Positions 1 through 64,000 of a stretch of DNA of 64,000 bases are shown in pieces. The position numbers were made by a program, and so were the translations under genes. How positions within the stretch are numbered: the stretch's first letter is position 1; each line of letters begins with the position of its first letter. Source of the DNA: Pirellula staleyi DSM 6068 (lineage in GTDB: Bacteria > Planctomycetota > Planctomycetia > Pirellulales > Pirellulaceae); assembly GCA_945900945.1 (NCBI GenBank), contig CAMDKL010000003.1:1-64000 (forward strand), in the 5' to 3' direction. The notes beneath the pieces were generated by a model. It was given only the letters and a program-made list of their open reading frames with translations, was not told the origin of the DNA and ran no database searches.

Positions 1-139
1 AAATGCACCAAAAACGAATCAAACAATTGACTTGCCAAGATTGACCTCCGTGAGAATGAAATATCCGTCGCTCAATCATTCGGTGCTAGCATTTACTTTG
101 GCAAGGCCCCTGCAATAATAATTCCCCTTCCTTCATGCG

Positions 140-988
140 ATGGCCGTGGGCTTTGCTCCAACAAATACGGGCGCGACTTCAAGCTCTGGCGGTACAGGTG
201 AACTTAACGGACAGTTCTTTGATGGCATGTGGAGCTGGTCAGCATACATTCTGCCTTACATGGAAGCTAGCAACCTCTACAGCCAGATCAATTTCAACCG
301 CCGCCCCTACGTTGCGGATCGTGCAGACGCATGGTTTTACAACGTAGGTCCGGATGTTACTGCATTTGCATTGGTAAACCAAGTTGTTTCTCAATCGATG
401 CCGTCTTCGTTTGCTTGCCCAAGTACACCACAACCCGTCACTGGCCAGTACAAGGACTATGCACTCAACGCCGGTCAGGGTCAGAATGCAGCCGGTGATC
501 CAGTTCCATATAACGGTGGTTCGGTATTTTCTTCATGTTGCCCCGAAAGGGCATTGACGGCAAACGGAATCGCGCACAAGCACAGCTATATTAAGCTGGC
601 CCAAATTATTGACGGAACCTCCAATACGTTTATGGTTCTTGAGCAAGCCTCTATAATTCCTAGGTTCAACCGCCCGGTTAATCCCTTCATGTGGACGAAT
701 CACCAATCCCAAGGCTTGGCTATGAGCAATCAGGGAACTCAGTTGTACCCACCAAACATGGATCCAGTTCTTCAAGTGTCTAGAAGCGGAAGCAGAATTT
801 ACCCAACCCAACCGGCTCCTGCTGGTTTTGGACTTACTGGACGAGCATCTCGCAGCTATCACACAGGTGGAATTAATACAGCCAACGCCGACTGCAGCGT
901 TCGGTTCATTTCGCAGACAATAGCGATGGCACCGTGGCGATATCAGTTCACCCGTGACGGCGGCGAAGTAAGCCAGATCGATAACTAA
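140..988 (+). CDS. DUF1559 (pilin-like, SBP_bac_10) protein, 5' part apparently decayed
   Basis: The 282 residues match the body and tail of the planctomycete DUF1559 family. Seen are WSWSAYILPYMEASNLY, a SFACPSTP segment matching the usual xFxCPSD, and a C-terminal SYHTGGINTANADCSVRF corresponding to the family's H-x-GG-x-N-x3-DGSVRF motif, here with DCSVRF. Family members normally start with a type IV prepilin signal and a QCxNNLKQ segment. Here an in-frame TAA lies at 119-121, and pieces resembling that segment (KCTKN at 1-15, IKQLTCQD at 18-41) are in other frames. The gene probably extends off the left edge and has lost its reading frame, so it may be a pseudogene; the frame from 140 onward is intact. 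Such proteins are secreted, surface-associated pseudopilin-like proteins of unknown function. The next gene is the usual lipoprotein partner. Confidence 0.75.
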   Translation: MAVGFAPTNTGATSSSGGTGELNGQFFDGMWSWSAYILPYMEASNLYSQINFNRRPYVADRADAWFYNVGPDVTAFALVNQVVSQSMPSSFACPSTPQPVTGQYKDYALNAGQGQNAAGDPVPYNGGSVFSSCCPERALTANGIAHKHSYIKLAQIIDGTSNTFMVLEQASIIPRFNRPVNPFMWTNHQSQGLAMSNQGTQLYPPNMDPVLQVSRSGSRIYPTQPAPAGFGLTGRASRSYHTGGINTANADCSVRFISQTIAMAPWRYQFTRDGGEVSQIDN

Positions 989-1068
989 GCCTTTTTGTTC
1001 GAATTTCCCATGCGCATCGAACTCTTCGGTGCGCTTCTTTTATTCCCGAAACCAACTGGAATTGATTC

Positions 1069-1470
1069 ATGATCCAACGAGTATTATTCCCAACCATTCT
1101 TATGACGTTGTTGTTGTTCACGGGTTGTGGAGGAGAGGATCTAAAGCAAATAAAGGGTATCGTTACGCACAAAGGTAAACCAGTTGCAAACCTTTACTTA
1201 ACATTCATGCCTGGGGATCCCAAAACACAGCCTGCGAGTTCAAGTTCTACCGATAAAGACGGTAGGTTTGAACTGAAAATTGGTTCAGCTGGCGGAGTGG
1301 TTCCTGGTAAATATACCGTTACTTGTTCTGACCCAGCAGCAATGATGGGCGGCAAGTCGAGCGACGATGAAAACTATGCGGTCGTTTGCAAGAAGTATGC
1401 TCAAGGAACCTCTACCTACACCTTTGAAGTTAAGGAAAGCAACCGAAACCTGGAATTGAAATTGGACTAG
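1069..1470 (+). CDS. small transthyretin/carboxypeptidase-regulatory-like lipoprotein
   Basis: This 133-residue protein has a lipoprotein signal peptide with lipobox LFTGC and the lipidated Cys at residue 20. It is followed by a single beta-sandwich of the carboxypeptidase-regulatory/transthyretin-like type: IKGIVTHKGKPVANLYLTF, then DKDGRFEL and VVPGKYTVT. Length and layout are typical of the small lipoproteins that sit directly after DUF1559 genes in planctomycetes, and here it lies 80 bp behind one. It should be anchored to a membrane facing the periplasm. The family function is not known; a structural role together with the pilin-like protein is an inference from the constant pairing. Confidence 0.85.
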   Translation: MIQRVLFPTILMTLLLFTGCGGEDLKQIKGIVTHKGKPVANLYLTFMPGDPKTQPASSSSTDKDGRFELKIGSAGGVVPGKYTVTCSDPAAMMGGKSSDDENYAVVCKKYAQGTSTYTFEVKESNRNLELKLD

Positions 1471-1513
1471 TGCAGCGACTTGGAAATGGCCCGTCACCAA
1501 CGTGTGTCAAATG

Positions 1514-1589
1514 CCCCCGAGTTCAACTCGGGGGATTATTACCATCATTCTAGAATAGATGGTCAGAACCCCCGGCGTGAAGCCGGAGG
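1514..1589. repeat. cluster of three consecutive hairpins after the lipoprotein gene
   Basis: Three inverted repeats follow one another. At 1514-1534 the 9-bp arms CCCCCGAGT and ACTCGGGGG flank a TCA loop. At 1541-1563 ACCATC and GATGGT enclose the palindrome ATTCTAGAAT. At 1569-1589 CCCCCGGC and GCCGGAGG pair with one mismatch around GTGAA. The first is followed by ATTATT rather than a clean T-run. It could end transcription of the lipoprotein gene, but the block looks more like a composite intergenic repeat. Confidence 0.6.
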
Positions 1590-1758
1590 CATGCGTAATT
1601 GAACTAGGCGTCGTGATGGGCCACCATTTAGAGTGGGGAAATTCATTTCCGCTTTAAGATTTGTGCGGCAAATACAATTAGAAATGTTCGATGGTTGGTA
1701 TCCGATCTTCGTGAGTTGTAATAGACCCTCGAGACATCGCGGAGCGCCCACTCCAATC

Positions 1759-1806
1759 GAGCAATCTAAAAAGCTCCGATGAATCGGAGCACTCCAAATT
1801 GGGTTG
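1759..1806 (+). repeat. dispersed palindromic repeat A, copy 1
   Basis: The core at 1773-1790 is GCTCCGAT-GA-ATCGGAGC, a perfect 8-bp inverted repeat. It is flanked by GCAATCTAAAA on the left and ACTCCAAATTGGGT on the right. The same flanks and core recur on the other strand at 27198-27241, and a diverged copy lies at 17777-17809. The element is not next to any transposase in the window. Confidence 0.7.
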
Positions 1807-2326
1807 CCTTCGCCGAGCTCGCGATGCTCTTCGGCTGACGGGAGAGTAGCGAATGACAACTGGTTTTTTTGGGGTTGCACCGTTGATATCGGTCCGATTC
1901 AGAAATGCTTTCAACGCAGCAGTGTCGATTGGAATTTGATTTTGGCCGTTCTGTTGCATCCCGATTGGCAAACGGGCAGAATTCGAAACTGCGGCATTAA
2001 GCGCATTACTGATTGGCCATGCGAAGCCAAACATCGATCGAGCGGTATGCGCCGCACAAAAGAACCCGCATGACAATGAGGATCGACCGGGACAGACCAG
2101 ATCGTCCGAAAAGAGCTTGCAGCACATACGAGACGTAGAACCGACAGTCACTTCCTAAGCAGCCCAGATCCGCCAAACCGCACAGATTTCCCAGTTAGTG
2201 CCGTTTTCTTATGAAAAAGGTGGCTGCTTTCGAAAATTTTCAAGAACAACGCCCACACTTGAAGGTAGCTGGCAATTCTGCCGAAGGAAAATTTATCTGC
2301 AAACCAAAATGACCATGTGAAACAAC
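1807..2326. other. non-coding or decayed stretch, no convincing gene
   Basis: Apart from repeat A to its left, I see nothing assignable here. A minus-strand reading frame at 1678-2151 (157 codons) is open, but it runs through repeat A, has biased composition and resembles no family I know. It may be a relic. Confidence 0.4.
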
Positions 2327-2827
2327 ATGATGGATGCAACATCTTCTTTTCGCTGTAAAGTAAGCGAAGGTAATACTCGAGGATCGCTTCGTTTGGGACG
2401 TCAACGATTTAAAGTTGACGTAATGGAGATGAGTCGAGATAGCTTTTGCGTCCGGGTTCCCTCGGCTATTGCTAGAAAAGTTGCGGTGGGGAGTACATCC
2501 AAGCTACTCTATCAAGGGATGCTATGGAGCGTTTTATGTACGCAAAAGCGGATTGGTGAATCGGATCGAGTCGATCTTGAGTTTAAGCAACTCGACGAAC
2601 TGACCGTACCGAATCTGCAACGGGCTACTTTTTTTGGCAAGGCCAGATCGGTCGGAGCCATTAGCCAAACCGATCCAACGCTGCCAGTCGCGATGTTAGG
2701 AGCATTCGTAATTGCAGTATTGATCTTGCCAGCCTGGGGCGGGCAATGGGGAACTTCGCAAGCGATCTGCACAGCCGTTTCAGCGACTTGGAATGCGTTA
2801 GGTGAACTGGTAGGGGGCAGCCGATAA
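2327..2827 (+). CDS. small protein with C-terminal membrane segment, weakly PilZ-like
   Basis: This is a 166-residue protein that I do not recognise firmly. Residues 15-95 form a compact beta-rich domain; the stretch around residues 25-45 (RQRF, then EMSRDSF) loosely recalls the RxxxR and D-x-S-x-x-G signatures of PilZ domains, but neither motif is exact. Residues 120-137 (VAMLGAFVIAVLILPAW) are one hydrophobic membrane segment followed by a short tail. The start could be either of two adjacent ATG codons at 2327 and 2330. It lies 160 bp ahead of a TPR lipoprotein on the same strand. Binding of a cyclic dinucleotide would be speculation. Confidence 0.6.
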   Translation: MMDATSSFRCKVSEGNTRGSLRLGRQRFKVDVMEMSRDSFCVRVPSAIARKVAVGSTSKLLYQGMLWSVLCTQKRIGESDRVDLEFKQLDELTVPNLQRATFFGKARSVGAISQTDPTLPVAMLGAFVIAVLILPAWGGQWGTSQAICTAVSATWNALGELVGGSR

Positions 2828-2988
2828 GGCATCCACCGCGGCTCGGGAAACCAACCGCAATAGTATGCTAGCGTTATGCCAAAACTACCCCGTTTATCTT
2901 GAGGGCAATCGCCGAGATTTGGTAATAGGTAGTTGGAAAAGTGCGCAAACGGTGCGCATGAGCTGCTGAAAGGATTCATGGACAGCTA

Positions 2989-4083
2989 GTGGCGATGCTT
3001 CGTTTCAACCTAAAACGACGAATTTCCGAGCCCAGTCTCGGCACTGTATGGTTTTGGGTATTCGTATGTTCCCTTGTCGCCCTTGCACCGGGTTGCCGAA
3101 CTTTTGTTCATCGAGAGTCCAATTCGCAACTAGTAGCAGCTCGACAATTGTCGCTACGTGGTGCAGACGCGATGCAGCGATCTCGGCCGCAAGATGCAGA
3201 GATGCTCTTTTCGGAAGCCTTGCGTAATTCGCCGTTGGACGAACGTGCACATTGGGGTTACGCGACGACGTTATGGAAGCGAGGTGACCGACAGCGGGCC
3301 ATAGAACATATGCGAGAGGCGGTTCGTCTATCCGGGCGAAACCCTGAGTATGCGGTCCGACTCGGCGAAATGAATCTCGATATGGGTGACCGCAAAGCCG
3401 CCCGCGAATATGCGTTAAGCGTTCTTTCCGCGAATCGAAGCAATGCGGAGGCTTGGGCCTTGCTCGGAGACACGCATCAATCCGAACGCGATTGGCCAGC
3501 CGCATTGGAATGCTACCATCGAGCGTTGTTGATCCGAAGCGACTATTCGCGAGTACAGCTTTCGGTTGCCGAAATCTATCGTCATACTGGCCGTCCACAA
3601 CGAACGCTCGCGGCTCTAGATCGGATGACAGACTTGCATGCATCCGCTAGTACAGATCCCGAAGCACTCTTGATTCGGGGAATGGCACTCGCTGATTTGG
3701 ATCGCAATGCGGAAGCAGCAGAAGCGCTTGCCATGGCTTCCGAGCGAATGCCGAATGACCGAGTCGACAAGCAAATACTTCTGGTCCATGCGCAGCACCG
3801 TATCGGTGAACTGGTCCCAGCTCGAATGACGCTAGGCAAATTGATTGCATCGAATACCAATAATCCTGAGGTTAAAAGATTGCAGTCGATGTTGGATATG
3901 TCCTTTGCGCATCTTTCCGATCCAAATGCCCCGCGAGGACGCGACGGAAGCTTATTGGCAATTAGAGATGTAGACGGGAAAATCCCTCTACAAAATGGGG
4001 CAACTAACTCGGAAAGCCCGAACACGCCGTTGCTTGCATCGCCTATGCTAAATGGAGATTCGGCAGGTTGGCTCCGCCGTTAG
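2989..4083 (+). CDS. TPR-repeat lipoprotein
   Basis: This 364-residue protein starts at GTG 2989, with an ATG two codons later that may be the true start. The N-terminal hydrophobic stretch (FWVFVCSLVAL) ends in a lipobox-like LAPGC, putting the acylated Cys at residue 36. Residues 50-310 are a run of tetratricopeptide repeats, for example AEMLFSEALRNSPLDERAHW, AIEHMREAVRLSGRNPEYA and ALECYHRALLIRSDYSR. Such proteins are membrane-anchored scaffolds for protein-protein contacts in the periplasm. The C-terminal 50 residues are low in structure. An AAAGGA at about 2968 could serve as ribosome binding site, though its spacing is long. Confidence 0.85.
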   Translation: MAMLRFNLKRRISEPSLGTVWFWVFVCSLVALAPGCRTFVHRESNSQLVAARQLSLRGADAMQRSRPQDAEMLFSEALRNSPLDERAHWGYATTLWKRGDRQRAIEHMREAVRLSGRNPEYAVRLGEMNLDMGDRKAAREYALSVLSANRSNAEAWALLGDTHQSERDWPAALECYHRALLIRSDYSRVQLSVAEIYRHTGRPQRTLAALDRMTDLHASASTDPEALLIRGMALADLDRNAEAAEALAMASERMPNDRVDKQILLVHAQHRIGELVPARMTLGKLIASNTNNPEVKRLQSMLDMSFAHLSDPNAPRGRDGSLLAIRDVDGKIPLQNGATNSESPNTPLLASPMLNGDSAGWLRR

Positions 4084-4141
4084 CATCGACTTAGCCTATC
4101 GAATCGAAGATGTCAGGCTGGAATAAAAGCAACATCGATTG

Positions 4142-4193
4142 ACAGGATGAACAGGATAAATTTCTGTATCCGGTGCATCCTGTTTATCCATGT
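4142..4193. repeat. imperfect inverted repeat with ACAGGAT arms
   Basis: The left arm ACAGGATGAACAGGAT (4142-4157) pairs with ATCCTGTTTATCCATGT (4177-4193) across a 19-nt loop, with one substitution and one bulge. Hairpins built from CAGGAT units are found between genes in many environmental bacteria. This copy lies in the leader of the following hydrolase gene and argues against starting that gene at the upstream in-frame ATG 4147. Confidence 0.6.
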
Positions 4194-4278
4194 GAATTAT
4201 TGGTTGCTTCGCTTATACTCAACATTGATTCAGCAGGTTTGCTCTATCGATTGGTTACTGGGCCGAGGGAGTAGTGCG

Positions 4279-6651
4279 ATGCAAGTGACAGTTTTTCGAA
4301 ACCGATCCGTCCTCTCCGTTGTATCGATGGGCGTTTTTCTATTCTTTGGTTTGCGAAACCATTTCGCCTCACATGGATACGCTCAGGAGACTCCGACTGT
4401 TAAAACCCTCAGTGGCACTTCGCCCCTCGAACTCCAGGGGGATGTTGCTGGGGAATTAGTCGACGGAGTGGATCGATTCCTTCTCAAAGAATTGAACAAG
4501 TCCATTCAGAAACGGTTTGCGATTTGGCCTAAGCCGAACGAGTCGGCTCTAAAAACTGCCGACAATTCGGCGTATGAGGCCGCGATCCAACCACTTCGTG
4601 AAGAGCTGCGCGTACGCATTGGAATGATTGACGCGAGAGTAAAATGCGACGCATTTACCATTCAATCTAATGCTGTAACTGGTGGCGATGATTCCATATG
4701 GATTGCAGCCAACGAAACTTGCAAAGTAGTTTCCGTTCGCTGGCGGGTTTTTGATGGCGTCGATGCGACGGGTTTGCTAGTTGTTCCGAACGGAGAAATT
4801 CGGTTCAATGCAGTTGTCGTTCCCGACGCAGGCCAGACGCCCGAACGACTATGCGGTCTCGATGAGACGTCATCGATCGTTGCATTGGAATTGGCTGCAC
4901 GGGGCGGCGTCGTCGTGATCCCGGATGTCATTCGAAGACACCGTGAAGCTCGTAACGGTCGAGCAAAACTAACCGATCAGGAATTCTTGTACCGTTCGGC
5001 TTTTGTTCTTGGTCGGCATGTGATTGGTTATCAAGTACAAGAAATATCGGCTGCATTCGACGCGTTGTTAGCAACCTATGGAAAAAAACCTACGCTGATC
5101 GCCGGGTGGGGCGAGGGAGGGAGTCTAGCGTTGTTCGCAGCAGTGGTCGATACTCGCATTCAAGTAGCGTGCGTATCAGGGCACTTCGGTCCACGCGAGG
5201 GGATTTGGTCGGAGCCGATCCATCGCAACGTTCATGGTTTGCTAAACCATTTTGGCGATGCCCAGTTGGCAGCCATGATCGCGCCTCGATCGTTAGTTGT
5301 AGATGCTGTGCCGGGACCGAAGGTGGACATCCCCGGAGAGGGCGGTGCGCCAGGAAAGCTCAGCGGGCCTTCGGTCGATCAAGCTCAACTGGAATGGGAG
5401 AACACAGAGACACTGCTAAGGCCGTGGCGACTCAGTTCACAAAACCAAATCGTCAAACCAACAGAAGCAACTGCCCATGAAAGTGGAACGAGTCTGAAAG
5501 CGCTTCAATTGAGCCTCAAATCGATCGGCATCGACTCACCCCGCGATACTTCAAAAACGCAACGTCCCGGGTCATGGAAAGGTACTTATGTTGCGTCCGA
5601 GGAAACGCGACGCATGGATACGGTTTCGAAATGGAATCGGTTTCAGCAGGCGATTCTCGAACGCTCTGCGACCGAACGGGATCAGTATTGGCGCAATCTT
5701 GACACGAAGTCTCCCGAGAGCTTCGCTAGTTCGATCAAGCCGTTTTACGAATTCTTTCGCAAAGAAACGATTGGCGATTGGGAGTGGGAATCTGTTCCAC
5801 TTCGACCTCGCACGAGGTTAATCTACGACGAACCTAAATGGCTCGGTTATGAGGTGGTACTGGATGTTCATGACGATGTTATCGCGTATGGCACTCTGCT
5901 TATTCCTCGCGATGGTAAGCCCGTACAGAACCGCCCATGTGTCGTTTTTCAGCACGGCCTCGAAGGCCGACCCAGCGATACGATTGTGGGCGACCATCCC
6001 GCGTATCACGACGTGTCGAAACAGTTGGTCGAGCAAGGGTACGTGGTCTTCGCACCTCAAAACCTTTATCTATTTCAAGATCGTTTTCGCACATTGCAGC
6101 GCAAGAGCAATCCACTCGGCAAAACTCTATTTTCCACGATCGTTGCACAGCATAAGCAAATTGTCCGATGGCTTGGCGTTCGCGAAGAGATCGACCCAAA
6201 GCGCATTGCGTTTTATGGTCTCTCTTATGGTGGCAAGAGTGCGATGCGTATTCCCGCATTGGTACCCGAGTATTGTTTGTCGATTTGCTCCGCAGACTTC
6301 AACGATTGGGTTTGGAAGAACGCGAGCACGACAAGTCCCTACAGTTATGTATGGACGAACGAGTATGAGATCTTTGAGTTTGGATTGGGCAACCATTTTA
6401 ACTACGCGGAGATGGCCGCCTTGATTGCTCCTCGTCCGTTTATGGTGGAGCGAGGGCACTTTGACGGCGTAGCCCCTGACGAGCGAGTGGGTTTAGAATT
6501 CGCCAAGGTCAACCGACTGTACTCTGCCAAACTGGGACTGTCGGATCGATGTCGGATCGAGTGGTTCGCCGGTCCGCATACGGTTCACGGGAAAGGGACC
6601 TTCGAATTCCTGCAAGAACACTTAAGGAGTAGTGTCACTGCCAAAGAATAG
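4279..6651 (+). CDS. secreted two-domain alpha/beta hydrolase (dienelactone hydrolase/acetyl esterase type)
   Basis: The start at 4279 gives a signal peptide (MQVTVFRNRSVLSVVSMGVF, ending near YAQE) and a 790-residue exported protein. An ATG at 4147 is in frame but would place an intergenic repeat in the protein. Two alpha/beta-hydrolase domains follow. The C-terminal one is complete, with HGLEG near the oxyanion hole, nucleophile elbow YGLSYGG, an acid residue in HFDGVAPDE and His in PHTVHG. In the N-terminal one the elbow reads AGWGEGG, so Gly replaces the nucleophile Ser. The substrate is not evident; acyl or carbohydrate esters are likely, given related families. No operon partner is obvious. 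Confidence 0.85.
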   Translation: MQVTVFRNRSVLSVVSMGVFLFFGLRNHFASHGYAQETPTVKTLSGTSPLELQGDVAGELVDGVDRFLLKELNKSIQKRFAIWPKPNESALKTADNSAYEAAIQPLREELRVRIGMIDARVKCDAFTIQSNAVTGGDDSIWIAANETCKVVSVRWRVFDGVDATGLLVVPNGEIRFNAVVVPDAGQTPERLCGLDETSSIVALELAARGGVVVIPDVIRRHREARNGRAKLTDQEFLYRSAFVLGRHVIGYQVQEISAAFDALLATYGKKPTLIAGWGEGGSLALFAAVVDTRIQVACVSGHFGPREGIWSEPIHRNVHGLLNHFGDAQLAAMIAPRSLVVDAVPGPKVDIPGEGGAPGKLSGPSVDQAQLEWENTETLLRPWRLSSQNQIVKPTEATAHESGTSLKALQLSLKSIGIDSPRDTSKTQRPGSWKGTYVASEETRRMDTVSKWNRFQQAILERSATERDQYWRNLDTKSPESFASSIKPFYEFFRKETIGDWEWESVPLRPRTRLIYDEPKWLGYEVVLDVHDDVIAYGTLLIPRDGKPVQNRPCVVFQHGLEGRPSDTIVGDHPAYHDVSKQLVEQGYVVFAPQNLYLFQDRFRTLQRKSNPLGKTLFSTIVAQHKQIVRWLGVREEIDPKRIAFYGLSYGGKSAMRIPALVPEYCLSICSADFNDWVWKNASTTSPYSYVWTNEYEIFEFGLGNHFNYAEMAALIAPRPFMVERGHFDGVAPDERVGLEFAKVNRLYSAKLGLSDRCRIEWFAGPHTVHGKGTFEFLQEHLRSSVTAKE

Positions 6652-6740
6652 GTCTACAAGTCGCGCTGGCAGGGGAGCGGTACGATCGCTGGAATTCCAC
6701 TTGGAGCGGGTGCATAATTAACACAAACGATTCAAAGGAT

Positions 6741-7364
6741 TTGATAGTGCTCGTTCACGGCTTCGGTGCAATCCGATTGGTGATGAGGCCACTTGCGTAC
6801 CAACTTCGTAGTCGCGGCTTTCGCGTTCAGCACTGGACCTATTTATCGCTTTTTGACCCGATCGAAAGGCACGCGATTAGGTTTTTTGATTTTCTCCGTA
6901 CGGATACGGCGACGGAACGCCGATTCCATATCGTTGCACACAGCATGGGCTCCATCTTTTCCCTGGCGGCCCTCAACCGAGGTGTGTTCCCTAATTTGGG
7001 AAGTCTGATACTGCTGGCTCCGCCAAATCGTGGTTCTCCCGTTGCTCGCATTGCATCCAAAATTGTCGGCCGGGTCATTATTCAAACCTGCGAATTATAA
7101 GATGCGGAGAACAGTTACGTGAACCAACTCGCAAGAACATCCGACATCGAAATTGGCATTATTGCCGCACGATTTGATGGGCTGGTACCTATCAAGAATA
7201 CGCATCTTCCGAACGAAAAGGATCATGTGGTGGTCAATGCGACCCACAATTCACTACTGCTTTCCAAATCCGTCAGCGATCTCATTGCAAGGTTTCTCAA
7301 ACATGGTGCGTTTGAAGGTTCGCCAATGTCGCTCGACGCTGACATGAAATGCAAGTTCGGCTGA
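6741..7364 (+). pseudogene. lipase/esterase-like alpha/beta hydrolase interrupted by an in-frame stop
   Basis: One reading frame carries a whole small hydrolase, but TAA at 7098-7100 divides it. Before the stop are VLVHGFG (oxyanion region) and VAHSMGS with the nucleophile Ser. After it, in the same frame, come DAENSYVNQLA, RFDGLVP with a likely catalytic Asp, and NATHNS with the likely His. The catalytic residues therefore lie on both sides of the stop, which a single base change could have produced. No ATG precedes the domain; TTG 6741 or GTG 6747 would be the start. The last codons and the stop at 7362-7364 fall inside a hairpin repeat. Restart at GTG 7119 would yield only an 81-residue fragment. 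Confidence 0.75.
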
Positions 7365-7376
7365 GGACAGCCGGAC
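7355..7376 (-). repeat. hairpin repeat B (TGTCCTCA family), copy 1
   Basis: Arms GTTCGGCTG (7355-7363) and CAGCCGGAC (7368-7376) enclose AGGA; one position forms G-T rather than G-C. The centre TGAGGACA is the reverse complement of the invariant TGTCCTCA. It lies between the convergent hydrolase pseudogene and dehydratase gene, where it may act as a transcript end. Confidence 0.8.
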
Positions 7377-7401
7377 CTATCGTGAAGCAGCATCTCGAAT
7401 G

Positions 7402-8988
7402 CTAAAGTGTTGGCCCTATGGACCATGGAACAAATTCGTCGTCACCATAACCTAGCAGTTCGCTTTTTGTCTTCTGTCCACTGGCGGTTGCGAGAATCGC
7501 GTCAAAGAGCCGATCGCCCGCTTGCTCGATGGACTCATCTGCCAACACAGTTCCCATGTCCAGGTCCATGTCGTCTGGCATGCGATGAAACAAGGCGGTG
7601 TTCGTAGCCACTTTAATGCTGGGTACTGGTTTGCAACCAAAGCAACTTCCGCGTCCCGTTGTAAAAACGATTACATTTGCTCCGCTGGCAACCATACCGG
7701 TTACGCACGCTGGATCGAAACCAGGCGCGTCCATGATGACGAGACCTTTGGTATGTATTGGCTCAGCGTAGCGATAGACTGCCTGCAATGCAGTGGCTCC
7801 ACCTTTGCTTGCCGCTCCAAGCGACTTTTCTACGATGGTGGTTAGGCCGCCTGCTTTATTGCCAATGGATGGATTGTTGTCGATTTCTTCGCCGTAGCCG
7901 GCAGCGTAGCTTTTCCACCATTCGATGCGTTCCAGCAACTTCGTCGCGACTTCGGCCGATTGCGCGCGACGGGTAAACAACTGTTCGGCGCCGTAAAGTT
8001 CCGTTGTCTCGGAAAGAATCGCAGTCCCACCACAAGCTACCGTTCGATCGGCTGCGACGCCCAAGGCTGGGTTGGCAGTGATGCCAGAGTAGCCGTCGGA
8101 ACCGCCACACTTGGTTGCTAGAATCAAATGCTCGGCTGACACTTGAGTGCGCTGCATTGGATGGACGACTGGAAGAAGCTCCTGAACCATTTCAATACCG
8201 CGTTTTACCGTCGCTCGTGTTCCGCCACTATCTTGAATCGACAAAACGGGCACTTCACGCGCGGCCTCGACACCCTTCATTCGCCCACGATTCGAATTGG
8301 TATGAACGCCTGCTAGAGTCAGCGGAATCAGTTTTTGCGTTTTAAGTAGGTGACCAAGCGTATTTTGCTCGCATCCCAACCCGATCAAAACATAAGCGGC
8401 AATATTGGGGTGCCGTGCAATTCCTCCTAAGACTCGACTCAGCGTTTGGTGCTTGATCCCCTCATAGGCCATACCGCAACCGCTGTCGTGCTTGAACGCA
8501 ACGACACCATCCACGCCAGGAAATTCGCGCAGTACTTCCTCGGTGAAGTGGTTGGCAATGTACCGAGAAACCGACGCAGAGCAGTTTACGGTTGAAATGA
8601 CCGCGATGTAGTTGCGAGTGCCAACCGATCCATCCGCACGAACGTAACCGTCGAAGGTTCGGTCAAGGATTTTGACCGGAGGTTCCGGTGTTTCGGTGGC
8701 AAGGCGTGTAAAATCTACTTTATGCTCACATCGCAGATTGTGGTCGTGGACATGATCGCCGGGCTCGATACGTTGGGTTGCGACACCGATCGGCCATCCG
8801 TATTTCATTACAGGTTGGTTCAGCTCAATCAGTGCTATTGCAACCTTGTGGCCAGCCAGGATATTTGCTCGCAGCGAGACAGAATTTCCTTGCAGATCAA
8901 CGGCTTGCCCCTGCACCAGTGTTTGCAATGCTACGATACAATTATCGTTCGGGTGGAGTCGAATCCACGCTTTTGTCCCAGTTCCCAT
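7402..8988 (-). CDS. altronate/galactarate dehydratase family protein (UxaA/GarD)
   Basis: This 528-residue protein has the complete layout of the family. An N-terminal SAF domain (residues 1-95) contains LAGHKVAIALI and the metal-associated PGDHVHDHNL. The catalytic body follows, with GYVRADGSVGTRNY, STVNCSAS, FKHDSGCGM, GLGCEQN, TKCGGSDGYSG and GRGSCFGCKPVPSIKV. The conserved cysteines may bind iron. Family members remove water from sugar acids (altronate, galactarate) for entry into central metabolism; which acid is used here cannot be told from sequence. No uronate isomerase or oxidoreductase lies beside it, although a sugar ABC importer is 3 kb away. Confidence 0.88.
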   Translation of the reverse strand: MGTGTKAWIRLHPNDNCIVALQTLVQGQAVDLQGNSVSLRANILAGHKVAIALIELNQPVMKYGWPIGVATQRIEPGDHVHDHNLRCEHKVDFTRLATETPEPPVKILDRTFDGYVRADGSVGTRNYIAVISTVNCSASVSRYIANHFTEEVLREFPGVDGVVAFKHDSGCGMAYEGIKHQTLSRVLGGIARHPNIAAYVLIGLGCEQNTLGHLLKTQKLIPLTLAGVHTNSNRGRMKGVEAAREVPVLSIQDSGGTRATVKRGIEMVQELLPVVHPMQRTQVSAEHLILATKCGGSDGYSGITANPALGVAADRTVACGGTAILSETTELYGAEQLFTRRAQSAEVATKLLERIEWWKSYAAGYGEEIDNNPSIGNKAGGLTTIVEKSLGAASKGGATALQAVYRYAEPIHTKGLVIMDAPGFDPACVTGMVASGANVIVFTTGRGSCFGCKPVPSIKVATNTALFHRMPDDMDLDMGTVLADESIEQAGDRLFDAILATASGQKTKSELLGYGDDEFVPWSIGPTL

Positions 8989-9016
8989 TTACGTTCTTGG
9001 TCTTTCAAGGTGCAAC

Positions 9017-9214
9017 ATGCAACAAGTGAAAATTTTTAAAAGCATCGATACTGAATTAGGAGATTTGGAAAGTCAAATCAACAGTTGGATTTCTGAGAAC
9101 AAGGCCAATATTGTTTCCATACACGGGAATATTTCTCCGCAAGCGGGGAAACATGGCGTTCAAGGATCGTTCAGTGCTGCCGATGTCTTCGTCATTATAC
9201 TTTACGAAGCGTAG
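9017..9214 (+). CDS. conserved-looking 65-residue protein
   Basis: A reading frame of 65 codons starts at ATG 9017 and ends 6 bp before the PIG-L deacetylase gene. The protein is soluble, with an amphipathic helix (TELGDLESQINSWISENKAN), a beta strand (IVSIHGNISPQ), a Gly-rich loop and a final strand (DVFVIILYEA). I recall similar short proteins in planctomycetes but know no function. The tight spacing suggests co-transcription with the deacetylase. A longer open frame back to 8846 is an extension into the antisense of the dehydratase gene and is unlikely to be used. Confidence 0.65.
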   Translation: MQQVKIFKSIDTELGDLESQINSWISENKANIVSIHGNISPQAGKHGVQGSFSAADVFVIILYEA

Positions 9215-9220
9215 ATTGGG

Positions 9221-10045
9221 ATGACTGCAATGACACGGGTTTTAGTTTTAGGTGCACATCCCGACGATGCGGAGTTTTTCGCGGGCGGATTGCTCGCATC
9301 GCATCAAAGGTCTGGATCGACGATTCGGTTGGTTAGTGTTACCAATGGCCAGTCTGGTCACCAATCGGTGGCTTCGCATGAACTCATCGTCCGCCGTCGC
9401 GAGGAAGCGGCAAATGCAGGCCGCGTTATTGGTGCGGACTATGTGACGTGGGACTTTCCGGACGGTTCATTGCAGCCGACGCTCGACTTGCGGCTTGCCA
9501 TAATTCGGGAGATTCGCTCATTTCAGCCCGATTTAGTTTTGACTCACCGGCCATTCGATTACCACCCGGACCATCGAGCGGTGGGTCAAGCGGTCCAGGA
9601 TGCATCTTACATGGTCCTCGTGCCGAAGATCCTTCCGGACGTAGCTCCGCCGCGACGAGAACCGATCGTCGCGTACATGGTCGATTTGTTTACGCGTCCT
9701 TGTCCGTTCCGGGCCGATGTGATTTTGGATGTGTCGGAACATTGGGAGATGGTTGTGAGTATGTTGGAGTGTCATGAATCACAGTTTTACGAGTGGATGC
9801 CATGGATCGAAGGGGTTCTGGAATCGGTACCAAGGAATTTGGAAGCTAGACGCATTTGGCTGGCGAAATGGTTCGACGAAAAAACGAACGGCCGCATTGG
9901 ACGATTTTGGAAATCCGAATGGGGCTCGGCGCCCAAGTTGATCGAAGCCTATGAGATTTCGGAATACGCCGGCAAGCCATCGACCGATATTCTCGGGCAA
10001 CTCTTCCCTGGCAAAATTCACATGAGTCAGGCTGTCCTCACGTAG
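9221..10045 (+). CDS. PIG-L family deacetylase (BshB-like N-acetylglucosaminyl deacetylase)
   Basis: The 274-residue protein begins MTRVLVLGAHPDDAEFFAGG, carrying the AHPDD zinc-binding and catalytic signature, and has the second zinc motif HPDHRA in YHPDHRAVGQA near residue 114. Members deacetylate N-acetylglucosamine-linked substrates in thiol (bacillithiol, mycothiol), glycolipid or glycan metabolism. The substrate is unknown here, and no bshA or bshC lies nearby. The last six residues (MSQAVLT) and the TAG stop are encoded by a half copy of repeat B, so the natural C-terminus seems to have been replaced or extended by the repeat. Confidence 0.88.
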   Translation: MTAMTRVLVLGAHPDDAEFFAGGLLASHQRSGSTIRLVSVTNGQSGHQSVASHELIVRRREEAANAGRVIGADYVTWDFPDGSLQPTLDLRLAIIREIRSFQPDLVLTHRPFDYHPDHRAVGQAVQDASYMVLVPKILPDVAPPRREPIVAYMVDLFTRPCPFRADVILDVSEHWEMVVSMLECHESQFYEWMPWIEGVLESVPRNLEARRIWLAKWFDEKTNGRIGRFWKSEWGSAPKLIEAYEISEYAGKPSTDILGQLFPGKIHMSQAVLT

Positions 10046-10124
10046 GTCAGCCTGTCCTCAGGCTGACAAGGCAACTGTGGAATTTACTACAGCGTGTCCG
10101 GCTGAGGACAGCCGGACCTACGTG
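10026..10124. repeat. hairpin repeat B, head-to-head pair plus half copy
   Basis: A half unit (GTCAGGCTGTCCTCACGTAG, 10026-10045) precedes a full hairpin with arms GTCAGCCTG/CAGGCTGAC around TCCT (10046-10067). After a 28-bp spacer comes an inverted full hairpin with arms GTCCGGCTG/CAGCCGGAC around AGGA (10096-10117), then CTACGTG. The two hairpins share centre and size but differ at paired arm positions. The block separates the convergent PIG-L and nucleotidyltransferase genes. Confidence 0.85.
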
Positions 10125-10135
10125 AATCGCCGGAC

Positions 10136-10750
10136 TTAACCGTTTGGATCATCCAATAAATCTTTGAGACGGTTTCGAATCGGGTCAGGATAACGGTCTA
10201 ACCAAGTTTCATCGACTAGTCCAACCGAAATCATATCTCGCACATGCACTCGGTCTTTATCTCGATGCGAATTGAGTTTCATTCGCACTAACACTTCGAG
10301 GGTAATAGTTTGGAAATTATTTGCACGCGTCATCGGTTCGATGTCTGGATTGGGATCGAAATCGTCTGGCTTGACAATCTCGCCTGTTAAAACCACATGA
10401 ACCGCGTCTCGAGCGGAGCCGTCGGGGTCTTCGACGAACATGTTTAGTCCAGCGTTCTCTCGATGATGAAATCCGGCTTCCGTCATGGCTTGTACCAAGT
10501 GTGGCAGGTCATGTGGACGAACTAAAATGTCCACATCGCGTGTGGTTCGCACTGCCGCTTCGTCGACTTGCGCCACCCAGGCTCGTACTGCATGACCGCC
10601 AACTACTGCGTATGGGACCTTGGCATTTTCTAGGATCGTTACCGTCTTCCGCAATCGTTCGTTGACTCGTTCCACAGCTCTCTCCATCCTGTTCCACAGT
10701 TCTTCGCCCGTATATCGGAATTCAATCATTTTCGCGTTGCCTTCTTTCAT
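10136..10750 (-). CDS. nucleotidyltransferase-like (AbiEii/MNT-type) protein
   Basis: The 204-residue protein carries the core of the minimal nucleotidyltransferase fold: VPYAVVGGHAVRAWV matches the GG-[HS]-A helix, and TTRDVDILV supplies the two metal-binding Asp residues. Later parts (DAVHVVLTGE and LVRMKLNSHRDKDRVHVRDM) resemble the C-terminal region of AbiEii/DUF6036-like proteins, where the KxxxxRxKDxxD segment is typical. Related proteins are toxins of type IV toxin-antitoxin systems or standalone NTases. No antitoxin gene sits beside it, so a toxin role is not supported. ATG 10750 is used; ATG 10729 is an alternative. Confidence 0.7.
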   Translation of the reverse strand: MKEGNAKMIEFRYTGEELWNRMERAVERVNERLRKTVTILENAKVPYAVVGGHAVRAWVAQVDEAAVRTTRDVDILVRPHDLPHLVQAMTEAGFHHRENAGLNMFVEDPDGSARDAVHVVLTGEIVKPDDFDPNPDIEPMTRANNFQTITLEVLVRMKLNSHRDKDRVHVRDMISVGLVDETWLDRYPDPIRNRLKDLLDDPNG

Positions 10751-10813
10751 GTCTGGACTCCACTATTGTACATGGCGATCCTCGATACCTAACCATCTGA
10801 ATCTTCGATCTTC

Positions 10814-11863
10814 TCATGCTGCGCCAAATCGCTCTATTCGCAGCATCCCCTTGCGACATGTCACTACGATTTGACCGGGCAGTTCAAGCCGTTTGGGGTG
10901 CGTGGTTTGCGATGCGAGTTCAATGAGTTTCTGAACTTTTCGCCAGTTTTTAAGATTCATTTCCCGCAACGGCCAATTCATTCTGTGCCAAATCATGACC
11001 ATGGCTTCGCGGATAATTGGCCACGGTTCGTTTCTGCACAAGGGAACTGGAACTAAGAAATGGTCTTGTGCAGCGTCTTTCCGAGTCGAGGTTCCCAGCG
11101 ACTCTCCGCTCGCATATCCAATCTTGGCGAGCCATCGATCCGCAAGCTCTCGGAACACGGCATGCTCCTCAGCGATCAACTCGCAAGCCTGCCGCAATCG
11201 GCTGTCGAGTGAATCCGATTTGGCGAAAGTTCGCAATTGGGGCAATAACTCGTTTCGAATTCGATTGCGTGTGTAGTCGAGTGACTTATTCGAAGAGTCT
11301 ATTCGGTACGTTTGGTTTCGTTCCACTAAATAGGCCATTATTTCAGAGCGGTGCACGCGGAGTAGCGGTCTCGCAATGTCGATCAAGGAGTCGATGTTCC
11401 GAAAGGCTGGGATGCCAGACAGGCCGCTCGGCCCGCTTCCACGTAGCAAATGGTGCAAAAAGGTTTCCACTTGATCATCCGCTTGGTGTGCTATGGCTAT
11501 CCACCTTGCATTGTGGTTTACGGCAACATCTTTTAGAAACAGATGTCGCAGCTTTCGGAGAGTATTCTCAGAACGACTCGGAACATCGATTGTGCTTGCC
11601 CGGCGGACGATACATGGCAGTCCGAGTCTTGCAGCATGCGATTCCACGAACGCTTGGTCGGCGTCGCTTTCCTCGCCTCGCAATGCATGGTTGTAATGTG
11701 CAGCAATCGTTCGGGCCGGATCCGGTCTAATCTGAAATAAAATCTCCAAAAGTGCGGTGCTGTCAGCCCCTCCGCTAGTCGCGACGACAATAGTAGACTC
11801 TCGCCACAAATCAATCGGCCAAAGCTCCAAGATAGCTTTTTCCAGTTGATTTGATGGCTTCAT
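10814..11863 (-). CDS. tilS: tRNA(Ile)-lysidine synthase
   Basis: The enzyme attaches lysine to C34 of the tRNA(Ile) that reads AUA, in an ATP-dependent reaction in the cytoplasm. The N-terminal PP-loop ATP pyrophosphatase motif VVATSGGADSTALL is at residues 26-39. The TilS-specific segments HYNHALRGEESDAD, AIAHQADDQVETFLHHLLRGSGPSGLSG and YTRNRIRNELLP follow. At 349 residues it is shorter than the E. coli enzyme and appears to lack the C-terminal TilS_C domain, as in other compact versions. It ends 63 bp from the start of the leftward nucleotidyltransferase-like gene, so the two may be co-transcribed. Confidence 0.93.
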   Translation of the reverse strand: MKPSNQLEKAILELWPIDLWRESTIVVATSGGADSTALLEILFQIRPDPARTIAAHYNHALRGEESDADQAFVESHAARLGLPCIVRRASTIDVPSRSENTLRKLRHLFLKDVAVNHNARWIAIAHQADDQVETFLHHLLRGSGPSGLSGIPAFRNIDSLIDIARPLLRVHRSEIMAYLVERNQTYRIDSSNKSLDYTRNRIRNELLPQLRTFAKSDSLDSRLRQACELIAEEHAVFRELADRWLAKIGYASGESLGTSTRKDAAQDHFLVPVPLCRNEPWPIIREAMVMIWHRMNWPLREMNLKNWRKVQKLIELASQTTHPKRLELPGQIVVTCRKGMLRIERFGAA

Positions 11864-12141
11864 AACAGTTCGAGGCTCATCAATAGACCGCCAGTTGATT
11901 TTCCCAAGGGCCAGTTGCCTGAAGTTAAGGTGGCGGCTTGGCGACTGGCAGAACTGGCGAGAAGTTCTGGAAATGGATTTGATGTGGCTACTGGCAAGAC
12001 AAACGACAATGAGTATCCTACTACATATTGATAAACGCCGCTAAGACCCTAATTGTTTTGAAGCGTGGCGGAACCAAACAACTCCGCCATTGCTATGGCA
12101 ACGGCATTATTATTTACCTCTCTGATGGTTAGGTCCCTGAT
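11864..12141. other. intergenic region between divergent tilS and ABC importer genes
   Basis: This 278-bp stretch must hold the promoters for tilS (leftward) and the sugar importer (rightward). One inverted repeat is visible, CAGAACT/AGTTCTG at 11949-11969 with a 7-nt loop, in a suitable place for an operator. No clear -35/-10 pair stands out. Confidence 0.4.
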
Positions 12142-13287
12142 ATGTTGCGAAAACCGACAGTTGTTCTCTCTCTGCTTATGGGCAGCTTCCTCTTTGCTGG
12201 CTGTACTGATTCTGGCAGCAAGGCCTCCACGGCTGGCAAATCAACCAGTCCGGCCAATGCGTCTGTGGAGAGCACAGGTAAAGTTGCCGGTCTTAAACGA
12301 ATCGTTCTTCTCAATAATACCGACTCCCCGTTTTGGGATGCAGCTCGAGCAGGCATTAGCAAGGCAGTTGCGGACCTTAAGCTTGTGGAAGCTGGACTAA
12401 CCGCCGGCATGGATACGAACGATGGTACCGATCAAGGACAAATCGAAAAGCTTCGGCAGTACGGCACGCAAAGCGACATTGTCGCAGTCGTCATCTCGCC
12501 GACATCCGCATCCAATCCTGCAGTCGCAGACGAATTGAAGAAATTAAAGGCCAAGGGGATTATTATCGGTTGCTTCGATAGCGACTTGGATGAAAAACTT
12601 CGTTCTTATCGTGAATTTTATGTCGGAACGGACAACGAAAAGGGTGGTAAAGTTCTCGGCACTGCAGCAAAAAATCTTAAAATCGATGGTGGTGAGTATG
12701 TTCAATTTGTTGGACTGGATAGCCAATTGAACGCCATTCAGCGCATGGACGGATTCACCGCAGCGGTTGGGTCTAAATATAAACAAATCGCACGGCGTAT
12801 CGATGATACGGACCGTCAGCGAGCCCGCGACAATGTTCGACAGAGCATTGACCAGAATCCGAACTTATCGATTCTCGTTGGCATCTGGTCTTACAATGCT
12901 CCAGCCATCGTAGACGTCGTAAAAGAACGCAAGCTACGCGAAAAAATGACGATTGTAACTTTCGATGCGGAACAACTTGCAATCCAGCAAATGGGGGATG
13001 GAATGATCGACGCCATGGTTGTTCAGAATCCTTTCGGTATGGGCTACGACTCGGTGCGTTATTGTTTTGCCAAGCTGGGAAAAGATGACAAGACGGTAAA
13101 GGAAATGTTCCCAAACATGGGTACACCCGGTGGAGATATTTTGGATACAGGCCTCAAAGTGGTTATTCCGGACACCGGCTCGGCTCTCAAAGCAGAGATG
13201 TTCACGGAGTTTGGTACGGGCGTCGAGTTCATTTCCATGAGCAAGTTTCAAGAGTGGCTCAAAAAATACGGCCTCACAAGTTCATAG
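12142..13287 (+). CDS. sugar ABC transporter substrate-binding lipoprotein (RbsB/XylF type)
   Basis: This 381-residue protein opens with a lipoprotein signal ending in LFAGC (Cys 21) and a Ser/Thr-rich linker. A periplasmic-binding-protein-like domain of the ribose/xylose class (Peripla_BP_4) follows: IVLLNNTDSPFWDAARAGISKAVADL, then IVAVVISPTSASNPAV, IIIGCFDSDLDEKLR, FYVGTDNEKGGKVLG and DGMIDAMVVQNPFGMGYDSV. It captures the sugar outside the cytoplasmic membrane and passes it to the permease and ATPase encoded next. The ligand cannot be read from sequence. A 207-bp gap with an inverted repeat pair separates it from the permease gene, which may let it be made in excess. Confidence 0.9.
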   Translation: MLRKPTVVLSLLMGSFLFAGCTDSGSKASTAGKSTSPANASVESTGKVAGLKRIVLLNNTDSPFWDAARAGISKAVADLKLVEAGLTAGMDTNDGTDQGQIEKLRQYGTQSDIVAVVISPTSASNPAVADELKKLKAKGIIIGCFDSDLDEKLRSYREFYVGTDNEKGGKVLGTAAKNLKIDGGEYVQFVGLDSQLNAIQRMDGFTAAVGSKYKQIARRIDDTDRQRARDNVRQSIDQNPNLSILVGIWSYNAPAIVDVVKERKLREKMTIVTFDAEQLAIQQMGDGMIDAMVVQNPFGMGYDSVRYCFAKLGKDDKTVKEMFPNMGTPGGDILDTGLKVVIPDTGSALKAEMFTEFGTGVEFISMSKFQEWLKKYGLTSS

Positions 13288-13320
13288 TACGACGCGGAAG
13301 TTTTGAAGTTGCACATCCGG

Positions 13321-13425
13321 TACAAGCCCGCAGCGTAAGCAAGGGATATACCTCATAGCTAAGCGGTTTTCACCTTCGAAAATTGGATAAAAAATCAATT
13401 CCCTCGCTGGCGCTTCGGGTTTGTA
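13321..13425. repeat. inverted pair of GCCCG-AGCG repeat units between binding protein and permease genes
   Basis: TACAAGCCCGCAGCGTAAGC (start of the unit at 13321-13346) and the reverse complement of 13400-13425 (TACAAACCCGAAGCGCCAGC and on) agree at 21 of 26 positions. They face each other across 53 bp, so the RNA could form one long imperfect stem. Units of this type occur between genes in other planctomycetes as far as I recall. Confidence 0.7.
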
Positions 13426-13494
13426 TTTCGTTGGCATTTAAATCAAAGACGACTAAAATACTTTAACTCGATTCATTCTAAATAGGTATTGTGC

Positions 13495-14703
13495 ATGAGT
13501 TCTCAGAAGCCAAGCCTTATTTTTCGTCTCTGGTCCAGTGTTGAATTCAAGTTGATTCTGGCATGGCTATCAGTGGTTTTAGTTACGGTTTTGCTAGATC
13601 CCGGTCATACCTACTGGAATAATCCAAGCGATTCGGCGGTAATCGTTATACGCAACTCGGTTTTGTTGGGGTTTTTTGCGCTTGGCAGCGCCATTATCAT
13701 CATCTCCGGCGGGATTGATCTCTCGAGCGGTTCGGTGATTGCCATGAGCGCGACGGTCTTCGGCTCGCTGTTGATTGCGCTGGATCCGACCGGTTTTCGG
13801 GAAGGGCACATTGCAAACTGGGCAGTACTCATCGCCGTCTTGGGAACACTCCTGTCGGGGGCCATGGTTGGAACGCTTCACGCATGGCTAATCACTTGCG
13901 TTGGTTTGCCGCCATTCATCGCTACGCTGGCAACGCTGGTGGGCCTTCGCAGTTTCAGCCGAGGTGTAACTCTGGCAATGACCAACAATAAATCACAAAT
14001 TGATTTCCCTGACCTTGTTCTTAGGGAATCGTTAAAAGATGTGCGATACGTCTCGATCGTGTTCCTCGTGCTGGCCGTTGCGCTTTGGTTTCTGATGAGT
14101 CGAACGGTCATCGGTCGCCATCTCCATGCGATGGGTGGCAATGAACAGGCCGCTAGACTGAGTGGTATTCGCACGGAGCGACTCAAGTGGCTGGCATACG
14201 TAATCGGTTCCGTATCGGCTTCGATGGTCGGCATCGTTTATTTTGCGGATTCGGGATCTGCCAAGCCGGACATCTTGGCTCGTGGCTATGAGTTGAACGC
14301 AATTGCCGCATCGGTAATCGGTGGCTGCTCGCTGCAAGGTGGAGTCGGTACCATTCCTGGTACCATTCTTGGTTGCTTGTTTTTGAAAACGGTTATCGAT
14401 TCCGTGAACAAGATCGTTGGTTCGGGAGCCGATGTGTACGAGGGCATGATCGTTGGCATCGTTGTCGTGATGGCTGTTACGTTTAGTCAGCGTACAGGGT
14501 CAGCTAGGGCTCAGACGTTTTTTGCCACTCCGATCGGTTGGGCCTCGATCCCAGTGCTAAGTATTCTCACTGGCATTTCCTTTCTGCTCTTTTTTCGCGA
14601 TAAACCTTGGTTTTCTCCGATGCACGCTGCCGCTTTCGGTGCCATTGTTGCATGCATTCTGATTGCACGTGGCGTGATGGAAATCCGGGCCAAGCGAGCA
14701 TAA
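13495..14703 (+). CDS. sugar ABC transporter permease (RbsC type)
   Basis: This is a polytopic membrane protein of the BPD_transp_2 family, about 402 residues from ATG 13495 (a TTG two codons upstream is less likely). It carries the diagnostic GGIDLSSGSVIAMSA loop, ITCVGLPPFIATLATLVGLR, and late GYELNAIAASVIGGCSLQGG followed by GTIPGTILG. Beyond the usual ten helices it has two further C-terminal hydrophobic segments (IPVLSILTGISFLLFF and AFGAIVACILIARGVM), which ribose permease lacks. It forms the channel for the sugar bound by the upstream lipoprotein. It lies 16 bp before the ATPase gene. Confidence 0.92.
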   Translation: MSSQKPSLIFRLWSSVEFKLILAWLSVVLVTVLLDPGHTYWNNPSDSAVIVIRNSVLLGFFALGSAIIIISGGIDLSSGSVIAMSATVFGSLLIALDPTGFREGHIANWAVLIAVLGTLLSGAMVGTLHAWLITCVGLPPFIATLATLVGLRSFSRGVTLAMTNNKSQIDFPDLVLRESLKDVRYVSIVFLVLAVALWFLMSRTVIGRHLHAMGGNEQAARLSGIRTERLKWLAYVIGSVSASMVGIVYFADSGSAKPDILARGYELNAIAASVIGGCSLQGGVGTIPGTILGCLFLKTVIDSVNKIVGSGADVYEGMIVGIVVVMAVTFSQRTGSARAQTFFATPIGWASIPVLSILTGISFLLFFRDKPWFSPMHAAAFGAIVACILIARGVMEIRAKRA

Positions 14704-14719
14704 GAGTTGTGAGTAACGA

Positions 14720-16252
14720 ATGATCACAGAGTCAACTCCAGTTATTTCTATTCGCGGCATTGGCAAGCAATTCAATGCCGTTCGAGCATTGAACGGTGTG
14801 AGCTTTGACGTCATGCCTGGTGAGTTGCATGCCGTCATGGGTGAAAACGGGGCTGGCAAGAGCACGTTGATGAAGATCCTGTCAGGAGTATACAGTGAGT
14901 ACGAAGGAGAGCTGTTTTTGCGAGGCAAGCCCGTTCGCTTCCACAGTACGCGCGAAGCCGAGGATGCCGGTATTGGCATTATCCATCAAGAGTTGAACTT
15001 GGTGGAGCAGCTGAGCGTCGCCGCAAATATCTTCTTGGGTCGGGAAACGAAGCGAGCCCTTGGAATACTGAATCAAGGTGCGATGGATCGACGGGCTGCC
15101 GAGTTGCTTGCACAACTTGAATCCAATATTTCGCCTAGGGCGTTGGTGAGTTCGCTCCGTGTCGGCGATCAGCAGTTGGTGGAAATTGCCAAAGCGATTT
15201 CGCTGGAGGCGGAAATATTGATCATGGACGAGCCAACCAGCGCACTGACTGAATCGGAAGTCGCTCGTCTGTATGGTGTGATCGACCGATTGCGGAAACG
15301 AGGGGTCACGATCCTATACATATCGCACAAGATGGATGAGGTCTTCCGGCTCGCTGAACGTATCACTGTTTTGCGCGACGGTCAGTTTGTGCAAACCGTT
15401 AATCGAGCCGACGCAACGCCACGTTCGATTGCACACCTCATGGTCGGTCGCGATATCGAACCTGCACGACGACGCCAAAGCAATCAAGCGTCGAGTGTAG
15501 TATTGGAAACTCAAGGACTGTCGCTGGCTTGGCCTGGGCATTCACGCGGATGGCGCCTCAAAGACGTTTCTTTCAAGCTGAATCAAGGAGAGATTCTCGG
15601 CTTTGCTGGTCTCATGGGAGCTGGACGGACGGAACTGCTCGAGTGCCTTTTCGGAGCTAGCTCGGTCCAGCCTCAAGGGCAGTTGATTGTACAAGGCAAA
15701 ATGGAGCGTTTCTCTCATCCTGCAGAAGCGATGAAGGCGGGTATTGCGATGGTCACCGAGGATCGCAAGCGGCTCGGGCTGTTCGCCCAAATGACGGTTC
15801 GCGAGAACACGACCCTTTGTTCCTTGCAAAATTGCTCAACCGCTGGCGTTTTGAGTCGGTTGCGTGAACTGGCTGCGACAGATAAACAGATCCGGTCCTT
15901 GGCGATCAAGTCGAGCGGGCCTGAAGCGAGGATTACTAGCTTGAGCGGAGGCAATCAACAAAAGTGCATAATCGGCCGATGCATGTTGACTAGACCGAGC
16001 ATTCTCCTATTGGATGATCCGACTCGCGGCGTTGATATCGGAGCGAAAGCCGAACTCTATCAATTGATGGAGCAGCTTGCAACCGAAGGGGTCGCAATCA
16101 TTGTTACCTCGTCTGAGTTACCCGAGTTGCTAACGGTCAGCGATAGAATTTTGGTGCTTTGCGAAGGAGTCATCACGGGCGAGTTTACCCGCGAGGAAGC
16201 TACCGAACAACGGATCATGGAAGCAGCTACGCAACAACCTCATTTTGTATAA
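14720..16252 (+). CDS. sugar ABC transporter ATP-binding protein with two ATPase domains (RbsA type)
   Basis: The 510-residue protein has two ABC cassettes in tandem. The first has Walker A GENGAGKST, the signature-like VGDQQLVEIAKA and Walker B ILIMDEPTSAL. The second has the degenerate Walker A GLMGAGRTEL usual for the second half of RbsA-like proteins, with signature LSGGNQQK and Walker B ILLLDDPTRGVD. It energises uptake through the permease encoded just upstream. The end of the operon is marked by a pair of repeat B hairpins 30 bp downstream. Confidence 0.95.
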   Translation: MITESTPVISIRGIGKQFNAVRALNGVSFDVMPGELHAVMGENGAGKSTLMKILSGVYSEYEGELFLRGKPVRFHSTREAEDAGIGIIHQELNLVEQLSVAANIFLGRETKRALGILNQGAMDRRAAELLAQLESNISPRALVSSLRVGDQQLVEIAKAISLEAEILIMDEPTSALTESEVARLYGVIDRLRKRGVTILYISHKMDEVFRLAERITVLRDGQFVQTVNRADATPRSIAHLMVGRDIEPARRRQSNQASSVVLETQGLSLAWPGHSRGWRLKDVSFKLNQGEILGFAGLMGAGRTELLECLFGASSVQPQGQLIVQGKMERFSHPAEAMKAGIAMVTEDRKRLGLFAQMTVRENTTLCSLQNCSTAGVLSRLRELAATDKQIRSLAIKSSGPEARITSLSGGNQQKCIIGRCMLTRPSILLLDDPTRGVDIGAKAELYQLMEQLATEGVAIIVTSSELPELLTVSDRILVLCEGVITGEFTREEATEQRIMEAATQQPHFV

Positions 16253-16282
16253 TTGTGGTCAATTGCTCCTCCGTCGCACTAG

Positions 16283-16354
16283 GTCCGGCTGTCCTCAGCC
16301 GGACAGGATGCTAATGGACAACGTTGTCAGCCTGAGGACAGGCTGACCTACGTG
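16283..16354. repeat. hairpin repeat B, second head-to-head pair
   Basis: Hairpin one (16283-16304) has arms GTCCGGCTG/CAGCCGGAC around TCCT. After 21 bp, hairpin two (16326-16347) has arms GTCAGCCTG/CAGGCTGAC around AGGA, followed by CTACGTG. Order and orientation mirror the pair at 10046-10124, with the two arm types swapped. It sits between the convergent ABC operon and an oxidoreductase gene and probably folds in both transcripts. Confidence 0.85.
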
Positions 16355-17641
16355 CTAGCTCGAAATCTGCGATTCCCACTTCGGATCGTAGTCTCGACGC
16401 CATAGGTTTTTCGGGATCCCCTCATCGCTCCAGTGGCCGTCGGTACTCTTCGAATGAATCGCTCGATCGGTTCGATATGCAACATTTCCCAAGTGGCACA
16501 ATAATGTACTTTGGTGACCGCTGAGGATAGGCTGGTTGAGTTTCGACGGATCGTTTGCTCGAATGCAGTCGATAAAGTTCTGCATGTGCTCGGGCTGTCC
16601 ATCGCTCGTTTTCTCGCCAGAATCGACCACCTTGTTGGCTGAGTTGAAAACCTTATAACTCCCGTTTGCTTCGATTTCCATATAACCTTCGGTACCGTAG
16701 AAGGAAACAAATGGGCCAGGGGCATGTTGAGAGCACGAGACGCCTTGGTAGGAGATTTGTTTACCACCTTCGAACTGCCATGAAACGTCTTGCGTATCGG
16801 GAGTCTCTTGATCGTCTTGGAAGCAGTATCGGCCGCCGTTAGAAACAGTTCGGATCGGATAGCCGGCTTGCAATCCCCATCGGCAGACATCCAGGCCATG
16901 CACGCCGTTGTTTCCCAGCTCGCCGTTTCCCCAATGCCAGAACCAATGCCAATTGTAATGAAGAACATTTTCTCGATAGGGTCGACGCGGAGCAGGCCCT
17001 TGCCAGAGATCGTAATCGAGCGATTCAGGGGGTGCCGCATCCGTCTTCACGCCGATGGAGCCTCGCAAGCGATTGAAGAACGCTCGGGCGAAATAGACTT
17101 TGCCTAAAACGCCGCCGTGAAGCTTTGCGATGGCTGCTTGATAGCCAGGGCTGCTTCGTCGTTGGTTACCGACTTGAACGCAGCGGTTGTTTTGTTGAGC
17201 GGCACGGACCATCCATTCTCCTTCTTGAGGGTTATGGCAAGCGGGCTTTTCGACATAGACGTGTTTACCTGCTTTGCATCCGAGAATGGTAGCTGGCCCA
17301 TGCCAATGATTTGGTGCGGCACATACCAGTGCATCGACTTCTTTGTCGTCGAGGATACGGCGGAAGTCTTGAATTGCTTCGGGGCGTCCGCCAGCTTCGG
17401 AAATGAATTTGGCACCAGCCGCAGCTCGTTTGGAATCCGTATCACACGCGTACTTGATCTCCACCCCGGGAATTTTCAGCAGGTTGGCGGCGAGGTCTTT
17501 GCCACGATTGAGCCCCATTAGGCCGATAACGACTCGCTTAGGTTCATCGCGTGTTGCGGAGTTGACTCGCGATGAGGTCGCAACAAAATGTGCGGCTGCG
17601 AGTCCAACGGTGGATTGAGACAGGAAACGACGTCTTTTCAT
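16355..17641 (-). CDS. Tat-exported Gfo/Idh/MocA family oxidoreductase
   Basis: From ATG 17641 the protein starts MKRRRFLSQSTVGLAAAHFV, a twin-arginine-type signal, and runs for 428 residues; an ATG six codons earlier is also in frame. A Rossmann domain (RVVIGLMGLNRGKDLAAN, YACDTDSKRA, DALVCAAPNHWHGPA) carries the family motif HVYVEKPACHNPQEG. The C-terminal beta-sheet domain has the WHWFWHWGNGELGNNGVHGLD segment typical of exported planctomycete members. Such enzymes oxidise or reduce sugars or cyclitols with a tightly bound NAD(P). Substrate unknown. The gene is convergent with the sugar ABC operon. Confidence 0.9.
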   Translation of the reverse strand: MKRRRFLSQSTVGLAAAHFVATSSRVNSATRDEPKRVVIGLMGLNRGKDLAANLLKIPGVEIKYACDTDSKRAAAGAKFISEAGGRPEAIQDFRRILDDKEVDALVCAAPNHWHGPATILGCKAGKHVYVEKPACHNPQEGEWMVRAAQQNNRCVQVGNQRRSSPGYQAAIAKLHGGVLGKVYFARAFFNRLRGSIGVKTDAAPPESLDYDLWQGPAPRRPYRENVLHYNWHWFWHWGNGELGNNGVHGLDVCRWGLQAGYPIRTVSNGGRYCFQDDQETPDTQDVSWQFEGGKQISYQGVSCSQHAPGPFVSFYGTEGYMEIEANGSYKVFNSANKVVDSGEKTSDGQPEHMQNFIDCIRANDPSKLNQPILSGHQSTLLCHLGNVAYRTDRAIHSKSTDGHWSDEGIPKNLWRRDYDPKWESQISS

Positions 17642-17776
17642 AGTGGCGAGGATTTGCAAGAGGTGACTTGGGTGGGAGCGACGGTTTGTTGGCTCTTAGT
17701 TTAATAAAATCGCAGTCAACGTGCCTTCCCCATTTAGATTTCTTTGCGGCTAGGCTAAGTTAGTTGATCATATCCA

Positions 17777-17809
17777 GCAGTCTAAAGCTCCGTCGAATCA
17801 GAGCACTCT
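17777..17809 (+). repeat. dispersed palindromic repeat A, diverged copy 2
   Basis: The core at 17787-17804 reads GCTCCGTCGAATCAGAGC, two changes from copy 1 that weaken the hairpin, with AGTCTAAA before and ACTCTG after it. It lies about 85 bp upstream of the panB start, within its probable leader. Confidence 0.55.
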
Positions 17810-17893
17810 GTGTTCCCCATTAGCGATTGGAACTGGTACCTTTCGGTCTGCCGATCGCCTAACAACCACAAAACTAGGATTTTCGCACGAAAC

Positions 17894-18694
17894 ATGAACG
17901 AAAAACCCCAGCGAGTCACGGTCAAAACGCTGCAATCGATGAAGCGCAAGGGGCAACGTATCACCATGCTGACGGCATACGATTATCCGACAGCGCAAAT
18001 GCTGGACGAGGCAAAAGTCGACTGTATCCTCGTTGGAGATTCGTTAGGAATGGTAGTGCAGGGCAAGACGACAACCATTCCCGTCACTTTGGACGAGATG
18101 ATCTATCACGGCGAAATGGTAGCTAGGGCAACAGTACGAGCCATGGTAGTCGTCGATTTACCATTTCCCGTAGGCCAACTTAGCATAACGCACACCGTAG
18201 AGTCCGCTGCGTCCATCATGAAAAGAACACAGTGCCAAGCGGTCAAGATGGAAGGCGGTCATCAGCAGGCAGCCGCAATTCGAGCGCTGGTTGACGCTGG
18301 CATACCCACGATTGCGCACATTGGACTTCGACCGCAAAGTGTTCATGCGCTCGGTGGCTACCGCGTGCAGCGTGATGCAGACCAATTGATGACAGACGCC
18401 AAAGCAGCCGAGCAGTCTGGCGCATTTTGCGTATTGATGGAATGCGTTCCGCCCGATCTAGCCAAGCTCGTTACGGAACAGTTGAGTATTCCGACAATTG
18501 GGATCGGCGCAGGACCTCATTGCGATGGTCAAGTACTGGTAACCAACGATCTGCTTGGTTGGAATAATGGTGATGTCCCAAAATTTGTTCGGCGGTATGC
18601 AGATCTTCGAAGCGAGTCGGCACGGGCGGTTAATCAGTACTGTGAAGACGTGCAGAAAGGTACTTTCCCGAGTGCAGACGAGTCGTTTGGTTGA
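17894..18694 (+). CDS. panB: 3-methyl-2-oxobutanoate hydroxymethyltransferase
   Basis: PanB makes ketopantoate from alpha-ketoisovalerate and methylenetetrahydrofolate, the first committed step to pantothenate and CoA. The 266 residues from ATG 17894 have the expected length and motifs: ITMLTAYDYPTAQMLDEA, ILVGDSLGMVVQGKTTT, MVVVDLPFPVG, VKMEGG, AHIGLRPQSVHALGGYRVQ, LMECVP and PTIGIGAGPHCDGQVLV. The Asp of VGDSLG and the Glu of MEGG correspond to metal and catalytic residues in the family. An upstream ATG at 17810 is in frame but would add a non-homologous 28-residue leader overlapping repeat A. panC is not adjacent. Confidence 0.95.
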   Translation: MNEKPQRVTVKTLQSMKRKGQRITMLTAYDYPTAQMLDEAKVDCILVGDSLGMVVQGKTTTIPVTLDEMIYHGEMVARATVRAMVVVDLPFPVGQLSITHTVESAASIMKRTQCQAVKMEGGHQQAAAIRALVDAGIPTIAHIGLRPQSVHALGGYRVQRDADQLMTDAKAAEQSGAFCVLMECVPPDLAKLVTEQLSIPTIGIGAGPHCDGQVLVTNDLLGWNNGDVPKFVRRYADLRSESARAVNQYCEDVQKGTFPSADESFG

Positions 18695-18719
18695 CTCGCT
18701 GGCCAGCTGCCCAACGGAA

Positions 18720-19889
18720 CTAAACGTGCTGTGTCGATGTAGAAGCCTTGGTTTCCCACCATTTTTTTACGCTCACCGCAGCACGGTACGCCGCGTTTCG
18801 CATTTGAGAAGTCAAACGATTAGCAGGGACAACCCAACGGTGCTGCACAGCCCGCACACCACCCAGCCGTTCTTTGTATTCCTCATCACCACGCAAGAAA
18901 TCAAAACGCGCGCAACCGATTTCAATTGCATGCTTGATAAAGCAAGTATTGAGCATCCAGCCTGGCCGACTTTCCGCGAACTCAGGATTCATTCCTGTCA
19001 AATACATCGCGAGCGAATCTCGATCGCGAATGCAAATGGAACCGGCCGCAACAGTGTCATTGATGCGAACAAGTCCGACCAGTACTCTTTGACTCCAAGT
19101 CGGCAAGACCGCTTCGGTCGCGACATGCTCAGGCCTCCATGGATCTAGCCACATGGTTCGGATTGCATTGTTCAAGAACTCATGAAATTCATTCGTTGAA
19201 AAACATCCATCGATCCCTTGTTCTTTCCATCTAGCCTGATGCATGCGTTCGATCTCGCGTGCGAACTCAAGTGCCTGTTCCTGTGACTGAGCGATTTCAA
19301 ACGTTCCATTGCCAGAACTAATAAAGGATTCAGCCTCGCAAAGGATTTTGCGAGCCCGCTTGGACAATCGGCTCAAATAGGCATCTTGACCGCCAGCCAA
19401 CGATGCCGCCCAGCAACTAGGACTAGGTTCACGATCGATTTGGGAGCCAGGTAACGCCTCGAGCAATTGCCCAAAATACTCCATCGTCTGATTGAGTTCG
19501 CGAACGCCGTCGAGATCTAGGTGATCCCAGCGGCAGCAGTCGGGAGATTCGACAAGCCAAGTTGCAAAAGCCATGGCGATTTCCTGGCTGTCCGCCGGTT
19601 CTGCAAGAATCCCCATGTCATCTGAACAAACTTTACCGCTGCCCATGAACACCAAGGAGCGGCCGGTCAAGGCTGAAGTTGTCTCAGCTAACGGAAAAAT
19701 TCCGCACACGCTTTCACCGCGGTAAGCGACTAGGACATGCAGTCGATGGATAGCCTGGTATGCATCCCACCACGGCATCAGCCAACTGAGTCGTTGCATG
19801 GCTGCTCCATTGGACAATCGATCAAAGTCGCTCGTCAAAGATTCGAGCCTTGCAGCATCGCGAACACATTCGATACGTATCATGGTCAT
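18720..19889 (-). CDS. CelD/BcsL-like GNAT family N-acetyltransferase
   Basis: The 389-residue protein fits the Acetyltransf_6 (CelD/FemAB-like) family. Seen are SWLMPWWDAYQA near the N-terminus, LHVLVAYRGESVCGIFPLA, the conserved LSKRARKILCEAES segment, and a second GNAT half with VGLVRINDTVAAGSICIRD, then MNPEFAESRPGWMLNTCFIKHAIE and FDFLRGDEEYKERLGG. Family members are often linked to polysaccharide or cellulose biosynthesis and are thought to transfer acyl groups. It is convergent with panB, and nothing in its surroundings points to a substrate. ATG 19883 is an alternative start. Confidence 0.82.
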   Translation of the reverse strand: MTMIRIECVRDAARLESLTSDFDRLSNGAAMQRLSWLMPWWDAYQAIHRLHVLVAYRGESVCGIFPLAETTSALTGRSLVFMGSGKVCSDDMGILAEPADSQEIAMAFATWLVESPDCCRWDHLDLDGVRELNQTMEYFGQLLEALPGSQIDREPSPSCWAASLAGGQDAYLSRLSKRARKILCEAESFISSGNGTFEIAQSQEQALEFAREIERMHQARWKEQGIDGCFSTNEFHEFLNNAIRTMWLDPWRPEHVATEAVLPTWSQRVLVGLVRINDTVAAGSICIRDRDSLAMYLTGMNPEFAESRPGWMLNTCFIKHAIEIGCARFDFLRGDEEYKERLGGVRAVQHRWVVPANRLTSQMRNAAYRAAVSVKKWWETKASTSTQHV

Positions 19890-20140
19890 CGCTAAAATTG
19901 AAAGTAAAGGAATGGTCTTTTGAAATCTAGCTTGCGATGCGTGACCGCAACAGGAAAGCGATTGGTTCGTTCAGTTGTTTCATCCGATCCGAACTAATAT
20001 GCCCCGACAATTGCCCTAAACGGGACAAACGGAGCGGTGTCCCTCTAGTGCAATCGTACGGGTAAGGACGATTCTGAGAGCGAAAAACATAACGGTACGA
20101 ATGAAAAAGCCTCGATTTCGCGGAAATACAAGCTTCGGCC

Positions 20141-20189
20141 TTGAAAATAACCAATAAGCTGTTATTCTTCCATCCGGATAAGCGGATAA
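20141..20189 (+). promoter_or_regulatory. candidate promoter and operator ahead of the ArsR-methyltransferase/ahcY genes
   Basis: TTGAAA (20141-20146) and TATTCT (20163-20168) are 16 bp apart and could form a sigma70-type promoter. Just downstream are the palindrome ATCCGGAT (20172-20179) and a direct repeat GGATAA (20176-20181, 20184-20189), which would be well placed for an ArsR-type repressor. This is positional inference only. Confidence 0.3.
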
Positions 20190-20207
20190 TAAAAAGAACC
20201 AAGCAAT

Positions 20208-21146
20208 ATGACCAACTCAGCCCCAATGATCCTTTGGATGCAGAGCCTATCGGATCCTACCCGAGCGAGGCTGTTGCGACTTTTGGAACGAACCGAACTT
20301 ACCGTAGCCGAAATGTGCGCCACTCTCCAACTCCCTCAAAGCACCGTCAGCCGTCACCTTAAGCTGCTGTCCGACGATTCCTGGGCTGTTTCACGACGGG
20401 ACGGGACCAGCAATTTGTATCGAATGCCCAACGGCGAAATGGACCCCGCGCAGAAGAAATTGTGGAACGTTGTCAAGAGCCATAGTGTCTCAAACAGTAC
20501 ATCGGACCAAGATGATGCGAGACTCGACCAAGTCGTCGAGGCAAGGCGCTCCAAGTCACAAGCTTTCTTTTCGTCGGCAGCCGGCAAATGGGATCGGTTG
20601 CGAGCGGACTTGTTTGGTCATCGCGTCGACGCTTGGGCTTTTGCTGCGACCTTGCCCGGTGACGCCATTGTCGGGGATTTGGGATGTGGTACAGGTGCTG
20701 TAGCTCAAACGATTGCTCCGTGGGTTGAACAGGTTATCGCTGTCGACTCGTCTACCGCCATGATGCAGTCCGCTCGCAAGCGACTCAAGGACTTGAGCAA
20801 TATCGATCTTCGTCGTGGCGAGTTAACTCGGTTACCCATCGAAGATGAGACACTTTCGCATGCCATTTTGATCCTTGTGTTGCCCTATCTTCAGACACCT
20901 CAATCTGTTTTTCACGAGGCATGGCGCGTGACCAAGCCGGGCGGAAAGTTGATTGTTGTGGATATGGTTCCGCATGACCGTTCCGAGTACCGCGAGGAAC
21001 TCGGCCACTCCTGGCAGGGATTTCCTGCCGATCAGATTCGCTCATGGATGATTCAGTCAGGGTGGCGACACTCGAGGTATGCGCTAATGCCACCTGAGAC
21101 TGATGCCAAAGGAACTGGCTTGTTTGTTACTACCGCTATCCGTTAA
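20208..21146 (+). CDS. ArsR-family regulator fused to a SAM-dependent methyltransferase
   Basis: Residues 1-90 are an ArsR-type winged helix (MQSLSDPTRARLLRLLERTE, VAEMCATLQLPQSTVSRHLK, then VSRRDGTSNLYRM). No cluster of metal-binding cysteines is seen in it. Residues 140-312 are a class I methyltransferase domain with motif I IVGDLGCGTGAVAQTIA, then VIAVDSSTAMMQSARKRL, LPIEDETLSHAILILVLPYL and KPGGKLIVVDMVPH. The gene ends 33 bp before ahcY, so both are probably one transcript. It most likely senses S-adenosylmethionine or its homocysteine product to set ahcY expression; that is inference from the fusion and context. Confidence 0.88.
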   Translation: MTNSAPMILWMQSLSDPTRARLLRLLERTELTVAEMCATLQLPQSTVSRHLKLLSDDSWAVSRRDGTSNLYRMPNGEMDPAQKKLWNVVKSHSVSNSTSDQDDARLDQVVEARRSKSQAFFSSAAGKWDRLRADLFGHRVDAWAFAATLPGDAIVGDLGCGTGAVAQTIAPWVEQVIAVDSSTAMMQSARKRLKDLSNIDLRRGELTRLPIEDETLSHAILILVLPYLQTPQSVFHEAWRVTKPGGKLIVVDMVPHDRSEYREELGHSWQGFPADQIRSWMIQSGWRHSRYALMPPETDAKGTGLFVTTAIR

Positions 21147-21179
21147 CACTTTTGTTTCTTTCCTAGGAGTATTGTCCCA

Positions 21180-22724
21180 ATGAGTACTGTTGTCGATAAA
21201 AAAAACACGCATGGTGTCAGTCCCGACGCGTCTAGCGTACCGTTTAAGGTTCGCGCCTTCGACTTTTTAGCAGCTGGAAACCGAAAGGAAGCTGAAGAAT
21301 TGGCCTCGCTCGGTCGCAAGGAAATTCAGCTTGCAGAGGATGAAATGCCAGGTTTGATGGCTCTGCGTGCTCGGCACGGCAAGACCAAGCCACTCGCTGG
21401 TTCCAAGATCATGGGTTCGCTGCACATGACGGTGCAAACGGCCGTGCTCATCGAGACTTTGACCGATCTCGGTGCCGACGTACGTTGGGTAAGCTGCAAT
21501 ATCTTCTCAACCCAAGACTCTGCTGCAGCGGCCGTTGTGGTAGGACGTGGCGGCACGTTGGATAACCCAATCGGAAGTCCCGTCTATGCTTGGAAAGGCG
21601 AGACACTCACTGAATACTGGTGGTGCACGGTTCAAGCGTTGGTATGGCCCGATGGAACCGGACCAGACTTGATCGTCGACGATGGTGGCGATGCAACCAT
21701 GCTCATCCACAAAGGAACCGAATACGAAGCAGCGGGCAAAGTCCCTGAGTTCGATGCCGAAAACGAGCCCGAGGAATGGGGCGTTATCCTCGAACTCCTT
21801 CGCAAGGAATTGGTCGTTAACCCTGGCCGTTATACAGCCATGGGCAAAGCGTGTATGGGTGTTTCGGAAGAAACCACCACGGGTGTTAAGCGTTTGTACG
21901 AAATGGCAAAAGCAAAGACATTGCTATTCCCGGCCATCAACGTCAACGACTCGGTTACCAAAAGTAAATTCGATAACCTTTATGGCTGTCGCCACTCGTT
22001 AATCGACGGACTCAATCGTGCCAGCGACGTTATGCTTGCCGGCAAGGTTGCGGTCGTATGTGGTTTCGGCGACGTGGGCAAGGGCTGCTGCCAATCACTC
22101 AAAGGCCAGGGCTGCCGAGTCATTGTTACTGAGATCGACCCGATCTGCGCTTTGCAAGCCGTGATGGAAGGCTACGAAGTCAAGACATTGGAAGATTTCC
22201 TGCCAATTGCCGATATCTACGTAACTGCAACAGGCAACAAAGACATCATCACGGCTGAACACATGGCCAAGATGAAGGACAAGGCGATCGTTTGCAACAT
22301 AGGTCACTTCGATAATGAAATCGACATGGCTGGACTCGAAAAGATTCAAAAGACGGGCAAGGTCGATCGTCGCAACATCAAGCCCCAATTCGACCAATGG
22401 TATTTCCATGACACCAAGCACAGTATCTTGATTTTGGCGGAAGGCCGCTTGATGAATTTGGGTTGTGCAACGGGCCACCCAAGTTTCGTTATGAGCACCA
22501 GCTTTACCAATCAAGTCCTAGCGCAGCTCGAATTGTGGATTGAACGCAAGTCCGCGAAATATGACAAAACTGTCTACACGTTGCCAAAGCACTTGGACGA
22601 AGAAGTCGCTCGTTTGCATTTGGCCAAGCTCGGCGTCAAGCTGACAACACTGTCGACATCGCAAGCAGAATATCTTGGTTGCGACAAGAACGGTCCATAC
22701 AAGGCTGACGCCTACCGCTACTAA
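21180..22724 (+). CDS. ahcY: adenosylhomocysteinase (S-adenosyl-L-homocysteine hydrolase)
   Basis: AhcY splits S-adenosylhomocysteine to adenosine and homocysteine, relieving inhibition of methyltransferases. The 514-residue protein carries [74 protein letters not shown] and the NAD-binding [17 protein letters not shown], then [10 protein letters not shown] and C-terminal [15 protein letters not shown]. It has the insertions of the longer bacterial form plus about 25 extra N-terminal residues. A clear terminator follows. The preceding ArsR-methyltransferase gene is a likely regulator. Confidence 0.97.
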
Positions 22725-22766
22725 GGCGCGATAGTGGAATCGCAACGCGATTCCAAGTCATTCTAA

Positions 22767-22804
22767 CGAGCCCTGATTGATACCGATCAGGGCTCGTTTC
22801 GTTT
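22767..22804 (+). terminator. intrinsic terminator of ahcY
   Basis: Perfect 11-bp arms CGAGCCCTGAT (22767-22777) and ATCAGGGCTCG (22786-22796) enclose an 8-nt loop and are followed by TTTCGTTT. It lies 42 bp beyond the ahcY stop and just before the end of the convergent leftward gene. Confidence 0.85.
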
Positions 22805-22824
22805 CTGCTTTGCGATTTTCAAGC

Positions 22825-25800
22825 TCATGAGCTAAAGCCACTGTGACGAAAGCCCAATTTGGTATTGGAGGATGTCGCGAGTTGGTTGTCCGACCAGATC
22901 TTCTCCCATTCGTTCCAGTCGGTATGTGTAGCCGAAAACACGAGTCGTTCACGTTGGATAGGGGCAAGGCCTGCCTCGGCTGCCTGAAAAGCTGGTAGCG
23001 GAATGATGGTTATTTCGGCCTCTAAGTCAGCCACAATCTCAACGTCGAATCGCTTCGTTGGCCACACTATCAAACCTACTGAATCGATATCATACGGGTG
23101 TTGCTGAGTAAGGTTGGTTTCAAGCTGTTCTCGGACAAGATCGATACCGCATTTACGATAAAATCCCTCCAATGCATTCAGAAATGAATTCCCTTGCTCC
23201 TTGGAAACTGTCCTGAGCCATCCTGTTTGAGATAGGCTTGCAATTAGCCATCCACTTTGCTCCTGCAATCGAAGCTGCACGGGCAATGCGTCAAACGTCG
23301 GACATTCCAGCTCGATCGAGAAGCTGTTGGAGGCCGCTTCTATGTGTGCACACCGTACGGGCAAATTCATCCATTCATCGCACTTCTGAAGCAACGAAAT
23401 AAGTTCGCGATCGACAAAAAATTGGATTGAATGCTCGACATGGTGAAGCTGCTCTCGCGTCGATCGGCGACGGGTAAACCGACCAAGCGATGCGTCTTGT
23501 TGTTCCAGTTTGCGCAGTTTGCGAAAAATCTTTGGTAACGTCCCCGAATGAAATCCAGGCCGAAGCAAACGAGCTATCGTTTCGCCGTGGCTACCAACAG
23601 GAACACTTTGCAATCGATCGTTGCGATTCGCAAAATACAGTTTCCAGTTCTCTTTTAATTCCCAAACCGCAAAGCCAAAAAAGCCTGGTAGGAAGAATAT
23701 GTTGAACCAAGTGATGGACCGGGCGATGGGAGTCCCAACATACTGACCCAAAAAATGAACCATGTTCCCCTCCAGCATGATGAGTACAGGAAGGAATATT
23801 TTGTGAGCCACGGTCACGACGGGAAAATGCTTTACGGGATGAAAAGTTGGCTCAATTAAGAGGTTGACGTAGATCCGAATCAAGAAAGAAAGGAAGGACC
23901 AAAGCACGCCAAGAATTGCTTTGGCTAGGACCGATAGCCAGTTTTCGTCACTGTGAAATCGAAGCCATTCATCGACCGCATAGAGGACTCGCTCCAATGT
24001 GCTCAACATAAAGCGGAAGAAATCCACGACCCAGCCAATGATCGCAAACACAAGTCGAGCTTGTAGCTGATGCAATGCGTTCTCGATCCAGTCTCTTGTC
24101 AACTCCTGCGCGTCGCGCCCAATCCTCGAGTTGAGTATTGCACTGGCTAAAACGGCAATGGCTGTGACCAACCACCATTCAAGCAGCCTCGCTTGGAAAA
24201 GCCATGGCAATGTCCGACCAAGCAACACGGCAACAATCGTCGGTGCAATCACATACCGCCTGATACGTACGAATGGCTTCGAAGTCCAAAGGCTCGTAAA
24301 TATAGGAAGTTTCAACAACAAAAGCGGCGTTTCAAAAAGTATTGTTCGTACGATACGCCATGCACTTGCGATCACCCCGAATGAGAATTTTCGAAATGAG
24401 GGAGCATGAATAAAGGCCATCAATAGGAGCCCCAAAATCACAACCAACGAAAAGGTTTCGGTTTGACGAGTTAGAATTTGACCGACAGCCTCGTCTGTCG
24501 TTTTCGGTGGCACTGAGACTATTGCTTCCGTGTCACCTGGTAGCCAATCTATTGGCAAGCCGGTTCCCTCATTAGGATCCAATGGTTTCTGAGAATCGTC
24601 GATGGTGGCTTCTTTCGGTCGTGCAACGGGTGCAACAGAATCGGTTACCCCTTCGTTGGTAACGGCTCTTTCGGTCCTGCCATCCATTGACAAAGAACTT
24701 AATGATTCCACGTCTTGAGTCGGACGTTGGAACATATGAACAACATGCAATGCCCCCTCTACAATCACAACAGCGCCGCCGAAGGGTATGATCAAAAACA
24801 TCGTTGCAAATCGACCGAAGCGAGTCCCGAAGAAAAAGGAACTAACGACTTGCAGCCAGCACAGATAGAATTCGCCGCGGCGATAGACTCCGTCCAATGC
24901 CAAGTCCAAATGATCATTGGCTTGCAAAAGTTGATCGCCGTTCCAAACCTCACGCAACTCTTGTATGTCTGGCAGCTTGAGCTCATTCCTGCTGATCGCG
25001 TCGCGAAGATATCCCATCGTGAGATACCCGCGCACTGCAATACAATCTAATGCCTCCTCCACCAATTTTTGCGAAGCAATTTGTTCGGGTACGCTCTTGG
25101 GCACTAAATGCACTGCCAGCAGCGTTTGCGTGAGCACAGGACGCATTCTCTCTCGCATTTGAGACTCGGAGAGATGCGCGGCATGCTGAATCAACTCGGT
25201 GAGACGGTTTCGATCGTTGCCGCTCAATCGAACGTGGGTGAGTCGCGATGCTGCGCTCGCGAGATGTTTGGCCATTGCCACTTCACGAAGACTATTAAGT
25301 GGCCGGCGAAGCGGTCTCTTTCCGCGGCTGACTAGCCATTTGACGAGATCCACTTTGTAGGTCAGCCGCTCATGATCCAGACAAACCTTTTGAAGATCGT
25401 AAAGTAAACGCTTTTCGGCATTCCAGAAACCATGAACAGAATTCTTGGCAAGTTCCCAGAGAGCAGCTTGCCACTCGTCTTTGTCCTGCTTGGCAAACGC
25501 GATCGCGTTCCGCAAGCGACTCACGAGTCGTCGCACATCTTCACGGGCTTTTTTCTCAGCCGCCAGTCGCTTTCCTTCGGTGTTCGCCCGCTGCTGGGCT
25601 CGGATGGCACACGCGATCGCGTAGACTGTATTGCCCCTTTCGTTGGCTCGATCATGTTTCCGTAGTTGACGCAAATATCCTCGATCAGATTGAGATACTC
25701 CGATCGCAAGCGACCAATTCCTGCGGGTTGCTGATAGACGATCCTCGTCGGCATCGGCATGCGAAATCAATTCGGGAGACGGTGCCCCTTCTAACCTTGA

Positions 25801-26433
25801 TTCGCGAAAGATCTGTTCGATATTCAGCCCATGCGACAAGATTCTTTGGACCGGTGAGTTATCGAGCAGTGAGGGAAACCAGATGGGCAAAAGGTCAGGT
25901 TCGAAATAACGGAGCTCAAAATACACTGCCGCAAGTTCTCGCCAAGCTTCATCGCGGGAGTTTGGAGAGATCAATCTAAGCTCGGAACGCAGCACGTAAT
26001 GTGCTTCGTCGAATTCGACCTGTCCAATTGCGGAGATATTGCGACGCAAGTGATCCTGGTTAACGGTAGTATTCGAATGTTGAAACTCGCGATCCATCTT
26101 GGCATGGAACAATCGCCTCCAAACTTGCTGTTTCAACTCCTGCAAAGGCCAGTGATCGAGCTCTCCACTTTCCGGTTCGCAAATCAAAAGGCATTCATCG
26201 GCCAGCGATTCAAACGAGTTCAGACCCAACTCGTCTGGATGTGCAAGCTTGCGAACGTCTTCCCCGCTGACAACTTGGCTTTGGGTATGAGGCAACGCCA
26301 TAACAAGGTTGGCAAACCCAAATCGCTCCCGAATCACACGTCGGATCACGCGAGCTTCAACCAAGTACGCGGATCGATCGGCTGCCGACAACGCTCCCCG
26401 TAATGCCTGAATCGTCGAAATTTCTTCAGCCAT
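22825..26433 (-). CDS. large multi-domain membrane protein of unknown function
   Basis: This 1,202-residue protein (ATG 26433; an ATG one codon earlier is also in frame) is not one I can name. Residues 1-500 are hydrophilic and helical, with basic stretches such as EGKRLAAEKKAREDVRRLVS. Membrane segments begin near residue 535 (FATMFLIIPFGGAVVIVEG). An acidic Ser/Thr-rich linker follows, and then about six more hydrophobic stretches between residues 665 and 960, including FSLVVILGLLLMAFIHA and AILGVLWSFLSFLIRIY. The last 240 residues are soluble again. No nucleotide-binding or catalytic motif is evident. It is a single gene, convergent with ahcY. A role in the cell envelope is a guess from its topology. 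Confidence 0.8.
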   Translation of the reverse strand: MAEEISTIQALRGALSAADRSAYLVEARVIRRVIRERFGFANLVMALPHTQSQVVSGEDVRKLAHPDELGLNSFESLADECLLICEPESGELDHWPLQELKQQVWRRLFHAKMDREFQHSNTTVNQDHLRRNISAIGQVEFDEAHYVLRSELRLISPNSRDEAWRELAAVYFELRYFEPDLLPIWFPSLLDNSPVQRILSHGLNIEQIFRESRLEGAPSPELISHADADEDRLSATRRNWSLAIGVSQSDRGYLRQLRKHDRANERGNTVYAIACAIRAQQRANTEGKRLAAEKKAREDVRRLVSRLRNAIAFAKQDKDEWQAALWELAKNSVHGFWNAEKRLLYDLQKVCLDHERLTYKVDLVKWLVSRGKRPLRRPLNSLREVAMAKHLASAASRLTHVRLSGNDRNRLTELIQHAAHLSESQMRERMRPVLTQTLLAVHLVPKSVPEQIASQKLVEEALDCIAVRGYLTMGYLRDAISRNELKLPDIQELREVWNGDQLLQANDHLDLALDGVYRRGEFYLCWLQVVSSFFFGTRFGRFATMFLIIPFGGAVVIVEGALHVVHMFQRPTQDVESLSSLSMDGRTERAVTNEGVTDSVAPVARPKEATIDDSQKPLDPNEGTGLPIDWLPGDTEAIVSVPPKTTDEAVGQILTRQTETFSLVVILGLLLMAFIHAPSFRKFSFGVIASAWRIVRTILFETPLLLLKLPIFTSLWTSKPFVRIRRYVIAPTIVAVLLGRTLPWLFQARLLEWWLVTAIAVLASAILNSRIGRDAQELTRDWIENALHQLQARLVFAIIGWVVDFFRFMLSTLERVLYAVDEWLRFHSDENWLSVLAKAILGVLWSFLSFLIRIYVNLLIEPTFHPVKHFPVVTVAHKIFLPVLIMLEGNMVHFLGQYVGTPIARSITWFNIFFLPGFFGFAVWELKENWKLYFANRNDRLQSVPVGSHGETIARLLRPGFHSGTLPKIFRKLRKLEQQDASLGRFTRRRSTREQLHHVEHSIQFFVDRELISLLQKCDEWMNLPVRCAHIEAASNSFSIELECPTFDALPVQLRLQEQSGWLIASLSQTGWLRTVSKEQGNSFLNALEGFYRKCGIDLVREQLETNLTQQHPYDIDSVGLIVWPTKRFDVEIVADLEAEITIIPLPAFQAAEAGLAPIQRERLVFSATHTDWNEWEKIWSDNQLATSSNTKLGFRHSGFSS

Positions 26434-26506
26434 CAATAAAGAATTTCACCGAAAGGGGTTCACGTGAAAAACAAGGCTGCAAGATGACGATTCCTTAAAA
26501 ACAATT

Positions 26507-26576
26507 AGGGGTCGGAAAAGGTGTCCGGTACCGTTTCAGCAATCCTAAACAATGACTCCTGGCACCTTTGTTTTTT
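26507..26576. repeat. REP-like inverted element
   Basis: AGGGGTCGGAAAAGGTGTCC (26507-26526) and AATGACTCCTGGCACCT (26551-26567), followed by a T-rich TTTGTTTTTTCC, form an imperfect inverted repeat (AGGTGTC/GGCACCT, GGAAAA/TTTTCC). The word pattern resembles REP sequences mobilised by RAYT transposases, though no such gene lies in the window. It overlaps the 3' end of the frameshifted gene at 26545-26945. Confidence 0.45.
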
Positions 26577-26945
26577 CCTCGAGCGAACTCTTCGTCAAGC
26601 CCTCTGTTTTTAACTTGAAATCAAGCAGTTCAATCATCTCGTAAATAAATCCTCGTTTCGCATCGTTAAAGTGTACGCGAATCCCGATTGTTTTGTCAGC
26701 CCAGCCACGAGCACTTCCGCCGTCTTGTCCAAACTCTAGCGACATCGCAGTCCAGTCGCAAATCATTTCGATGAGGTCGACTTCCGGCATATCGTTCGGA
26801 TCGGCGTGATACTCGGGATGGTGGCGATTGGTCCGCATGTGGCCATTAACTCAAGACAACGGCGAACACTCTCGATGTGTTCACTGGTTCGGCGATCGTA
26901 AAAGGCGACCATTTCGGACGTCGGTTCGGTATCAACTGTTTGCAT
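26545..26945 (-). pseudogene. DUF5662-like gene broken by a frameshift
   Basis: The first frame (26945 to about 26860) gives MQTVDTEPTSEMVAFYDRRTSEHIESVRRC and goes on to LELMA. The sense then shifts to another frame that continues GHMRTNRHHPEYHADPNDMP, EVDLIEMICDWTAMSLEFGQ and GIRVHFNDAKRGFIYEMIEL to the stop at 26545. The combined product would be about 130 residues. HxHPEYH followed by (V/L)xEMxCDWxAMSxEFG is the pattern I associate with DUF5662, an HD-like fold of unknown function. The shift lies close to 26845. The C-terminal residues KTKVPGVIV come from the overlapping REP-like element, so the original 3' end is also altered. Confidence 0.65.
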
Positions 26946-27167
26946 CTTGTTCGTCGGCTAAGGACAAATGCGCAAAAGTCCCAATAGACCGCATTTTTTC
27001 CCCAAGTCAAATCCATTCAAGTCAGGACTCATTACTGCAACAATGAAACACATTCCGTGCTAAACTAAGTCGTAACCGTTCACTGATTTAGATTTTGATA
27101 GTGCCTTGGTTTAGCGAGATAAGCGAGCCCCATTTTCCTGCCACCCATCTTTTTGCCAAATGAAGTC

Positions 27168-30100
27168 ATGGAAAAAACGCACTCCTCAGCGAACGCCACC
27201 CAATTGGGAGTGCTCCGATTCATCGGAGCTTTGAGATTGCTAACTTGGCTCGTCTTCGCAATTTTTCTATTAGAATGGAACACTTCATCGGCAATAGCTC
27301 AGGTGAGCGTTCAAGGTTTGAGTGCCGAGCAGGCCGTTGCAAAGATGAAGGTACCCGAGGGATTTGCGGTGAGCGTGGTCGCGGCGGAACCACTTGTGCA
27401 GCAACCCGTAGCGATTGAGTTCGATGATCGCGGACGGCTGTGGGTCATTCAGTACTTGCAATATCCGAATCCGAACGGGCTAGCTCGCGTATCCGTCGAT
27501 CGTTTTTCAAGGACCAAGTATGATCGCGTACCGGAGCCTCCTCCTCATGGGCCGCGCGGATCGGATCGAATCACTATTCTTGAAGACACGGACGGCGATG
27601 GCCGAATGGACCACGGTCACGACTTTGTCAACGGGCTCAATCTGGCGTCGGGGATTGCGTTCGGGCATGGCGGCGTATTCGTGTTGAACGTGCCATATCT
27701 ATTGTTCTATCCCGATCGCAATCGTGACGATGTTCCGGATTCGGAACCGGAAGTACTGTTGGCCGGATTCGGGATGGAGGACGCTCACAGTGTTGCGAAC
27801 TCGCTTACTTTCGGCCCTGACGGTTGGCTTTATGGCTGTCAGGGAAGCACTGTTACAGCCAACATTCGCGGTATCGAGTTTCAACAAGGTATTTGGCGGT
27901 ATCACCCGATAACGCGAGAATTCGAGTTGTTTTGCGAGGGAGGCGGCAATTCCTGGGGCCTTGATTTCGATCGAACCGGTCGGCTGCTGTACAGCACGAA
28001 CTACGGAGGGCATACGTTGCTGCATGGCGTGCAGGGTGGTTATCTAATCAAATCTTTTGGAAAGCACGGCGCTCTGCATAATCCCCATGCCTATGGCTAC
28101 TTTGACCACGCGCCCCATCAGAACTTCCGTGGTGGGCATGTGACGGTCGGAGGCATCGTATATCAGGGTGATACGTTTCCTGAAACGTTTCGTAATAGCT
28201 ACATCGCAGGAGACTTGCTCGGGCATGGCATCTACTGGCATTCCATTCAAGCTCGCGGCTCAACGGTGCAAACTGCCCATGGCGGCGAGCTGCTGATCGC
28301 TAACGACTCGTGGTTCGCACCCACAGATGTGACGATGGGGCCGGATGGCGCGATCTATGTGACGGACTGGAATGATCCCAGGACCGCGCATCCTGATCCT
28401 GATGCCGATTGGGACCGTTCGAACGGTCGAATCTATCGTATCGCGGCCAAGGGCACTCCGTTCGCCGTACCGATCGACTTTGCGAATCTCGGTGACAAAG
28501 AACTGCTCGCGCTGCATCGTCATCGGAGCCAATGGTACGTCCGGCACGCTCGTCAGGAACTGACTCGCCGTTTTGGTGGAACTTTGCTAACTGCAGACGA
28601 AAGTAGACTCTTAATAGTCCGCGAATCCTTTTCTGAGACCGTTCTCACGGATCAAGATGAAATCGTCGCGCTCGAAGCGCTGTGGTCGTTAAATACGCTC
28701 GGCGGTTTTAAAGACTCACTTGGAAAAAGACTGCTCGATAGTCCACATCCAGCTGTTCGAGCGTGGACGGTGCGACTTTTCGGCGACACGAAAAATCTGT
28801 CAGCAGACTTGGCGCATCGACTAGATAGATTTGCTGAGTACGAGCAAGATGTCAGCGTGCGACAGCAATTGGCTTGCAGCGCTGCTCGGTTTCCGGCTCA
28901 CCAAGCCATGCCTATCATCAATGCTAACATCAATCGAGACATTGATTCGGACGATCCGTATTTGCCACTTTTATGGTGGTGGGCAGTTGAGAAGCACAGT
29001 GTTGTTGGTCGCGAAGAGGTGCTGAAGCGGTTCGTGCGTCCGACGCTGTGGCAGTCGCATTTAGGGCGTGATATCCTTATCACGCGATTGATTCGCCGTT
29101 ACACTGCCGAACGCTCCGCAGAGGGACTTGGTTCCGTTTTGCAACTGCTGAACGCTGCCCCGGATGACACATCGCGACACATGCTTTGGTCGCATGTGCT
29201 CCTCGGTTGGCAGGAGCAACCGCTCGACTCTCTAACCGAAGCGTGGCTAAAGCAAGCAAGCCAGCATCCGTTTTCGAAGATGCTGTTAACAGAATGGAGT
29301 TTGGCGCCTAGCGATCCGATACTCTTGCAACTGACGATCGCTTTACGCCATGTTGAACCGATCGCAGCGGCTGTGCGTGAGGGCTTCGATCCAAAGTCAG
29401 ATGTCGCACGTCGAGTCGCATTGCTGGGCATGCTTGGCCCGATTGGCGATTCAGGCCTCATTGAACCGTCGCTCGCATTGCTGGCATCCAATCAAGCTGA
29501 ATTGGTGCGATCCGCCTCGTTGCAAGTATTGGCTCGTTTCGACGAAACGCGGATTACAAAAAAACTAATTGACGTACATCAATCGTCGACATCGGAGACC
29601 TTGAATTCGCAGCTGCGAGATGTAATCCTGAGCCGCGCGTCGTCAGCAAACGTTTGGCTCACGGCCGTTGATCGAGGAGATTTCGCGGCATCATCCACAT
29701 CGATTGAGCAGGTTCGTCGTGTCGCATTGCTTGCTGATTCGCAATTGGATTCTCTTGTTGCGAAGCATTGGGGGAAATTTATGAGTAGCACGCGCGAAGT
29801 CAAACTCGCCGAAGTCCGCAGACTGAACAATGACCTGCGAGCGGCCGAAGGTTTCGCTCCGAACGGCCAGCAGCTCTTTAAAAAGCATTGTGCCGCTTGC
29901 CATCAACTCTTTGGCGAAGGAACAAAGGTCGGACCGGACCTGACCACGTCAAACAGGCAGGATCGCGATTTCTTTCTGATCAGTCTTGTTGACCCTAGCA
30001 GCGTGATTCGAAAAGAATTCGTGAGTGTCGTCATCCAAACGACAAACGGTCGTATACTGACTGGCTTGGCAATCGATCGCAATGACGCGTCTATCACGCT

Positions 30101-30254
30101 CGCAGATGCCAAAGGCGAGAAGACGGTTGTTGCCATTTCCGAGATTGAAGAACTGCTGGATTCGAACATTTCATTAATGCCAGACAACCTTTATCTACAA
30201 TGGAAACCACAAGAATTGCGAGATTTATTCGCTTACCTGCAATCGAAGAAATAG
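27168..30254 (+). CDS. PVC-type heme-binding CxxCH protein (exported dehydrogenase fused to cytochrome c)
   Basis: From ATG 27168 the protein is 1,028 residues. A signal peptide (LTWLVFAIFLLEWNTSSAIAQ) is followed by a beta-propeller of the planctomycete membrane-bound dehydrogenase type: GFAVSVVAAEPLVQQPVAIE, FDDRGRLWVIQYLQYPNP, ILEDTDGDGRMD, SLTFGPDGWLYGCQGS and MGPDGAIYVTDWNDPR. A HEAT-like helical region follows, and near the end a c-type heme site HCAACHQLFGEG (Cys 908 and 911, His 912). It should oxidise a substrate in the periplasm and pass electrons to other cytochromes. It heads an apparent five-gene operon. Repeat A lies inside the coding sequence for the N-terminal part of the signal. 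Confidence 0.92.
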   Translation: MEKTHSSANATQLGVLRFIGALRLLTWLVFAIFLLEWNTSSAIAQVSVQGLSAEQAVAKMKVPEGFAVSVVAAEPLVQQPVAIEFDDRGRLWVIQYLQYPNPNGLARVSVDRFSRTKYDRVPEPPPHGPRGSDRITILEDTDGDGRMDHGHDFVNGLNLASGIAFGHGGVFVLNVPYLLFYPDRNRDDVPDSEPEVLLAGFGMEDAHSVANSLTFGPDGWLYGCQGSTVTANIRGIEFQQGIWRYHPITREFELFCEGGGNSWGLDFDRTGRLLYSTNYGGHTLLHGVQGGYLIKSFGKHGALHNPHAYGYFDHAPHQNFRGGHVTVGGIVYQGDTFPETFRNSYIAGDLLGHGIYWHSIQARGSTVQTAHGGELLIANDSWFAPTDVTMGPDGAIYVTDWNDPRTAHPDPDADWDRSNGRIYRIAAKGTPFAVPIDFANLGDKELLALHRHRSQWYVRHARQELTRRFGGTLLTADESRLLIVRESFSETVLTDQDEIVALEALWSLNTLGGFKDSLGKRLLDSPHPAVRAWTVRLFGDTKNLSADLAHRLDRFAEYEQDVSVRQQLACSAARFPAHQAMPIINANINRDIDSDDPYLPLLWWWAVEKHSVVGREEVLKRFVRPTLWQSHLGRDILITRLIRRYTAERSAEGLGSVLQLLNAAPDDTSRHMLWSHVLLGWQEQPLDSLTEAWLKQASQHPFSKMLLTEWSLAPSDPILLQLTIALRHVEPIAAAVREGFDPKSDVARRVALLGMLGPIGDSGLIEPSLALLASNQAELVRSASLQVLARFDETRITKKLIDVHQSSTSETLNSQLRDVILSRASSANVWLTAVDRGDFAASSTSIEQVRRVALLADSQLDSLVAKHWGKFMSSTREVKLAEVRRLNNDLRAAEGFAPNGQQLFKKHCAACHQLFGEGTKVGPDLTTSNRQDRDFFLISLVDPSSVIRKEFVSVVIQTTNGRILTGLAIDRNDASITLADAKGEKTVVAISEIEELLDSNISLMPDNLYLQWKPQELRDLFAYLQSKK
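27198..27241 (-). repeat. dispersed palindromic repeat A, copy 3, inside a signal-peptide coding region
   Basis: Read on the minus strand this matches copy 1 across GCAATCT, the core GCTCCGAT-GA-ATCGGAGC (27212-27229) and ACTCCCAATTGGGT. On the plus strand it encodes QLGVLRFIGALRLL at residues 11-24 of the PVC cytochrome. Confidence 0.8.
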
Positions 30255-30265
30255 AATGGGCTGTT

Positions 30266-31321
30266 ATGCGATCTACCTGTTTATTCTTAATGTGTGTTGC
30301 CTCGCTTTCCGTTTGGGCCGATGAGCCCACGGTGCGACGGTATCAGAATGTGCTCAAGCCGATTTTGAACGCACAACCGCTGTTAGCCGACTATCCTGAG
30401 TACTTTGAACCCATTCAAGAAGAGGCTCGCTTCGAAGGCCCTGCCATTGTTGATGATGAGGGTGCGGATCTACACGTGCGAGCATGGCGATTTTCCTACA
30501 ACGCGCGGGGTATCATTGAGATGCCCAATCATCTTCGCTTAAAAGAGACAGCAGTCATCATGGTTCACCCGTGGGCTATTGATGACGCTTGGGGCTGGAA
30601 GAGTCCTGAACCGAACGGCGTCGCAGACTTCTGCACGCCGAAGAAGAACGCACTGGCCGCCGGGCATACGAAAAAAGTGATCGATCCATTCCTGAAAAAG
30701 CTGCGCAGCAAGGTGGCGTTCGTTATGTACAGCCTACCTGGCGCCGCTGACGCGGTTCGGACGCGAGTCTATCGCTCGTTCAATAGGACGCCCACAGCAG
30801 CAGAAACCGCTTTGGGCGAAATGGAATTGCGAAAGATGCTCGCCGATTTTGACTACAGTGGTCAACCCCTGCCGGAAACACTATCGCTCGGAAAGAACAC
30901 ACCGGTGATCGAATATTTTCGTCAGTTTCCAGGCCTCGACGCCGGAGCTCGGTTTAACGGCTCGGGGTTCTGGGATCTGCCGATTCCGGTGAGCACATCG
31001 GTCGGTGTCGATCCACAAGACATCGTGATCTATGACAAAGAGGGCTACGGTCCATTGCGTGACTTCTTGAAGACCAACGGTGTGCGGCATGTGTTGCTAA
31101 CGGGCTACGCAACCGACATGTGCTATTGCCGCACGACCGCCGGTTACGAGAATTTGTCTAAAGACTTCAACGTCTTTCTAGTTGCGGATGCATCGCTGGC
31201 AACTTTTCCTTCGAATAGCTCACCCCGATTCGCAGTCAATGCGGCTATTTCCATCGCAGCCTTGAATCAACTGATCACTCAAGTCTCGTGGGTACAAATC
31301 GCAAACGAGAGCAGGCCATGA
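30266..31321 (+). CDS. exported cysteine hydrolase (isochorismatase fold)
   Basis: The start at ATG 30266 gives a signal peptide (MRSTCLFLMCVASLSVWA) and a 351-residue protein; the frame is open further upstream but would overlap the preceding gene. The isochorismatase-like core includes TAVIMVHPWAIDD, VGVDPQDIVIYDKEGYGPLR and the nucleophile region HVLLTGYATDMCYCRTTAGY, then FNVFLVADASLATFP. The second Cys of MCYC aligns best with the catalytic Cys. Such enzymes hydrolyse amides or related bonds. It lies 11 bp behind the cytochrome gene and ahead of a deacetylase-like gene, so it probably shares their pathway, which remains unknown. Confidence 0.85.
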   Translation: MRSTCLFLMCVASLSVWADEPTVRRYQNVLKPILNAQPLLADYPEYFEPIQEEARFEGPAIVDDEGADLHVRAWRFSYNARGIIEMPNHLRLKETAVIMVHPWAIDDAWGWKSPEPNGVADFCTPKKNALAAGHTKKVIDPFLKKLRSKVAFVMYSLPGAADAVRTRVYRSFNRTPTAAETALGEMELRKMLADFDYSGQPLPETLSLGKNTPVIEYFRQFPGLDAGARFNGSGFWDLPIPVSTSVGVDPQDIVIYDKEGYGPLRDFLKTNGVRHVLLTGYATDMCYCRTTAGYENLSKDFNVFLVADASLATFPSNSSPRFAVNAAISIAALNQLITQVSWVQIANESRP

Positions 31322-31341
31322 AGGAACGACCAGTATTGACC

Positions 31342-31371
31342 GCACGTAGGTCAACCTGTCCTCAGGCTGAC
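31342..31371 (+). repeat. hairpin repeat B, single copy within an operon
   Basis: CACGTAG precedes arms GTCAACCTG and CAGGCTGAC around TCCT (31350-31371), with one unpaired arm position. It lies in the 66-bp gap between the cysteine hydrolase and deacetylase-like genes, so it is likely to be transcribed and could influence relative expression. Confidence 0.8.
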
Positions 31372-31387
31372 ATCTGGCGAGTAAGCC

Positions 31388-32407
31388 ATGATTGAACCGC
31401 ACGGATCGATTGCGCGTCGAAAATGGTTGCAATCGGCAACAGCGTTTGGCCTGAGCGGACTCGGGATCCGCGGACTGGATCTCAGCCTGCAGGCGGCCAC
31501 GTCCAGTGCAAATGGCAAGGCGCAGATTGCGATTACGTTGGACTTGGAGATGAGTCGCAACTTTCCTCGCCGCGAAGATTTGCACTGGGACTACGAAAAA
31601 GGGAACCTCGACGATGCGACGAAGAAATATGCCGTTGAAGCTGGACAGAGAGTGAAAGCACGCGGGGGTTGCATTCACTATTTCTGCGTGGGTCGCGTGC
31701 TGGAACAGCCCGACGTCGCATGGCTACCGCGTCTTGCACAATTGGGACATCCTATCGGAAACCACACTTACGATCATATCAACTTATTGGCGAGGACAAA
31801 CGAAGATCTGCAATTTCGATTTCAACGCGCACCGTGGTTGATCCAAGGCCGTTCGGTTGCCGACGTCATCCACGAGAACATTCGCGTAACAACAGTGGCA
31901 TTGAAGCAACGAACAGCGATTGAGAATCGCGGCTTCCGCACGCCAGGCGGTTTTAACACGGGTCTCCACGGGCGGGAAGATTTGCAACAGATGTTGCTCG
32001 ATCTTGGATTCAAATGGGTCAGCAGCTTGTATCCAGCTCATGCAAATACGGAGGCAAAACAGGAGCCAAACGAGGCCGTCTACGACGGGATTGTACAGGC
32101 CTTGAACAGGGCGCAGCCATTTGCGTACCCGACAGGTTTGATTGAAATTCCGATGAGTCCCATCAGCGACATTGGGGCTTTTCGTACGGGCCAGTGGAAG
32201 CTAGAGTGGTTCCTTGAAGCCGTGCGACGTGCAGTCGCGTGGACTATCGAACACAAAGCAGTATTCGACTTTCTCGCACATCCTTCCTGTCTGGGCGTCG
32301 TCGATCCAGAGTTCAAAACGATCGACTTGATCTGCGATTTAGTCCAGGCTGCTGGAGATGCGGCCGGAATCGTAGATCTCGATCAAATTGCGGGGGCTTT
32401 CCGATGA
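31388..32407 (+). CDS. Tat-exported polysaccharide deacetylase-like protein
   Basis: This 339-residue protein starts with a twin-arginine-like signal (IARRKWLQSATAFGLSGLGI). The NodB-type fold is suggested by IAITLDLEMSRNF in the place of the usual TFDDG strand, by IHYFCVGRVLEQ, and by the metal motif HPIGNHTYDHINLL, where HTYDH matches H-[ST]-x-x-H. RGFRTPGGFNTG matches the R-x-P-x-G motif and DFLAHPSCLG supplies a late His. It probably removes acetyl or related groups from a glycan. Its stop overlaps the start of the PSD1 cytochrome by ATGA, which implies translational coupling. Confidence 0.87.
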   Translation: MIEPHGSIARRKWLQSATAFGLSGLGIRGLDLSLQAATSSANGKAQIAITLDLEMSRNFPRREDLHWDYEKGNLDDATKKYAVEAGQRVKARGGCIHYFCVGRVLEQPDVAWLPRLAQLGHPIGNHTYDHINLLARTNEDLQFRFQRAPWLIQGRSVADVIHENIRVTTVALKQRTAIENRGFRTPGGFNTGLHGREDLQQMLLDLGFKWVSSLYPAHANTEAKQEPNEAVYDGIVQALNRAQPFAYPTGLIEIPMSPISDIGAFRTGQWKLEWFLEAVRRAVAWTIEHKAVFDFLAHPSCLGVVDPEFKTIDLICDLVQAAGDAAGIVDLDQIAGAFR

Positions 32408-35400
32408 CTTGTAGAACCTTGGTCTTTTTGCTTGCGTTTGTTCTCGTTGTTGGAATAGCAACGTCCGGCATCGCGAATGACTCGAGAGTCGATTACACGC
32501 GGGATATCAAACCGATGCTGAAAGCACGGTGCTACTCGTGCCACGGGGCTCTGAAACAAGAGGCCGATTTGCGATTGGATACGGGAACTTGGATTCGAAA
32601 AGGTGGTAGTACTCGATCCGCGATTACAACCGAACCCGCTCATGCGAGCGTACTCATGGAGCGCGTCTCTGCAAAAGATGAATCGGAGCGCATGCCGCCT
32701 GACGGTCAACCCCTTTCGGCAGCACAAATCGACTTACTGCGAGCCTGGATTGCTCAGGGGGCAACATCGCCAATCGAGGAACTTTCAGAAGAAGACACTC
32801 GACGACACTGGGCCTTTCAAGTACCTGTGCGACCAGCTGTCCCTGTGGTACTGGATTCTATCGATTCGATTCGGAATGGATTCAATCCGATTGATGCCTT
32901 TCTGGCCGAGGAACGCATTGCGGCCGGTGTTCAGCCGATGCCAACAACGGACGGCGCGACCTTGTTTCGGAGACTTACTCTGGACCTAATTGGGATTCCT
33001 CTGACTGCTGACGAATTGCAGAACTTCTTAGGGGACGAATCGGAGCGGGCATACGAGACTGTTGTGGATAAATTGCTAGAATCGCCTCAGCACGGCGAAC
33101 GTTGGGCTCGCCATTGGATGGATATTTGGCGCTACAGTGATTGGTACGGCCGTCGCGCAGTGCCGGATGTGATGAACAGCTATCCCATGGTGTGGCGATG
33201 GCGCGACTGGATTGTGCGTTCGGTCAATCAGGATAAGCCGTATGATCGCATGATTGTCGAGATGCTAGCGGCCGATGAGTTGTCACCCGGTGACGACGAA
33301 AACATTGTGGCCACGGGCTACTTGGTGCGCAGCTGGTTTAAATGGAACTACGAGACTTGGAAGAAAGACTTGGTCGAACATACGGGCAAAGCTTTTCTTG
33401 GTTTGACTTTGAATTGCGCCCAGTGCCATGATCACAAGTACGACCCGATTTCTCAGGAAGAGTACTTTCGTTTTAGAGCATTCTTTGAGCCGCTGGAACT
33501 TCGACACGATCGCGTTCGAGGTGAACCGGATCCGGGGCCGTTCGTAAAGTATGTGTATGCTCTATCCTACGGTCCGATCAAGAGTGGGAGGGTTAGTGTC
33601 TTCGATGAGAATCTAGCTGCTGAAACGTTTATGTTCTCCAATGGCGATGCACGTTTGCGGATGGAGGGGAAACCACCAGTCACTCCTAGTGGTCCAGCGG
33701 TGCTCGGTGGTAGCCAGTTGCAGGCGTCGCAAATCAAGCTACCTATCACAGCAGCTTACCCGGGAATGAAGGAGTTTGTGCGCGACGAAGAGCGATCGAA
33801 ATGGAAGTCCGCGATCGCTTCTGCGCTGAAGCAGCTTGCGGAGGCTCGAGACGCGTTGGCCTCCGAGCCCGCAGCCTTACGAGAGGAATTGCAAGCGGCG
33901 GAACTTTCGCTGACGCAAGCTCGTACCGAAGCGACTCGATTGTTGTCTACCGCGGCGGCTAGCACTGGCACTGGCACTGGCGATACAAAGCGGACGGGCC
34001 GCATTCTCGAAGGATCGCAGTCTCTGGTGTTGGATGCCAAGTCCGGTCGCCGAGCGCTCTCGCATTCTCTACCGGGTCTTGATCCTTTGTCGGACAGCGG
34101 CACGGTATCGTATCTGGTGCAAGTGGTTCAAGACGGACACACGAATCTCCAACTCGGACTCGATATCGCGAAAGGTGCCACCGGAGGCTATGTGGCATTC
34201 GAAAAAGGTGCAATCAAAACCTATACCCCTGGCGGCTTCGATGAGTTCGTCGCGGGAAACTACGATGTTGCCAACGGGCAGAATCGATTTCGAGTCCTAA
34301 TGCAACTGGACATCGCTCGAAACCAATTTCTCCTCACCGTGACATCGCTCGAAGATGGCTGTTTGCTGGTCGATGCCGCCCCTGCTGCTTTGAACGGTTG
34401 GAGACCGCAAGCGGATGGCAAGCGTGGATTGTTTCTCGATTGTCGTCCCGGTACGGAAGCGATCTACGATGATTTGCGGTTCGATCAGCCAGACGGCTCT
34501 TCCGTGATTCGTTTCGCTTTTGAGCAGCCACGCTATGAAGACGGACGCGATGTAACGGAAGCCCTCTCTGAGCCGGACTCGGCACCGTGGCTGACGACAA
34601 ATTTTTGTCAGGCGCCTGCGACCTCACTACTTACATCGGACATCATGGAAAACCTGACGGTGCGAGCAGCAACGGCTCGCCTGACTGCGGCGCGTCAAGC
34701 TTTGAAAATTCCGGTTCTGAGTGCCGCAGCAGCGGAGGCAAGACTGGACGCTGCGCAGATCGAGTTATCTAGTCTTGAACAGCGAATCGAAGCCGATTCG
34801 GTTCGCTACTCAACTGGGGTACTTACCGAAGATCGCCGGAATGAAGCCGCAGTGAAGGAGTTGATTCAAGCGGCATGCCAGCAAGAACGCAAGGCTGCGG
34901 TGGCTTCTGCCAAGGCAAATGTGGCTTCGGCAGAAAGTGCGGCCGCGATAGCGGAAGTGAAACTGGCTGAGGCTACGAAGCAAGCAGACCAAGCGGCGAT
35001 CGACACATCCAATAAAGCCTTGCAAGCAGCGCAGAAACAACGGACTGCGGCAGCAACCTCTCTTAGTACAGCAAACGCCGCGCTCTCGAAGGAACTCGGC
35101 GAGTACACCTCGTTGTCCCCCAAGTATCCGCAGGTTACTTCCGGACGTCGCGCGTCGCTCGCCGGCTGGATCGCCAGCAAAGATAATCCGCTGACGGCCC
35201 GTGTCGCAGTGAATCACATTTGGCTGCGACACTTTGGTCAGGCGCTAGTGGATTCGCCTCATGATTTCGGCCGCAACGGGTGTCGTCCGACGCATCCAAA
35301 ACTGTTGGATTGGCTAGCGTGCGAGCTGATGGATTCGGGTTGGTCAATGAAACACATTCATCGGTTGATCGTTACCAGCCAGTCGTATCGCATGGCCAGC

Positions 35401-36045
35401 ATGGCACCTCAGTCTCTGAGATTGAATTCAAGCGAGGTGGCTAATGCATCGGCCATCGATCCAGACAACAAAACGTACTGGCGATTTCCAGCATCGCGCA
35501 TGCAGGCGGAGGTCGTGCGAGACAGCTTGCTCGGCTTGTCCGGAGAGCTTGACCAGACCCTAGGCGGCCACGAAATCGATCACAAACAGGGAATGACCTC
35601 TCGACGTCGCAGTCTTTATTTTCTCCATCACGGCGAGGAAAAAATGGAGTTTCTGGAGCTTTTCGATGCCGCCAATGCCTGCGATTGCTACACTCGAACA
35701 GCGTCGATCCAACCGCAACAGGCTTTGGCACTTATCAACAGCGAATTGACAAAGTCCTTGAGCCGGCAGTTGGAAAAAAGGATTTGGACATCGGCGAATT
35801 TAATGGTATCAAAGCCGAACGAACCCGATGCTTCAAGTCGCTTTGTACGAATCGCATTTCTTCAAGTGCTCAATCGTGAACCGAGCGAGAAAGAGCTAAC
35901 GGCGTCGCTGAAGTTCCTAGAACAACAAGCCAGCCGGCTGACGGAATTCGATGGAGCATCCCCAGGTTTCGTGCCTGCGGAACGCGCGCGTGCAAACTTG
36001 CTGCATGCACTAATGAACCACAATGATTTTGTGACAATACGGTAG
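32404..36045 (+). CDS. PSD1 and planctomycete cytochrome C (DUF1549/DUF1553) protein
   Basis: From ATG 32404 (ATGA overlap with the preceding gene) the protein has 1,213 residues. A signal peptide is followed by PSCyt1 with heme motif CYSCHG (Cys 43 and 46). DUF1549/PSCyt2 follows, with TLFRRLTLDLIGIPLT, HGERWARHWMDIWRYSD and a second CAQCH (Cys 338 and 341). DUF1553/PSD1 makes up the C-terminal 290 residues (NPLTARVAVNHIWLRHFG, RLIVTSQSYRMAS). Between them lie two Ala-rich coiled coils, at about residues 459-520 and 750-900, flanking a LamG-like beta-sandwich at about 530-740. A GTGTG stretch reflects a short GGCACT tandem repeat. It probably shuttles electrons in the periplasm together with the DUF1501 protein encoded next. 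Confidence 0.95.
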   Translation: MTCRTLVFLLAFVLVVGIATSGIANDSRVDYTRDIKPMLKARCYSCHGALKQEADLRLDTGTWIRKGGSTRSAITTEPAHASVLMERVSAKDESERMPPDGQPLSAAQIDLLRAWIAQGATSPIEELSEEDTRRHWAFQVPVRPAVPVVLDSIDSIRNGFNPIDAFLAEERIAAGVQPMPTTDGATLFRRLTLDLIGIPLTADELQNFLGDESERAYETVVDKLLESPQHGERWARHWMDIWRYSDWYGRRAVPDVMNSYPMVWRWRDWIVRSVNQDKPYDRMIVEMLAADELSPGDDENIVATGYLVRSWFKWNYETWKKDLVEHTGKAFLGLTLNCAQCHDHKYDPISQEEYFRFRAFFEPLELRHDRVRGEPDPGPFVKYVYALSYGPIKSGRVSVFDENLAAETFMFSNGDARLRMEGKPPVTPSGPAVLGGSQLQASQIKLPITAAYPGMKEFVRDEERSKWKSAIASALKQLAEARDALASEPAALREELQAAELSLTQARTEATRLLSTAAASTGTGTGDTKRTGRILEGSQSLVLDAKSGRRALSHSLPGLDPLSDSGTVSYLVQVVQDGHTNLQLGLDIAKGATGGYVAFEKGAIKTYTPGGFDEFVAGNYDVANGQNRFRVLMQLDIARNQFLLTVTSLEDGCLLVDAAPAALNGWRPQADGKRGLFLDCRPGTEAIYDDLRFDQPDGSSVIRFAFEQPRYEDGRDVTEALSEPDSAPWLTTNFCQAPATSLLTSDIMENLTVRAATARLTAARQALKIPVLSAAAAEARLDAAQIELSSLEQRIEADSVRYSTGVLTEDRRNEAAVKELIQAACQQERKAAVASAKANVASAESAAAIAEVKLAEATKQADQAAIDTSNKALQAAQKQRTAAATSLSTANAALSKELGEYTSLSPKYPQVTSGRRASLAGWIASKDNPLTARVAVNHIWLRHFGQALVDSPHDFGRNGCRPTHPKLLDWLACELMDSGWSMKHIHRLIVTSQSYRMASMAPQSLRLNSSEVANASAIDPDNKTYWRFPASRMQAEVVRDSLLGLSGELDQTLGGHEIDHKQGMTSRRRSLYFLHHGEEKMEFLELFDAANACDCYTRTASIQPQQALALINSELTKSLSRQLEKRIWTSANLMVSKPNEPDASSRFVRIAFLQVLNREPSEKELTASLKFLEQQASRLTEFDGASPGFVPAERARANLLHALMNHNDFVTIR

Positions 36046-36076
36046 GGTTAAGAGCGCTACTGAAAGGAGTGGAACC

Positions 36077-37552
36077 ATGGCAAATTCAAAATATTCGTAC
36101 TGCGGCCGTTCTCGCAGGACTTTTCTCAACAACCTAGGCATGGGCTTTGGAGGGGTGGTTCTCAACGCGTTGCTGCATCAAGACGGTTATGGCGTCGAAG
36201 GGAATGAGCAGCGTCGCCCAAGTGGCATGCCGCATTTTTCTCCGCGGGCCAAGAACGTGATTTGGATCTTTTTGTCCGGCGGCGTTAGCCACATGGAAAC
36301 GTTTGATCCAAAGCCTCTGCTCAACAAACTCAGTGGCAAGACGTACGATGAAACCAATCTGCCGAATCCACAAAAGCAACCGATGTATCTCGAACGTTCG
36401 CGGTCCGTGGTTGGAATTGAGCGAGAACTGCATTCAAAGATTTTCCCGCTGCAGGTCGGTTTCAAGAAGTATGGTGAAACGGGACTCGAAGTGAGCGACT
36501 GGTTACCGCACTTGGCCACGTGCGCCGATGATTTGGCAGTGGTGCGGTCTATGTGGACTACCGACAACGATCATGCCGCTGAGTTTCAGATGCACACGGG
36601 TCGACACAAATTGGATTCGCCGGAACCCGTTATCGGTTCCTGGATAAACTACGGGCTAGGTACTCTGAACGAGAATATGCCTCAGTTTGTTTTTCTAGGC
36701 GAATTTAAAGATCCGCGAGTCAAGGAAAACTTCGACGCACACTACCTTGGTCCCAGTTATGGCGGCGTTCAACTTCACCTCGATCCAGCTAACCCGCTCG
36801 CCTTCGGTCGTCGTGCTGCAGACATCAGCGAGATCGAACAGCGTGGCGAGTTTGAATTCCTGCTACAGCTAAATCGACTCTCGGCCGACGAGTACCCACA
36901 GGATGCGCAATTGCAGGCACGCATCAATTCGTACGAACTGGCCTTTCGGATGCAGCAGTCTGTGCCCGAAGCACTCGACCTAGCTGGCGAAACGCAAGAG
37001 ACTCAGAAGCTCTATGGTATCGATAATCCAATGACCGCTGTTTACGGACAGCGATGTTTGGCTGCAAGACGGCTTGCCGAGCGCGGCGTCCGATACACTC
37101 TGGTCTATCTAAGTGACTATGGTGAGTGGGATTCGCATAGTGACCTGCAGAAGAACCACTCGCGATCCTGCGAGCGTATCGACCAACCGGTGGCAGGCTT
37201 GTTGAAAGATCTGAAGCGTCGCGGCATGATGGAGGACACGATCGTAGTCTTCACAACCGAGTTTGGTCGTACACCCGGCGTGGAATTCGGCATGTTCAAC
37301 AAGTCCGCCACGGGACGCGACCATCATCCGCACGGCTTTACGATTTGGCTGGCCGGAGCAGGAATTCGGCCAGGGATTCACGGAGCAACGGACGAACTTG
37401 GCTTTCACGCGGTCGAGCATCCGCACTACGTCACCGACCTTCACGCCACAGTCTATCACTTGCTAGGCTTGAACCCACGGCTCATGGAAATTCCAGGGCG
37501 CAAGCGATTGGACCTGGACTATGGCAACGTAATACGTGAGATACTCTTGTAG
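36077..37552 (+). CDS. DUF1501 protein, Tat-exported, alkaline-phosphatase-like fold
   Basis: The 491-residue protein has an N-terminal twin-arginine-type signal (SRRTFLNNLGMGFGGVV) and the DUF1501 body: AKNVIWIFLSGGVSHMETFD, ADDLAVVRSMWTTDNDHAAE, LAARRLAERGVRYTLVYLSD, and VVFTTEFGRTPG followed by GRDHHPHGFTIWLAGAGI. DUF1501 belongs to the sulfatase/alkaline phosphatase superfamily and is almost always encoded directly after a DUF1549/DUF1553 cytochrome in planctomycetes, as here at a distance of 31 bp. The substrate of the pair is not known. Confidence 0.95.
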   Translation: MANSKYSYCGRSRRTFLNNLGMGFGGVVLNALLHQDGYGVEGNEQRRPSGMPHFSPRAKNVIWIFLSGGVSHMETFDPKPLLNKLSGKTYDETNLPNPQKQPMYLERSRSVVGIERELHSKIFPLQVGFKKYGETGLEVSDWLPHLATCADDLAVVRSMWTTDNDHAAEFQMHTGRHKLDSPEPVIGSWINYGLGTLNENMPQFVFLGEFKDPRVKENFDAHYLGPSYGGVQLHLDPANPLAFGRRAADISEIEQRGEFEFLLQLNRLSADEYPQDAQLQARINSYELAFRMQQSVPEALDLAGETQETQKLYGIDNPMTAVYGQRCLAARRLAERGVRYTLVYLSDYGEWDSHSDLQKNHSRSCERIDQPVAGLLKDLKRRGMMEDTIVVFTTEFGRTPGVEFGMFNKSATGRDHHPHGFTIWLAGAGIRPGIHGATDELGFHAVEHPHYVTDLHATVYHLLGLNPRLMEIPGRKRLDLDYGNVIREILL

Positions 37553-37561
37553 TATGCTTCG

Positions 37562-38278
37562 CTATTTGCTCACCGTGATCAGCCTGTCTTCTGGATTTTC
37601 TGTTAAAACAAGACCACGGAAATGGAGTTCTTGAGCAACCTTGTTGGAATGCAATTGAAGCCCGATTGGACCTGCTTCGCAAAGCTCTGGTTTTGGGTCT
37701 GACCAATCTGCAACTGCTTGTCCATTGATCACATGTTGGATTCGGTTTCCGATTGCGAGGATTTCCATGCGATTCCAATCGTGTTGCACGCCGGCCTTCT
37801 TTGCCTTTCCATCATCGTCCTTGTAAATGCTGTTTCTCCGAAATAGATCGTAGTATCCATAGGCGGAGGGGAACATGACAAGATGCCCCATATAGCTAAA
37901 TGGGTCGGACTCCTTCTCTACATTTTTGCCCCACAACGCGATCCCAGAGTGCATTTCGCTCGTGACCAATTTAGCTTCAAAGATCAAGCGAAAGTTGCGA
38001 TAGGATTTTTCCGTGACTAGATAAGTGCTCGCCTTGGGAGCGTTACTATCATCGTTGCGAGCGATGATGATTCCGTCCTTCACGGAGAAGTATTTCTCGG
38101 TTTGTCCTTTCCAACCATGGAGCGACCTACCATCGAACAAAGAGGTCGCTTTTTCGGATGCAGGCAGTTTACTGATCTGCGACTGCGACCAATCTGTTAC
38201 GGGTTTATCCTGTGCACTCGCAAAAGAACATAGGACGAGCATACTTAGGACTGGATTTACAAAGCGGTTACAATTCAT
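37562..38278 (-). CDS. secreted DUF1080 (3-keto-disaccharide hydrolase) protein
   Basis: The 238 residues begin with a signal peptide (MNCNRFVNPVLSMLVLCSFA, cleaved near SAQD) and form one DUF1080 jelly-roll: TSLFDGRSLHGWKGQTEKYF, VKDGIIIARN, YRNFRLIFEAKLV, MHSGIALWGKN, HDWNRMEILAIGNRIQHVIN and IGLQLHSNKVAQELHFRGLVL. DUF1080 domains bind or cleave carbohydrates, including 3-keto-glycosides, outside the cytoplasm. It converges with the cytochrome operon, whose last gene ends 9 bp away. Co-function with that operon is plausible but not shown. Confidence 0.9.
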   Translation of the reverse strand: MNCNRFVNPVLSMLVLCSFASAQDKPVTDWSQSQISKLPASEKATSLFDGRSLHGWKGQTEKYFSVKDGIIIARNDDSNAPKASTYLVTEKSYRNFRLIFEAKLVTSEMHSGIALWGKNVEKESDPFSYMGHLVMFPSAYGYYDLFRRNSIYKDDDGKAKKAGVQHDWNRMEILAIGNRIQHVINGQAVADWSDPKPELCEAGPIGLQLHSNKVAQELHFRGLVLTENPEDRLITVSK

Positions 38279-38810
38279 AAGGCACCATGGGAGAGAGTGG
38301 GTCGAATAGGTAATTTTCAGTGTAGCACAAACTGGTTTCTTCCCAATCCAGCAGGAGGCTTATCTCGATGTGACCTATTTGAACAACAGGATCGAATTCC
38401 GGTGGAATGCGCAACCGATGGTTTTCTCAGTGATTTCTCTAAAGGGTAAGTCGGATCGACGATTATCCTGTAAATCCATGTTCATTTCTTCGGTTGTGTC
38501 GAGAATTCGGGCTCTTAAAGTATAATGGAGGCTCGGGACGGAAAGGGTTTTTTTTCTCCTGTTCATCCCCAGCCTGAATAAGACGCCTGTATCATCCTGA
38601 AGTACTAAACTATTGGTGAAAGGGTGCTTATTTGCGATCGCACCGTAAAAGCGACTAGGTCTTGTCTAGAAGAACCTGGATTTAAGCTCCCGACAGACTA
38701 GATGTCATGATACTATTTTCACTTCTGATATTTGGCGGAATCGAGTCACACTTTTCTAGAGGCGTGACTTACCCGAATCAGCGACTTGCCATTTTGAGTC
38801 CTTTCAAGCA
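38279..38810. other. 532-bp intergenic region between divergent DUF1080 and cca genes
   Basis: No gene is supported here; a 63-codon minus-strand frame (38375-38566) has no recognisable features. The region must hold promoters for both flanking genes. I see no strong hairpin or repeat. Confidence 0.4.
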
Positions 38811-40190
38811 ATGAGCCAATTGAAAAAGATCATCCAAGCCATATCCGAGGCTGGTGGTGTCGCTTATGAGGTCGGTGGCTGCGTTCGCGATTCCCTGCTT
38901 GGCCATCCGAACAAGGATTTCGATATCGAAGTTTTTCACCTTGAAGCGTCCACGCTTTCCAAAATCTTATCTCGTTTTGGACGAGTCAACGAGGTTGGTG
39001 TTTCCTTCGGGGTTATTAAGCTTCGTACTGCACAAGGCGATGAGCTTGACTTTACGCTGCCTCGTCGCGAAAGCAAAATCGGTCGCGGCCACCGTGGTTT
39101 CCAAGTGGAAGTGGATCACACGCTGAGCGTTGCCGACGCAGCGCTTCGTCGTGACTTCACGATGAACGCCATTTATCGCAACTTGCACAACCAGACGCTA
39201 ATCGATCCACACGGTGGCATCCCGGACTTGAAGCAAAGCGTGCTGCGAGCGACCAGCGAACATTTTGCCGAAGATCCGCTTCGAGTCCTGCGCGGGATGC
39301 AATTCGCGGCTCGATTCGATGCCGTCATGACGAGCGAGACGATTGAAATGTGCCGATCGTTGAGCCATGAATACTCTTCGTTGGCATTGGAACGAGTTTG
39401 GAACGAGTGGTTAAAGTGGGCAACTCGCGGCAAGCGTCCGAGCAAGGGACTGCAGGTGCTAAGAGATTGCGGCTGGATTGAACACTACCCCGAGCTAGCA
39501 GCTTTAATGGGAGTCCAACAGGATCCGGCATGGCATCCTGAAGGAGACGTCTGGATTCACACGCTTCACGTATGCGATGCTGCAGCACGCATTGCAGATC
39601 GCGATGGTTTGCTGGACGACGAGCGAGTTCTATTGATGTTCGCAGCCCTATGCCATGATCTTGGAAAGCCTTTGACCACCGTGCTCACCGACGGTCGATG
39701 GCGATCACCTTGCCATGCGTCGATTGGCGTCCCGCTAGCCGATTCGTTCTTGACCCGTATTGGATGCCCGAGGCATTTTATCGAAACAGTGCAACCGCTC
39801 GTTGCAGAACACCTTGTGCATGTCCAATCGGAAGCCACACTTAGAACAGTGAGAAGACTTTCGGTTCGTCTCGGCAAGGCGTCGATTGTGCAATTGATGC
39901 GACTAGTCGAAGCGGACTTAGGTGGAAGACCACCAATGCCTACGACGATTCCAGAAACGCTGGTTCGTATCATGAGCTTGGCCGAATCGGCAAATGTATC
40001 CCTCAAGAAACCAGATCGCATGGTTCTGGGTCGCCATTTGGTTCATCTTGGGTATTCTCCAGCTCGATGGTTTGGTTCGATTTTGGAAACGTGTTATCAA
40101 GCCCAGTTAGACGGCGTTTTTAGTAGCGAAACCGACGGGATCGATTTCCTGAAAGCCGAGCTTGATAAGGGGGGTGTAGCAATGCTTTGA
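38811..40190 (+). CDS. cca: CCA tRNA nucleotidyltransferase / polynucleotide adenylyltransferase with HD domain
   Basis: The 459-residue protein opens with the class II nucleotidyltransferase head: AYEVGGCVRDSLLGHPNKDF and DIEVF contain the GG motif and the two metal Asp residues. Next come LDFTLPRRESKIGRGHRGF, RRDFTMNAIYRN and the neck motif DPLRVLRGMQFAARF. An HD domain follows in the middle (HTLHVCDAAARIADRDG, LMFAALCHDLGKPLTT), as in the E. coli enzyme. It adds or repairs the 3' CCA of tRNAs; the HD part in relatives has phosphohydrolase activity. Adenylyl-only (poly(A) polymerase) specificity cannot be excluded from sequence. Confidence 0.93.
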   Translation: MSQLKKIIQAISEAGGVAYEVGGCVRDSLLGHPNKDFDIEVFHLEASTLSKILSRFGRVNEVGVSFGVIKLRTAQGDELDFTLPRRESKIGRGHRGFQVEVDHTLSVADAALRRDFTMNAIYRNLHNQTLIDPHGGIPDLKQSVLRATSEHFAEDPLRVLRGMQFAARFDAVMTSETIEMCRSLSHEYSSLALERVWNEWLKWATRGKRPSKGLQVLRDCGWIEHYPELAALMGVQQDPAWHPEGDVWIHTLHVCDAAARIADRDGLLDDERVLLMFAALCHDLGKPLTTVLTDGRWRSPCHASIGVPLADSFLTRIGCPRHFIETVQPLVAEHLVHVQSEATLRTVRRLSVRLGKASIVQLMRLVEADLGGRPPMPTTIPETLVRIMSLAESANVSLKKPDRMVLGRHLVHLGYSPARWFGSILETCYQAQLDGVFSSETDGIDFLKAELDKGGVAML

Positions 40191-40430
40191 ACGAGTGCAA
40201 TCTTTTTCACGCGGAGGCGCGGCGATGACGGCTGGAATCCTATTCATTGCTAGCAAAAGGCAGCGTTTTTTGTTCTTTTTCGGCTTGACGGGGACACCTG
40301 GTTTGAGACACGTTGTTAAATAGTTCGACGGCGGTGTGTGTCTTACAGTCATGCACATCGCAAGCCGAAGCTGGGATCAAGATGATCTCTTAGAATACAC
40401 AATCAATAAAATGGCAAGGAGGCCACAGGC

Positions 40431-41957
40431 ATGTCGCGAAATTCTCAGCAGCTATCCGTATCACTTCGCCAACTTTTTCCAACTGCACAAATCGTCGGTG
40501 CCGATGACATTCGGTGTGGTGCTTGTCTTGCTAGCGTTGATCAGGCAGCCGCTGATTGCGTTTTCGCAATAGGTTTGGATGTCGAATCGGATGCAGCACG
40601 CGATACAGTCGACGCCATCAACTGTGGTGCCAAGGCGATTCTCACTGAGCAGTTCCTACCCTCAAGTGTCCCACAATGCATTGTTCCCGACGTACGTGAG
40701 GCGTATGCTCAACTTTGCCAAGCCTTGGCTGGCAAGCCAAGTGAAAGGATGTTGACGATCGCGGTCGTTGGTACGCATGGAAAAACTACGGCGGCTTTGA
40801 TGGTCGCATCGATGCTAAAGAAAATTAGCAACCGAGTTGCTTACTATACGTCGCTGGGAGCGAGCGATGGCAAGGATGCTGGGCTTGTAGCGCATTCCGA
40901 TGCGGACGCCAACCAACTGGCCCAATGGCTTGAGACCGCTGCGGACAACGAAACACCCGCCGCCGTGATCGAACTGACGGACGACATGCTTCGTTCGCAC
41001 GCAGCCAGCGGAGTCGAATTTGATGTCATTTTGTTCACCGGCCTTCGAAAATCGCAACGAATCGATTCCTTGCAGGCTCGCGGAATCGAAAATGCAATGC
41101 ATCGTATCGTTGGTCAATTAAAGCAACATGGGATCGTCGTATTCAACGCAGATGATGCCAGGCTGAACCGATGGATTGAACGTCATCAACCGCACTCGAT
41201 CGGATACGGCCTCGATGCTTTTGCCGATGTTCGCGGTAGTCGATTGAGCAGTTTGCCGGGTGAACAATCGCTGATGGTATCGGCTGGTAATTGTGTTACC
41301 CCCATCACTAGTTTACTGCTTGGGGATCACAATGCTCGACACATGCTGGGCGCGACTGCGGTTGGCTTCGCTTTCGGCTTGGAGCTCTTTGAGATCGTCC
41401 AAGGGATCGAGCGATTGAACAAAATCCCAGGTCGATTGCAAAGGGTTCCCAACTCCACGCGTTGTCCCGTCTACATCGATGAGGCTGATCAAGCAGATCG
41501 ATTGGCTGTGGCCATGCATGCACTCTCGAAGCATGGAAATCCAATCCTATGCGTGGCCGAAGTGCCAGAAGCCGCTACTCCAGAACAGATGGCCGCCTAC
41601 GGACGCGTTTTAGAGCGATCCGCATCGCGTGTGATTCTAACGCAGAGCCGCCAATCGACGCGAAGCGGTCAAAAAGCCATGTGGCAAGTACTCGATGGTT
41701 GCGAGTATCCCTCTGAGATTCAAATCGTGCCGAACCGAGAGACGGCGATCGAATTAGCGATTCGAAGTGCGGAGTCGGGCGAGCAAATTCTTTTGGCAGG
41801 TTGGGGTGCCAATCGATGGACCAACGATCAAACCAGGGATTTGAAAAATGACATGGAATGCGCTGCCACGATGCTCGCAAGAATGCCCAGCAAACCTGTG
41901 GAAATAGCCGTCGTCGCGAGATCGCCACGGCTACGTTTGTTTGGCGGTGCGGCATAG
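40431..41957 (+). CDS. divergent MurE-like Mur ligase family protein
   Basis: The 508-residue protein has the three-domain Mur ligase plan. Domain 1 includes VDQAAADCVFAIGLD. The ATP-binding domain has TIAVVGTHGKTTAALMVASM (P-loop GTHGKTT), AAVIELTDDML and FDVILFTGLRKS. The C-terminal domain has ILLAGWGANRW. It is closest to MurE in layout but lacks several MurE signatures: the DHLDxH after FTxL is replaced by SQRIDS, YAHTPD by DEADQAD, and DNPRxE by QSRQST in the corresponding place. It is therefore unlikely to be the standard diaminopimelate ligase and may join a different amino acid or substrate. It follows cca after 240 bp. Confidence 0.8.
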   Translation: MSRNSQQLSVSLRQLFPTAQIVGADDIRCGACLASVDQAAADCVFAIGLDVESDAARDTVDAINCGAKAILTEQFLPSSVPQCIVPDVREAYAQLCQALAGKPSERMLTIAVVGTHGKTTAALMVASMLKKISNRVAYYTSLGASDGKDAGLVAHSDADANQLAQWLETAADNETPAAVIELTDDMLRSHAASGVEFDVILFTGLRKSQRIDSLQARGIENAMHRIVGQLKQHGIVVFNADDARLNRWIERHQPHSIGYGLDAFADVRGSRLSSLPGEQSLMVSAGNCVTPITSLLLGDHNARHMLGATAVGFAFGLELFEIVQGIERLNKIPGRLQRVPNSTRCPVYIDEADQADRLAVAMHALSKHGNPILCVAEVPEAATPEQMAAYGRVLERSASRVILTQSRQSTRSGQKAMWQVLDGCEYPSEIQIVPNRETAIELAIRSAESGEQILLAGWGANRWTNDQTRDLKNDMECAATMLARMPSKPVEIAVVARSPRLRLFGGAA

Positions 41958-41973
41958 GCAATACACCATCGCA

Positions 41974-41995
41974 AAACAGTTGTCCTCAACTGTTT
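41974..41995 (+). repeat. hairpin repeat B with a fully different stem
   Basis: Perfect 9-bp arms AAACAGTTG (41974-41982) and CAACTGTTT (41987-41995) enclose TCCT. Only the TGTCCTCA centre is shared with the other copies. It lies between the convergent Mur-ligase-like and esterase-like genes, 17 bp past the former's stop, and could serve both as transcript end. Confidence 0.75.
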
Positions 41996-42014
41996 CCGAC
42001 TTGCGTAACCCCCC

Positions 42015-44105
42015 TTATATCCCATCCTCGGGTCCCCAGGGCTCGAAACGGTTGAGTTTCTTTGATTGCAATTCGCGATAGAGGTCGGGTAGGTCCAATT
42101 TCGTCAGCACATCCGGTAGCAAGGCTGCCAGAGGCCAATGATACTCTTCTGTTTCGGCTAACTCCGCGAACGAGCCGATGGCATTTTTGAGTGTAACTTG
42201 CTTAACGCTATCGCTAAGAATGGCCGCAAACGTTGCGGGGAGCGATCCCCAACCCTTGCCTGCAAGATGGATTTGGCTGTGTCCTTGATCCACAAGCCAA
42301 GCGACGACTCTCAGGACATCGAAGGTCCGTTGTCCCAAGTAGGGTTTGTCCAACATGAAAGCATGCGCAGCTAGAAAATAGTCGCTGCCATAAGGGGTGA
42401 GAAAGGTATTAGCTCCGCACGTGTCTGGCTGCGATTCGCCGATTCCGCGGACGTCGCATGCAAAGAACGCAGCATCCGGCTCGGACTTTAGCAATTGTTG
42501 GATCAGTGGCTCATCTCGCATTTCAACGTCGGCGGATCGATGTGAAACATAGAGTATGGCCCGACTTTGACCGCGTGGCGGACGAGACATGAGTGGCTCG
42601 TCAAACAAACGGGTCACCAGTGATTGTATGCCTGGTTCGGTTTCGACTGCGTAAGTACAGTAACTTTTGGTCGGATACTTTCTGTCGCCCATTCCTCGGA
42701 GAATACGGTATTCGGGAATAGCCTGAGATTCCGACGGCATCTTGAGCAAATTTCTTGCCGCCTTTTTCAAGGAGTCCCCGCTGATCTTGGTGCGCGATTG
42801 ACCAAGTGCTTGCGATGTTTCACGCGTAAAGGAGAACAGCGTTCGCGGCCCTAGGTCGCTAATCGTTCCACGCGGAGTGCACCAAAGGGTCTCGTCTTTT
42901 TCAATGACAAGCGTTGGTTCTGTTTGAGCGTTAGAGATGCCAGTTTGCTTGTTGAAAAACTGGTACATGGCTTCACGATTTTCTTGAGAATAACCGTGAT
43001 ACTTCGGGCCGACAAAGAGTTCGATGTTTTCAGGCTTGCCCAGCAGTGTGTAGAGTTTCTTTAGGCGATCGAAGGCTTCGGTGGCGCCCCGGACATCGAA
43101 GTAGTCGCGTTCCTTTGCAAGAATGACGATCGGCTTGGGCGCAAGCGCTGCCAAGAAATCAGAGTGATCGAGTCCGAGCGATAGGACGCGTGGTGGGCAT
43201 TGTTCAGTGTCCGCTGGTAGTTCGTTTTCAGCGTTGCGTCGAAAAGTCGTTACGAAGCACGCGGGTGCGACCATAGTCCAACGCTGCTCAACACCGCACA
43301 ACCAAGTAGTCTGCGTACCGCCTCCCGAGTTGCCGGTAACGCCAACATGTTTTGGATCTACCTCGTCGCGAGTGAGTAAGTAGTCGAGGGCTCGCACGCC
43401 ATCCCAAGCGAACCACGCCCCCAAGAATTCGCCGACGAGAGCTTGCTGATTGCCCATCTGGATATGTTCCCCCACGCCCCCTTTGTATCGCGATTTTAGG
43501 TCAGGCGTCAAATACTGAAATCGTTCCCCTTGACCGACTGGGTCAAAGAGCAAAACGACGTAACCCATCCGAGTCAGCCCTTGCGCAAAGGACTGATACG
43601 AGTCTTGAGCTTTTCCATTGAGGGAATGGCCGCATGTGCCGACCACGCCTGGCATCGGGAACTTGCGACCCTTTGGAACGTACAGATTCGCAGTTACGAA
43701 ATAACCTGGGCGGCTTTCAAAAATCACATTTTCAATACGATATGTTTCCCGTTCGATGACGCGTGTGGTCCGAGCATTGAGCGGCGTCTTGTCCGGGATC
43801 GGGCCGAAGCATTGCCGTATGCGATCCTGGCAAGACTTCACGTAGGCGGCTGCGTCGTCCTTGGTACGCACTGCCTCACGCAGTGCGTTGCCACGCCTCT
43901 CTGCTTCCCGCACTTGTGCAACTAACCATTCTTGGACCATACGCGGGAACCGGTTGAGAGACTCAAGCTCGGCTGCCGTGGGCAAATTCTCGAATTCGGC
44001 CGCGTTGCATGCTATGGAATGACCGCTCGGTGAAAAATGCAATCCGAAGAAACCAAGTCCTGACGCCAAGACAAAGTCGCGACGGCTGGTGTTTAGAAAA
44101 GCCAT
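42015..44105 (-). CDS. Tat-exported acetyl xylan esterase-like hydrolase with a second, inactive-looking domain
   Basis: The 696-residue protein begins with a twin-arginine signal (NTSRRDFVLASGLGFFGLHF). The first alpha/beta-hydrolase domain resembles acetyl xylan esterase/dipeptidyl-peptidase-like folds: VVGTCGHSLNGKAQDSYQSF, YVVLLFDPVGQGER, then the elbow VGVTGNSGGGTQ with Ser intact, and later PKYHGYSQENREAM with a likely catalytic His. A second hydrolase-like domain (from about residue 480) has VRGIGESQPD, but its elbow reads AGKGWGSLP, with Gly in the nucleophile position. The protein probably de-esterifies polysaccharide in the periplasm. It is a single gene facing the MurE-like gene. 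Confidence 0.85.
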   Translation of the reverse strand: MAFLNTSRRDFVLASGLGFFGLHFSPSGHSIACNAAEFENLPTAAELESLNRFPRMVQEWLVAQVREAERRGNALREAVRTKDDAAAYVKSCQDRIRQCFGPIPDKTPLNARTTRVIERETYRIENVIFESRPGYFVTANLYVPKGRKFPMPGVVGTCGHSLNGKAQDSYQSFAQGLTRMGYVVLLFDPVGQGERFQYLTPDLKSRYKGGVGEHIQMGNQQALVGEFLGAWFAWDGVRALDYLLTRDEVDPKHVGVTGNSGGGTQTTWLCGVEQRWTMVAPACFVTTFRRNAENELPADTEQCPPRVLSLGLDHSDFLAALAPKPIVILAKERDYFDVRGATEAFDRLKKLYTLLGKPENIELFVGPKYHGYSQENREAMYQFFNKQTGISNAQTEPTLVIEKDETLWCTPRGTISDLGPRTLFSFTRETSQALGQSRTKISGDSLKKAARNLLKMPSESQAIPEYRILRGMGDRKYPTKSYCTYAVETEPGIQSLVTRLFDEPLMSRPPRGQSRAILYVSHRSADVEMRDEPLIQQLLKSEPDAAFFACDVRGIGESQPDTCGANTFLTPYGSDYFLAAHAFMLDKPYLGQRTFDVLRVVAWLVDQGHSQIHLAGKGWGSLPATFAAILSDSVKQVTLKNAIGSFAELAETEEYHWPLAALLPDVLTKLDLPDLYRELQSKKLNRFEPWGPEDGI

Positions 44106-44254
44106 GAAGACTCACATGTTAAAAGAATGGGGATACGTGTACCTTTAAAAGACGTCTGATTACGGTACACTTTACTCAATCCGTTATGGACAGGATACAA
44201 TTGTCCATCCACTCAGACATTTGAATGCGTTTTGGTTTATTTTGGAGGTTGAAA

Positions 44255-44851
44255 ATGTCCCGTTTGTTATTTCTTCCCTGTTTACTATCGATGGTTACCA
44301 TGGTTCTTGCTGCAGATTCGTCAAAAGATGGAAAAGTCACAACTAAAGTCTTCTTCGATATTTCGATTGACGACAAAGATGCCGGAAGAATCGTAATGGG
44401 TTTGTTCGGCGACGACGTACCTAAAACCGTTGAAAATTTTCGTTGTCTTTGCACCGGAGAAAAAGGAAAAGGCGAGTCGGGCAAACCGTTGCACTTCAAA
44501 GAAAGCGTTTTCCATCGGGTAATTCCTCAATTCATGTTGCAGGGTGGTGACTTTACACGCGGAAATGGAACTGGCGGAGAGAGTATTTACGGAGAGAAAT
44601 TTAAGGACGAGGCGTTTAAATTCCGTCATGATATGCCAGGAATATTAAGCATGGCGAATGCAGGTCCGAACACAAACGGATCCCAGTTCTTCATCACGAC
44701 CGTTCCGACGGGACATTTAGACGGCAAGCACGTTATCTTCGGTCGGGTCATCGAGGGCATGGACATCGTTACGAAGATCGAGGGCTTTGGAAGCGGCTCC
44801 GGAAAGACGAAATCCGTCATTCGCATCAAAGACTGTGGTGAATTGAAGTAA
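44255..44851 (+). CDS. exported cyclophilin-type peptidyl-prolyl cis-trans isomerase
   Basis: The start at 44255 is set by GGAGG at 44244-44248; an ATG at 44225 in the same frame lies upstream of that site. The signal peptide ([20 protein letters not shown]) is followed by a full cyclophilin domain: [78 protein letters not shown] and [18 protein letters not shown]. The active-site [12 protein letters not shown] and NTNGSQFFI are intact, so it should catalyse proline isomerisation in exported proteins. A hairpin TGGACA/TGTCCA lies at 44187-44207 in its leader. Confidence 0.95.
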
Positions 44852-44893
44852 TCGCTGTTCGCTTGGCGGTTGTATTTATCGATTGCAGACATT

Positions 44894-44915
44894 CGCTCAA
44901 TCCCTAGATTGAGCG
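44894..44915 (+). terminator. hairpin downstream of the cyclophilin gene
   Basis: Arms CGCTCAATC (44894-44902) and GATTGAGCG (44907-44915) pair perfectly around CCTA, 42 bp past the stop. G-rich rather than T-rich sequence follows, so it may be a 3' stabiliser instead of a simple intrinsic terminator. Confidence 0.55.
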
Positions 44916-45121
44916 GGGGATTGTCCCGAATGGCGTGAACGGTTTTCGAGACTGCACAAACAGCGAGGTCCCTCATCGCATTTGGCTTTCGCCGACTCAA
45001 TTTTTTACAGCGTTGCCGTAAGGGCCAGCGATTCGTGTTGGAACGTACGGTATGCAAAATGCACCACACTGATGTGGCTTTTGTTTAACTGCCAAATCGC
45101 AAGTCATTAAGGATCCTTCCA

Positions 45122-45823
45122 ATGCTGCTCTATTTGCTTTTTGTGGTACCTACCATGCTGCTCGCGCTCGGTGCGCAGTGGATGATTCGTTCTGCATATC
45201 GGCGTACAAGTCAAATTCCCGCCCGAATGAATGGTGCGATGGCTGCCCGGCGAATATTGGACGCCAACGGACTTCAGAACATTCCAATCGAGCAAGCCCA
45301 GGGGCACCTTTCCGATCACTATGACCCGTCCGCGAAAGTGGTTCGGCTAAGCCCCGATGTTTACCAAGGGTACTCGTTGGCTGCGGTCGGAATCGCTGCT
45401 CACGAAGTTGGACACGCCATGCAAGACGCCAAGCATTATGCACCGTTAGTGGTACGTAATCTTGCTGTACCCGTGGCGGGATTCGGCAGCTCGCTCAGCA
45501 GCGTGTTCTTTTTCGCTGCGATGGGATTAGGTGCTTTTGGGTTGGGGCAATTGGCCGCTGGAGCAATGATCCTGTTCGTTCTCGGATTCTCTTTGACGGT
45601 CCTATTTCAAATAATCAACTTACCTGTTGAGTTCAATGCGAGTTCGCGAGCCAAAACAGAGTTGGTCTCGCTTGGAATAATTAATGGTCAGGAACTTTCG
45701 GACGTGAGTAGTGTGTTGAATGCGGCTGCAATGACCTACGTGGCAGCTACTCTACAAGCAGTCGCGACGCTAGCATACTACCTTCTGCAATTCGTATTAG
45801 CGAGCCAAGGCCGAAGAGATTAG
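45122..45823 (+). CDS. YugP-type zinc metallopeptidase
   Basis: The 233-residue protein matches the neutral zinc metallopeptidase (Peptidase_Mtase/YugP, DUF2268-like membrane) family. It has an N-terminal helix (MLLYLLFVVPTMLLALGAQW) and SDHYDPSAKVVRLSPDVYQG, then SLAAVGIAAHEVGHAMQDA with the HExxH-type zinc site HEVGH. Two or three further helices follow, with NLPVEFNASSRAK between them providing the third ligand region (E of VEF). It should act at the cytoplasmic membrane, with its substrate unknown. It is followed after 15 bp by a carbohydrate-enzyme-like gene on the same strand. Confidence 0.9.
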   Translation: MLLYLLFVVPTMLLALGAQWMIRSAYRRTSQIPARMNGAMAARRILDANGLQNIPIEQAQGHLSDHYDPSAKVVRLSPDVYQGYSLAAVGIAAHEVGHAMQDAKHYAPLVVRNLAVPVAGFGSSLSSVFFFAAMGLGAFGLGQLAAGAMILFVLGFSLTVLFQIINLPVEFNASSRAKTELVSLGIINGQELSDVSSVLNAAAMTYVAATLQAVATLAYYLLQFVLASQGRRD

Positions 45824-45838
45824 CGTCTGAAGTGACTA

Positions 45839-46714
45839 ATGACAGTTGATGCGGTCCATGAGATAGGCCATTGGAAGATCGGTTTGTTGCGGGGCCAGAG
45901 TCTCGATTGTCTGAAACCAACCGCGATAGCTAACCCAATCGTGACCGCGGCTGACTTCGATCCATGGAATGGGATAGCGGTTGCTGACCCATTTGCGATC
46001 TATCGAGACGGAGCGTGGTATCTGTTTTTCGAACTGTTTCAGAATGGGTCGAGGAACGCGGTCATCGGCGCCTCTCGCAGCGAGAATTTGCGGGACTGGG
46101 AGCCGCTGGGTATTGTCCTCACGCAACCGCATCATTTGTCTTATCCTTTCGTATTCGAACACGATGGCCAGACATACATGATGCCGGAGACAAAATCGGT
46201 AAAGCGAGTCGACATATTCCGGGCTGTTGAATTCCCGTACCGATGGGAATTTGAAAAGACAATCCTTAGGGGACGTTTGATGGATTGCTCCATGGTGCAG
46301 CACCAGGGGCTTTATTGGATCTTTGCTGGCTGGCGCTCTCATGGGCTCAAGTTATTCTATGCCAGTCACCCGCTGGGGCCTTGGAAATCGCACTGGATGC
46401 CCTTCCTTCGCGGTTACTCCCGATCGTCCTCTCGCCCGGGCGGACGTCCGGTTTTTCAAAACAACAAACTGGTCCGTTTCTCTCAAGATTGCACGGACTA
46501 CTACGGGCAGCAGTTGCGGGCTTGGAACGTAACTCGCATGAATAGGCTTTGGTACTCCGAAGAGCCGCTTTATCGAAAACCTATTTTGTCCGGTGCGGGT
46601 GACGGCTGGAACGCTCGATGCATGCATCACATTGACGCGTTTAGAGTTCCGGTCGTGAACGGCGGTCAGGGTAGCGAACAAGAATGGCTGGCGTTTGTGG
46701 ATGGTTGTGCCTGA
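45839..46714 (+). CDS. beta-propeller protein like the N-terminal domain of GIPC glucosaminyltransferases (GH43-like)
   Basis: The 291-residue protein has the repeats of a five-bladed propeller: VADPFAIYRDGAWYLFFELF, AVIGASRSENLRDWEPLGIV, LSYPFVFEHDGQTYMMPETK, LMDCSMVQHQGLYWIFAGW, LGPWKSHWMPF and GRPVFQNNKLVRFSQDCTDY. This pattern is that of the glucosamine inositolphosphorylceramide transferase N-terminal family, which in bacteria occurs alone or fused to formyltransferases in polysaccharide loci. Its enzymatic role is uncertain. It likely shares a transcript with the metallopeptidase gene upstream. Its stop abuts the stop of aroA on the other strand (TGATCA). Confidence 0.8.
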   Translation: MTVDAVHEIGHWKIGLLRGQSLDCLKPTAIANPIVTAADFDPWNGIAVADPFAIYRDGAWYLFFELFQNGSRNAVIGASRSENLRDWEPLGIVLTQPHHLSYPFVFEHDGQTYMMPETKSVKRVDIFRAVEFPYRWEFEKTILRGRLMDCSMVQHQGLYWIFAGWRSHGLKLFYASHPLGPWKSHWMPFLRGYSRSSSRPGGRPVFQNNKLVRFSQDCTDYYGQQLRAWNVTRMNRLWYSEEPLYRKPILSGAGDGWNARCMHHIDAFRVPVVNGGQGSEQEWLAFVDGCA

Positions 46715-48049
46715 TCATTCGCCTTCGAAGTCGTATTTGGGCACTTGCCCCAAAACGGCGCCCATGTCTTCAAAAAAATGCGGATACGTCTTCTCGGTGC
46801 ACTTTGGATCTAGGATGCGAACGTCCGGTATCTTTAACCCTATCAACGACAGACTCATGGCCATGCGATGATCGCGGTAGGTTTTCAAGTCCGCACCGAT
46901 GAGCTGCTTGGGATGTATCGTCAAACCATCGTCGTGCTCGTCGACGCCAGCTCCTAATCGCCGCAACTCGCAAGCCAAATCGCCAATGCGGTCGGTCTCT
47001 TTGTGCCTATTGTGTGCGACGCCTCGAACACGTGTTGGGCCGTCTGCAAATAGCGCAACGGCTGCAAGTGTTTGCACGGTATCGCTAATCCAGTTCATAT
47101 CGATATCGATCCCTCGCGAAGCACGTCCCGAAACTTCGATGAAATCAACTCCGCTCGAAACGTGGCATCCCATTTTTCCTAGCACTCTGGCAAACTGAAC
47201 GTCACCTTGCAACGCGTCAAAACTGAGGCCGTCGATTCGCATCGATCCGCCCGTAATGGCCGCCGCACCGAGAAAATAGCTAGCGGCAGAGGCGTCCGGT
47301 TCGATGCTATAGTCACAGCCTACGTACGATTGAGGCGCTTCGACTGCGTATTCGAGTCCGTCGTCCCCTTGATGCATTCGCATCTCCACGCCAAAAGACT
47401 TCATGACAGCGACTGTCATATCGACGTAGGGTTTCGAAACCAGATCTCCGATTACACGTATAACGACTGTCGTCTTTGCGTACGGTGAAGCCATCATCAT
47501 GCCGCTCAAGAACTGGCTCGAGACATCCCCCGCCACGTTGCCAATCCCACCGTTCAGTCCATTTGCTACAACGCGAACGGGCGGGCAGTTTGGATGAGAG
47601 TGGTTGAGGCTAAAGACGTTCGCACCCAGCCCTCGGAGGCCATCGATCAAGTCCCCGATAGGACGTTCTCGCATTCGTGGAACACCATCGAGGGTGTATT
47701 CGCCATGCGTGGCTGCTAACGCGGCGGTCAGGAATCGAATCGAGGTTCCGCTGTTGGCGATATGTAGGTCACCCATTGGATGCGGGGGTTGTCCATTGCA
47801 TCCTACTAGGCTAATCGTCTTTGCGGACTTATCCCATTCCACCGAAAGACCGAGAGCAATCCAGGCATCGATCATTACGCGAGTGTCTTCACTATCGAGG
47901 ACGCCAACAAGATTGGAAGGTCCTCTGGCCATAGCCGCGCAAATCAATGCTCGGTTGGTAATGCTCTTGGAACCCGGCACCGTAACGCGACCAACCACGG
48001 GCTGTCTAGCTCTCTGGAACGAGACGGCGTATGCACCTTCGTCCGACAT
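46715..48049 (-). CDS. aroA: 3-phosphoshikimate 1-carboxyvinyltransferase (EPSP synthase)
   Basis: EPSP synthase joins shikimate 3-phosphate and phosphoenolpyruvate in the shikimate pathway. The 444 residues show VTVPGSKSITNRALICAAMA, LHIANSGTSIRFLTAALAA, RMRERPIGDLIDGLRGLGA, SSQFLSGMMMASPYA, and VEAPQSYVGCDYSIEPDASA followed by ASYFLGAA. DTVQTLAAVALFADGPTRVR, HNRHKETDRI and DHRMAMSLSLIGLK complete the active site. The gene is last of a leftward group (HEAT-like protein, PQQ propeller, aroA) with gaps of 14 and 3 bp. The next shikimate gene in the window, aroK, lies 14 kb away. Confidence 0.97.
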   Translation of the reverse strand: MSDEGAYAVSFQRARQPVVGRVTVPGSKSITNRALICAAMARGPSNLVGVLDSEDTRVMIDAWIALGLSVEWDKSAKTISLVGCNGQPPHPMGDLHIANSGTSIRFLTAALAATHGEYTLDGVPRMRERPIGDLIDGLRGLGANVFSLNHSHPNCPPVRVVANGLNGGIGNVAGDVSSQFLSGMMMASPYAKTTVVIRVIGDLVSKPYVDMTVAVMKSFGVEMRMHQGDDGLEYAVEAPQSYVGCDYSIEPDASAASYFLGAAAITGGSMRIDGLSFDALQGDVQFARVLGKMGCHVSSGVDFIEVSGRASRGIDIDMNWISDTVQTLAAVALFADGPTRVRGVAHNRHKETDRIGDLACELRRLGAGVDEHDDGLTIHPKQLIGADLKTYRDHRMAMSLSLIGLKIPDVRILDPKCTEKTYPHFFEDMGAVLGQVPKYDFEGE

Positions 48050-48052
48050 GTC

Positions 48053-49288
48053 TTACTTTTCAGCGATCTTCCACAGGCTTGAGACGCCGCGAACATACAT
48101 CGCGTTTCCAGAAATCGCAGGGGAGCCGAGAACTGCTTCGCCTAGTTCATTCGTTGCGACAACCTTGCCCTCGTCCTCCCCGAGTTCCACAACGAAACAC
48201 TTGCCATCGTCACCAAAGATGTAGAGGATGTTGCCGGCTACGACAGGCGACGACCAAATGCTTTTTGCGTCTGCCAGGCGAGTTTGCCACTTGAGTTCGC
48301 CAGAAAATAGATCTCCGCTCGCCAATACGGTCCGGCTGATGGTGTAGACGCGTTTTCCAACTACCAGGGGAGAACAAGCATTGGCGCTGAGCTTGTTGTT
48401 GTCCCATAGTTTGCTTGGGCTAGCGCCAGCGCTGGATAGATCAAATGCTGTTAGCCCACCTGCAGGAACGAAGAGGCGTCCCTCCGCAGCTAGACAAGAT
48501 GGAATAGTAGAGCATCGCACTTTCATTTCCCAGAGGATCTTACCGGTCTTTGGCGACACGGCTAGCAAATCTTCGCTCGACTGCATTACAACGACTTTTT
48601 CACCATTAGGCAACTTCACAACAGTGGGTGAGGACCAATTGGCTTGTTTGGGCCGATCCAGCTTCCATAAAATTTTTCCATCTTCGGTGTTCAAACCTGC
48701 AGCAAACGAATCCCCTTGGCATTCGATCTGAACAACGCAGACACCGTCCACTACGACTGGCGAGCTGCTCATACCGACATCGTTACCGGCTTTTGGAAAA
48801 TCGGTCGAAAGCGATCGGTACCAAACCAAATTGCCATCAAGATCGACGCAGGCCAGATCGTTGGAACTAAAGAAAGCGAAAATATTCTTGCCGTCGGATG
48901 CGGGTGTGGGTGCCGCATTGGCGCTCGTGGGATGGCAATAAGGTCGGCCTCGAGCTACGAACTCCTGTTGCCATCGAGTTGATCCGTCTTTCGAATTGAC
49001 GCTGATCAAATGGAGTCGTCGCTGGTCCATCCCGCTACTGCTGGTGGTGATCGCAGAATCGCCAACGACGATAACGCCGCCAACGCTTCGTCCGGGCAGT
49101 TCGGTGCGCCAGGCCACATTTTCCTTTTGTTCACCGCCGAATTTGGTCGGAATTTTCGCATCGATGGCGACGCTACCCGCGTTGGGTCCGCGGAACATGG
49201 GCCAATCAGCGTGTGAAGATGTCGCTTGCGCCAATATTGCGACGGTCAAACCGATTGCGCTAAGGGTCGAATTGGTATAGCGATGCAT
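48053..49288 (-). CDS. exported PQQ-type beta-propeller protein (BamB-like)
   Basis: From ATG 49288 the 411-residue protein starts with a signal peptide (IGLTVAILAQATSSHA) and then WPMFRGPNAGSV, the usual opening of planctomycete PQQ-like propellers. Several blades follow, each with a W-x-x-x or (L/I)xxVDLxxGxxxWxx pattern: ISVNSKDGSTRWQQEFVA, VDLDGNLVWYRSL, LNTEDGKILWKLDR, VSPKTGKILWEMKV and ASGDLFSGELKWQTRLAD. No catalytic residues of quinoprotein dehydrogenases are seen, so it is probably a structural or sensing propeller. ATG 49300 is another possible start. The gene sits 3 bp before aroA. Confidence 0.88.
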   Translation of the reverse strand: MHRYTNSTLSAIGLTVAILAQATSSHADWPMFRGPNAGSVAIDAKIPTKFGGEQKENVAWRTELPGRSVGGVIVVGDSAITTSSSGMDQRRLHLISVNSKDGSTRWQQEFVARGRPYCHPTSANAAPTPASDGKNIFAFFSSNDLACVDLDGNLVWYRSLSTDFPKAGNDVGMSSSPVVVDGVCVVQIECQGDSFAAGLNTEDGKILWKLDRPKQANWSSPTVVKLPNGEKVVVMQSSEDLLAVSPKTGKILWEMKVRCSTIPSCLAAEGRLFVPAGGLTAFDLSSAGASPSKLWDNNKLSANACSPLVVGKRVYTISRTVLASGDLFSGELKWQTRLADAKSIWSSPVVAGNILYIFGDDGKCFVVELGEDEGKVVATNELGEAVLGSPAISGNAMYVRGVSSLWKIAEK

Positions 49289-49302
49289 AATGATTGTCAT
49301 GG

Positions 49303-50418
49303 TTATCGTCCTTTAGTCAAAATGGCTTTGCCAGTGGAATCACAAATTCGCAGTTGAAATTCAAACTTCTGAGCCCACGATTCCTTTTGCTCGTTTTGAC
49401 ACAGCTTGAGTAGGATCTGATTCTTTCCCGCTTTGAGCCGAATGGGTTCCACATACTGATCGATTTGAGACCCCGTATGATAGACTTCGTTCGACACGGC
49501 AAGCTGGCCATTTACCCAAATTTTGTTGCCATTGATGCAACCCAGTCGGACTTCGGCATCCTGGTCTTTTTCCGATTCGAATTCAGTCAACGCATAAATG
49601 ATACATCCTTTTTCATTTGAAAAGGTTTTCGCAAGATCGACCATTCCGTCAGCGGCTTCGCTGGTTTCCTCTCTCCATATTACTGCTTCGGTTTTGCCTT
49701 CGTATTCCGCTTTGAAAAGACCTTTAACCCCGTCGTTTTCTATAGGAAATACTTTGTCAAAGTTGACTGTTCCGACGTTATCGAACGGACCGATCAATCG
49801 CCATTTCGGCAAGAATCCAAATTGCTTGGATTGATCGATGGTCTCACCAAGCACCTTCAGTTTTTCGATGATACTCACGACTTGGCTTGGATGGCGAGCG
49901 GCTTCCAATAGACTCGAAAGCTGCAGAATTTCCAATTTAGATTTCATCGCTTCGTCGATCGCCAAGTATCTCAATTCGGGGCTTGCGTCCTGTTTCATGT
50001 TGGCGAGCAACTCTTTGCGGAGTTTGTCGTTGTTCGCAGTTAGCCATTGGAAGACGGTGTAACGAGCCTCGCCATCTTGATTGGTGTCTGACAAAAAATG
50101 GGTCAGTTCGGATGCTTTCGATTTACCTGTTTTGCGATAGAGCGAATTGGCTAGCCCCAGGATCCAATTGCGGCCGATTGGCGTCGCACCCTTCATCGCG
50201 GTAAGCGACTGTACTAAGGTCACATCGTTGGCTTTGCCGAGCTGCTTGATTGCTCTCGCTGCGGCCAAAGAACCTTCATCGCCGGATGTGAGTGACTGCA
50301 GCATTTTTATTGACTCCAAGCTGCTTTCAGCTTGAGCCATTTCGAAGTCAACCAAAAAAGCGAAAGCGGCAAATGCGACTGCGCACAGGACAGTCCGTTG
50401 ATTAAGCCTACGAATCAT
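49303..50418 (-). CDS. exported HEAT-like protein with a C-terminal carbohydrate-binding-like domain
   Basis: Starting at ATG 50418 the protein has a signal peptide (TVLCAVAFAAFAFLVDFEMA) and 371 residues. The N-terminal half is helical with weak HEAT-like repeats (SLESIKMLQSLTSGDEGSLA, ARAIKQLGKAND). The C-terminal half begins FLPKWRLIGPFDNVG and includes RLGCINGNKIWVNGQLAVSN and LKAGKNQILLKLCQNEQKES, the pattern of a PA14- or galactose-binding-like sandwich common in planctomycete exported enzymes. No catalytic motif is visible. It is co-oriented with and 14 bp ahead of the PQQ propeller gene, so the two may act together. Confidence 0.75.
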   Translation of the reverse strand: MIRRLNQRTVLCAVAFAAFAFLVDFEMAQAESSLESIKMLQSLTSGDEGSLAAARAIKQLGKANDVTLVQSLTAMKGATPIGRNWILGLANSLYRKTGKSKASELTHFLSDTNQDGEARYTVFQWLTANNDKLRKELLANMKQDASPELRYLAIDEAMKSKLEILQLSSLLEAARHPSQVVSIIEKLKVLGETIDQSKQFGFLPKWRLIGPFDNVGTVNFDKVFPIENDGVKGLFKAEYEGKTEAVIWREETSEAADGMVDLAKTFSNEKGCIIYALTEFESEKDQDAEVRLGCINGNKIWVNGQLAVSNEVYHTGSQIDQYVEPIRLKAGKNQILLKLCQNEQKESWAQKFEFQLRICDSTGKAILTKGR

Positions 50419-50623
50419 GCTAACCCTCTCGTTTGAAATCACTCTGGGTACGAATCTACAAAGAGATTATGCGGGCTATCCCTGCAAAGCGAAAGGGGCG
50501 GGCGGCAGGGGCAGCGATTACTTTAGAACACCAAAGTAGGTTTACGGGGGACAAGCCTCCACATAACCCAACGATTTCGTCGCCGAAAATCCTTCACGGC
50601 GTTGGGCACTGGGGGTTGAAACG

Positions 50624-51493
50624 TCAAAGGTCTAACGATTCTAGCTTGCGAAGCTTTTCTTGTACTTGCGATCGTTTGACCCTATCGCAGTCGATCAACA
50701 TCTGCTCTGCATAAAATCGAGCCGAATCGATTAGCGAAAGTTCTTCGGCAAGTTCCATGGCTAATTCGATCGCGCGTAGTCTTATTTTGGGTTCCGGAGG
50801 TGGGGCACGAAACATGGAAGCTCTGCGAAAGGCCGAGAGAGCATCCAAAGGTCGATTTAGTGTCTGATAGCACATACCCAATTGGAGACTTGCACGAGCT
50901 CGCAGTTCAGGTTCGTCTGCCGCTTTGACCAGCAACTGGACTGCTTCCTCAAATCGTGCCAACTGCCTCAAGCCAATTGCCCAATTGATCAGAATCTCTT
51001 TTTGGTCAGGGTGTCGACCAAATCGATCTCGGCAAACGCGAATGCGTTCATTGGCATAATTGACCTCGGCTAGTTCGAGACCATACTTGTTTTCATCGGA
51101 TGGATCCTGTGCCAGGCTTGTCTTGGCTTGTTGCAGCGATTGATTTGCCTGATGAAGCAGCAGTTCCTCTCGCATCAAGACGAGTGGCTCACATTCGGGA
51201 CAAAGCTGAAAACCGGACTCTAGGACTCGTTTCGCATCGTTCCATCGTTCCTGGTTGAGGTAGATTTGGCCTAGTTCGATGTAGGGTTGACTGTTTGCCG
51301 GCGAATTGCGAATCTCCTGCTCGAGATGCTGAAACCGCTCGAGTGGAATTGGAGTTTGCTTTGAGGCAGTTTGCACGGTACTAGGTCGAGCGAACAACGC
51401 ATCGATATCAACGAATCGCGACAAGAGTTTCGAACCTACTTGCGAGGGCGAAACCCCAGAGGATGGGTTTGTGGAATCGGGTGCTGTATTCAT
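50624..51493 (-). CDS. TPR-repeat protein
   Basis: The 289 residues from ATG 51493 (an in-frame ATG lies six codons earlier) have no signal peptide. After a disordered head, tetratricopeptide repeats run from about residue 55: AYIELGQIYLNQERWNDAKR is approximated by PYIELGQIYLNQERWNDAKR, then VLESGFQLCPECEPLV, INWAIGLRQLARFEEAVQLL, LQLGMCYQTLNRPLDALSAF and AMELAEELSLIDSARFYAEQ. CPEC in the second repeat is a lone Cys pair. A scaffold function is likely; no partner is evident from the neighbours. Confidence 0.82.
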   Translation of the reverse strand: MNTAPDSTNPSSGVSPSQVGSKLLSRFVDIDALFARPSTVQTASKQTPIPLERFQHLEQEIRNSPANSQPYIELGQIYLNQERWNDAKRVLESGFQLCPECEPLVLMREELLLHQANQSLQQAKTSLAQDPSDENKYGLELAEVNYANERIRVCRDRFGRHPDQKEILINWAIGLRQLARFEEAVQLLVKAADEPELRARASLQLGMCYQTLNRPLDALSAFRRASMFRAPPPEPKIRLRAIELAMELAEELSLIDSARFYAEQMLIDCDRVKRSQVQEKLRKLESLDL

Positions 51494-51634
51494 GGTGTCT
51501 GCATTGTACATTACAGATCCACCAAAAAAATACAGCCCGTTTGGCAGTTCGCCATCGAGGGCGACAGAGAGGCTGCCAAACGAGCTGTAAGGAACTTGGG
51601 CAAGGATTCTCTATCCCAAGCCGTACATCACGAA

Positions 51635-52978
51635 TTAAATGACCAATTCTGGGTCACTTCCTGGTGTTGGAACCCAATATTTGCCGTTTTCTGGCTGGAT
51701 CGGTGCTTCGTTGGCAAAGGAACTCATTGCGTCGGTGTTGGCAAGAGAAATCTTGCTATTGAGGCATTGGTCCCATTTGACCATCTTTCCCGAGTACGTC
51801 GCCATGCGGCCCATGATGGAGGTCATTGTGCTATAGGCGCCGTTATCACCTTCGTTTGGAACGACTCCTTTTCGAATTTCGGCAAACAAATCGAAATGTT
51901 CTTTGGCATGCCCGTTTTCATTTTTGGGCGCGTTCCAAATCATCTTGTTGTCGCGATCGAAAATCTTGCCCGCTCCAATGTCGCACCAACCTTTGCTTCC
52001 GTGTGCGTATTCATTTACCGAATTCCAGCATCCAGGAATGTGGCGGCATTGGCTGAGGAGCTTGACTCCATTTTTATAAGTGTATTCGATCATATGGTGA
52101 TCAAAAATTTGGCCGCTGTCGGGACCCGTTCGAACTTGACGTCCACCTTGGCCTTGGGCCGTTTCAGGCGGACCATCCATCAGCCAATTGATTACGTCAA
52201 GGTTATGGATATGCTGCTCGGTAATATGATCGCCACTTAACCAATTGAAGTAGTACCAATTGTTCATTTGGTACTCGAGCTCGCTTTGATCAGGCGTTCT
52301 TGGACGTGTCCAGACACCATCGCCGTTCCAATAACATCGAGTGAGTATAATATCCCCGATTGCCCCGTCCTTTAGCTTGGCGATAGTCGCTTGGTAGCCG
52401 GATTCGTGGTGCCGTTGCAGACCGACGGCCACCACTAGCTTCTTTTCTTTTGCAAGTTTATTGGCAGCTAAAACACGCCGAACGCCTGGTGCATCTGTTG
52501 CAACCGGCTTTTCCATGAAGACGTGTTTGCCCGCTTTGACGGCGGTCTCAAAATGCAAAGGTCGAAATCCCGGTGGCGAAGTCAGAATGACCATGTCGAC
52601 GTCGGACTCAATCAATCGCTTGAACGCATCAACGCCCACAAACGTTCGGTCCGTCACATCGACAAGTGATTCGTGCCCTTTTTTAATGCCTTTGAGAGCT
52701 TGGTCGATTCGAAACTGGAAGGGGTCAGCGACCGCCACGAGTTTGACACGATTCTCAGGACTATAGGTATCGAGCGCTTGTCCGGCAGCTCCTGTACCGC
52801 GACCACCACAGCCAACCAGGCCGATTTTAATTTCACCACTATCAAACGAATGTGCAGCGCGGGCGATCGGAAGACTGCCGACCAATGCACCGCCAGCGAG
52901 GACAGTTGATGTCGACTTAATGAAATCTCGCCGTGTATCGGCCGGCAATGGGTTGCGTGTGTTTTCCGCTGGGTTCAT
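51635..52978 (-). CDS. Tat-exported Gfo/Idh/MocA family oxidoreductase
   Basis: The 447-residue protein starts with a twin-arginine signal (DTRRDFIKSTSTVLAGGALV) followed by a Rossmann domain: IKIGLVGCGGRGTGAAGQAL, VKLVAVADPFQFR and DVDMVILTSPPGFRP. The family motif HVFMEKPVATDAPGVRRVL is present. The second domain has WYYFNWLSGDHITEQHIHNL, with the HIHNLD segment that carries the usual catalytic His, and CRHIPGCWN. It is a paralogue of the protein at 16355-17641, with low identity. It likely acts on a sugar or inositol derivative outside the cytoplasm. The 445-bp gap to pgk holds its promoter. Confidence 0.92.
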   Translation of the reverse strand: MNPAENTRNPLPADTRRDFIKSTSTVLAGGALVGSLPIARAAHSFDSGEIKIGLVGCGGRGTGAAGQALDTYSPENRVKLVAVADPFQFRIDQALKGIKKGHESLVDVTDRTFVGVDAFKRLIESDVDMVILTSPPGFRPLHFETAVKAGKHVFMEKPVATDAPGVRRVLAANKLAKEKKLVVAVGLQRHHESGYQATIAKLKDGAIGDIILTRCYWNGDGVWTRPRTPDQSELEYQMNNWYYFNWLSGDHITEQHIHNLDVINWLMDGPPETAQGQGGRQVRTGPDSGQIFDHHMIEYTYKNGVKLLSQCRHIPGCWNSVNEYAHGSKGWCDIGAGKIFDRDNKMIWNAPKNENGHAKEHFDLFAEIRKGVVPNEGDNGAYSTMTSIMGRMATYSGKMVKWDQCLNSKISLANTDAMSSFANEAPIQPENGKYWVPTPGSDPELVI

Positions 52979-53423
52979 TAATGATGCTCCGAGTAATGGT
53001 CGTAAAAAAACTTCGTTGAAATCTAGGGTTGCACTTTATGGCCGGAAGGGACGAAAGTACTCCACGTTTGGCTCCGCGAGAATTGAGGCAAACTCGCGTT
53101 TTGGAGAAGAAGAGTAAATTTGAACAAAGCCAACGTGAAGCACCGGTGGGCTTAGCTGTCACGATCGGAAACGACGTTCCCCGAAAACAGCAGCTAAGGG
53201 GTTACTTTCTCGCAACCTGCCCCAACTATACATCGGCTGGAACAACTAATCAATCCGGTCAAATCAACATTCTATCGGACCTTTCAAAACGTGATCGCCG
53301 CGCGCGATTCAAATTTCCGCTACCCAGAACCTGCTTTTCCGTTAAAAAAGCGGCTAGAGGTTGCCTTTCGAAAATTCGGGGCATCCGTTTCACACCCAAT
53401 TATTGAACAGACGCTGAGCAAAA
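52979..53423. other. intergenic region between divergent oxidoreductase and pgk genes
   Basis: The 445 bp must contain promoters in both directions. A plus-strand frame (53029-53406) is open for 125 codons but shows no domain, a basic Arg/Lys-rich composition and no ribosome binding site. I treat it as chance. Confidence 0.4.
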
Positions 53424-54611
53424 ATGGTAAAGAAGAGTATTTCCGACTTGGAGTGTCAGGGTAAAGTCGTACTCATGCGAGTGGATTTTAATGTTCCGCA
53501 GGACGACTCGGGCGCGATAACGGACGACCGGCGGATTCGCATGGCATTGCCGTCCATCGAGTCTGTAATCAAGCGAGGGGGGAAATTGGTTCTGATGAGC
53601 CACCTAGGTCGGCCGAAGGGTAAAGGGCCGGAGCCAGAGTTTACGCTTCGCCCCACCGCAGTAAGATTGGCGGAACTTTTGGGAATCCCTGTTGCTTTTG
53701 CGTCCGACACGGTGGGAGCTGATGCAGAGTCTAAGATCCAGGCGATTCAAAACGGCGGAGTGCTCGTTTTGGAAAACGTGCGATTCAATCCGGGCGAAAA
53801 AGATGGTGAGCCCGTCTACTCCAGCAAACTGGCAAGCTGGGCCGATATCTACTGTAACGACGCTTTCGGCACCTGCCATCGACTAGAAGCCTCGATGGTC
53901 GCCGTCCCAAGGGCTATGGGAAACAAACCGAAGGTCGTTGGCTTCCTGGTCGCCAAAGAGATCCAGTATCTAAGCGACACGATAGCCAATCCACAACGTC
54001 CTTTTGTAGCGATCCTGGGCGGTGCGAAAGTAAGTGACAAGATCAATGTCATTCAAAATCTTTTAGGAATTTGCGACCAAGTTTTGATCGGTGGCGCAAT
54101 GGCTTATACGTTCTCGCTGGCGCAAGGCGGCGCCATTGGAAAGAGCCTTGTCGAAAAAGAAAAGGTCGAGCTTGCTAAAAAGCTGATTGCGATGGGTGGT
54201 GAGAAGCTAGTATTGCCCGTCGACACACATTGCGGAGACGATTTTAAGGGTAGCTGCAACAAGCAGATCGTTCCTGCCGGAAAGATACCCGAGGGATGGC
54301 AAGGACTGGACATCGGTCCTGAGACATCCAAAAAATTTGCCGCAATTGTCGAAAAGGCTAAGACGATTGTATGGAACGGTCCAATGGGGGTATTTGAGAT
54401 GCCACCATTTGATCGAGGAACCATCGCGGTCGCAGAGGCAATTGCCAAATGCAACGGGATCAGTATTATCGGTGGCGGAGATAGTGCCGCTGCAATCGAA
54501 CAGCTCGGATTCGCTGATTCTGTGACACACGTCAGCACTGGCGGTGGCGCCAGTCTTTCGATGTTAGAAGGGGAAAAATTTGTGGCGGTAGAATTGCTAG
54601 ACAACTGCTAG
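53424..54611 (+). CDS. pgk: phosphoglycerate kinase
   Basis: Pgk transfers phosphate from 1,3-bisphosphoglycerate to ADP in glycolysis and runs in reverse in gluconeogenesis. The 395-residue protein has the full set of motifs: [113 protein letters not shown], and [18 protein letters not shown] followed by [15 protein letters not shown]. It is a single gene in the window, without gap next to it. Its stop shares the sequence CTAG with the stop of the convergent gene downstream. Confidence 0.98.
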
Positions 54612-54913
54612 TTTTTGCTAAAGCCCCTCGGTATATTGGTCTCTCTCGACAAGGGATTTTTGATGTAAAGACGGAAACAGTCTTTGCAAAGATCGAATTG
54701 CTTTCTCTGGTAAACTTCATCGTCGAAGACGGAACTGCACAAGTCATCTGCGGAATCCAACATGTCTTGAATGTCGTCGAGATGGTCTGGATCGTCTACG
54801 AGCTCATGATCGAGCCCGTCCAAGGCAGCTTCAATTTCCACCGTTACGGTGTATCGCAGGTCAGTTGAACCATCGATGTCCCGTTTGCATCTGTCACACG
54901 AATAGTGAATCAC
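54608..54913 (-). CDS. small protein with zinc-ribbon-like Cys pairs
   Basis: The 101-residue protein begins [12 protein letters not shown] and later has [12 protein letters not shown], two CxxC pairs about 60 residues apart that could hold one zinc ion. Between them are beta strands ([14 protein letters not shown]) and a very acidic stretch ([18 protein letters not shown]). Similar short proteins are found in planctomycetes with no assigned role. It overlaps pgk by 4 bp tail to tail. The acidic Cys-rich composition would suit a protein that binds a nucleic-acid enzyme or another protein, but this is speculation. Confidence 0.75.
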
Positions 54914-55183
54914 GATCGAGAACTCCTTGGAACCTGGAAAGGACTAAGAAATGGCAAGAGTTACTGTGGCGAGCAAATCGCATCACCTCAGTACACCTAA
55001 TCCTACAACGCGAAACTAGCCGACTGCAAGTAAATTGTTTTTTGGTTGAGAAGCTTTAGGGTATCTGCGGGTAAAAGGTGCCCCAATCGTAGGGTTCGCA
55101 ACTATTGTTCGGAATAGCCAAAATAACGACGCAATGGGCGAGAATTCCTGTCGGTCGAATCTTCGAATTCCCCAACGGAAAAC

Positions 55184-56842
55184 CTATTTTAAAGCTTGTT
55201 TTTCCTGTTCTTCTACCCCTTCTCTCTTTGCACGTTGCTCCTCTAACAATTGTTGTATTTCTACCAATTTGTCGCGGTGCAATTGAGCTTGATCGTTTTG
55301 CGATAGTTCCTCATAGATTGCGATTAACTTTTCTCTGGTTCGAATTCGTTGCGTCGAGGTTTCCAACGCCAACTCGTAGCTCGCTATGGATTCCTCTTTT
55401 CTTTTGAGCGCCGCAAGAATGTCGCCTCGCGAGTCATGAAATTCCGATAACGATGGCGAAATTCCGATCGCGCGGTCAATCAACTTGAGTGACTCATCTA
55501 GTCTTGGCGGTACTACTTTCGTATACAACATTGCGAGATTGTTAAGTGCGATGGTCATTCGGGGCAATTCGGCCAGGATAACTTCATAGTCGTTGATGGC
55601 ACCAGCAACATCTCCTCGCCGAAAAGAGGATTCGGCTAGTAGCAAGCGAGCAACGAACGAAGAGCCTTTTGTGGCTATTTGCACTCGAAGCGCGTTGATG
55701 GTCTCATCGCTTTTCATGATGCCCAATTGCGCCAGGGCGCTCAGATCCCCTTGTATCGCAATGTTGGTAGGATCGAGTGCGACGGCCGCATCCAAAAAGT
55801 CTAAATTAACTTGCACTTCGTTGTTGGACCGGACCCAGCTGGCCTGAAACTTGAGGCGAAAAGCGTCGGACAGCGCACGCGTAAGTTTGAGAGACTGCGG
55901 CACTTGCTTTACGCCCGCTTGAAGGACTTCTAATGCATTGTCAATCCTATTGGTGAGCACATACGCTTGGGCTGCAAGCACCATATTGTCCTCTGCTTTT
56001 TCACCTTTTTTGTCTTTCACTCTTTCGACCAGCAAATCGGCCGTCGCTCTCGCTTGCACTGGTTGCGAATGCTCGGTGTAGACCGCAATGGCAGACAATA
56101 GCAATTTTGGATCAAATTTCGCGGCGCGTTTCAAAAACTCTTGTGCTTCAGCAGTCTTGTTTTCTTGCTGTAGCAATTGAGAGTAAACGAGGAGCAATAC
56201 TGGCGACGTATCCTCGGCGGCGGTCCCTCGCTTCAGATGGTGTTTGAGCGTTTCGAAATCGATTGCTTCCCCTTTTTGACCCCGCTCAATGAGGTCCGCT
56301 GCTAACCAGGCGTGTGCTTTCGGAAATCCACCACGCGGAGTTGGGGCCAAGCTTTCCATGATTTGTCGAGCGATGCCGAGGCTTCCATACCGAGTCATTT
56401 GATCGGCAACATAGAACCTTGCGAATGTGTTGTTTTGATTCAGTTGCAGCACACGTCTAAAAAGCATATCCACAACTTCCGGCAGTCGCTTTAAAGATTG
56501 ATCGGATGCTGCCTGCTCTGCGGATTCAGTATCGGTTCTTTGGGAGGTCGCTAATGCCAATTCCTTACTTGCACGCTGCTCGTACCACATCGTCTTTACA
56601 ATCGGGTCAGACAGCTTACCTAACGCGACTAACGAGCTTAGAGTAACGGCAAGCAAAATAACTGGCAGCAGCGCCGAGATATTTCGCCAATTTCGAGTTC
56701 TACGCCAAAATGCGCATAGATCCAAAAACTCGCCCGCTAAATCTACAGGCGAAATCCAAATCGAATGAAACCAGGTCGACACACGATTGGGTTCATGTGG
56801 GCCATCGTTGAGATCGATTGCGTTCCTTTTCTTAAATAACAC
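55184..56842 (-). CDS. membrane-anchored TPR protein at the end of the exosortase operon
   Basis: This 552-residue protein has one membrane segment near residues 55-75 (ISALLPVILLAVTLSSLVAL) preceded by a basic cytoplasmic head. A long periplasmic part follows with TPR-like repeats: FLKRAAKFDPKLLLSAIAVY, LVLTNRIDNALEVLQAGVKQ approximated by YVLTNRIDNALEVLQAGVKQ, LNNLAMLYTKVVPPRLDESL, and IDRAIGISPSLSEFHDSRGD followed by ILAALKRKEESIASYELALE. It ends in a Glu/Arg-rich coiled coil. It lies 8 bp after the exosortase gene. TPR proteins such as PrsT accompany exosortases in polysaccharide and protein-sorting loci, which supports a joint role. Confidence 0.87.
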   Translation of the reverse strand: MLFKKRNAIDLNDGPHEPNRVSTWFHSIWISPVDLAGEFLDLCAFWRRTRNWRNISALLPVILLAVTLSSLVALGKLSDPIVKTMWYEQRASKELALATSQRTDTESAEQAASDQSLKRLPEVVDMLFRRVLQLNQNNTFARFYVADQMTRYGSLGIARQIMESLAPTPRGGFPKAHAWLAADLIERGQKGEAIDFETLKHHLKRGTAAEDTSPVLLLVYSQLLQQENKTAEAQEFLKRAAKFDPKLLLSAIAVYTEHSQPVQARATADLLVERVKDKKGEKAEDNMVLAAQAYVLTNRIDNALEVLQAGVKQVPQSLKLTRALSDAFRLKFQASWVRSNNEVQVNLDFLDAAVALDPTNIAIQGDLSALAQLGIMKSDETINALRVQIATKGSSFVARLLLAESSFRRGDVAGAINDYEVILAELPRMTIALNNLAMLYTKVVPPRLDESLKLIDRAIGISPSLSEFHDSRGDILAALKRKEESIASYELALETSTQRIRTREKLIAIYEELSQNDQAQLHRDKLVEIQQLLEEQRAKREGVEEQEKQALK

Positions 56843-56850
56843 AGGGTGAC

Positions 56851-58533
56851 CTAATTGACTTTCTTTAGAGCAGTCTCACTCTGCTTTCGTATTCGTTCGA
56901 AGACACCAAAAAAGAACTTTCGATTGCGTTCGATTTCTAGTTCACTCAAATCCCGTCCTGATTCGAAAAATACTTGGACCTGATAACACCGTGAAACTTT
57001 CTCAGTTGGATCGTTCTGCAGTCTTTTAAAGATATTGGATCTACTAGACGACTCCGATGGTGTCGCTCGCAACATGGGAACTCCATTCTCATCGAAAAAA
57101 GCGTACAAAACAAATCCAAATAGACCGTATTGATTCTGCATTTTGAATTCCTCCACCGTCCACGAACCCAATTCGGCAGGTATTTCCACAGGCTTGGTTT
57201 CAATGATTTTCCAGCCAGAAGCCCAGTATCCTTCCCAAAGAGGGCTCCATCCCTGAAACGGAAAATCGAGTCTGGCGAAAACTTGATTTCCTCTGTCATC
57301 GAACTTCCATAAATGCGTATACCTGCCGAGTATGTTAGCTGCAGGCTGCGTTATTGGGCTAAAGCTGATTTTTCGAAGACTACCAAACTGCTCAGGAAAT
57401 GCGTCCTGTGAAGGAAACGCAGCAGCTTGATCTTCACTGATGACCTTCAAAGAAACGTGGTTTCCTTCGAAAATAGAAAATACCAAAAACGCTGAAATCG
57501 AACCAAAAACGACACAACCCAGGCTCGGTAGTCCCAACAAAACAGGAATCGACCTCCAATTGCTTGGCTGGCTATTCATTTCGGCCCACGTTCTATCCAA
57601 CGTCTCTTTCGATTCCGTCGCTTGCGGCCAGGTCGTGGCCCACTGAACCAACTTGATGAGGTTGTTTTGTTCTTCCTGAGCAGTCATTGGATCCAAGATC
57701 GCAACGATAGAAACATGCAATAACAACACGCATGTTAGTGTTATACCAAAGACCAGAATCAAGGTTGTGATATACCCCCAGCCCAGCGATAGATCGAAGC
57801 CAAAATAATCGAATCCAATTGCTATGGCCAATAATCGAATCACGTTACCCAGCACCGAACATAATGGAATTATTGCAAGAGTCGCAAGACTTACTAGCAA
57901 CGAACATCGACGAAAAACAACAATAGAAAATCCAACTGCCATGAGTGCGTAGAAGCTGTCCACGCCATTACAAACGTCCGATACAGCCGTTTTCTTATCC
58001 TGGATTTGCAGAACATTTCCCTCAAGAATATTGGGGACGCCGATTGCATCTAAAATGCCGTTACAAGCCCAGCTGGAAATAGTCTGAAGCCCCGAGGTGA
58101 TTTGCATGTCCAGTCCGCTTGGAAGTGGAACGGCAGCTGCAAACAAGGAGCATATTGCCAAGATGCGAGTCCATTTCGAGCCTCCAAATGCTCCTAAAGA
58201 CCAAGCGAAAGTAACGACTACCGACGCAACTTGAACAACCCATGGTGAAACAATGTAGATGCCTAGGACAGCTAGCCCCATTCCGCCCCATTCCACGAAG
58301 ACAGCAACTCTAGCTCGTAGAAGACTTGCGGGACGATAGTCGCAGGTTCGATAGAGAAGCCAAATTCCTGCGGCGATGGGCAACGGGAAAAAAAGGGAAC
58401 GCGGCTGATCGATTAGCCGCCGAGCTTGCAAATACAGAAACGGAACCATACTCAGGAGCGGTAGAACTAGCCCGAGCAATAACCAAGTTTGAAGAATTTT
58501 TTTTTCGGCTCGATCCAGCATGTCGCGATTCAT
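56851..58533 (-). CDS. exosortase-family membrane protein with fused EpsI-like domain
   Basis: The start at ATG 58533 overlaps the stop of the preceding gene as ATGA; an ATG eight codons earlier is less likely. The 560-residue protein has about eight membrane helices carrying the exosortase core: SDVCNGVDSFYALMAVGF (nucleophile Cys 188) and LGNVIRLLAIAIG (Arg 233). The third catalytic position, usually His in an H-[DE]-x2-G context, aligns with Tyr 254 in LGWGYITTL. From residue 330 a periplasmic domain resembles EpsI (DUF3485), ending with SRCYQVQVFFESGRDLSELE. Exosortases cleave and re-anchor C-terminal sorting signals, and relatives take part in exopolysaccharide export. Missing His makes its activity uncertain. 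Confidence 0.85.
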   Translation of the reverse strand: MNRDMLDRAEKKILQTWLLLGLVLPLLSMVPFLYLQARRLIDQPRSLFFPLPIAAGIWLLYRTCDYRPASLLRARVAVFVEWGGMGLAVLGIYIVSPWVVQVASVVVTFAWSLGAFGGSKWTRILAICSLFAAAVPLPSGLDMQITSGLQTISSWACNGILDAIGVPNILEGNVLQIQDKKTAVSDVCNGVDSFYALMAVGFSIVVFRRCSLLVSLATLAIIPLCSVLGNVIRLLAIAIGFDYFGFDLSLGWGYITTLILVFGITLTCVLLLHVSIVAILDPMTAQEEQNNLIKLVQWATTWPQATESKETLDRTWAEMNSQPSNWRSIPVLLGLPSLGCVVFGSISAFLVFSIFEGNHVSLKVISEDQAAAFPSQDAFPEQFGSLRKISFSPITQPAANILGRYTHLWKFDDRGNQVFARLDFPFQGWSPLWEGYWASGWKIIETKPVEIPAELGSWTVEEFKMQNQYGLFGFVLYAFFDENGVPMLRATPSESSSRSNIFKRLQNDPTEKVSRCYQVQVFFESGRDLSELEIERNRKFFFGVFERIRKQSETALKKVN

Positions 58534-60998
58534 CGTTTCGCTCTCGAAGTTGCCCATTTGGAAATGTCGGATTCTAACAAATGGAGAGCGGAATCCACCA
58601 ACGCTTGATCTGAGGCACTCAATTCGATTAAACCTCCAAATCGACGCTCGTAGAACAATCGCGACAGCAACTCGGCGTCCAAGGCGACAGACCGCTCGCT
58701 GAGCTTCATCGAGGCAACTTGAAAGAACTCTCGTTGCGTTTGAGAGCTACCGCGTTTAAATCCGATTCGATTCAATAGTCGGACGGCCCGATTGTAGAAG
58801 TCAACACTTGATTCCTGCGACTTGGTAAATGCAGATCGCAACCGAATCCCTGGTATCCAATTTGGAAAGCGATGTAACAACAACCGATACAATAATACGG
58901 CAAAAATCCCAGCTGCCGTCACGCCCAAAGCGACCTGCCAAGAGAACCAACGAGCGGGCGACAAAAAGAATCCGACAAGCTGCGTGTTTTGGATTCGATC
59001 TACTGCGCTTTTCAGATTGAGCCACGCTTCGGTATAATTGCCATCTGAACTCTCGCCGAGGACCGAAAAAATGGTGCTCTGTTTGGATTTGTCCATATTG
59101 AGAATCATCTCGGACCAAAATTCCTGCATCATTCCTATCGTCTGCCCATCTGTCTTTCGAAAAGCCCCGCCTGCATTCGAATTATCTCCCGGTGGTGTAC
59201 CATCCAATCTCATCCATGCGCCCCGTTTTATGTAGCTTGGCACGGGGATCGAATGGGCAGCCAGTTCCTCGACCGTAAAGTATGCCTCGACCCAAACATG
59301 TGCATGGCTCTGCTGAACCAAAAAATACTCTCCCAAGTCGTTGTACTCACTGGGACGGAAACCAACCACAAGTCGCGTTGGAATGTCTAATGATCTCAAA
59401 AGCATCGCAAGTGCTGACGCAAAATACTGGCAATGGCCCTTTCGCTTGTTCAACAAAAAATCGACAATCGGATCGACGTTTCGATCGAGGGGAGCTGTTA
59501 ACAAAAGCGTGTACCTGAAGTCGGGTCCGTTCGCCAAATATTCTTCGAGAAATATCGCCTTTGCAAATCTATCACCCTCCTTAAAAGTACTCTGAGCAAG
59601 TATTTTGTCGCGGAACGGGATGATCGGTCGAAGAGAATCGGGGAATTCAAGCAACTCCTCTTTTTGGTATATGCCAAATCGTGAACGCATGGTTGATCCG
59701 TTCTCTTCATCGTCGCGCAAACAGTCCCTCAGATCCGGCAGTAACGGACTTTGAATGCCGTCTTTAAAGGCATACGTAAAATACGAATAGCGACGCTTCT
59801 GATTATTGTTCAACTGAACTGACTCACGTGTATCGACCATGCGCCAATCTCGTCGGATTAAACTGAATCCGTCCGTGCCCAGGCTTTGAGCAAATGGAGC
59901 AATCGTCGGAACCACTTCCCCCAAATTCCCCTTCTCAATAATGCTCACAATTACCGAATCGGTTTCATTAGCCAGTGATTGGTTTATCTGTGCGGGCAAC
60001 GGGGGGACTCGCATAATACTCTGGCTAAGCAGTAACCCTGGCTGGTCCGGTTGCCATTCCCCCATTCGCGGGCCATCAATATATTGGTGCGAGACCGAGG
60101 CACGAATGTACGGCGGCAACTCAGGTCGATAGTTCGTTTTCTTGCGAGCATCTCGCATACTCATACGAAAAAGTGGGGCTTCGTTCCTTAGCAATTTGCC
60201 AACAGAACGCAGCGAAATTTGCTCGCTAAATCCAACTCTGGTTGCTTCAAAACCACTTCCTTGGTAGGAGTTCATGCCAAGACGTGGAAGAGAATAAAAG
60301 TAGGCGATCGAAAAAACTAGAACAGAGCATGCCAACGGTATAATACCTCTGCCCCATCGCGACGGTGCAAAGAATTGCGATTTCCTGATTCCACTAAGCT
60401 CGGGGGATTCGATAGCCGTCAACCTTACCCCCGAGTTCAGATTGGTAACCAATTGTTCCTTTCCTAACCAATGCAACAGCCTCGCCCAAAGAGTCGTCGA
60501 TTCCGAAATGGATTCACTATGTCGGAGGTGCGAGGCAAGCTGCGCAAGCGCCATCATGGCAGCGCATCCAATCGCAAGAACAGGAAGCATCAATAGGCCA
60601 TAAAGTACATTGTTGTTTACCAACGCTCCGACGACCATCTCCAGCAGTAGGAAGACTCCCCATTGTTCGAAAACACGCTTCGATTTCTTTTGAAACATAA
60701 GCGGCAATTGGACGTAAACCAGAAGATTGCCGACCTCCATGATTTGATTCTTGGTCGCATCGCCAAAAAAATCGATGATCGCGATCCCGGCCCCTGCCAT
60801 CATGGCCAAATAGACTACCCACCGATTCAATGAGAACCAACCTAGAATGTCGGTGTAAAAAATCGACAGAATCGCACAAAAGCCGACCAGCAATGGCAAG
60901 TTCCATGATTGTTTGCCAAGGCCAATCAAGCCCGCTGCAAAAGTGGCAAACAAGCCAAAGTAAATCGCCACTCGAATAAAACTAGGCTGTTGATTCAT
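58530..60998 (-). CDS. membrane transglutaminase (TgpA/DUF3488-like)
   Basis: The 822-residue protein has six N-terminal membrane segments (IYFGLFATFAAGLIGLGK, LNRWVVYLAMMAGAGIAII and VLYGLLMLPVLAIGCAAMM among them), a large periplasmic part and a C-terminal helix. The transglutaminase core contains KGHCQYFASALAMLLRS with Cys 523, SHAHVWVEAYF with His 567 and MRLDGTPPGD with Asp 599, an intact catalytic triad. Family relatives such as TgpA are essential or envelope-linked in other bacteria, and the core fold also occurs in proteases. Its gene starts 18 bp behind the prepilin peptidase gene and overlaps the exosortase gene. Crosslinking or cleavage of an envelope protein is a plausible role. 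Confidence 0.9.
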   Translation of the reverse strand: MNQQPSFIRVAIYFGLFATFAAGLIGLGKQSWNLPLLVGFCAILSIFYTDILGWFSLNRWVVYLAMMAGAGIAIIDFFGDATKNQIMEVGNLLVYVQLPLMFQKKSKRVFEQWGVFLLLEMVVGALVNNNVLYGLLMLPVLAIGCAAMMALAQLASHLRHSESISESTTLWARLLHWLGKEQLVTNLNSGVRLTAIESPELSGIRKSQFFAPSRWGRGIIPLACSVLVFSIAYFYSLPRLGMNSYQGSGFEATRVGFSEQISLRSVGKLLRNEAPLFRMSMRDARKKTNYRPELPPYIRASVSHQYIDGPRMGEWQPDQPGLLLSQSIMRVPPLPAQINQSLANETDSVIVSIIEKGNLGEVVPTIAPFAQSLGTDGFSLIRRDWRMVDTRESVQLNNNQKRRYSYFTYAFKDGIQSPLLPDLRDCLRDDEENGSTMRSRFGIYQKEELLEFPDSLRPIIPFRDKILAQSTFKEGDRFAKAIFLEEYLANGPDFRYTLLLTAPLDRNVDPIVDFLLNKRKGHCQYFASALAMLLRSLDIPTRLVVGFRPSEYNDLGEYFLVQQSHAHVWVEAYFTVEELAAHSIPVPSYIKRGAWMRLDGTPPGDNSNAGGAFRKTDGQTIGMMQEFWSEMILNMDKSKQSTIFSVLGESSDGNYTEAWLNLKSAVDRIQNTQLVGFFLSPARWFSWQVALGVTAAGIFAVLLYRLLLHRFPNWIPGIRLRSAFTKSQESSVDFYNRAVRLLNRIGFKRGSSQTQREFFQVASMKLSERSVALDAELLSRLFYERRFGGLIELSASDQALVDSALHLLESDISKWATSRAKR

Positions 60999-61016
60999 GG
61001 CTCTAACCCTACCCCG

Positions 61017-62249
61017 TTAGTGTCTACGCGGTCCCAACAACAGAAATTTTATTGTTTGAATCAGCCAGAGCATCACTCCAAGTGCAATCAGTAGTCCCAA
61101 AAAGATGGGGAACAGCAAATGGGGCGGCAAAAACCAAACGGAACACGTGCCCCACAAATTAACCCAGTCGAGCATGCAGTACAGAGTTGCTGCGCACAAG
61201 TAGGGACCAAATGGCGTTGCATTGTCACGCGTAATGACCCACACCATAACAACAAAGACAAGGCCAAAAAAAGGCGCTAGAAAAAATGCGATCCAAACGA
61301 TTTGCCAACCAAAAAAAGAACCTATCATCGCCATGAGAGTAACGTCACCAAAACCAAGTGCCTCCTGCCCCATCGCCCAATGCGCCACAATACGAAACCC
61401 CCAAACCAACATCCCACCCAACCCAATTCCAAAGAGAGACGAAAGCAATGCTTCCCATCGCATTGGGGCAACCGCCATGTAAGCAACAATCAAACAAACC
61501 ACGCCGACAAGCCACAGCCCAAACAGCATCCTGGTACTTGGACTCCTCCTCAATCCTTCGAAAAAATAATCAACCGCCTTTTTCAAGCCTCGACGGTTGA
61601 TCCATCTTCGGTCCGCCATTCCAAAGCACCACAAGCTCCAAAATAGAAGCCCAAGAAAAAGCCCAGAACTACCGTTCCAAATTGCACTCCACCGATCCGG
61701 CGAATTGGCTTGTAACGGAACGGGATCTCCTACCAAAACCGGGAAAGCAGGAAAAGCCAATTCCTGCATTCGCCAGTCGGGTAGAAATACGGCTCCTAGA
61801 AGACCAAGAATCGTTCCCGGAATCGTGATCAAATCCGGAATCGTCCGCTCGTCAAAGTCAATGAACGACGCAACGGTCATGAGCGTGATTAGCAACGTAA
61901 ACGCGACAAACTGTTGCCCAAGCGTACCTACGCCAACAACCGACCCGCCCGGCGTAAATGCGCCAGCCATGCAATTGCGATACAGAAACACAATCGCCAT
62001 CGGTGTCGCTAACTCGATCAAAAAAGGCCTAAGCCAAAATAATCGACCCAAGTGAACGCTCTCTTCTCGTCGGAAAAGCCATCCAACAATTGGAAGCTTG
62101 GCACTCCATTTCCTTTTGTAAATTTCTGCCGGCTGCGACTGCCACGGACTAATAACGCGAGGAAAGTAAGCAAAGGAATAGATCGCGAAGTTAATGAAAG
62201 GACCAAGCATTAACCCGAATAGTAACAGTCCAATCTCAAAAAGGCCCAT
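61017..62249 (-). CDS. atypical A24-family prepilin peptidase
   Basis: The 410-residue polytopic protein carries both aspartates of the type IV prepilin peptidase family: FIDFDERTIPDLITIPG (Asp 131, with the conserved PD) and EALGFGDVTLMAMIG (Asp 303 of GFGD). The usual N-terminal zinc Cys motifs (two CxxC) are absent, in the region KLPIVGWLFRREESVHLGRL. Between the two aspartates lie about 170 residues, roughly twice the normal distance, with extra membrane and soluble segments. Members cut and methylate pilin leaders; without cysteines the methylase function may be lost. DUF1559-type pseudopilins, one of which is at 140-988, would be candidate substrates. Confidence 0.88.
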   Translation of the reverse strand: MGLFEIGLLLFGLMLGPFINFAIYSFAYFPRVISPWQSQPAEIYKRKWSAKLPIVGWLFRREESVHLGRLFWLRPFLIELATPMAIVFLYRNCMAGAFTPGGSVVGVGTLGQQFVAFTLLITLMTVASFIDFDERTIPDLITIPGTILGLLGAVFLPDWRMQELAFPAFPVLVGDPVPLQANSPDRWSAIWNGSSGLFLGLLFWSLWCFGMADRRWINRRGLKKAVDYFFEGLRRSPSTRMLFGLWLVGVVCLIVAYMAVAPMRWEALLSSLFGIGLGGMLVWGFRIVAHWAMGQEALGFGDVTLMAMIGSFFGWQIVWIAFFLAPFFGLVFVVMVWVITRDNATPFGPYLCAATLYCMLDWVNLWGTCSVWFLPPHLLFPIFLGLLIALGVMLWLIQTIKFLLLGPRRH

Positions 62250-62267
62250 GCAATTTTCCGGTGAAGT

Positions 62268-62801
62268 TTAAGTGATACGGTGAAACCAATCCGCAATTGT
62301 CTCTGCGACGGATTCCATCGATTGATCGTCAGTGGAAACTGCAAGATCAGCAACCTCGTTATACCATGGGATTCGCATCTTTAGGATGGATCGAATTTCC
62401 TCCATATCTCCAAGCTTACTTAGTTTGGGACGACGCGTTTGAGTTGTCTTGTCCTTCGAGATTCGCTCCTCGATAGTCTCAGGCGTAGCTTGCAACCAAA
62501 CCGTTTTCCCCAGGTTGCGAATGCACTTCCGATTTTCAGGACGCAATATAGCTCCACCTCCGAGTGAGATGATGGCTGATTCCTTTAACGCAGCCAAGTG
62601 AGAGATTTGGGCGGACTCCAGATCGCGAAAGCCTTCTTGACCTACTTCGGAAAAAAGTTCCGCGATGGACTTGCCAGCACTGGACTCAATTGCCGCGTCA
62701 ATGTCGATAAGTTTGCGAGACAACGCCACCGACAGAAGCTGTCCGACAGCCGATTTGCCGCACCCACGATAACCGGTAAGAAGTAGGTGCGTTATGGCCA
62801 T
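62268..62801 (-). CDS. aroK: shikimate kinase
   Basis: The enzyme phosphorylates shikimate at O3, one step before EPSP synthase. The 177 residues from ATG 62801 have Walker A LLLTGYRGCGKSAVGQLLS, the shikimate-binding IDIDAAIESSAGKSIAELF followed by REGFRDLES-like GQEGFRDLES, SLGGGAILRPENRKCI and WLQATPETIEERI, then TRRPKLSKL of the lid. An ATG twelve codons upstream (62837) adds a leader without homology. It lies 83 bp behind rplU and 18 bp before the prepilin peptidase gene, so it is probably co-expressed with both. The shikimate step has no evident link to the envelope genes. Confidence 0.92.
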   Translation of the reverse strand: MAITHLLLTGYRGCGKSAVGQLLSVALSRKLIDIDAAIESSAGKSIAELFSEVGQEGFRDLESAQISHLAALKESAIISLGGGAILRPENRKCIRNLGKTVWLQATPETIEERISKDKTTQTRRPKLSKLGDMEEIRSILKMRIPWYNEVADLAVSTDDQSMESVAETIADWFHRIT

Positions 62802-62884
62802 GATACACCAACCACATCGCTGGCCTATCGTCTGCAATCAAAAAACGCAGCCGACCATTCGATGCTCCTAAACAATAATCGCCG

Positions 62885-63199
62885 TTAGCTGTTTATCGAC
62901 TCAATTTTAATACGGGTGTACTTTTGGCGGTGGCCAGTTCGTACTTCGTAATTCTTACGGCGGCGAAACTTTTGGATGTAAATCTTTTCGCCTTGCTCCA
63001 AACCAACTACCGACGCACTGACTTTGGCACCCGCAAGGGTCGGCTGCCCCAGTTTGAGGCCAGTCTCACCGCCAATTGCGAGCACGCGATCAAAATCGAC
63101 TTTGTCGCCAGTTACAGCGGTATCTCGGTAGTCAATATCGAGCAATTGCCCTTCTTGAACTTTGAATTGACGACCACCGTCACAAATAATCGCGTACAT
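62885..63199 (-). CDS. rplU: 50S ribosomal protein L21
   Basis: The 104-residue protein MYAIICDGGRQFKVQEGQLL is L21; IDYRDTAVTGDKVDFDRVLA, LKLGQPTLAGAKVSASVVG and the basic C-terminal KIYIQKFRRRKNYEVRTGHR segment complete the fold that binds 23S rRNA. An ATG nine codons earlier is in frame but outside the family. In most bacteria rpmA (L27) follows directly; here aroK does, and no L27 gene is in the window. It is the first gene of the leftward aroK-peptidase-transglutaminase-exosortase-TPR group. Confidence 0.97.
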   Translation of the reverse strand: MYAIICDGGRQFKVQEGQLLDIDYRDTAVTGDKVDFDRVLAIGGETGLKLGQPTLAGAKVSASVVGLEQGEKIYIQKFRRRKNYEVRTGHRQKYTRIKIESINS

Positions 63200-63407
63200 A
63201 ATGGATTCAGGAACAAACTGTTGCAAAAACGAAAATACTGGATCGAGCCCAGCTTACGAAGGATAGAGGATAACAGCCGAATTATCTATCGTCGAGTCCA
63301 AAGCGCTAATTTCCCATGGGCAAGATTTCATAAAAATCCCGAAAAAACGGGGAGGAGACGCTTCCGCCGAGCATTTCCCTGCTTTCTCGTGCATTACATT
63401 GGCGGGC

Positions 63408-64000
63408 ATGGCAGAGCTAAACCCACCGCAACAAGACGCAGTCAACACTCTTTCCGGCCCGCTACTGGTTTTGGCGGGTGCGGGTACCGGCAAAACCCGC
63501 GTGGTCACCTTCCGCGTTGCTAATTTGATCCGGAACGGAATTCGGCCCGACCGCATCTTGGCGGTCACGTTTACCAATAAAGCCTCCATGGAAATGCAGG
63601 AGAGGATTGGGCACCGGCTCAAACTTCCTAAAAAAATTCGACGCGGCCAGCCTGTACCACTGCGGCCAGCCGTTGGCACTTTTCATTCGCATTGCGTTCA
63701 AATCCTGAAACGCCACGCAAAGGAGCTGGGTTACCCCAACAAATTTACCATCTACGATCGCGGAGATGCCGAGAGCGTTGCCCGGACTGTGCTCCGCGAA
63801 ATTCGTGTCCACGACGACATGCTCAAGCCAAACGACTTCCTCAGCATCGTCAGCCGCTGGAAGAACCAAGGGATCCGGCCGGAACAAGCGGACGGGGCAG
63901 CAACTTCCGATAAGGAGCACCTCGCCGCTAGCGCCTTCAAACGCTATCAAAGATCGCTTAAACTTCAAGCTGCATTCGACTTCGATGATCTGCTCGTCTG
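63408..64000 (+). CDS. UvrD/PcrA-type DNA helicase, 5' part only
   Basis: The reading frame from ATG 63408 runs off the right edge after 197 codons. It shows the superfamily 1A opening LNPPQQDAVNTLSGPLLVLA, Walker A GAGTGKTRV (residues 24-32), AVTFTNKASMEMQERI (motif Ia), VGTFHSHCVQILKRH (motif Ib region) and FDFDDLLV (start of motif II region). This is the N-terminal domain of a 3'-5' helicase of the UvrD/PcrA/Rep group, acting in repair and replication-fork maintenance. Which of the three it is cannot be decided from this fragment. The promoter lies in the 208-bp gap to divergent rplU. Confidence 0.93.
   Translation, partial: MAELNPPQQDAVNTLSGPLLVLAGAGTGKTRVVTFRVANLIRNGIRPDRILAVTFTNKASMEMQERIGHRLKLPKKIRRGQPVPLRPAVGTFHSHCVQILKRHAKELGYPNKFTIYDRGDAESVARTVLREIRVHDDMLKPNDFLSIVSRWKNQGIRPEQADGAATSDKEHLAASAFKRYQRSLKLQAAFDFDDLLV

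Follow-up and report, generated by a model that had tools for sequence, protein, structure and literature searches.

The inverted repeat that lies between the binding-protein and permease genes of a sugar-importer operon is one copy of a small mobile family that is dispersed through the Pirellula staleyi genome. Judged by its sequence, the element is a REPIN-like REP dimer. We propose, at a probability of roughly 0.5, that this REPIN-like element, carried in a TAG-ended mosaic, was inserted at the stop codon of the binding-protein gene and that its hairpin would make the binding protein exceed the permease. The window (the whole stretch of DNA analysed here, 64,000 nucleotides) contains the following features of the operon and of the element.

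12142 to 13287, + strand: binding-protein gene (Peripla_BP_4, 381 aa); its stop TAG (13285-13287) forms the element's first three bases
13285 to 13493, + strand: the whole mosaic, an element of about 208 bp with a well-located left end and an uncertain right end
13285 to 13300, + strand: left outer end TAGTACGACGCGGAAG, agreeing (by eye) at 14 of 16 positions with the beginning of a second REP type, TAGCACGACGCGCAAG
13301 to 13315, + strand: terminal-repeat core TTTTGAAGTTGCACA, common to other copies and to a REP-inserting element
13321 to 13346, + strand: left REP unit, from repeat-family matches and the unit alignment
13347 to 13399, + strand: 53-bp spacer between the units, homologous in the aligned long copies
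13400 to 13425, - strand: right REP unit, inverted, from repeat-family matches and the unit alignment
13431 to 13459, + strand: promoter-like TTGGCA-17-TAAAAT, 10 of 12 matches, at chance level
13484 to 13486, + strand: AGG, possible weak ribosome-binding site 8 nt 5' of the permease ATG (by eye)
13495 to 14703, + strand: permease gene (BPD_transp_2), with the ATG at 13495 as the ortholog-aligned start
14720 to 16252, + strand: ATPase gene (ABC_tran)

The operon thus follows the order binding protein, permease and ATPase, with 207 nt between the binding-protein stop and the permease ATG. The ORF list begins the permease at TTG 13489; the ATG at 13495 is used here on the basis of the ortholog alignment. 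As originally predicted, the left unit and the reverse complement of the right unit are identical at 21 of 26 positions and both lie inside this gap. The repeat finder missed the pair and listed only an overlapping 21-nt palindrome at 13341-13376. When the 105-nt pair is folded as RNA, the predicted energy is -40.1 kcal/mol and none of 500 dinucleotide shuffles is equally stable. The longer stretch from 13285 to 13494 is less exceptional (z = -2.36, 3 of 200 shuffles as stable), while the lone units of the window fold at -6.5 and -3.9 kcal/mol and are equalled by 51 and 389 of 500 shuffles. According to these folding models, the exceptional structure belongs to the unit pair only, and single units resemble shuffles. 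The pair goes beyond chance because no shuffle folds as stably and because the same element recurs in the genome.

How widely does the element occur? The genome search suggested with the original prediction returns 86 matches of the 25-bp unit with up to 3 mismatches, and 0 for the control, which is the same pattern read backwards. The full 105-bp stretch is found at 12 places in its own genome, the window included, the best other match having E = 1.2e-31. Seven of the 12 places (again with the window) span at least 94 bp, and the other six of these are 74-88% identical. In a search of 40 genomes, with at most 22 candidates scored per genome, a match over most of the length occurs in the own genome only; the matches listed in five other genomes, all from different families of the same order, span about 23 to 34 bases, and among the matches scored 0 of 24 same-genus genomes has one at E 0.001. 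A slightly different unit pattern, with up to 2 mismatches, matches the own genome 82 times; from other families of the order, G035 has 241 matches, G038 181 and G039 300, while the same-genus genome G012 has 19 and the remaining genomes have 0 to 6; its reversed control gives 0 or 1 per genome. Since the family is dispersed and its unit pair is absent from the corresponding junctions of orthologs (described below), the sequence record points to an insertion and not to evolution in place. It is therefore hardly credible that a regulatory structure arose at this spot for the importer operon: the position is that of the E. coli malE-malF repeat, but six dispersed copies keep 74-88% identity over at least 94 bp and the unit pair is absent from 54 ortholog loci.

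The units follow a consistent arrangement. The 86 matches fall into 55 sites, and the arrangement was counted at 41 of these: all 29 unit pairs are head to head (tagged outward), and a single unit is present at the 12 other sites. The 25-bp patterns are spaced by 7-15 bp in a short form, or by 53-56 bp at six sites that include the window. The spacer is not common to all six, with the site on contig C149 outside the 105-bp matches and that on C70 matching only around the right unit. With ORFs called by length only, and with 2 edge sites left out of the 41, unit sites fall between called ORFs in 23 of 39 cases, versus 162 of 1025 random places. These 23 lie between co-directional (11), convergent (8) or divergent (4) ORFs, and the other 16 are inside called ORFs. 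The inner units start with TACAAG or TACAAA, and TAG is seen on outer ends only.

When eight copies are aligned with their flanks, the homology extends past the units, from the TAG at 13285 to about 13462; beyond this point the right part of the element is too diverged for its end to be placed. The position of the unit pair in the original prediction holds, and the extent given there, which stopped at the units, was too narrow. The second REP type, TAGCACGACGCGCAAGCTAGTG, matches the own genome 16 times with up to 2 mismatches, and the tag of one of these 16 assigns it to the first type; a limit of 3 mismatches gives 53, many of them first-type units, and 2 for the control. With up to 1 mismatch, it has 722 matches in G023 and 219 in G021. 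Because the outer ends resemble this second type, the element can be described as a mosaic in which ends that resemble one REP type enclose a head-to-head pair of another.

Two side observations follow. The TAGCACGACGCGC-type REPs in G023 and G021 (722 and 219) often form arrays. Separately, elements with the terminal repeat TTTTGAAGTTGCRC appear, by eye, to interrupt REP units and to be flanked by 8-bp duplications, for example CGCGCAAG; they are located in G000 on contigs C124 (L118, about 602-900), C6 (L122) and C54 (L131, where one base differs). From their sequences they appear to be a REP-targeting insertion element, and further copies are seen near contig ends (C162, C7 and C44), as expected of a multicopy parent.

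The core of the unit is associated with Y1 transposase genes that are class-3-like, an assignment made by motifs and not by the published class 3 profile. On contig C42 of the own genome, eight related units lie in and around a Y1 transposase-like gene (L074 3033-3749, 238 aa). Four of the eight carry the tag CATTAG, one AACAAG and none TACAAG. The C42 protein has matches in 21 of the 40 genomes. Thirty transposase loci contain 95 units, a count that takes in loose variants and includes C42 itself (8 of the 95) and one gene split in two, versus 3 for the reversed control and 4 units at 29 permease loci; 14 of the 30 are without any unit. The motifs NHxH and Y----Q, sought as a simple pattern, occur at 22 of the 30 loci, mostly with W[TA] between them. 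Excerpts of PMC6006769 give these two motifs as the class 3 TnpA-Y1 signature, and describe the class as found mainly in planctomycetes, acidobacteria and proteobacteria, with flanking repeats that have a CnGA foot. In G035 (241 units), a unit of the window type (TACAAG) lies beside a class-3-like gene (L152). Unit number does not track the presence of a transposase match: G038 (181 units) and G012 (19) have no match, and several genomes with a match have 0 units. The own genome has only one gene of the C42 type. Around its other Y1 genes that were examined, a unit is present only in the C2 stretch, more than 3 kb away, in addition to two weak matches with 5 mismatches.

As an observation in its own right, the C42 gene holds REP units inside its reading frame, and the frame is unbroken. 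REP units inside the reading frame of their own transposase are reported for subclass 2.4 in the excerpted text of PMC6006769.

The dispersed copies, the head-to-head pairs and the crowding of units at Y1 genes together lead to the description of the element as a REPIN-like REP dimer.

We now consider the junction of the element with the binding-protein gene. In the own genome, the TAG serves as the stop of a frame of at least 350 codons at 5 of 12 long-element ends: those of the window binding protein and of LpxK, helicase, aminotransferase and amine-oxidase domain genes. As background, TAG ends frames of at least 300 codons in 13 of 996 cases in the window and 25 of 2840 in the other loci (about 1%). 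Versus the higher of these rates, the binomial probability of the excess, a pattern found after the fact, is 2.8e-7. The 12 ends consist of nine beside an inner unit, that on C20 and the right ends of C2 and C150. Left out are 17 of 28 terminal-core matches, which lie in elements without an inner unit and where 0 of 17 is the stop of a frame of at least 100 codons, as are, for lack of an alignable core, C1 and C14, the left end of C2, and the right end of the copy in the window. An element TAG is also the stop of two shorter frames, of 87 and 66 codons, that have no Pfam match.

The same count for the second REP type gives TAG stops in 2 of 63 cases in stretches of G023 (background 66 of 5864); the own genome has 2 of 12, both at one site, and G021 has 0 of 14, which makes 4 of 89 in all (binomial 0.03). 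Stop-codon targeting as a general rule is not upheld, the wider test in G023 and G021 having failed to repeat the own-genome excess. Units do cluster just past gene ends: of the outermost units, 18 of 47 (G023) and 6 of 16 (G021) are no more than 60 bp away from a stop that closes a frame of at least 150 codons, versus 31 of 800 random places in each. In excerpts of PMC3733652, GTAG REPs are described as often supplying TAG stops. At L237 2109-2168 (G000:C147), two convergent frames, of 443 and 532 codons, both end at stops supplied by a short TAG-tagged REP pair of the second type. For the LpxK gene on contig C5, the two closest orthologs end 11 codons later, and the element may have trimmed this gene.

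What does the junction look like in relatives? In all 16 same-genus orthologs (L087-L102; permease identity 68-73%), the two genes overlap as ATGA and there is no unit pair. Among the 54 ortholog loci that have both genes (46 once 8 with a duplicate permease are dropped), none has the unit pair at the junction, although a loose match to a single unit lies within 600 nt in five of them. The permease and binding-protein trees both group the window with L164, L165 and L166, with moderate support that is not starred (90/86 and 94/91). In these three, the genes are 70, 98 and 110 nt apart, measured to the aligned ATG, and units are absent; in L166, an upstream in-frame GTG would shrink the gap to 5. 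Unit-free gaps in the closest lineages of the trees mean that the gene overlap was probably lost before the element arrived and that the element is probably not what uncoupled the importer genes. Excerpts of PMC10666635 describe six gene pairs of E. coli and Haloferax in which coupling all but disappeared with a gap of about 20 nt, so the importer of the window's group is, by inference, likely to be uncoupled with or without the element.

The ends of the binding proteins lead to the same place. The alignment reaches the residue that matches Ser381, the last of the window protein, in 52 of the 54 loci, and the stop is adjacent in the printed junctions. The element therefore lies at the usual stop position, with both proteins left whole. 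The gaps of L164, L165, L166 and L169 (70 to 221 nt) fold like ordinary sequence (z between -0.71 and +0.56, the folds of the first three taking in one base of the stop codon), and for this reason a hairpin at the junction is, on these predictions, not a conserved need. Two candidate accounts were rejected on the same loci: an insertion into an ATGA overlap with a 3-bp CAT duplication, since L164, L165 and L166 already have gaps, and convergent hairpins in related gaps, since the folds of these three and of L169 are unexceptional. Apart from this, the closest genus genomes with a match, G023 and G021, have an LpxK that is 82-83% identical and an importer permease that is only about 46-47% identical to that of the window; because of this disparity, the window's importer may have been acquired from elsewhere.

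Combining these observations, we can describe how the element may tune the two importer genes. A TAG-ended mosaic with two head-to-head 26-bp units would have been inserted in this lineage exactly at the binding-protein stop, the REP element presumably mobilised by a class-3-like Y1 transposase. The gap would be transcribed through, from the binding protein into the permease. After decay of the message from downstream, the hairpin would form the 3' end of the binding-protein message and slow 3'-to-5' decay. The permease, 207 nt away, would be translated from its own start behind the weak AGG, and the binding protein would end up in excess of the permease.

Nearly as likely as this expression effect is that the REP element is a tolerated passenger, harmless behind a stop codon and with no selected effect on the importer. 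The presence of the same element at unrelated loci agrees with a passenger, as do the 54 ortholog junctions that lack the unit pair and the ordinary folds of the four related gaps (70 to 221 nt), but the predicted hairpin is very stable and is positioned where it could act.

It is distinctly improbable that the element supplies a promoter and a ribosome-binding site to the permease, so that the genes are expressed separately. The original prediction had named a promoter in the gap as a point that would speak against it. One promoter-like site does exist (TTGGCA-17-TAAAAT at 13431-13459, 10 of 12 matches), and the AGG is found 8 nt 5' of the permease ATG; however, shuffled sequences are expected to have 1.0 +- 0.9 such sites, and the corresponding letters differ, by eye, in the C2 and C150 copies. 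Still less probable is a hairpin that works as a transcription terminator or attenuator. Although the stem is strong, GC-rich and directly 3' of a gene, the gap has 0 terminator-like sites where 0.8 are expected, and the downstream permease and ATPase frames are intact. An Rfam search of 12900-13700 gives 5 matches up to E = 10, all far from the gathering score.

Returning to the proposed excess of binding protein over permease, a broader version can be stated, in which a nested planctomycete REP mosaic moved by class-3-like Y1 transposases would land on TAG stops, plant strong hairpins right at the ends of genes, re-set neighbouring genes and so unbalance the importer. We regard this version as unlikely. 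The narrower observation is that a mobile repeat can, as the sequences suggest, enter an operon at a stop codon with both proteins unharmed and add a predicted hairpin between the genes. The importer needs the products of these two genes in unequal amounts. If the effect is true, the operon would be a natural planctomycete case of REP elements re-setting gene ratios, and the orthologs with overlapping genes, together with the related lineages that have a plain gap, form a ready comparison.

The closest known arrangement is in E. coli, where a REP sequence between malE and malF (Newbury et al. 1987) reportedly protects the upstream mRNA and lowers downstream expression. The original prediction drew this likeness, and part of it stands: the element is REP-like, it follows the binding-protein gene directly and precedes the permease gene, and its predicted RNA hairpin is long and stable. 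The part that gives way is a need particular to this junction, since the repeat is mobile and dispersed, 54 ortholog loci lack the pair and four related gaps fold ordinarily. The repeat sequence and the importer family are also different from those of malE-malF.

REPs, their transposases and the TAG stops that REPs supply are already published, and the element described here is a variant of them. As in the REP dimers, BIMEs and REPINs of PMC3733652, PMC6006769 and PMC3116915 (as excerpted), the units are short, mostly extragenic, head to head and numerous in some genomes; as in excerpts of the first two sources, they lie around and inside Y1 transposase genes. In contrast to these systems, the inner units are tagged TACAAG and not GTAG or CGTC, a longer TAG-ended mosaic encloses the pair with its 53-bp spacer, and single units of the window are not exceptional hairpins. 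The likeness to class 3 TnpA-Y1, as excerpted from PMC6006769, consists of the NHxH and Y----Q motifs, usually with W[TA], the planctomycete host, and repeats around the gene with many copies in the genome. The CnGA foot of that class is matched, by eye, by CCGA in the common core and in the right unit of the window, whereas the left unit reads CCGC.

Follow-up and report, generated by a model that had tools for sequence, protein, structure and literature searches.

The locus analysed here raises the question of why genes for an A24 prepilin peptidase, a transglutaminase, an exosortase homologue and a TPR protein should stand in a row behind rplU and aroK. The original prediction, made for the window (the whole stretch of 64,000 nucleotides of Pirellula DNA that was analysed), explained the arrangement by an active envelope-maturation line, in which the A24 peptidase trims the N-termini, the transglutaminase modifies the side chains and the exosortase trims the C-termini of shared surface proteins. 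We compared the unit with its counterparts in the genus and the family, and arrived at a different, more tentative explanation.

The six-gene unit in the genus Pirellula

The six leftward genes (rplU, aroK, A24, transglutaminase, exosortase, TPR; all on the minus strand, Table 1) were confirmed, as were the gaps of 83, 18 and 18 bp, the 4-bp ATGA overlap and the 8-bp gap that had been described for them, and all six family names were upheld by Pfam/NCBIfam domain matches. In the transglutaminase the TgpA_N and core domains score over their cut-offs, DUF4129 reaches 24.6 bits vs. a cut-off of 24.8. The conserved block is bordered by rplU upstream, which keeps this position in most members of the genus, and by the TPR gene downstream. 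An open reading frame of 101 residues with CxxC pairs lies between pgk and the TPR gene (window 54608-54913, minus strand) and has no Pfam/NCBIfam match. Judged from the sequence, the six genes probably form one transcription unit; promoter-like matches were fewer than in shuffled sequence and terminator-like matches as many as in the shuffles, so neither count is informative. The single genes are not new, since NCBIfam already has a family under the name exosortase U.

Table 1. Features of the six-gene unit (window coordinates) and of the second exosortase-like/TPR pair (coordinates within the named locus)
Feature	Position	Strand	Basis
rplU, 50S ribosomal protein L21, first gene of the unit	62885..63199	-	PF00829, TIGR00061 over cut-off
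aroK, shikimate kinase, ATG start at 62801	62268..62801	-	PF01202 142.7 bits
A24 prepilin peptidase	61017..62249	-	PF01478 + PF06750 (A24 + A24_N domains)
A24 catalytic motif SFIDFD, Asp131	61857-61859	-	
A24 catalytic motif GFGD, Asp302	61344-61346	-	
TgpA-like transglutaminase	58530..60998	-	Transglut_core, TgpA_N, DUF4129
Transglutaminase catalytic Cys523	59430-59432	-	
Transglutaminase catalytic His567	59298-59300	-	
Transglutaminase catalytic Asp599	59202-59204	-	
Exosortase U homologue, eroded active site	56851..58533	-	PF09721 66.7 bits (cut-off 25.7), NF033780 87.3 bits (cut-off 40)
Exosortase Cys188, kept	57970-57972	-	
Exosortase Arg233, kept	57835-57837	-	
Exosortase Tyr254 (codon TAT) in place of the catalytic His	57772..57774	-	Alignment
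Exosortase U C-terminal periplasmic domain, residues 366-551	56881..57438	-	NF033780; predicted DcrB/Mog1/PsbP/Eag-like fold
TPR protein, one N-terminal membrane helix, GTG start, last gene of the unit	55184..56842	-	TPR models
Second pair in the window's own genome (G000:C1)	L132 7974-9047 and 6305-7984		
Second exosortase-like/TPR locus	L242 5106-7787		
Second exosortase-like/TPR locus	L245 5312-7996		

The arrangement, whole or in most part, recurs in seven further genomes of the Pirellula genus, three times intact, three times interrupted only by contig ends and once split by rearrangement, which rules out an order unique to one strain. The sample comprised 27 genomes of the genus, nearly all genomes used were metagenome assemblies, and the unit occurs in eight only. 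All six genes are contiguous in the window, G320, G311 and G319; in G318 and G317 the order agrees as far as the contigs extend, and in G306 the unit is spread over two contigs, both of which end inside the transglutaminase gene. G312 is the rearranged genome: its transglutaminase-exosortase-TPR block is intact and lies away from rplU-aroK-A24. Since the gene order recurs in these relatives, and is kept between lineages whose exosortases are only 28-51% identical, it exceeds what would be expected by chance. The multi-gene unit that had been proposed is real, and it is conserved across one subclade.

Adjacency of the A24 and transglutaminase genes extends to 22 of the 27 genomes (the exceptions are G312 and G309, and three genomes were undecidable owing to contig ends or missing matches). 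The transglutaminase gene is followed by the exosortase and TPR genes in eight genomes, the window's included; in the rest of the genus A24 and transglutaminase genes occur with neither as a neighbour. Where exosortase U homologues were found elsewhere in the genus, they sit away from the transglutaminase, and their neighbours, where read, are often glycosyltransferases, hexapeptide transferases or a Wzz-like ATPase.

The modules outside the genus

Outside the genus the components of the unit go separate ways. In 49 of 56 transglutaminase loci a DUF58 gene lies within two genes of the transglutaminase, in 36 also with MoxR; an adjacent A24 gene was found in none of the 56, nor was an exosortase gene in stretches of up to 10 kb on each side. 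The Pirellula protein resembles TgpA of Pseudomonas aeruginosa in having TgpA_N, a transglutaminase core with Cys, His and Asp kept, and a C-terminal DUF4129-like part, but its gene stands behind a prepilin peptidase gene, and the MoxR-DUF58 type cluster was not found around it in the window or in the genus. The A24 peptidase, usually in one copy, was matched in 97 of 100 family genomes and is therefore not dedicated to the unit; in some other genera its gene adjoins aroK, but neither rplU nor the transglutaminase gene is next to them. A related genus, g214, has the A24, transglutaminase, exosortase and TPR genes all on different contigs, and in seven genomes (G297, G305, G307, G315, G309 and both g214 genomes) the TPR orthologue has no adjacent exosortase. 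Independent occurrence of the four envelope genes, which had been named as evidence against the maturation line, was thus found in part, in the rest of the genus and outside it.

As the modules are independent elsewhere, a maturation line is no fitting account of the family as a whole. The gene order in the eight genomes and the intact active sites of the A24 peptidase and the transglutaminase are in its favour, but this independence, the near-universal A24 peptidase and the eroded active site of the exosortase (see below) speak against it. The original prediction also envisaged substrates carrying both a type III signal and a C-terminal sorting tag: none of ten PEP-CTERM proteins was tagged in this double manner, the leaders being judged by eye. 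We regard the three-enzyme line as very improbable, the least likely of the readings considered. About ten PEP-CTERM proteins (G000:C36, C269, C188, C8, C84, C221, C203, C5, C266 and C18; L249-L258) are present in the window's genome along with three other exosortases; the canonical ones at C18 and C56 are presumably the enzymes that process them. None of the operon's own six proteins ends in a tag, helix and basic tail.

The novelty claimed for the unit was borne out in so far as the pairing of an exosortase with a transglutaminase is absent from the literature found. This literature, of partial coverage, held nothing that links an exosortase with a transglutaminase or with a pseudoenzyme, nothing on DUF3485, and no description of a conserved but catalytically eroded exosortase that has a TPR partner and is linked to TgpA.

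Active-site residues of the exosortase homologues

In EpsH, Haft and colleagues described six residues as invariant, in the motifs CxG, NxxR and HxxxG (PMC1569441), and in the archaeosortase ArtA Cys173, Arg214 and Arg253 were shown by mutation to be required (PMC9263693). The exosortase of the window passes the exosortase profile and retains C188NG and N230VIR, and where HxxxG is expected it has Y254ITTL. This segment aligns gap-free to orthologues that keep the His, which rules out misalignment as the source of the missing residue. Four of the six EpsH residues are present in the window protein, five in G320 and in G311, two each in G318, G319 and G306, one in G317 and none in G312; a paralogue in the window's own genome has all six. 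Cys, Arg and His are complete in only two of the eight operon copies (G320, G311); in the full census of exosortase U-like proteins, which includes a few duplicates, 45 of 62 entries have all three. The Cys is absent from the G317 and G312 proteins and the Arg from that of G312, and the position of the catalytic His is occupied by Tyr, Ala or Pro depending on the lineage, with no constant substitute. In the same genomes the aspartates and motifs of the A24 peptidase are unchanged across the clade, and the Cys, His and Asp of the transglutaminase are invariant in 18 sequences of the genus. The operon exosortases form one clade (support 95/90), thus their erosion most likely occurred in place and stepwise.

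Decay is not confined to the operon clade: G220, for instance, has a decayed exosortase next to a TPR gene. The intact exosortase U paralogue, G000:C311 (L007), lies on a 3-kb contig, and other genomes of the family (L103, L125, L144, L145) have two close exosortase U-like genes, one of which is often decayed at the catalytic site.

The pattern of residues makes it fairly probable that the operon exosortase has lost sortase chemistry. Some catalytic activity may remain, because the window protein keeps Cys188 and Arg233 and the G320 and G311 proteins keep all three residues. It is conceivable that the protein is still an enzyme which works on its own substrates with Cys and Arg and without the His: both residues are retained in six of the eight copies, and in ArtA the residues needed are a Cys and two Arg, with no His among them (PMC9263693). 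The varied occupants of the third position and the losses in G317 and G312 do not fit such altered chemistry, and we consider it rather improbable.

The consequences reach beyond this operon. A match to the exosortase profile is enough for a protein to be annotated as a sorting enzyme, and matches over the curated cut-offs, including those that carry the name exosortase U, comprise proteins that have lost catalytic residues, hence automatic annotation and the pairing of substrates by co-occurrence can mislead in Planctomycetota. The window homologue is itself an example. It has the membrane domain and the fused C-terminal domain of exosortase U (NF033780; PF09721, EpsH family), both over curated cut-offs, and the association with a TPR gene that is frequent in the family, but it lacks the catalytic His (relatives lack also the Cys and the Arg), and it is encoded behind a transglutaminase gene and not in a glycan cluster. 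Glycan (EPS) genes, which are found around intact exosortase relatives, are missing from the unit.

A possible role for the exosortase-TPR pair

All eight operon exosortase copies are open reading frames, and dN/dS is 0.30-0.41 in close pairs, values by which the gene is under purifying selection. A simple pseudogene is not favoured by these data. The dN/dS values are about two to four times those of the neighbouring transglutaminase and A24 genes, which is also compatible with slow decay. The pair may have landed behind a well-expressed operon and, with an intact paralogue covering the old role, the exosortase gene may be eroding without having acquired a new function. The stepwise loss of residues and the intact G000:C311 gene agree with such passive decay, but eight of eight copies remain open over deep divergence, dN/dS is well under 1, the C-terminal domain stays over cut-off, and the pair has remained behind the transglutaminase even in the rearranged G312. 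On balance we think that passive decay is unlikely, though less so than altered chemistry.

The C-terminal domain is well kept: the NF033780 scores are 64-107 bits across the operon copies scanned, all over cut-off, whereas the Pfam exosortase score falls to 32 bits in G312. Modelled alone, the domain gave a confident structure (pLDDT 85.7). Its best rows in the VIA structure comparison were SciW, Mog1, PsbP, DcrB and EagT6, which look like one superfamily, with Z 8.3-9.0 (the usual background is 7-8) and rmsd 2.7-3.6 over 104-144 residues; Foldseek returned no match for it at E <= 0.001. The domain is thus likely, from a modest match, to have a DcrB/Mog1/PsbP/Eag-like fold. SciW and EagT6 are Eag chaperones, and their solved structures include a bound transmembrane or N-terminal part of an effector. 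For the exosortase no solved relative was found by sequence in the PDB, and structure comparison of its membrane domain gave no convincing fold match.

The TPR gene adjoins the exosortase gene in eight of eight genomes, and exosortase U-TPR pairs were found across the family. Like PrsT, the TPR lipoprotein of XrtA/PEP-CTERM systems (TIGR02917), the TPR protein is encoded with an exosortase, but it scores 53.3 bits against this model, below the curated cut-off of 312.2, and the sequence read has a predicted membrane helix as its anchor, whereas PrsT is a lipoprotein. Pirellula genomes contain a second TPR homologue, preceded by a short exosortase-like membrane protein. The latter has no convincing Pfam match, but when an alignment of such proteins was compared with that of exosortase U, the two matched along the full length of the sortase domain (98% probability, E 1.7e-13); the catalytic His is missing from the short protein, and often the Cys as well. 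In G311 and G312 the two members of this second pair form a single fused protein of about 893 residues, and the fusion suggests that exosortase-fold proteins and TPR proteins of this kind touch each other.

We propose, at somewhat less than even odds, that the operon exosortase-TPR pair is a largely non-catalytic membrane scaffold attached to the TgpA transglutaminase, the scaffold role being the weak part of the proposal. Three modules, each of which occurs independently elsewhere, would have come together in the unit: the gene of a housekeeping prepilin peptidase with aroK, that of a TgpA transglutaminase, which in Pirellula stands outside its usual MoxR-DUF58 cluster, and an exosortase U-TPR pair that in one subclade came to lie behind the transglutaminase. 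In this subclade the exosortase has been shedding the residues for cleaving and transferring C-terminal sorting tags, while retaining its membrane domain, C-terminal domain and reading frame. The exosortase, through its exosortase-fold membrane domain and its periplasmic DcrB/Eag-like domain, could hold an exported polypeptide that is tethered to the membrane; the TPR protein, itself membrane-anchored, would bind next to it, and the two proteins together would position clients for the intact transglutaminase or regulate it. Inactive rhomboids (iRhoms), in which a membrane protease fold was kept after catalytic loss and is used for client binding, offer an analogy for the mode of action only, their fold and lineage being unrelated to those of exosortases.

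This proposal agrees with the loss of residues from the exosortase next to unchanged A24 and transglutaminase sites, with the open and constrained reading frames, with the constant TPR adjacency and the fusion of the homologous short decayed pair, and with the likeness of the C-terminal fold to Eag chaperones, which hold transmembrane helices. The catalytic residues kept in the window, G320 and G311, the raised dN/dS, the seven genomes in which the TPR orthologue stands alone and the modest fold match weigh against it, and the tie between exosortase and transglutaminase consists in gene order alone. Should the scaffold proposal hold, an exosortase has become a partner without enzymatic function, and study of the operon could help to find out what TgpA acts on. 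The natural substrate of TgpA was left open in a study of 2012 (PMC3507681).

A broader version of the scaffold proposal, which we put forward with more reserve, is that a non-catalytic exosortase with a membrane-anchored TPR protein constitutes a recurrent, undescribed envelope scaffold of Pirellulaceae. It may have arisen more than once and be encoded either by two genes or by one fused gene, and one branch of Pirellula would have recruited it into the transglutaminase operon, where it would present clients to TgpA or regulate it.

The second exosortase-like/TPR pair is divergent from a gene that, judged by eye, resembles a KDO transferase (waaA). In one locus of G220 (L136, G220:C2:741000-760900) seven TPR homologues of 628-722 residues each stand in tandem.
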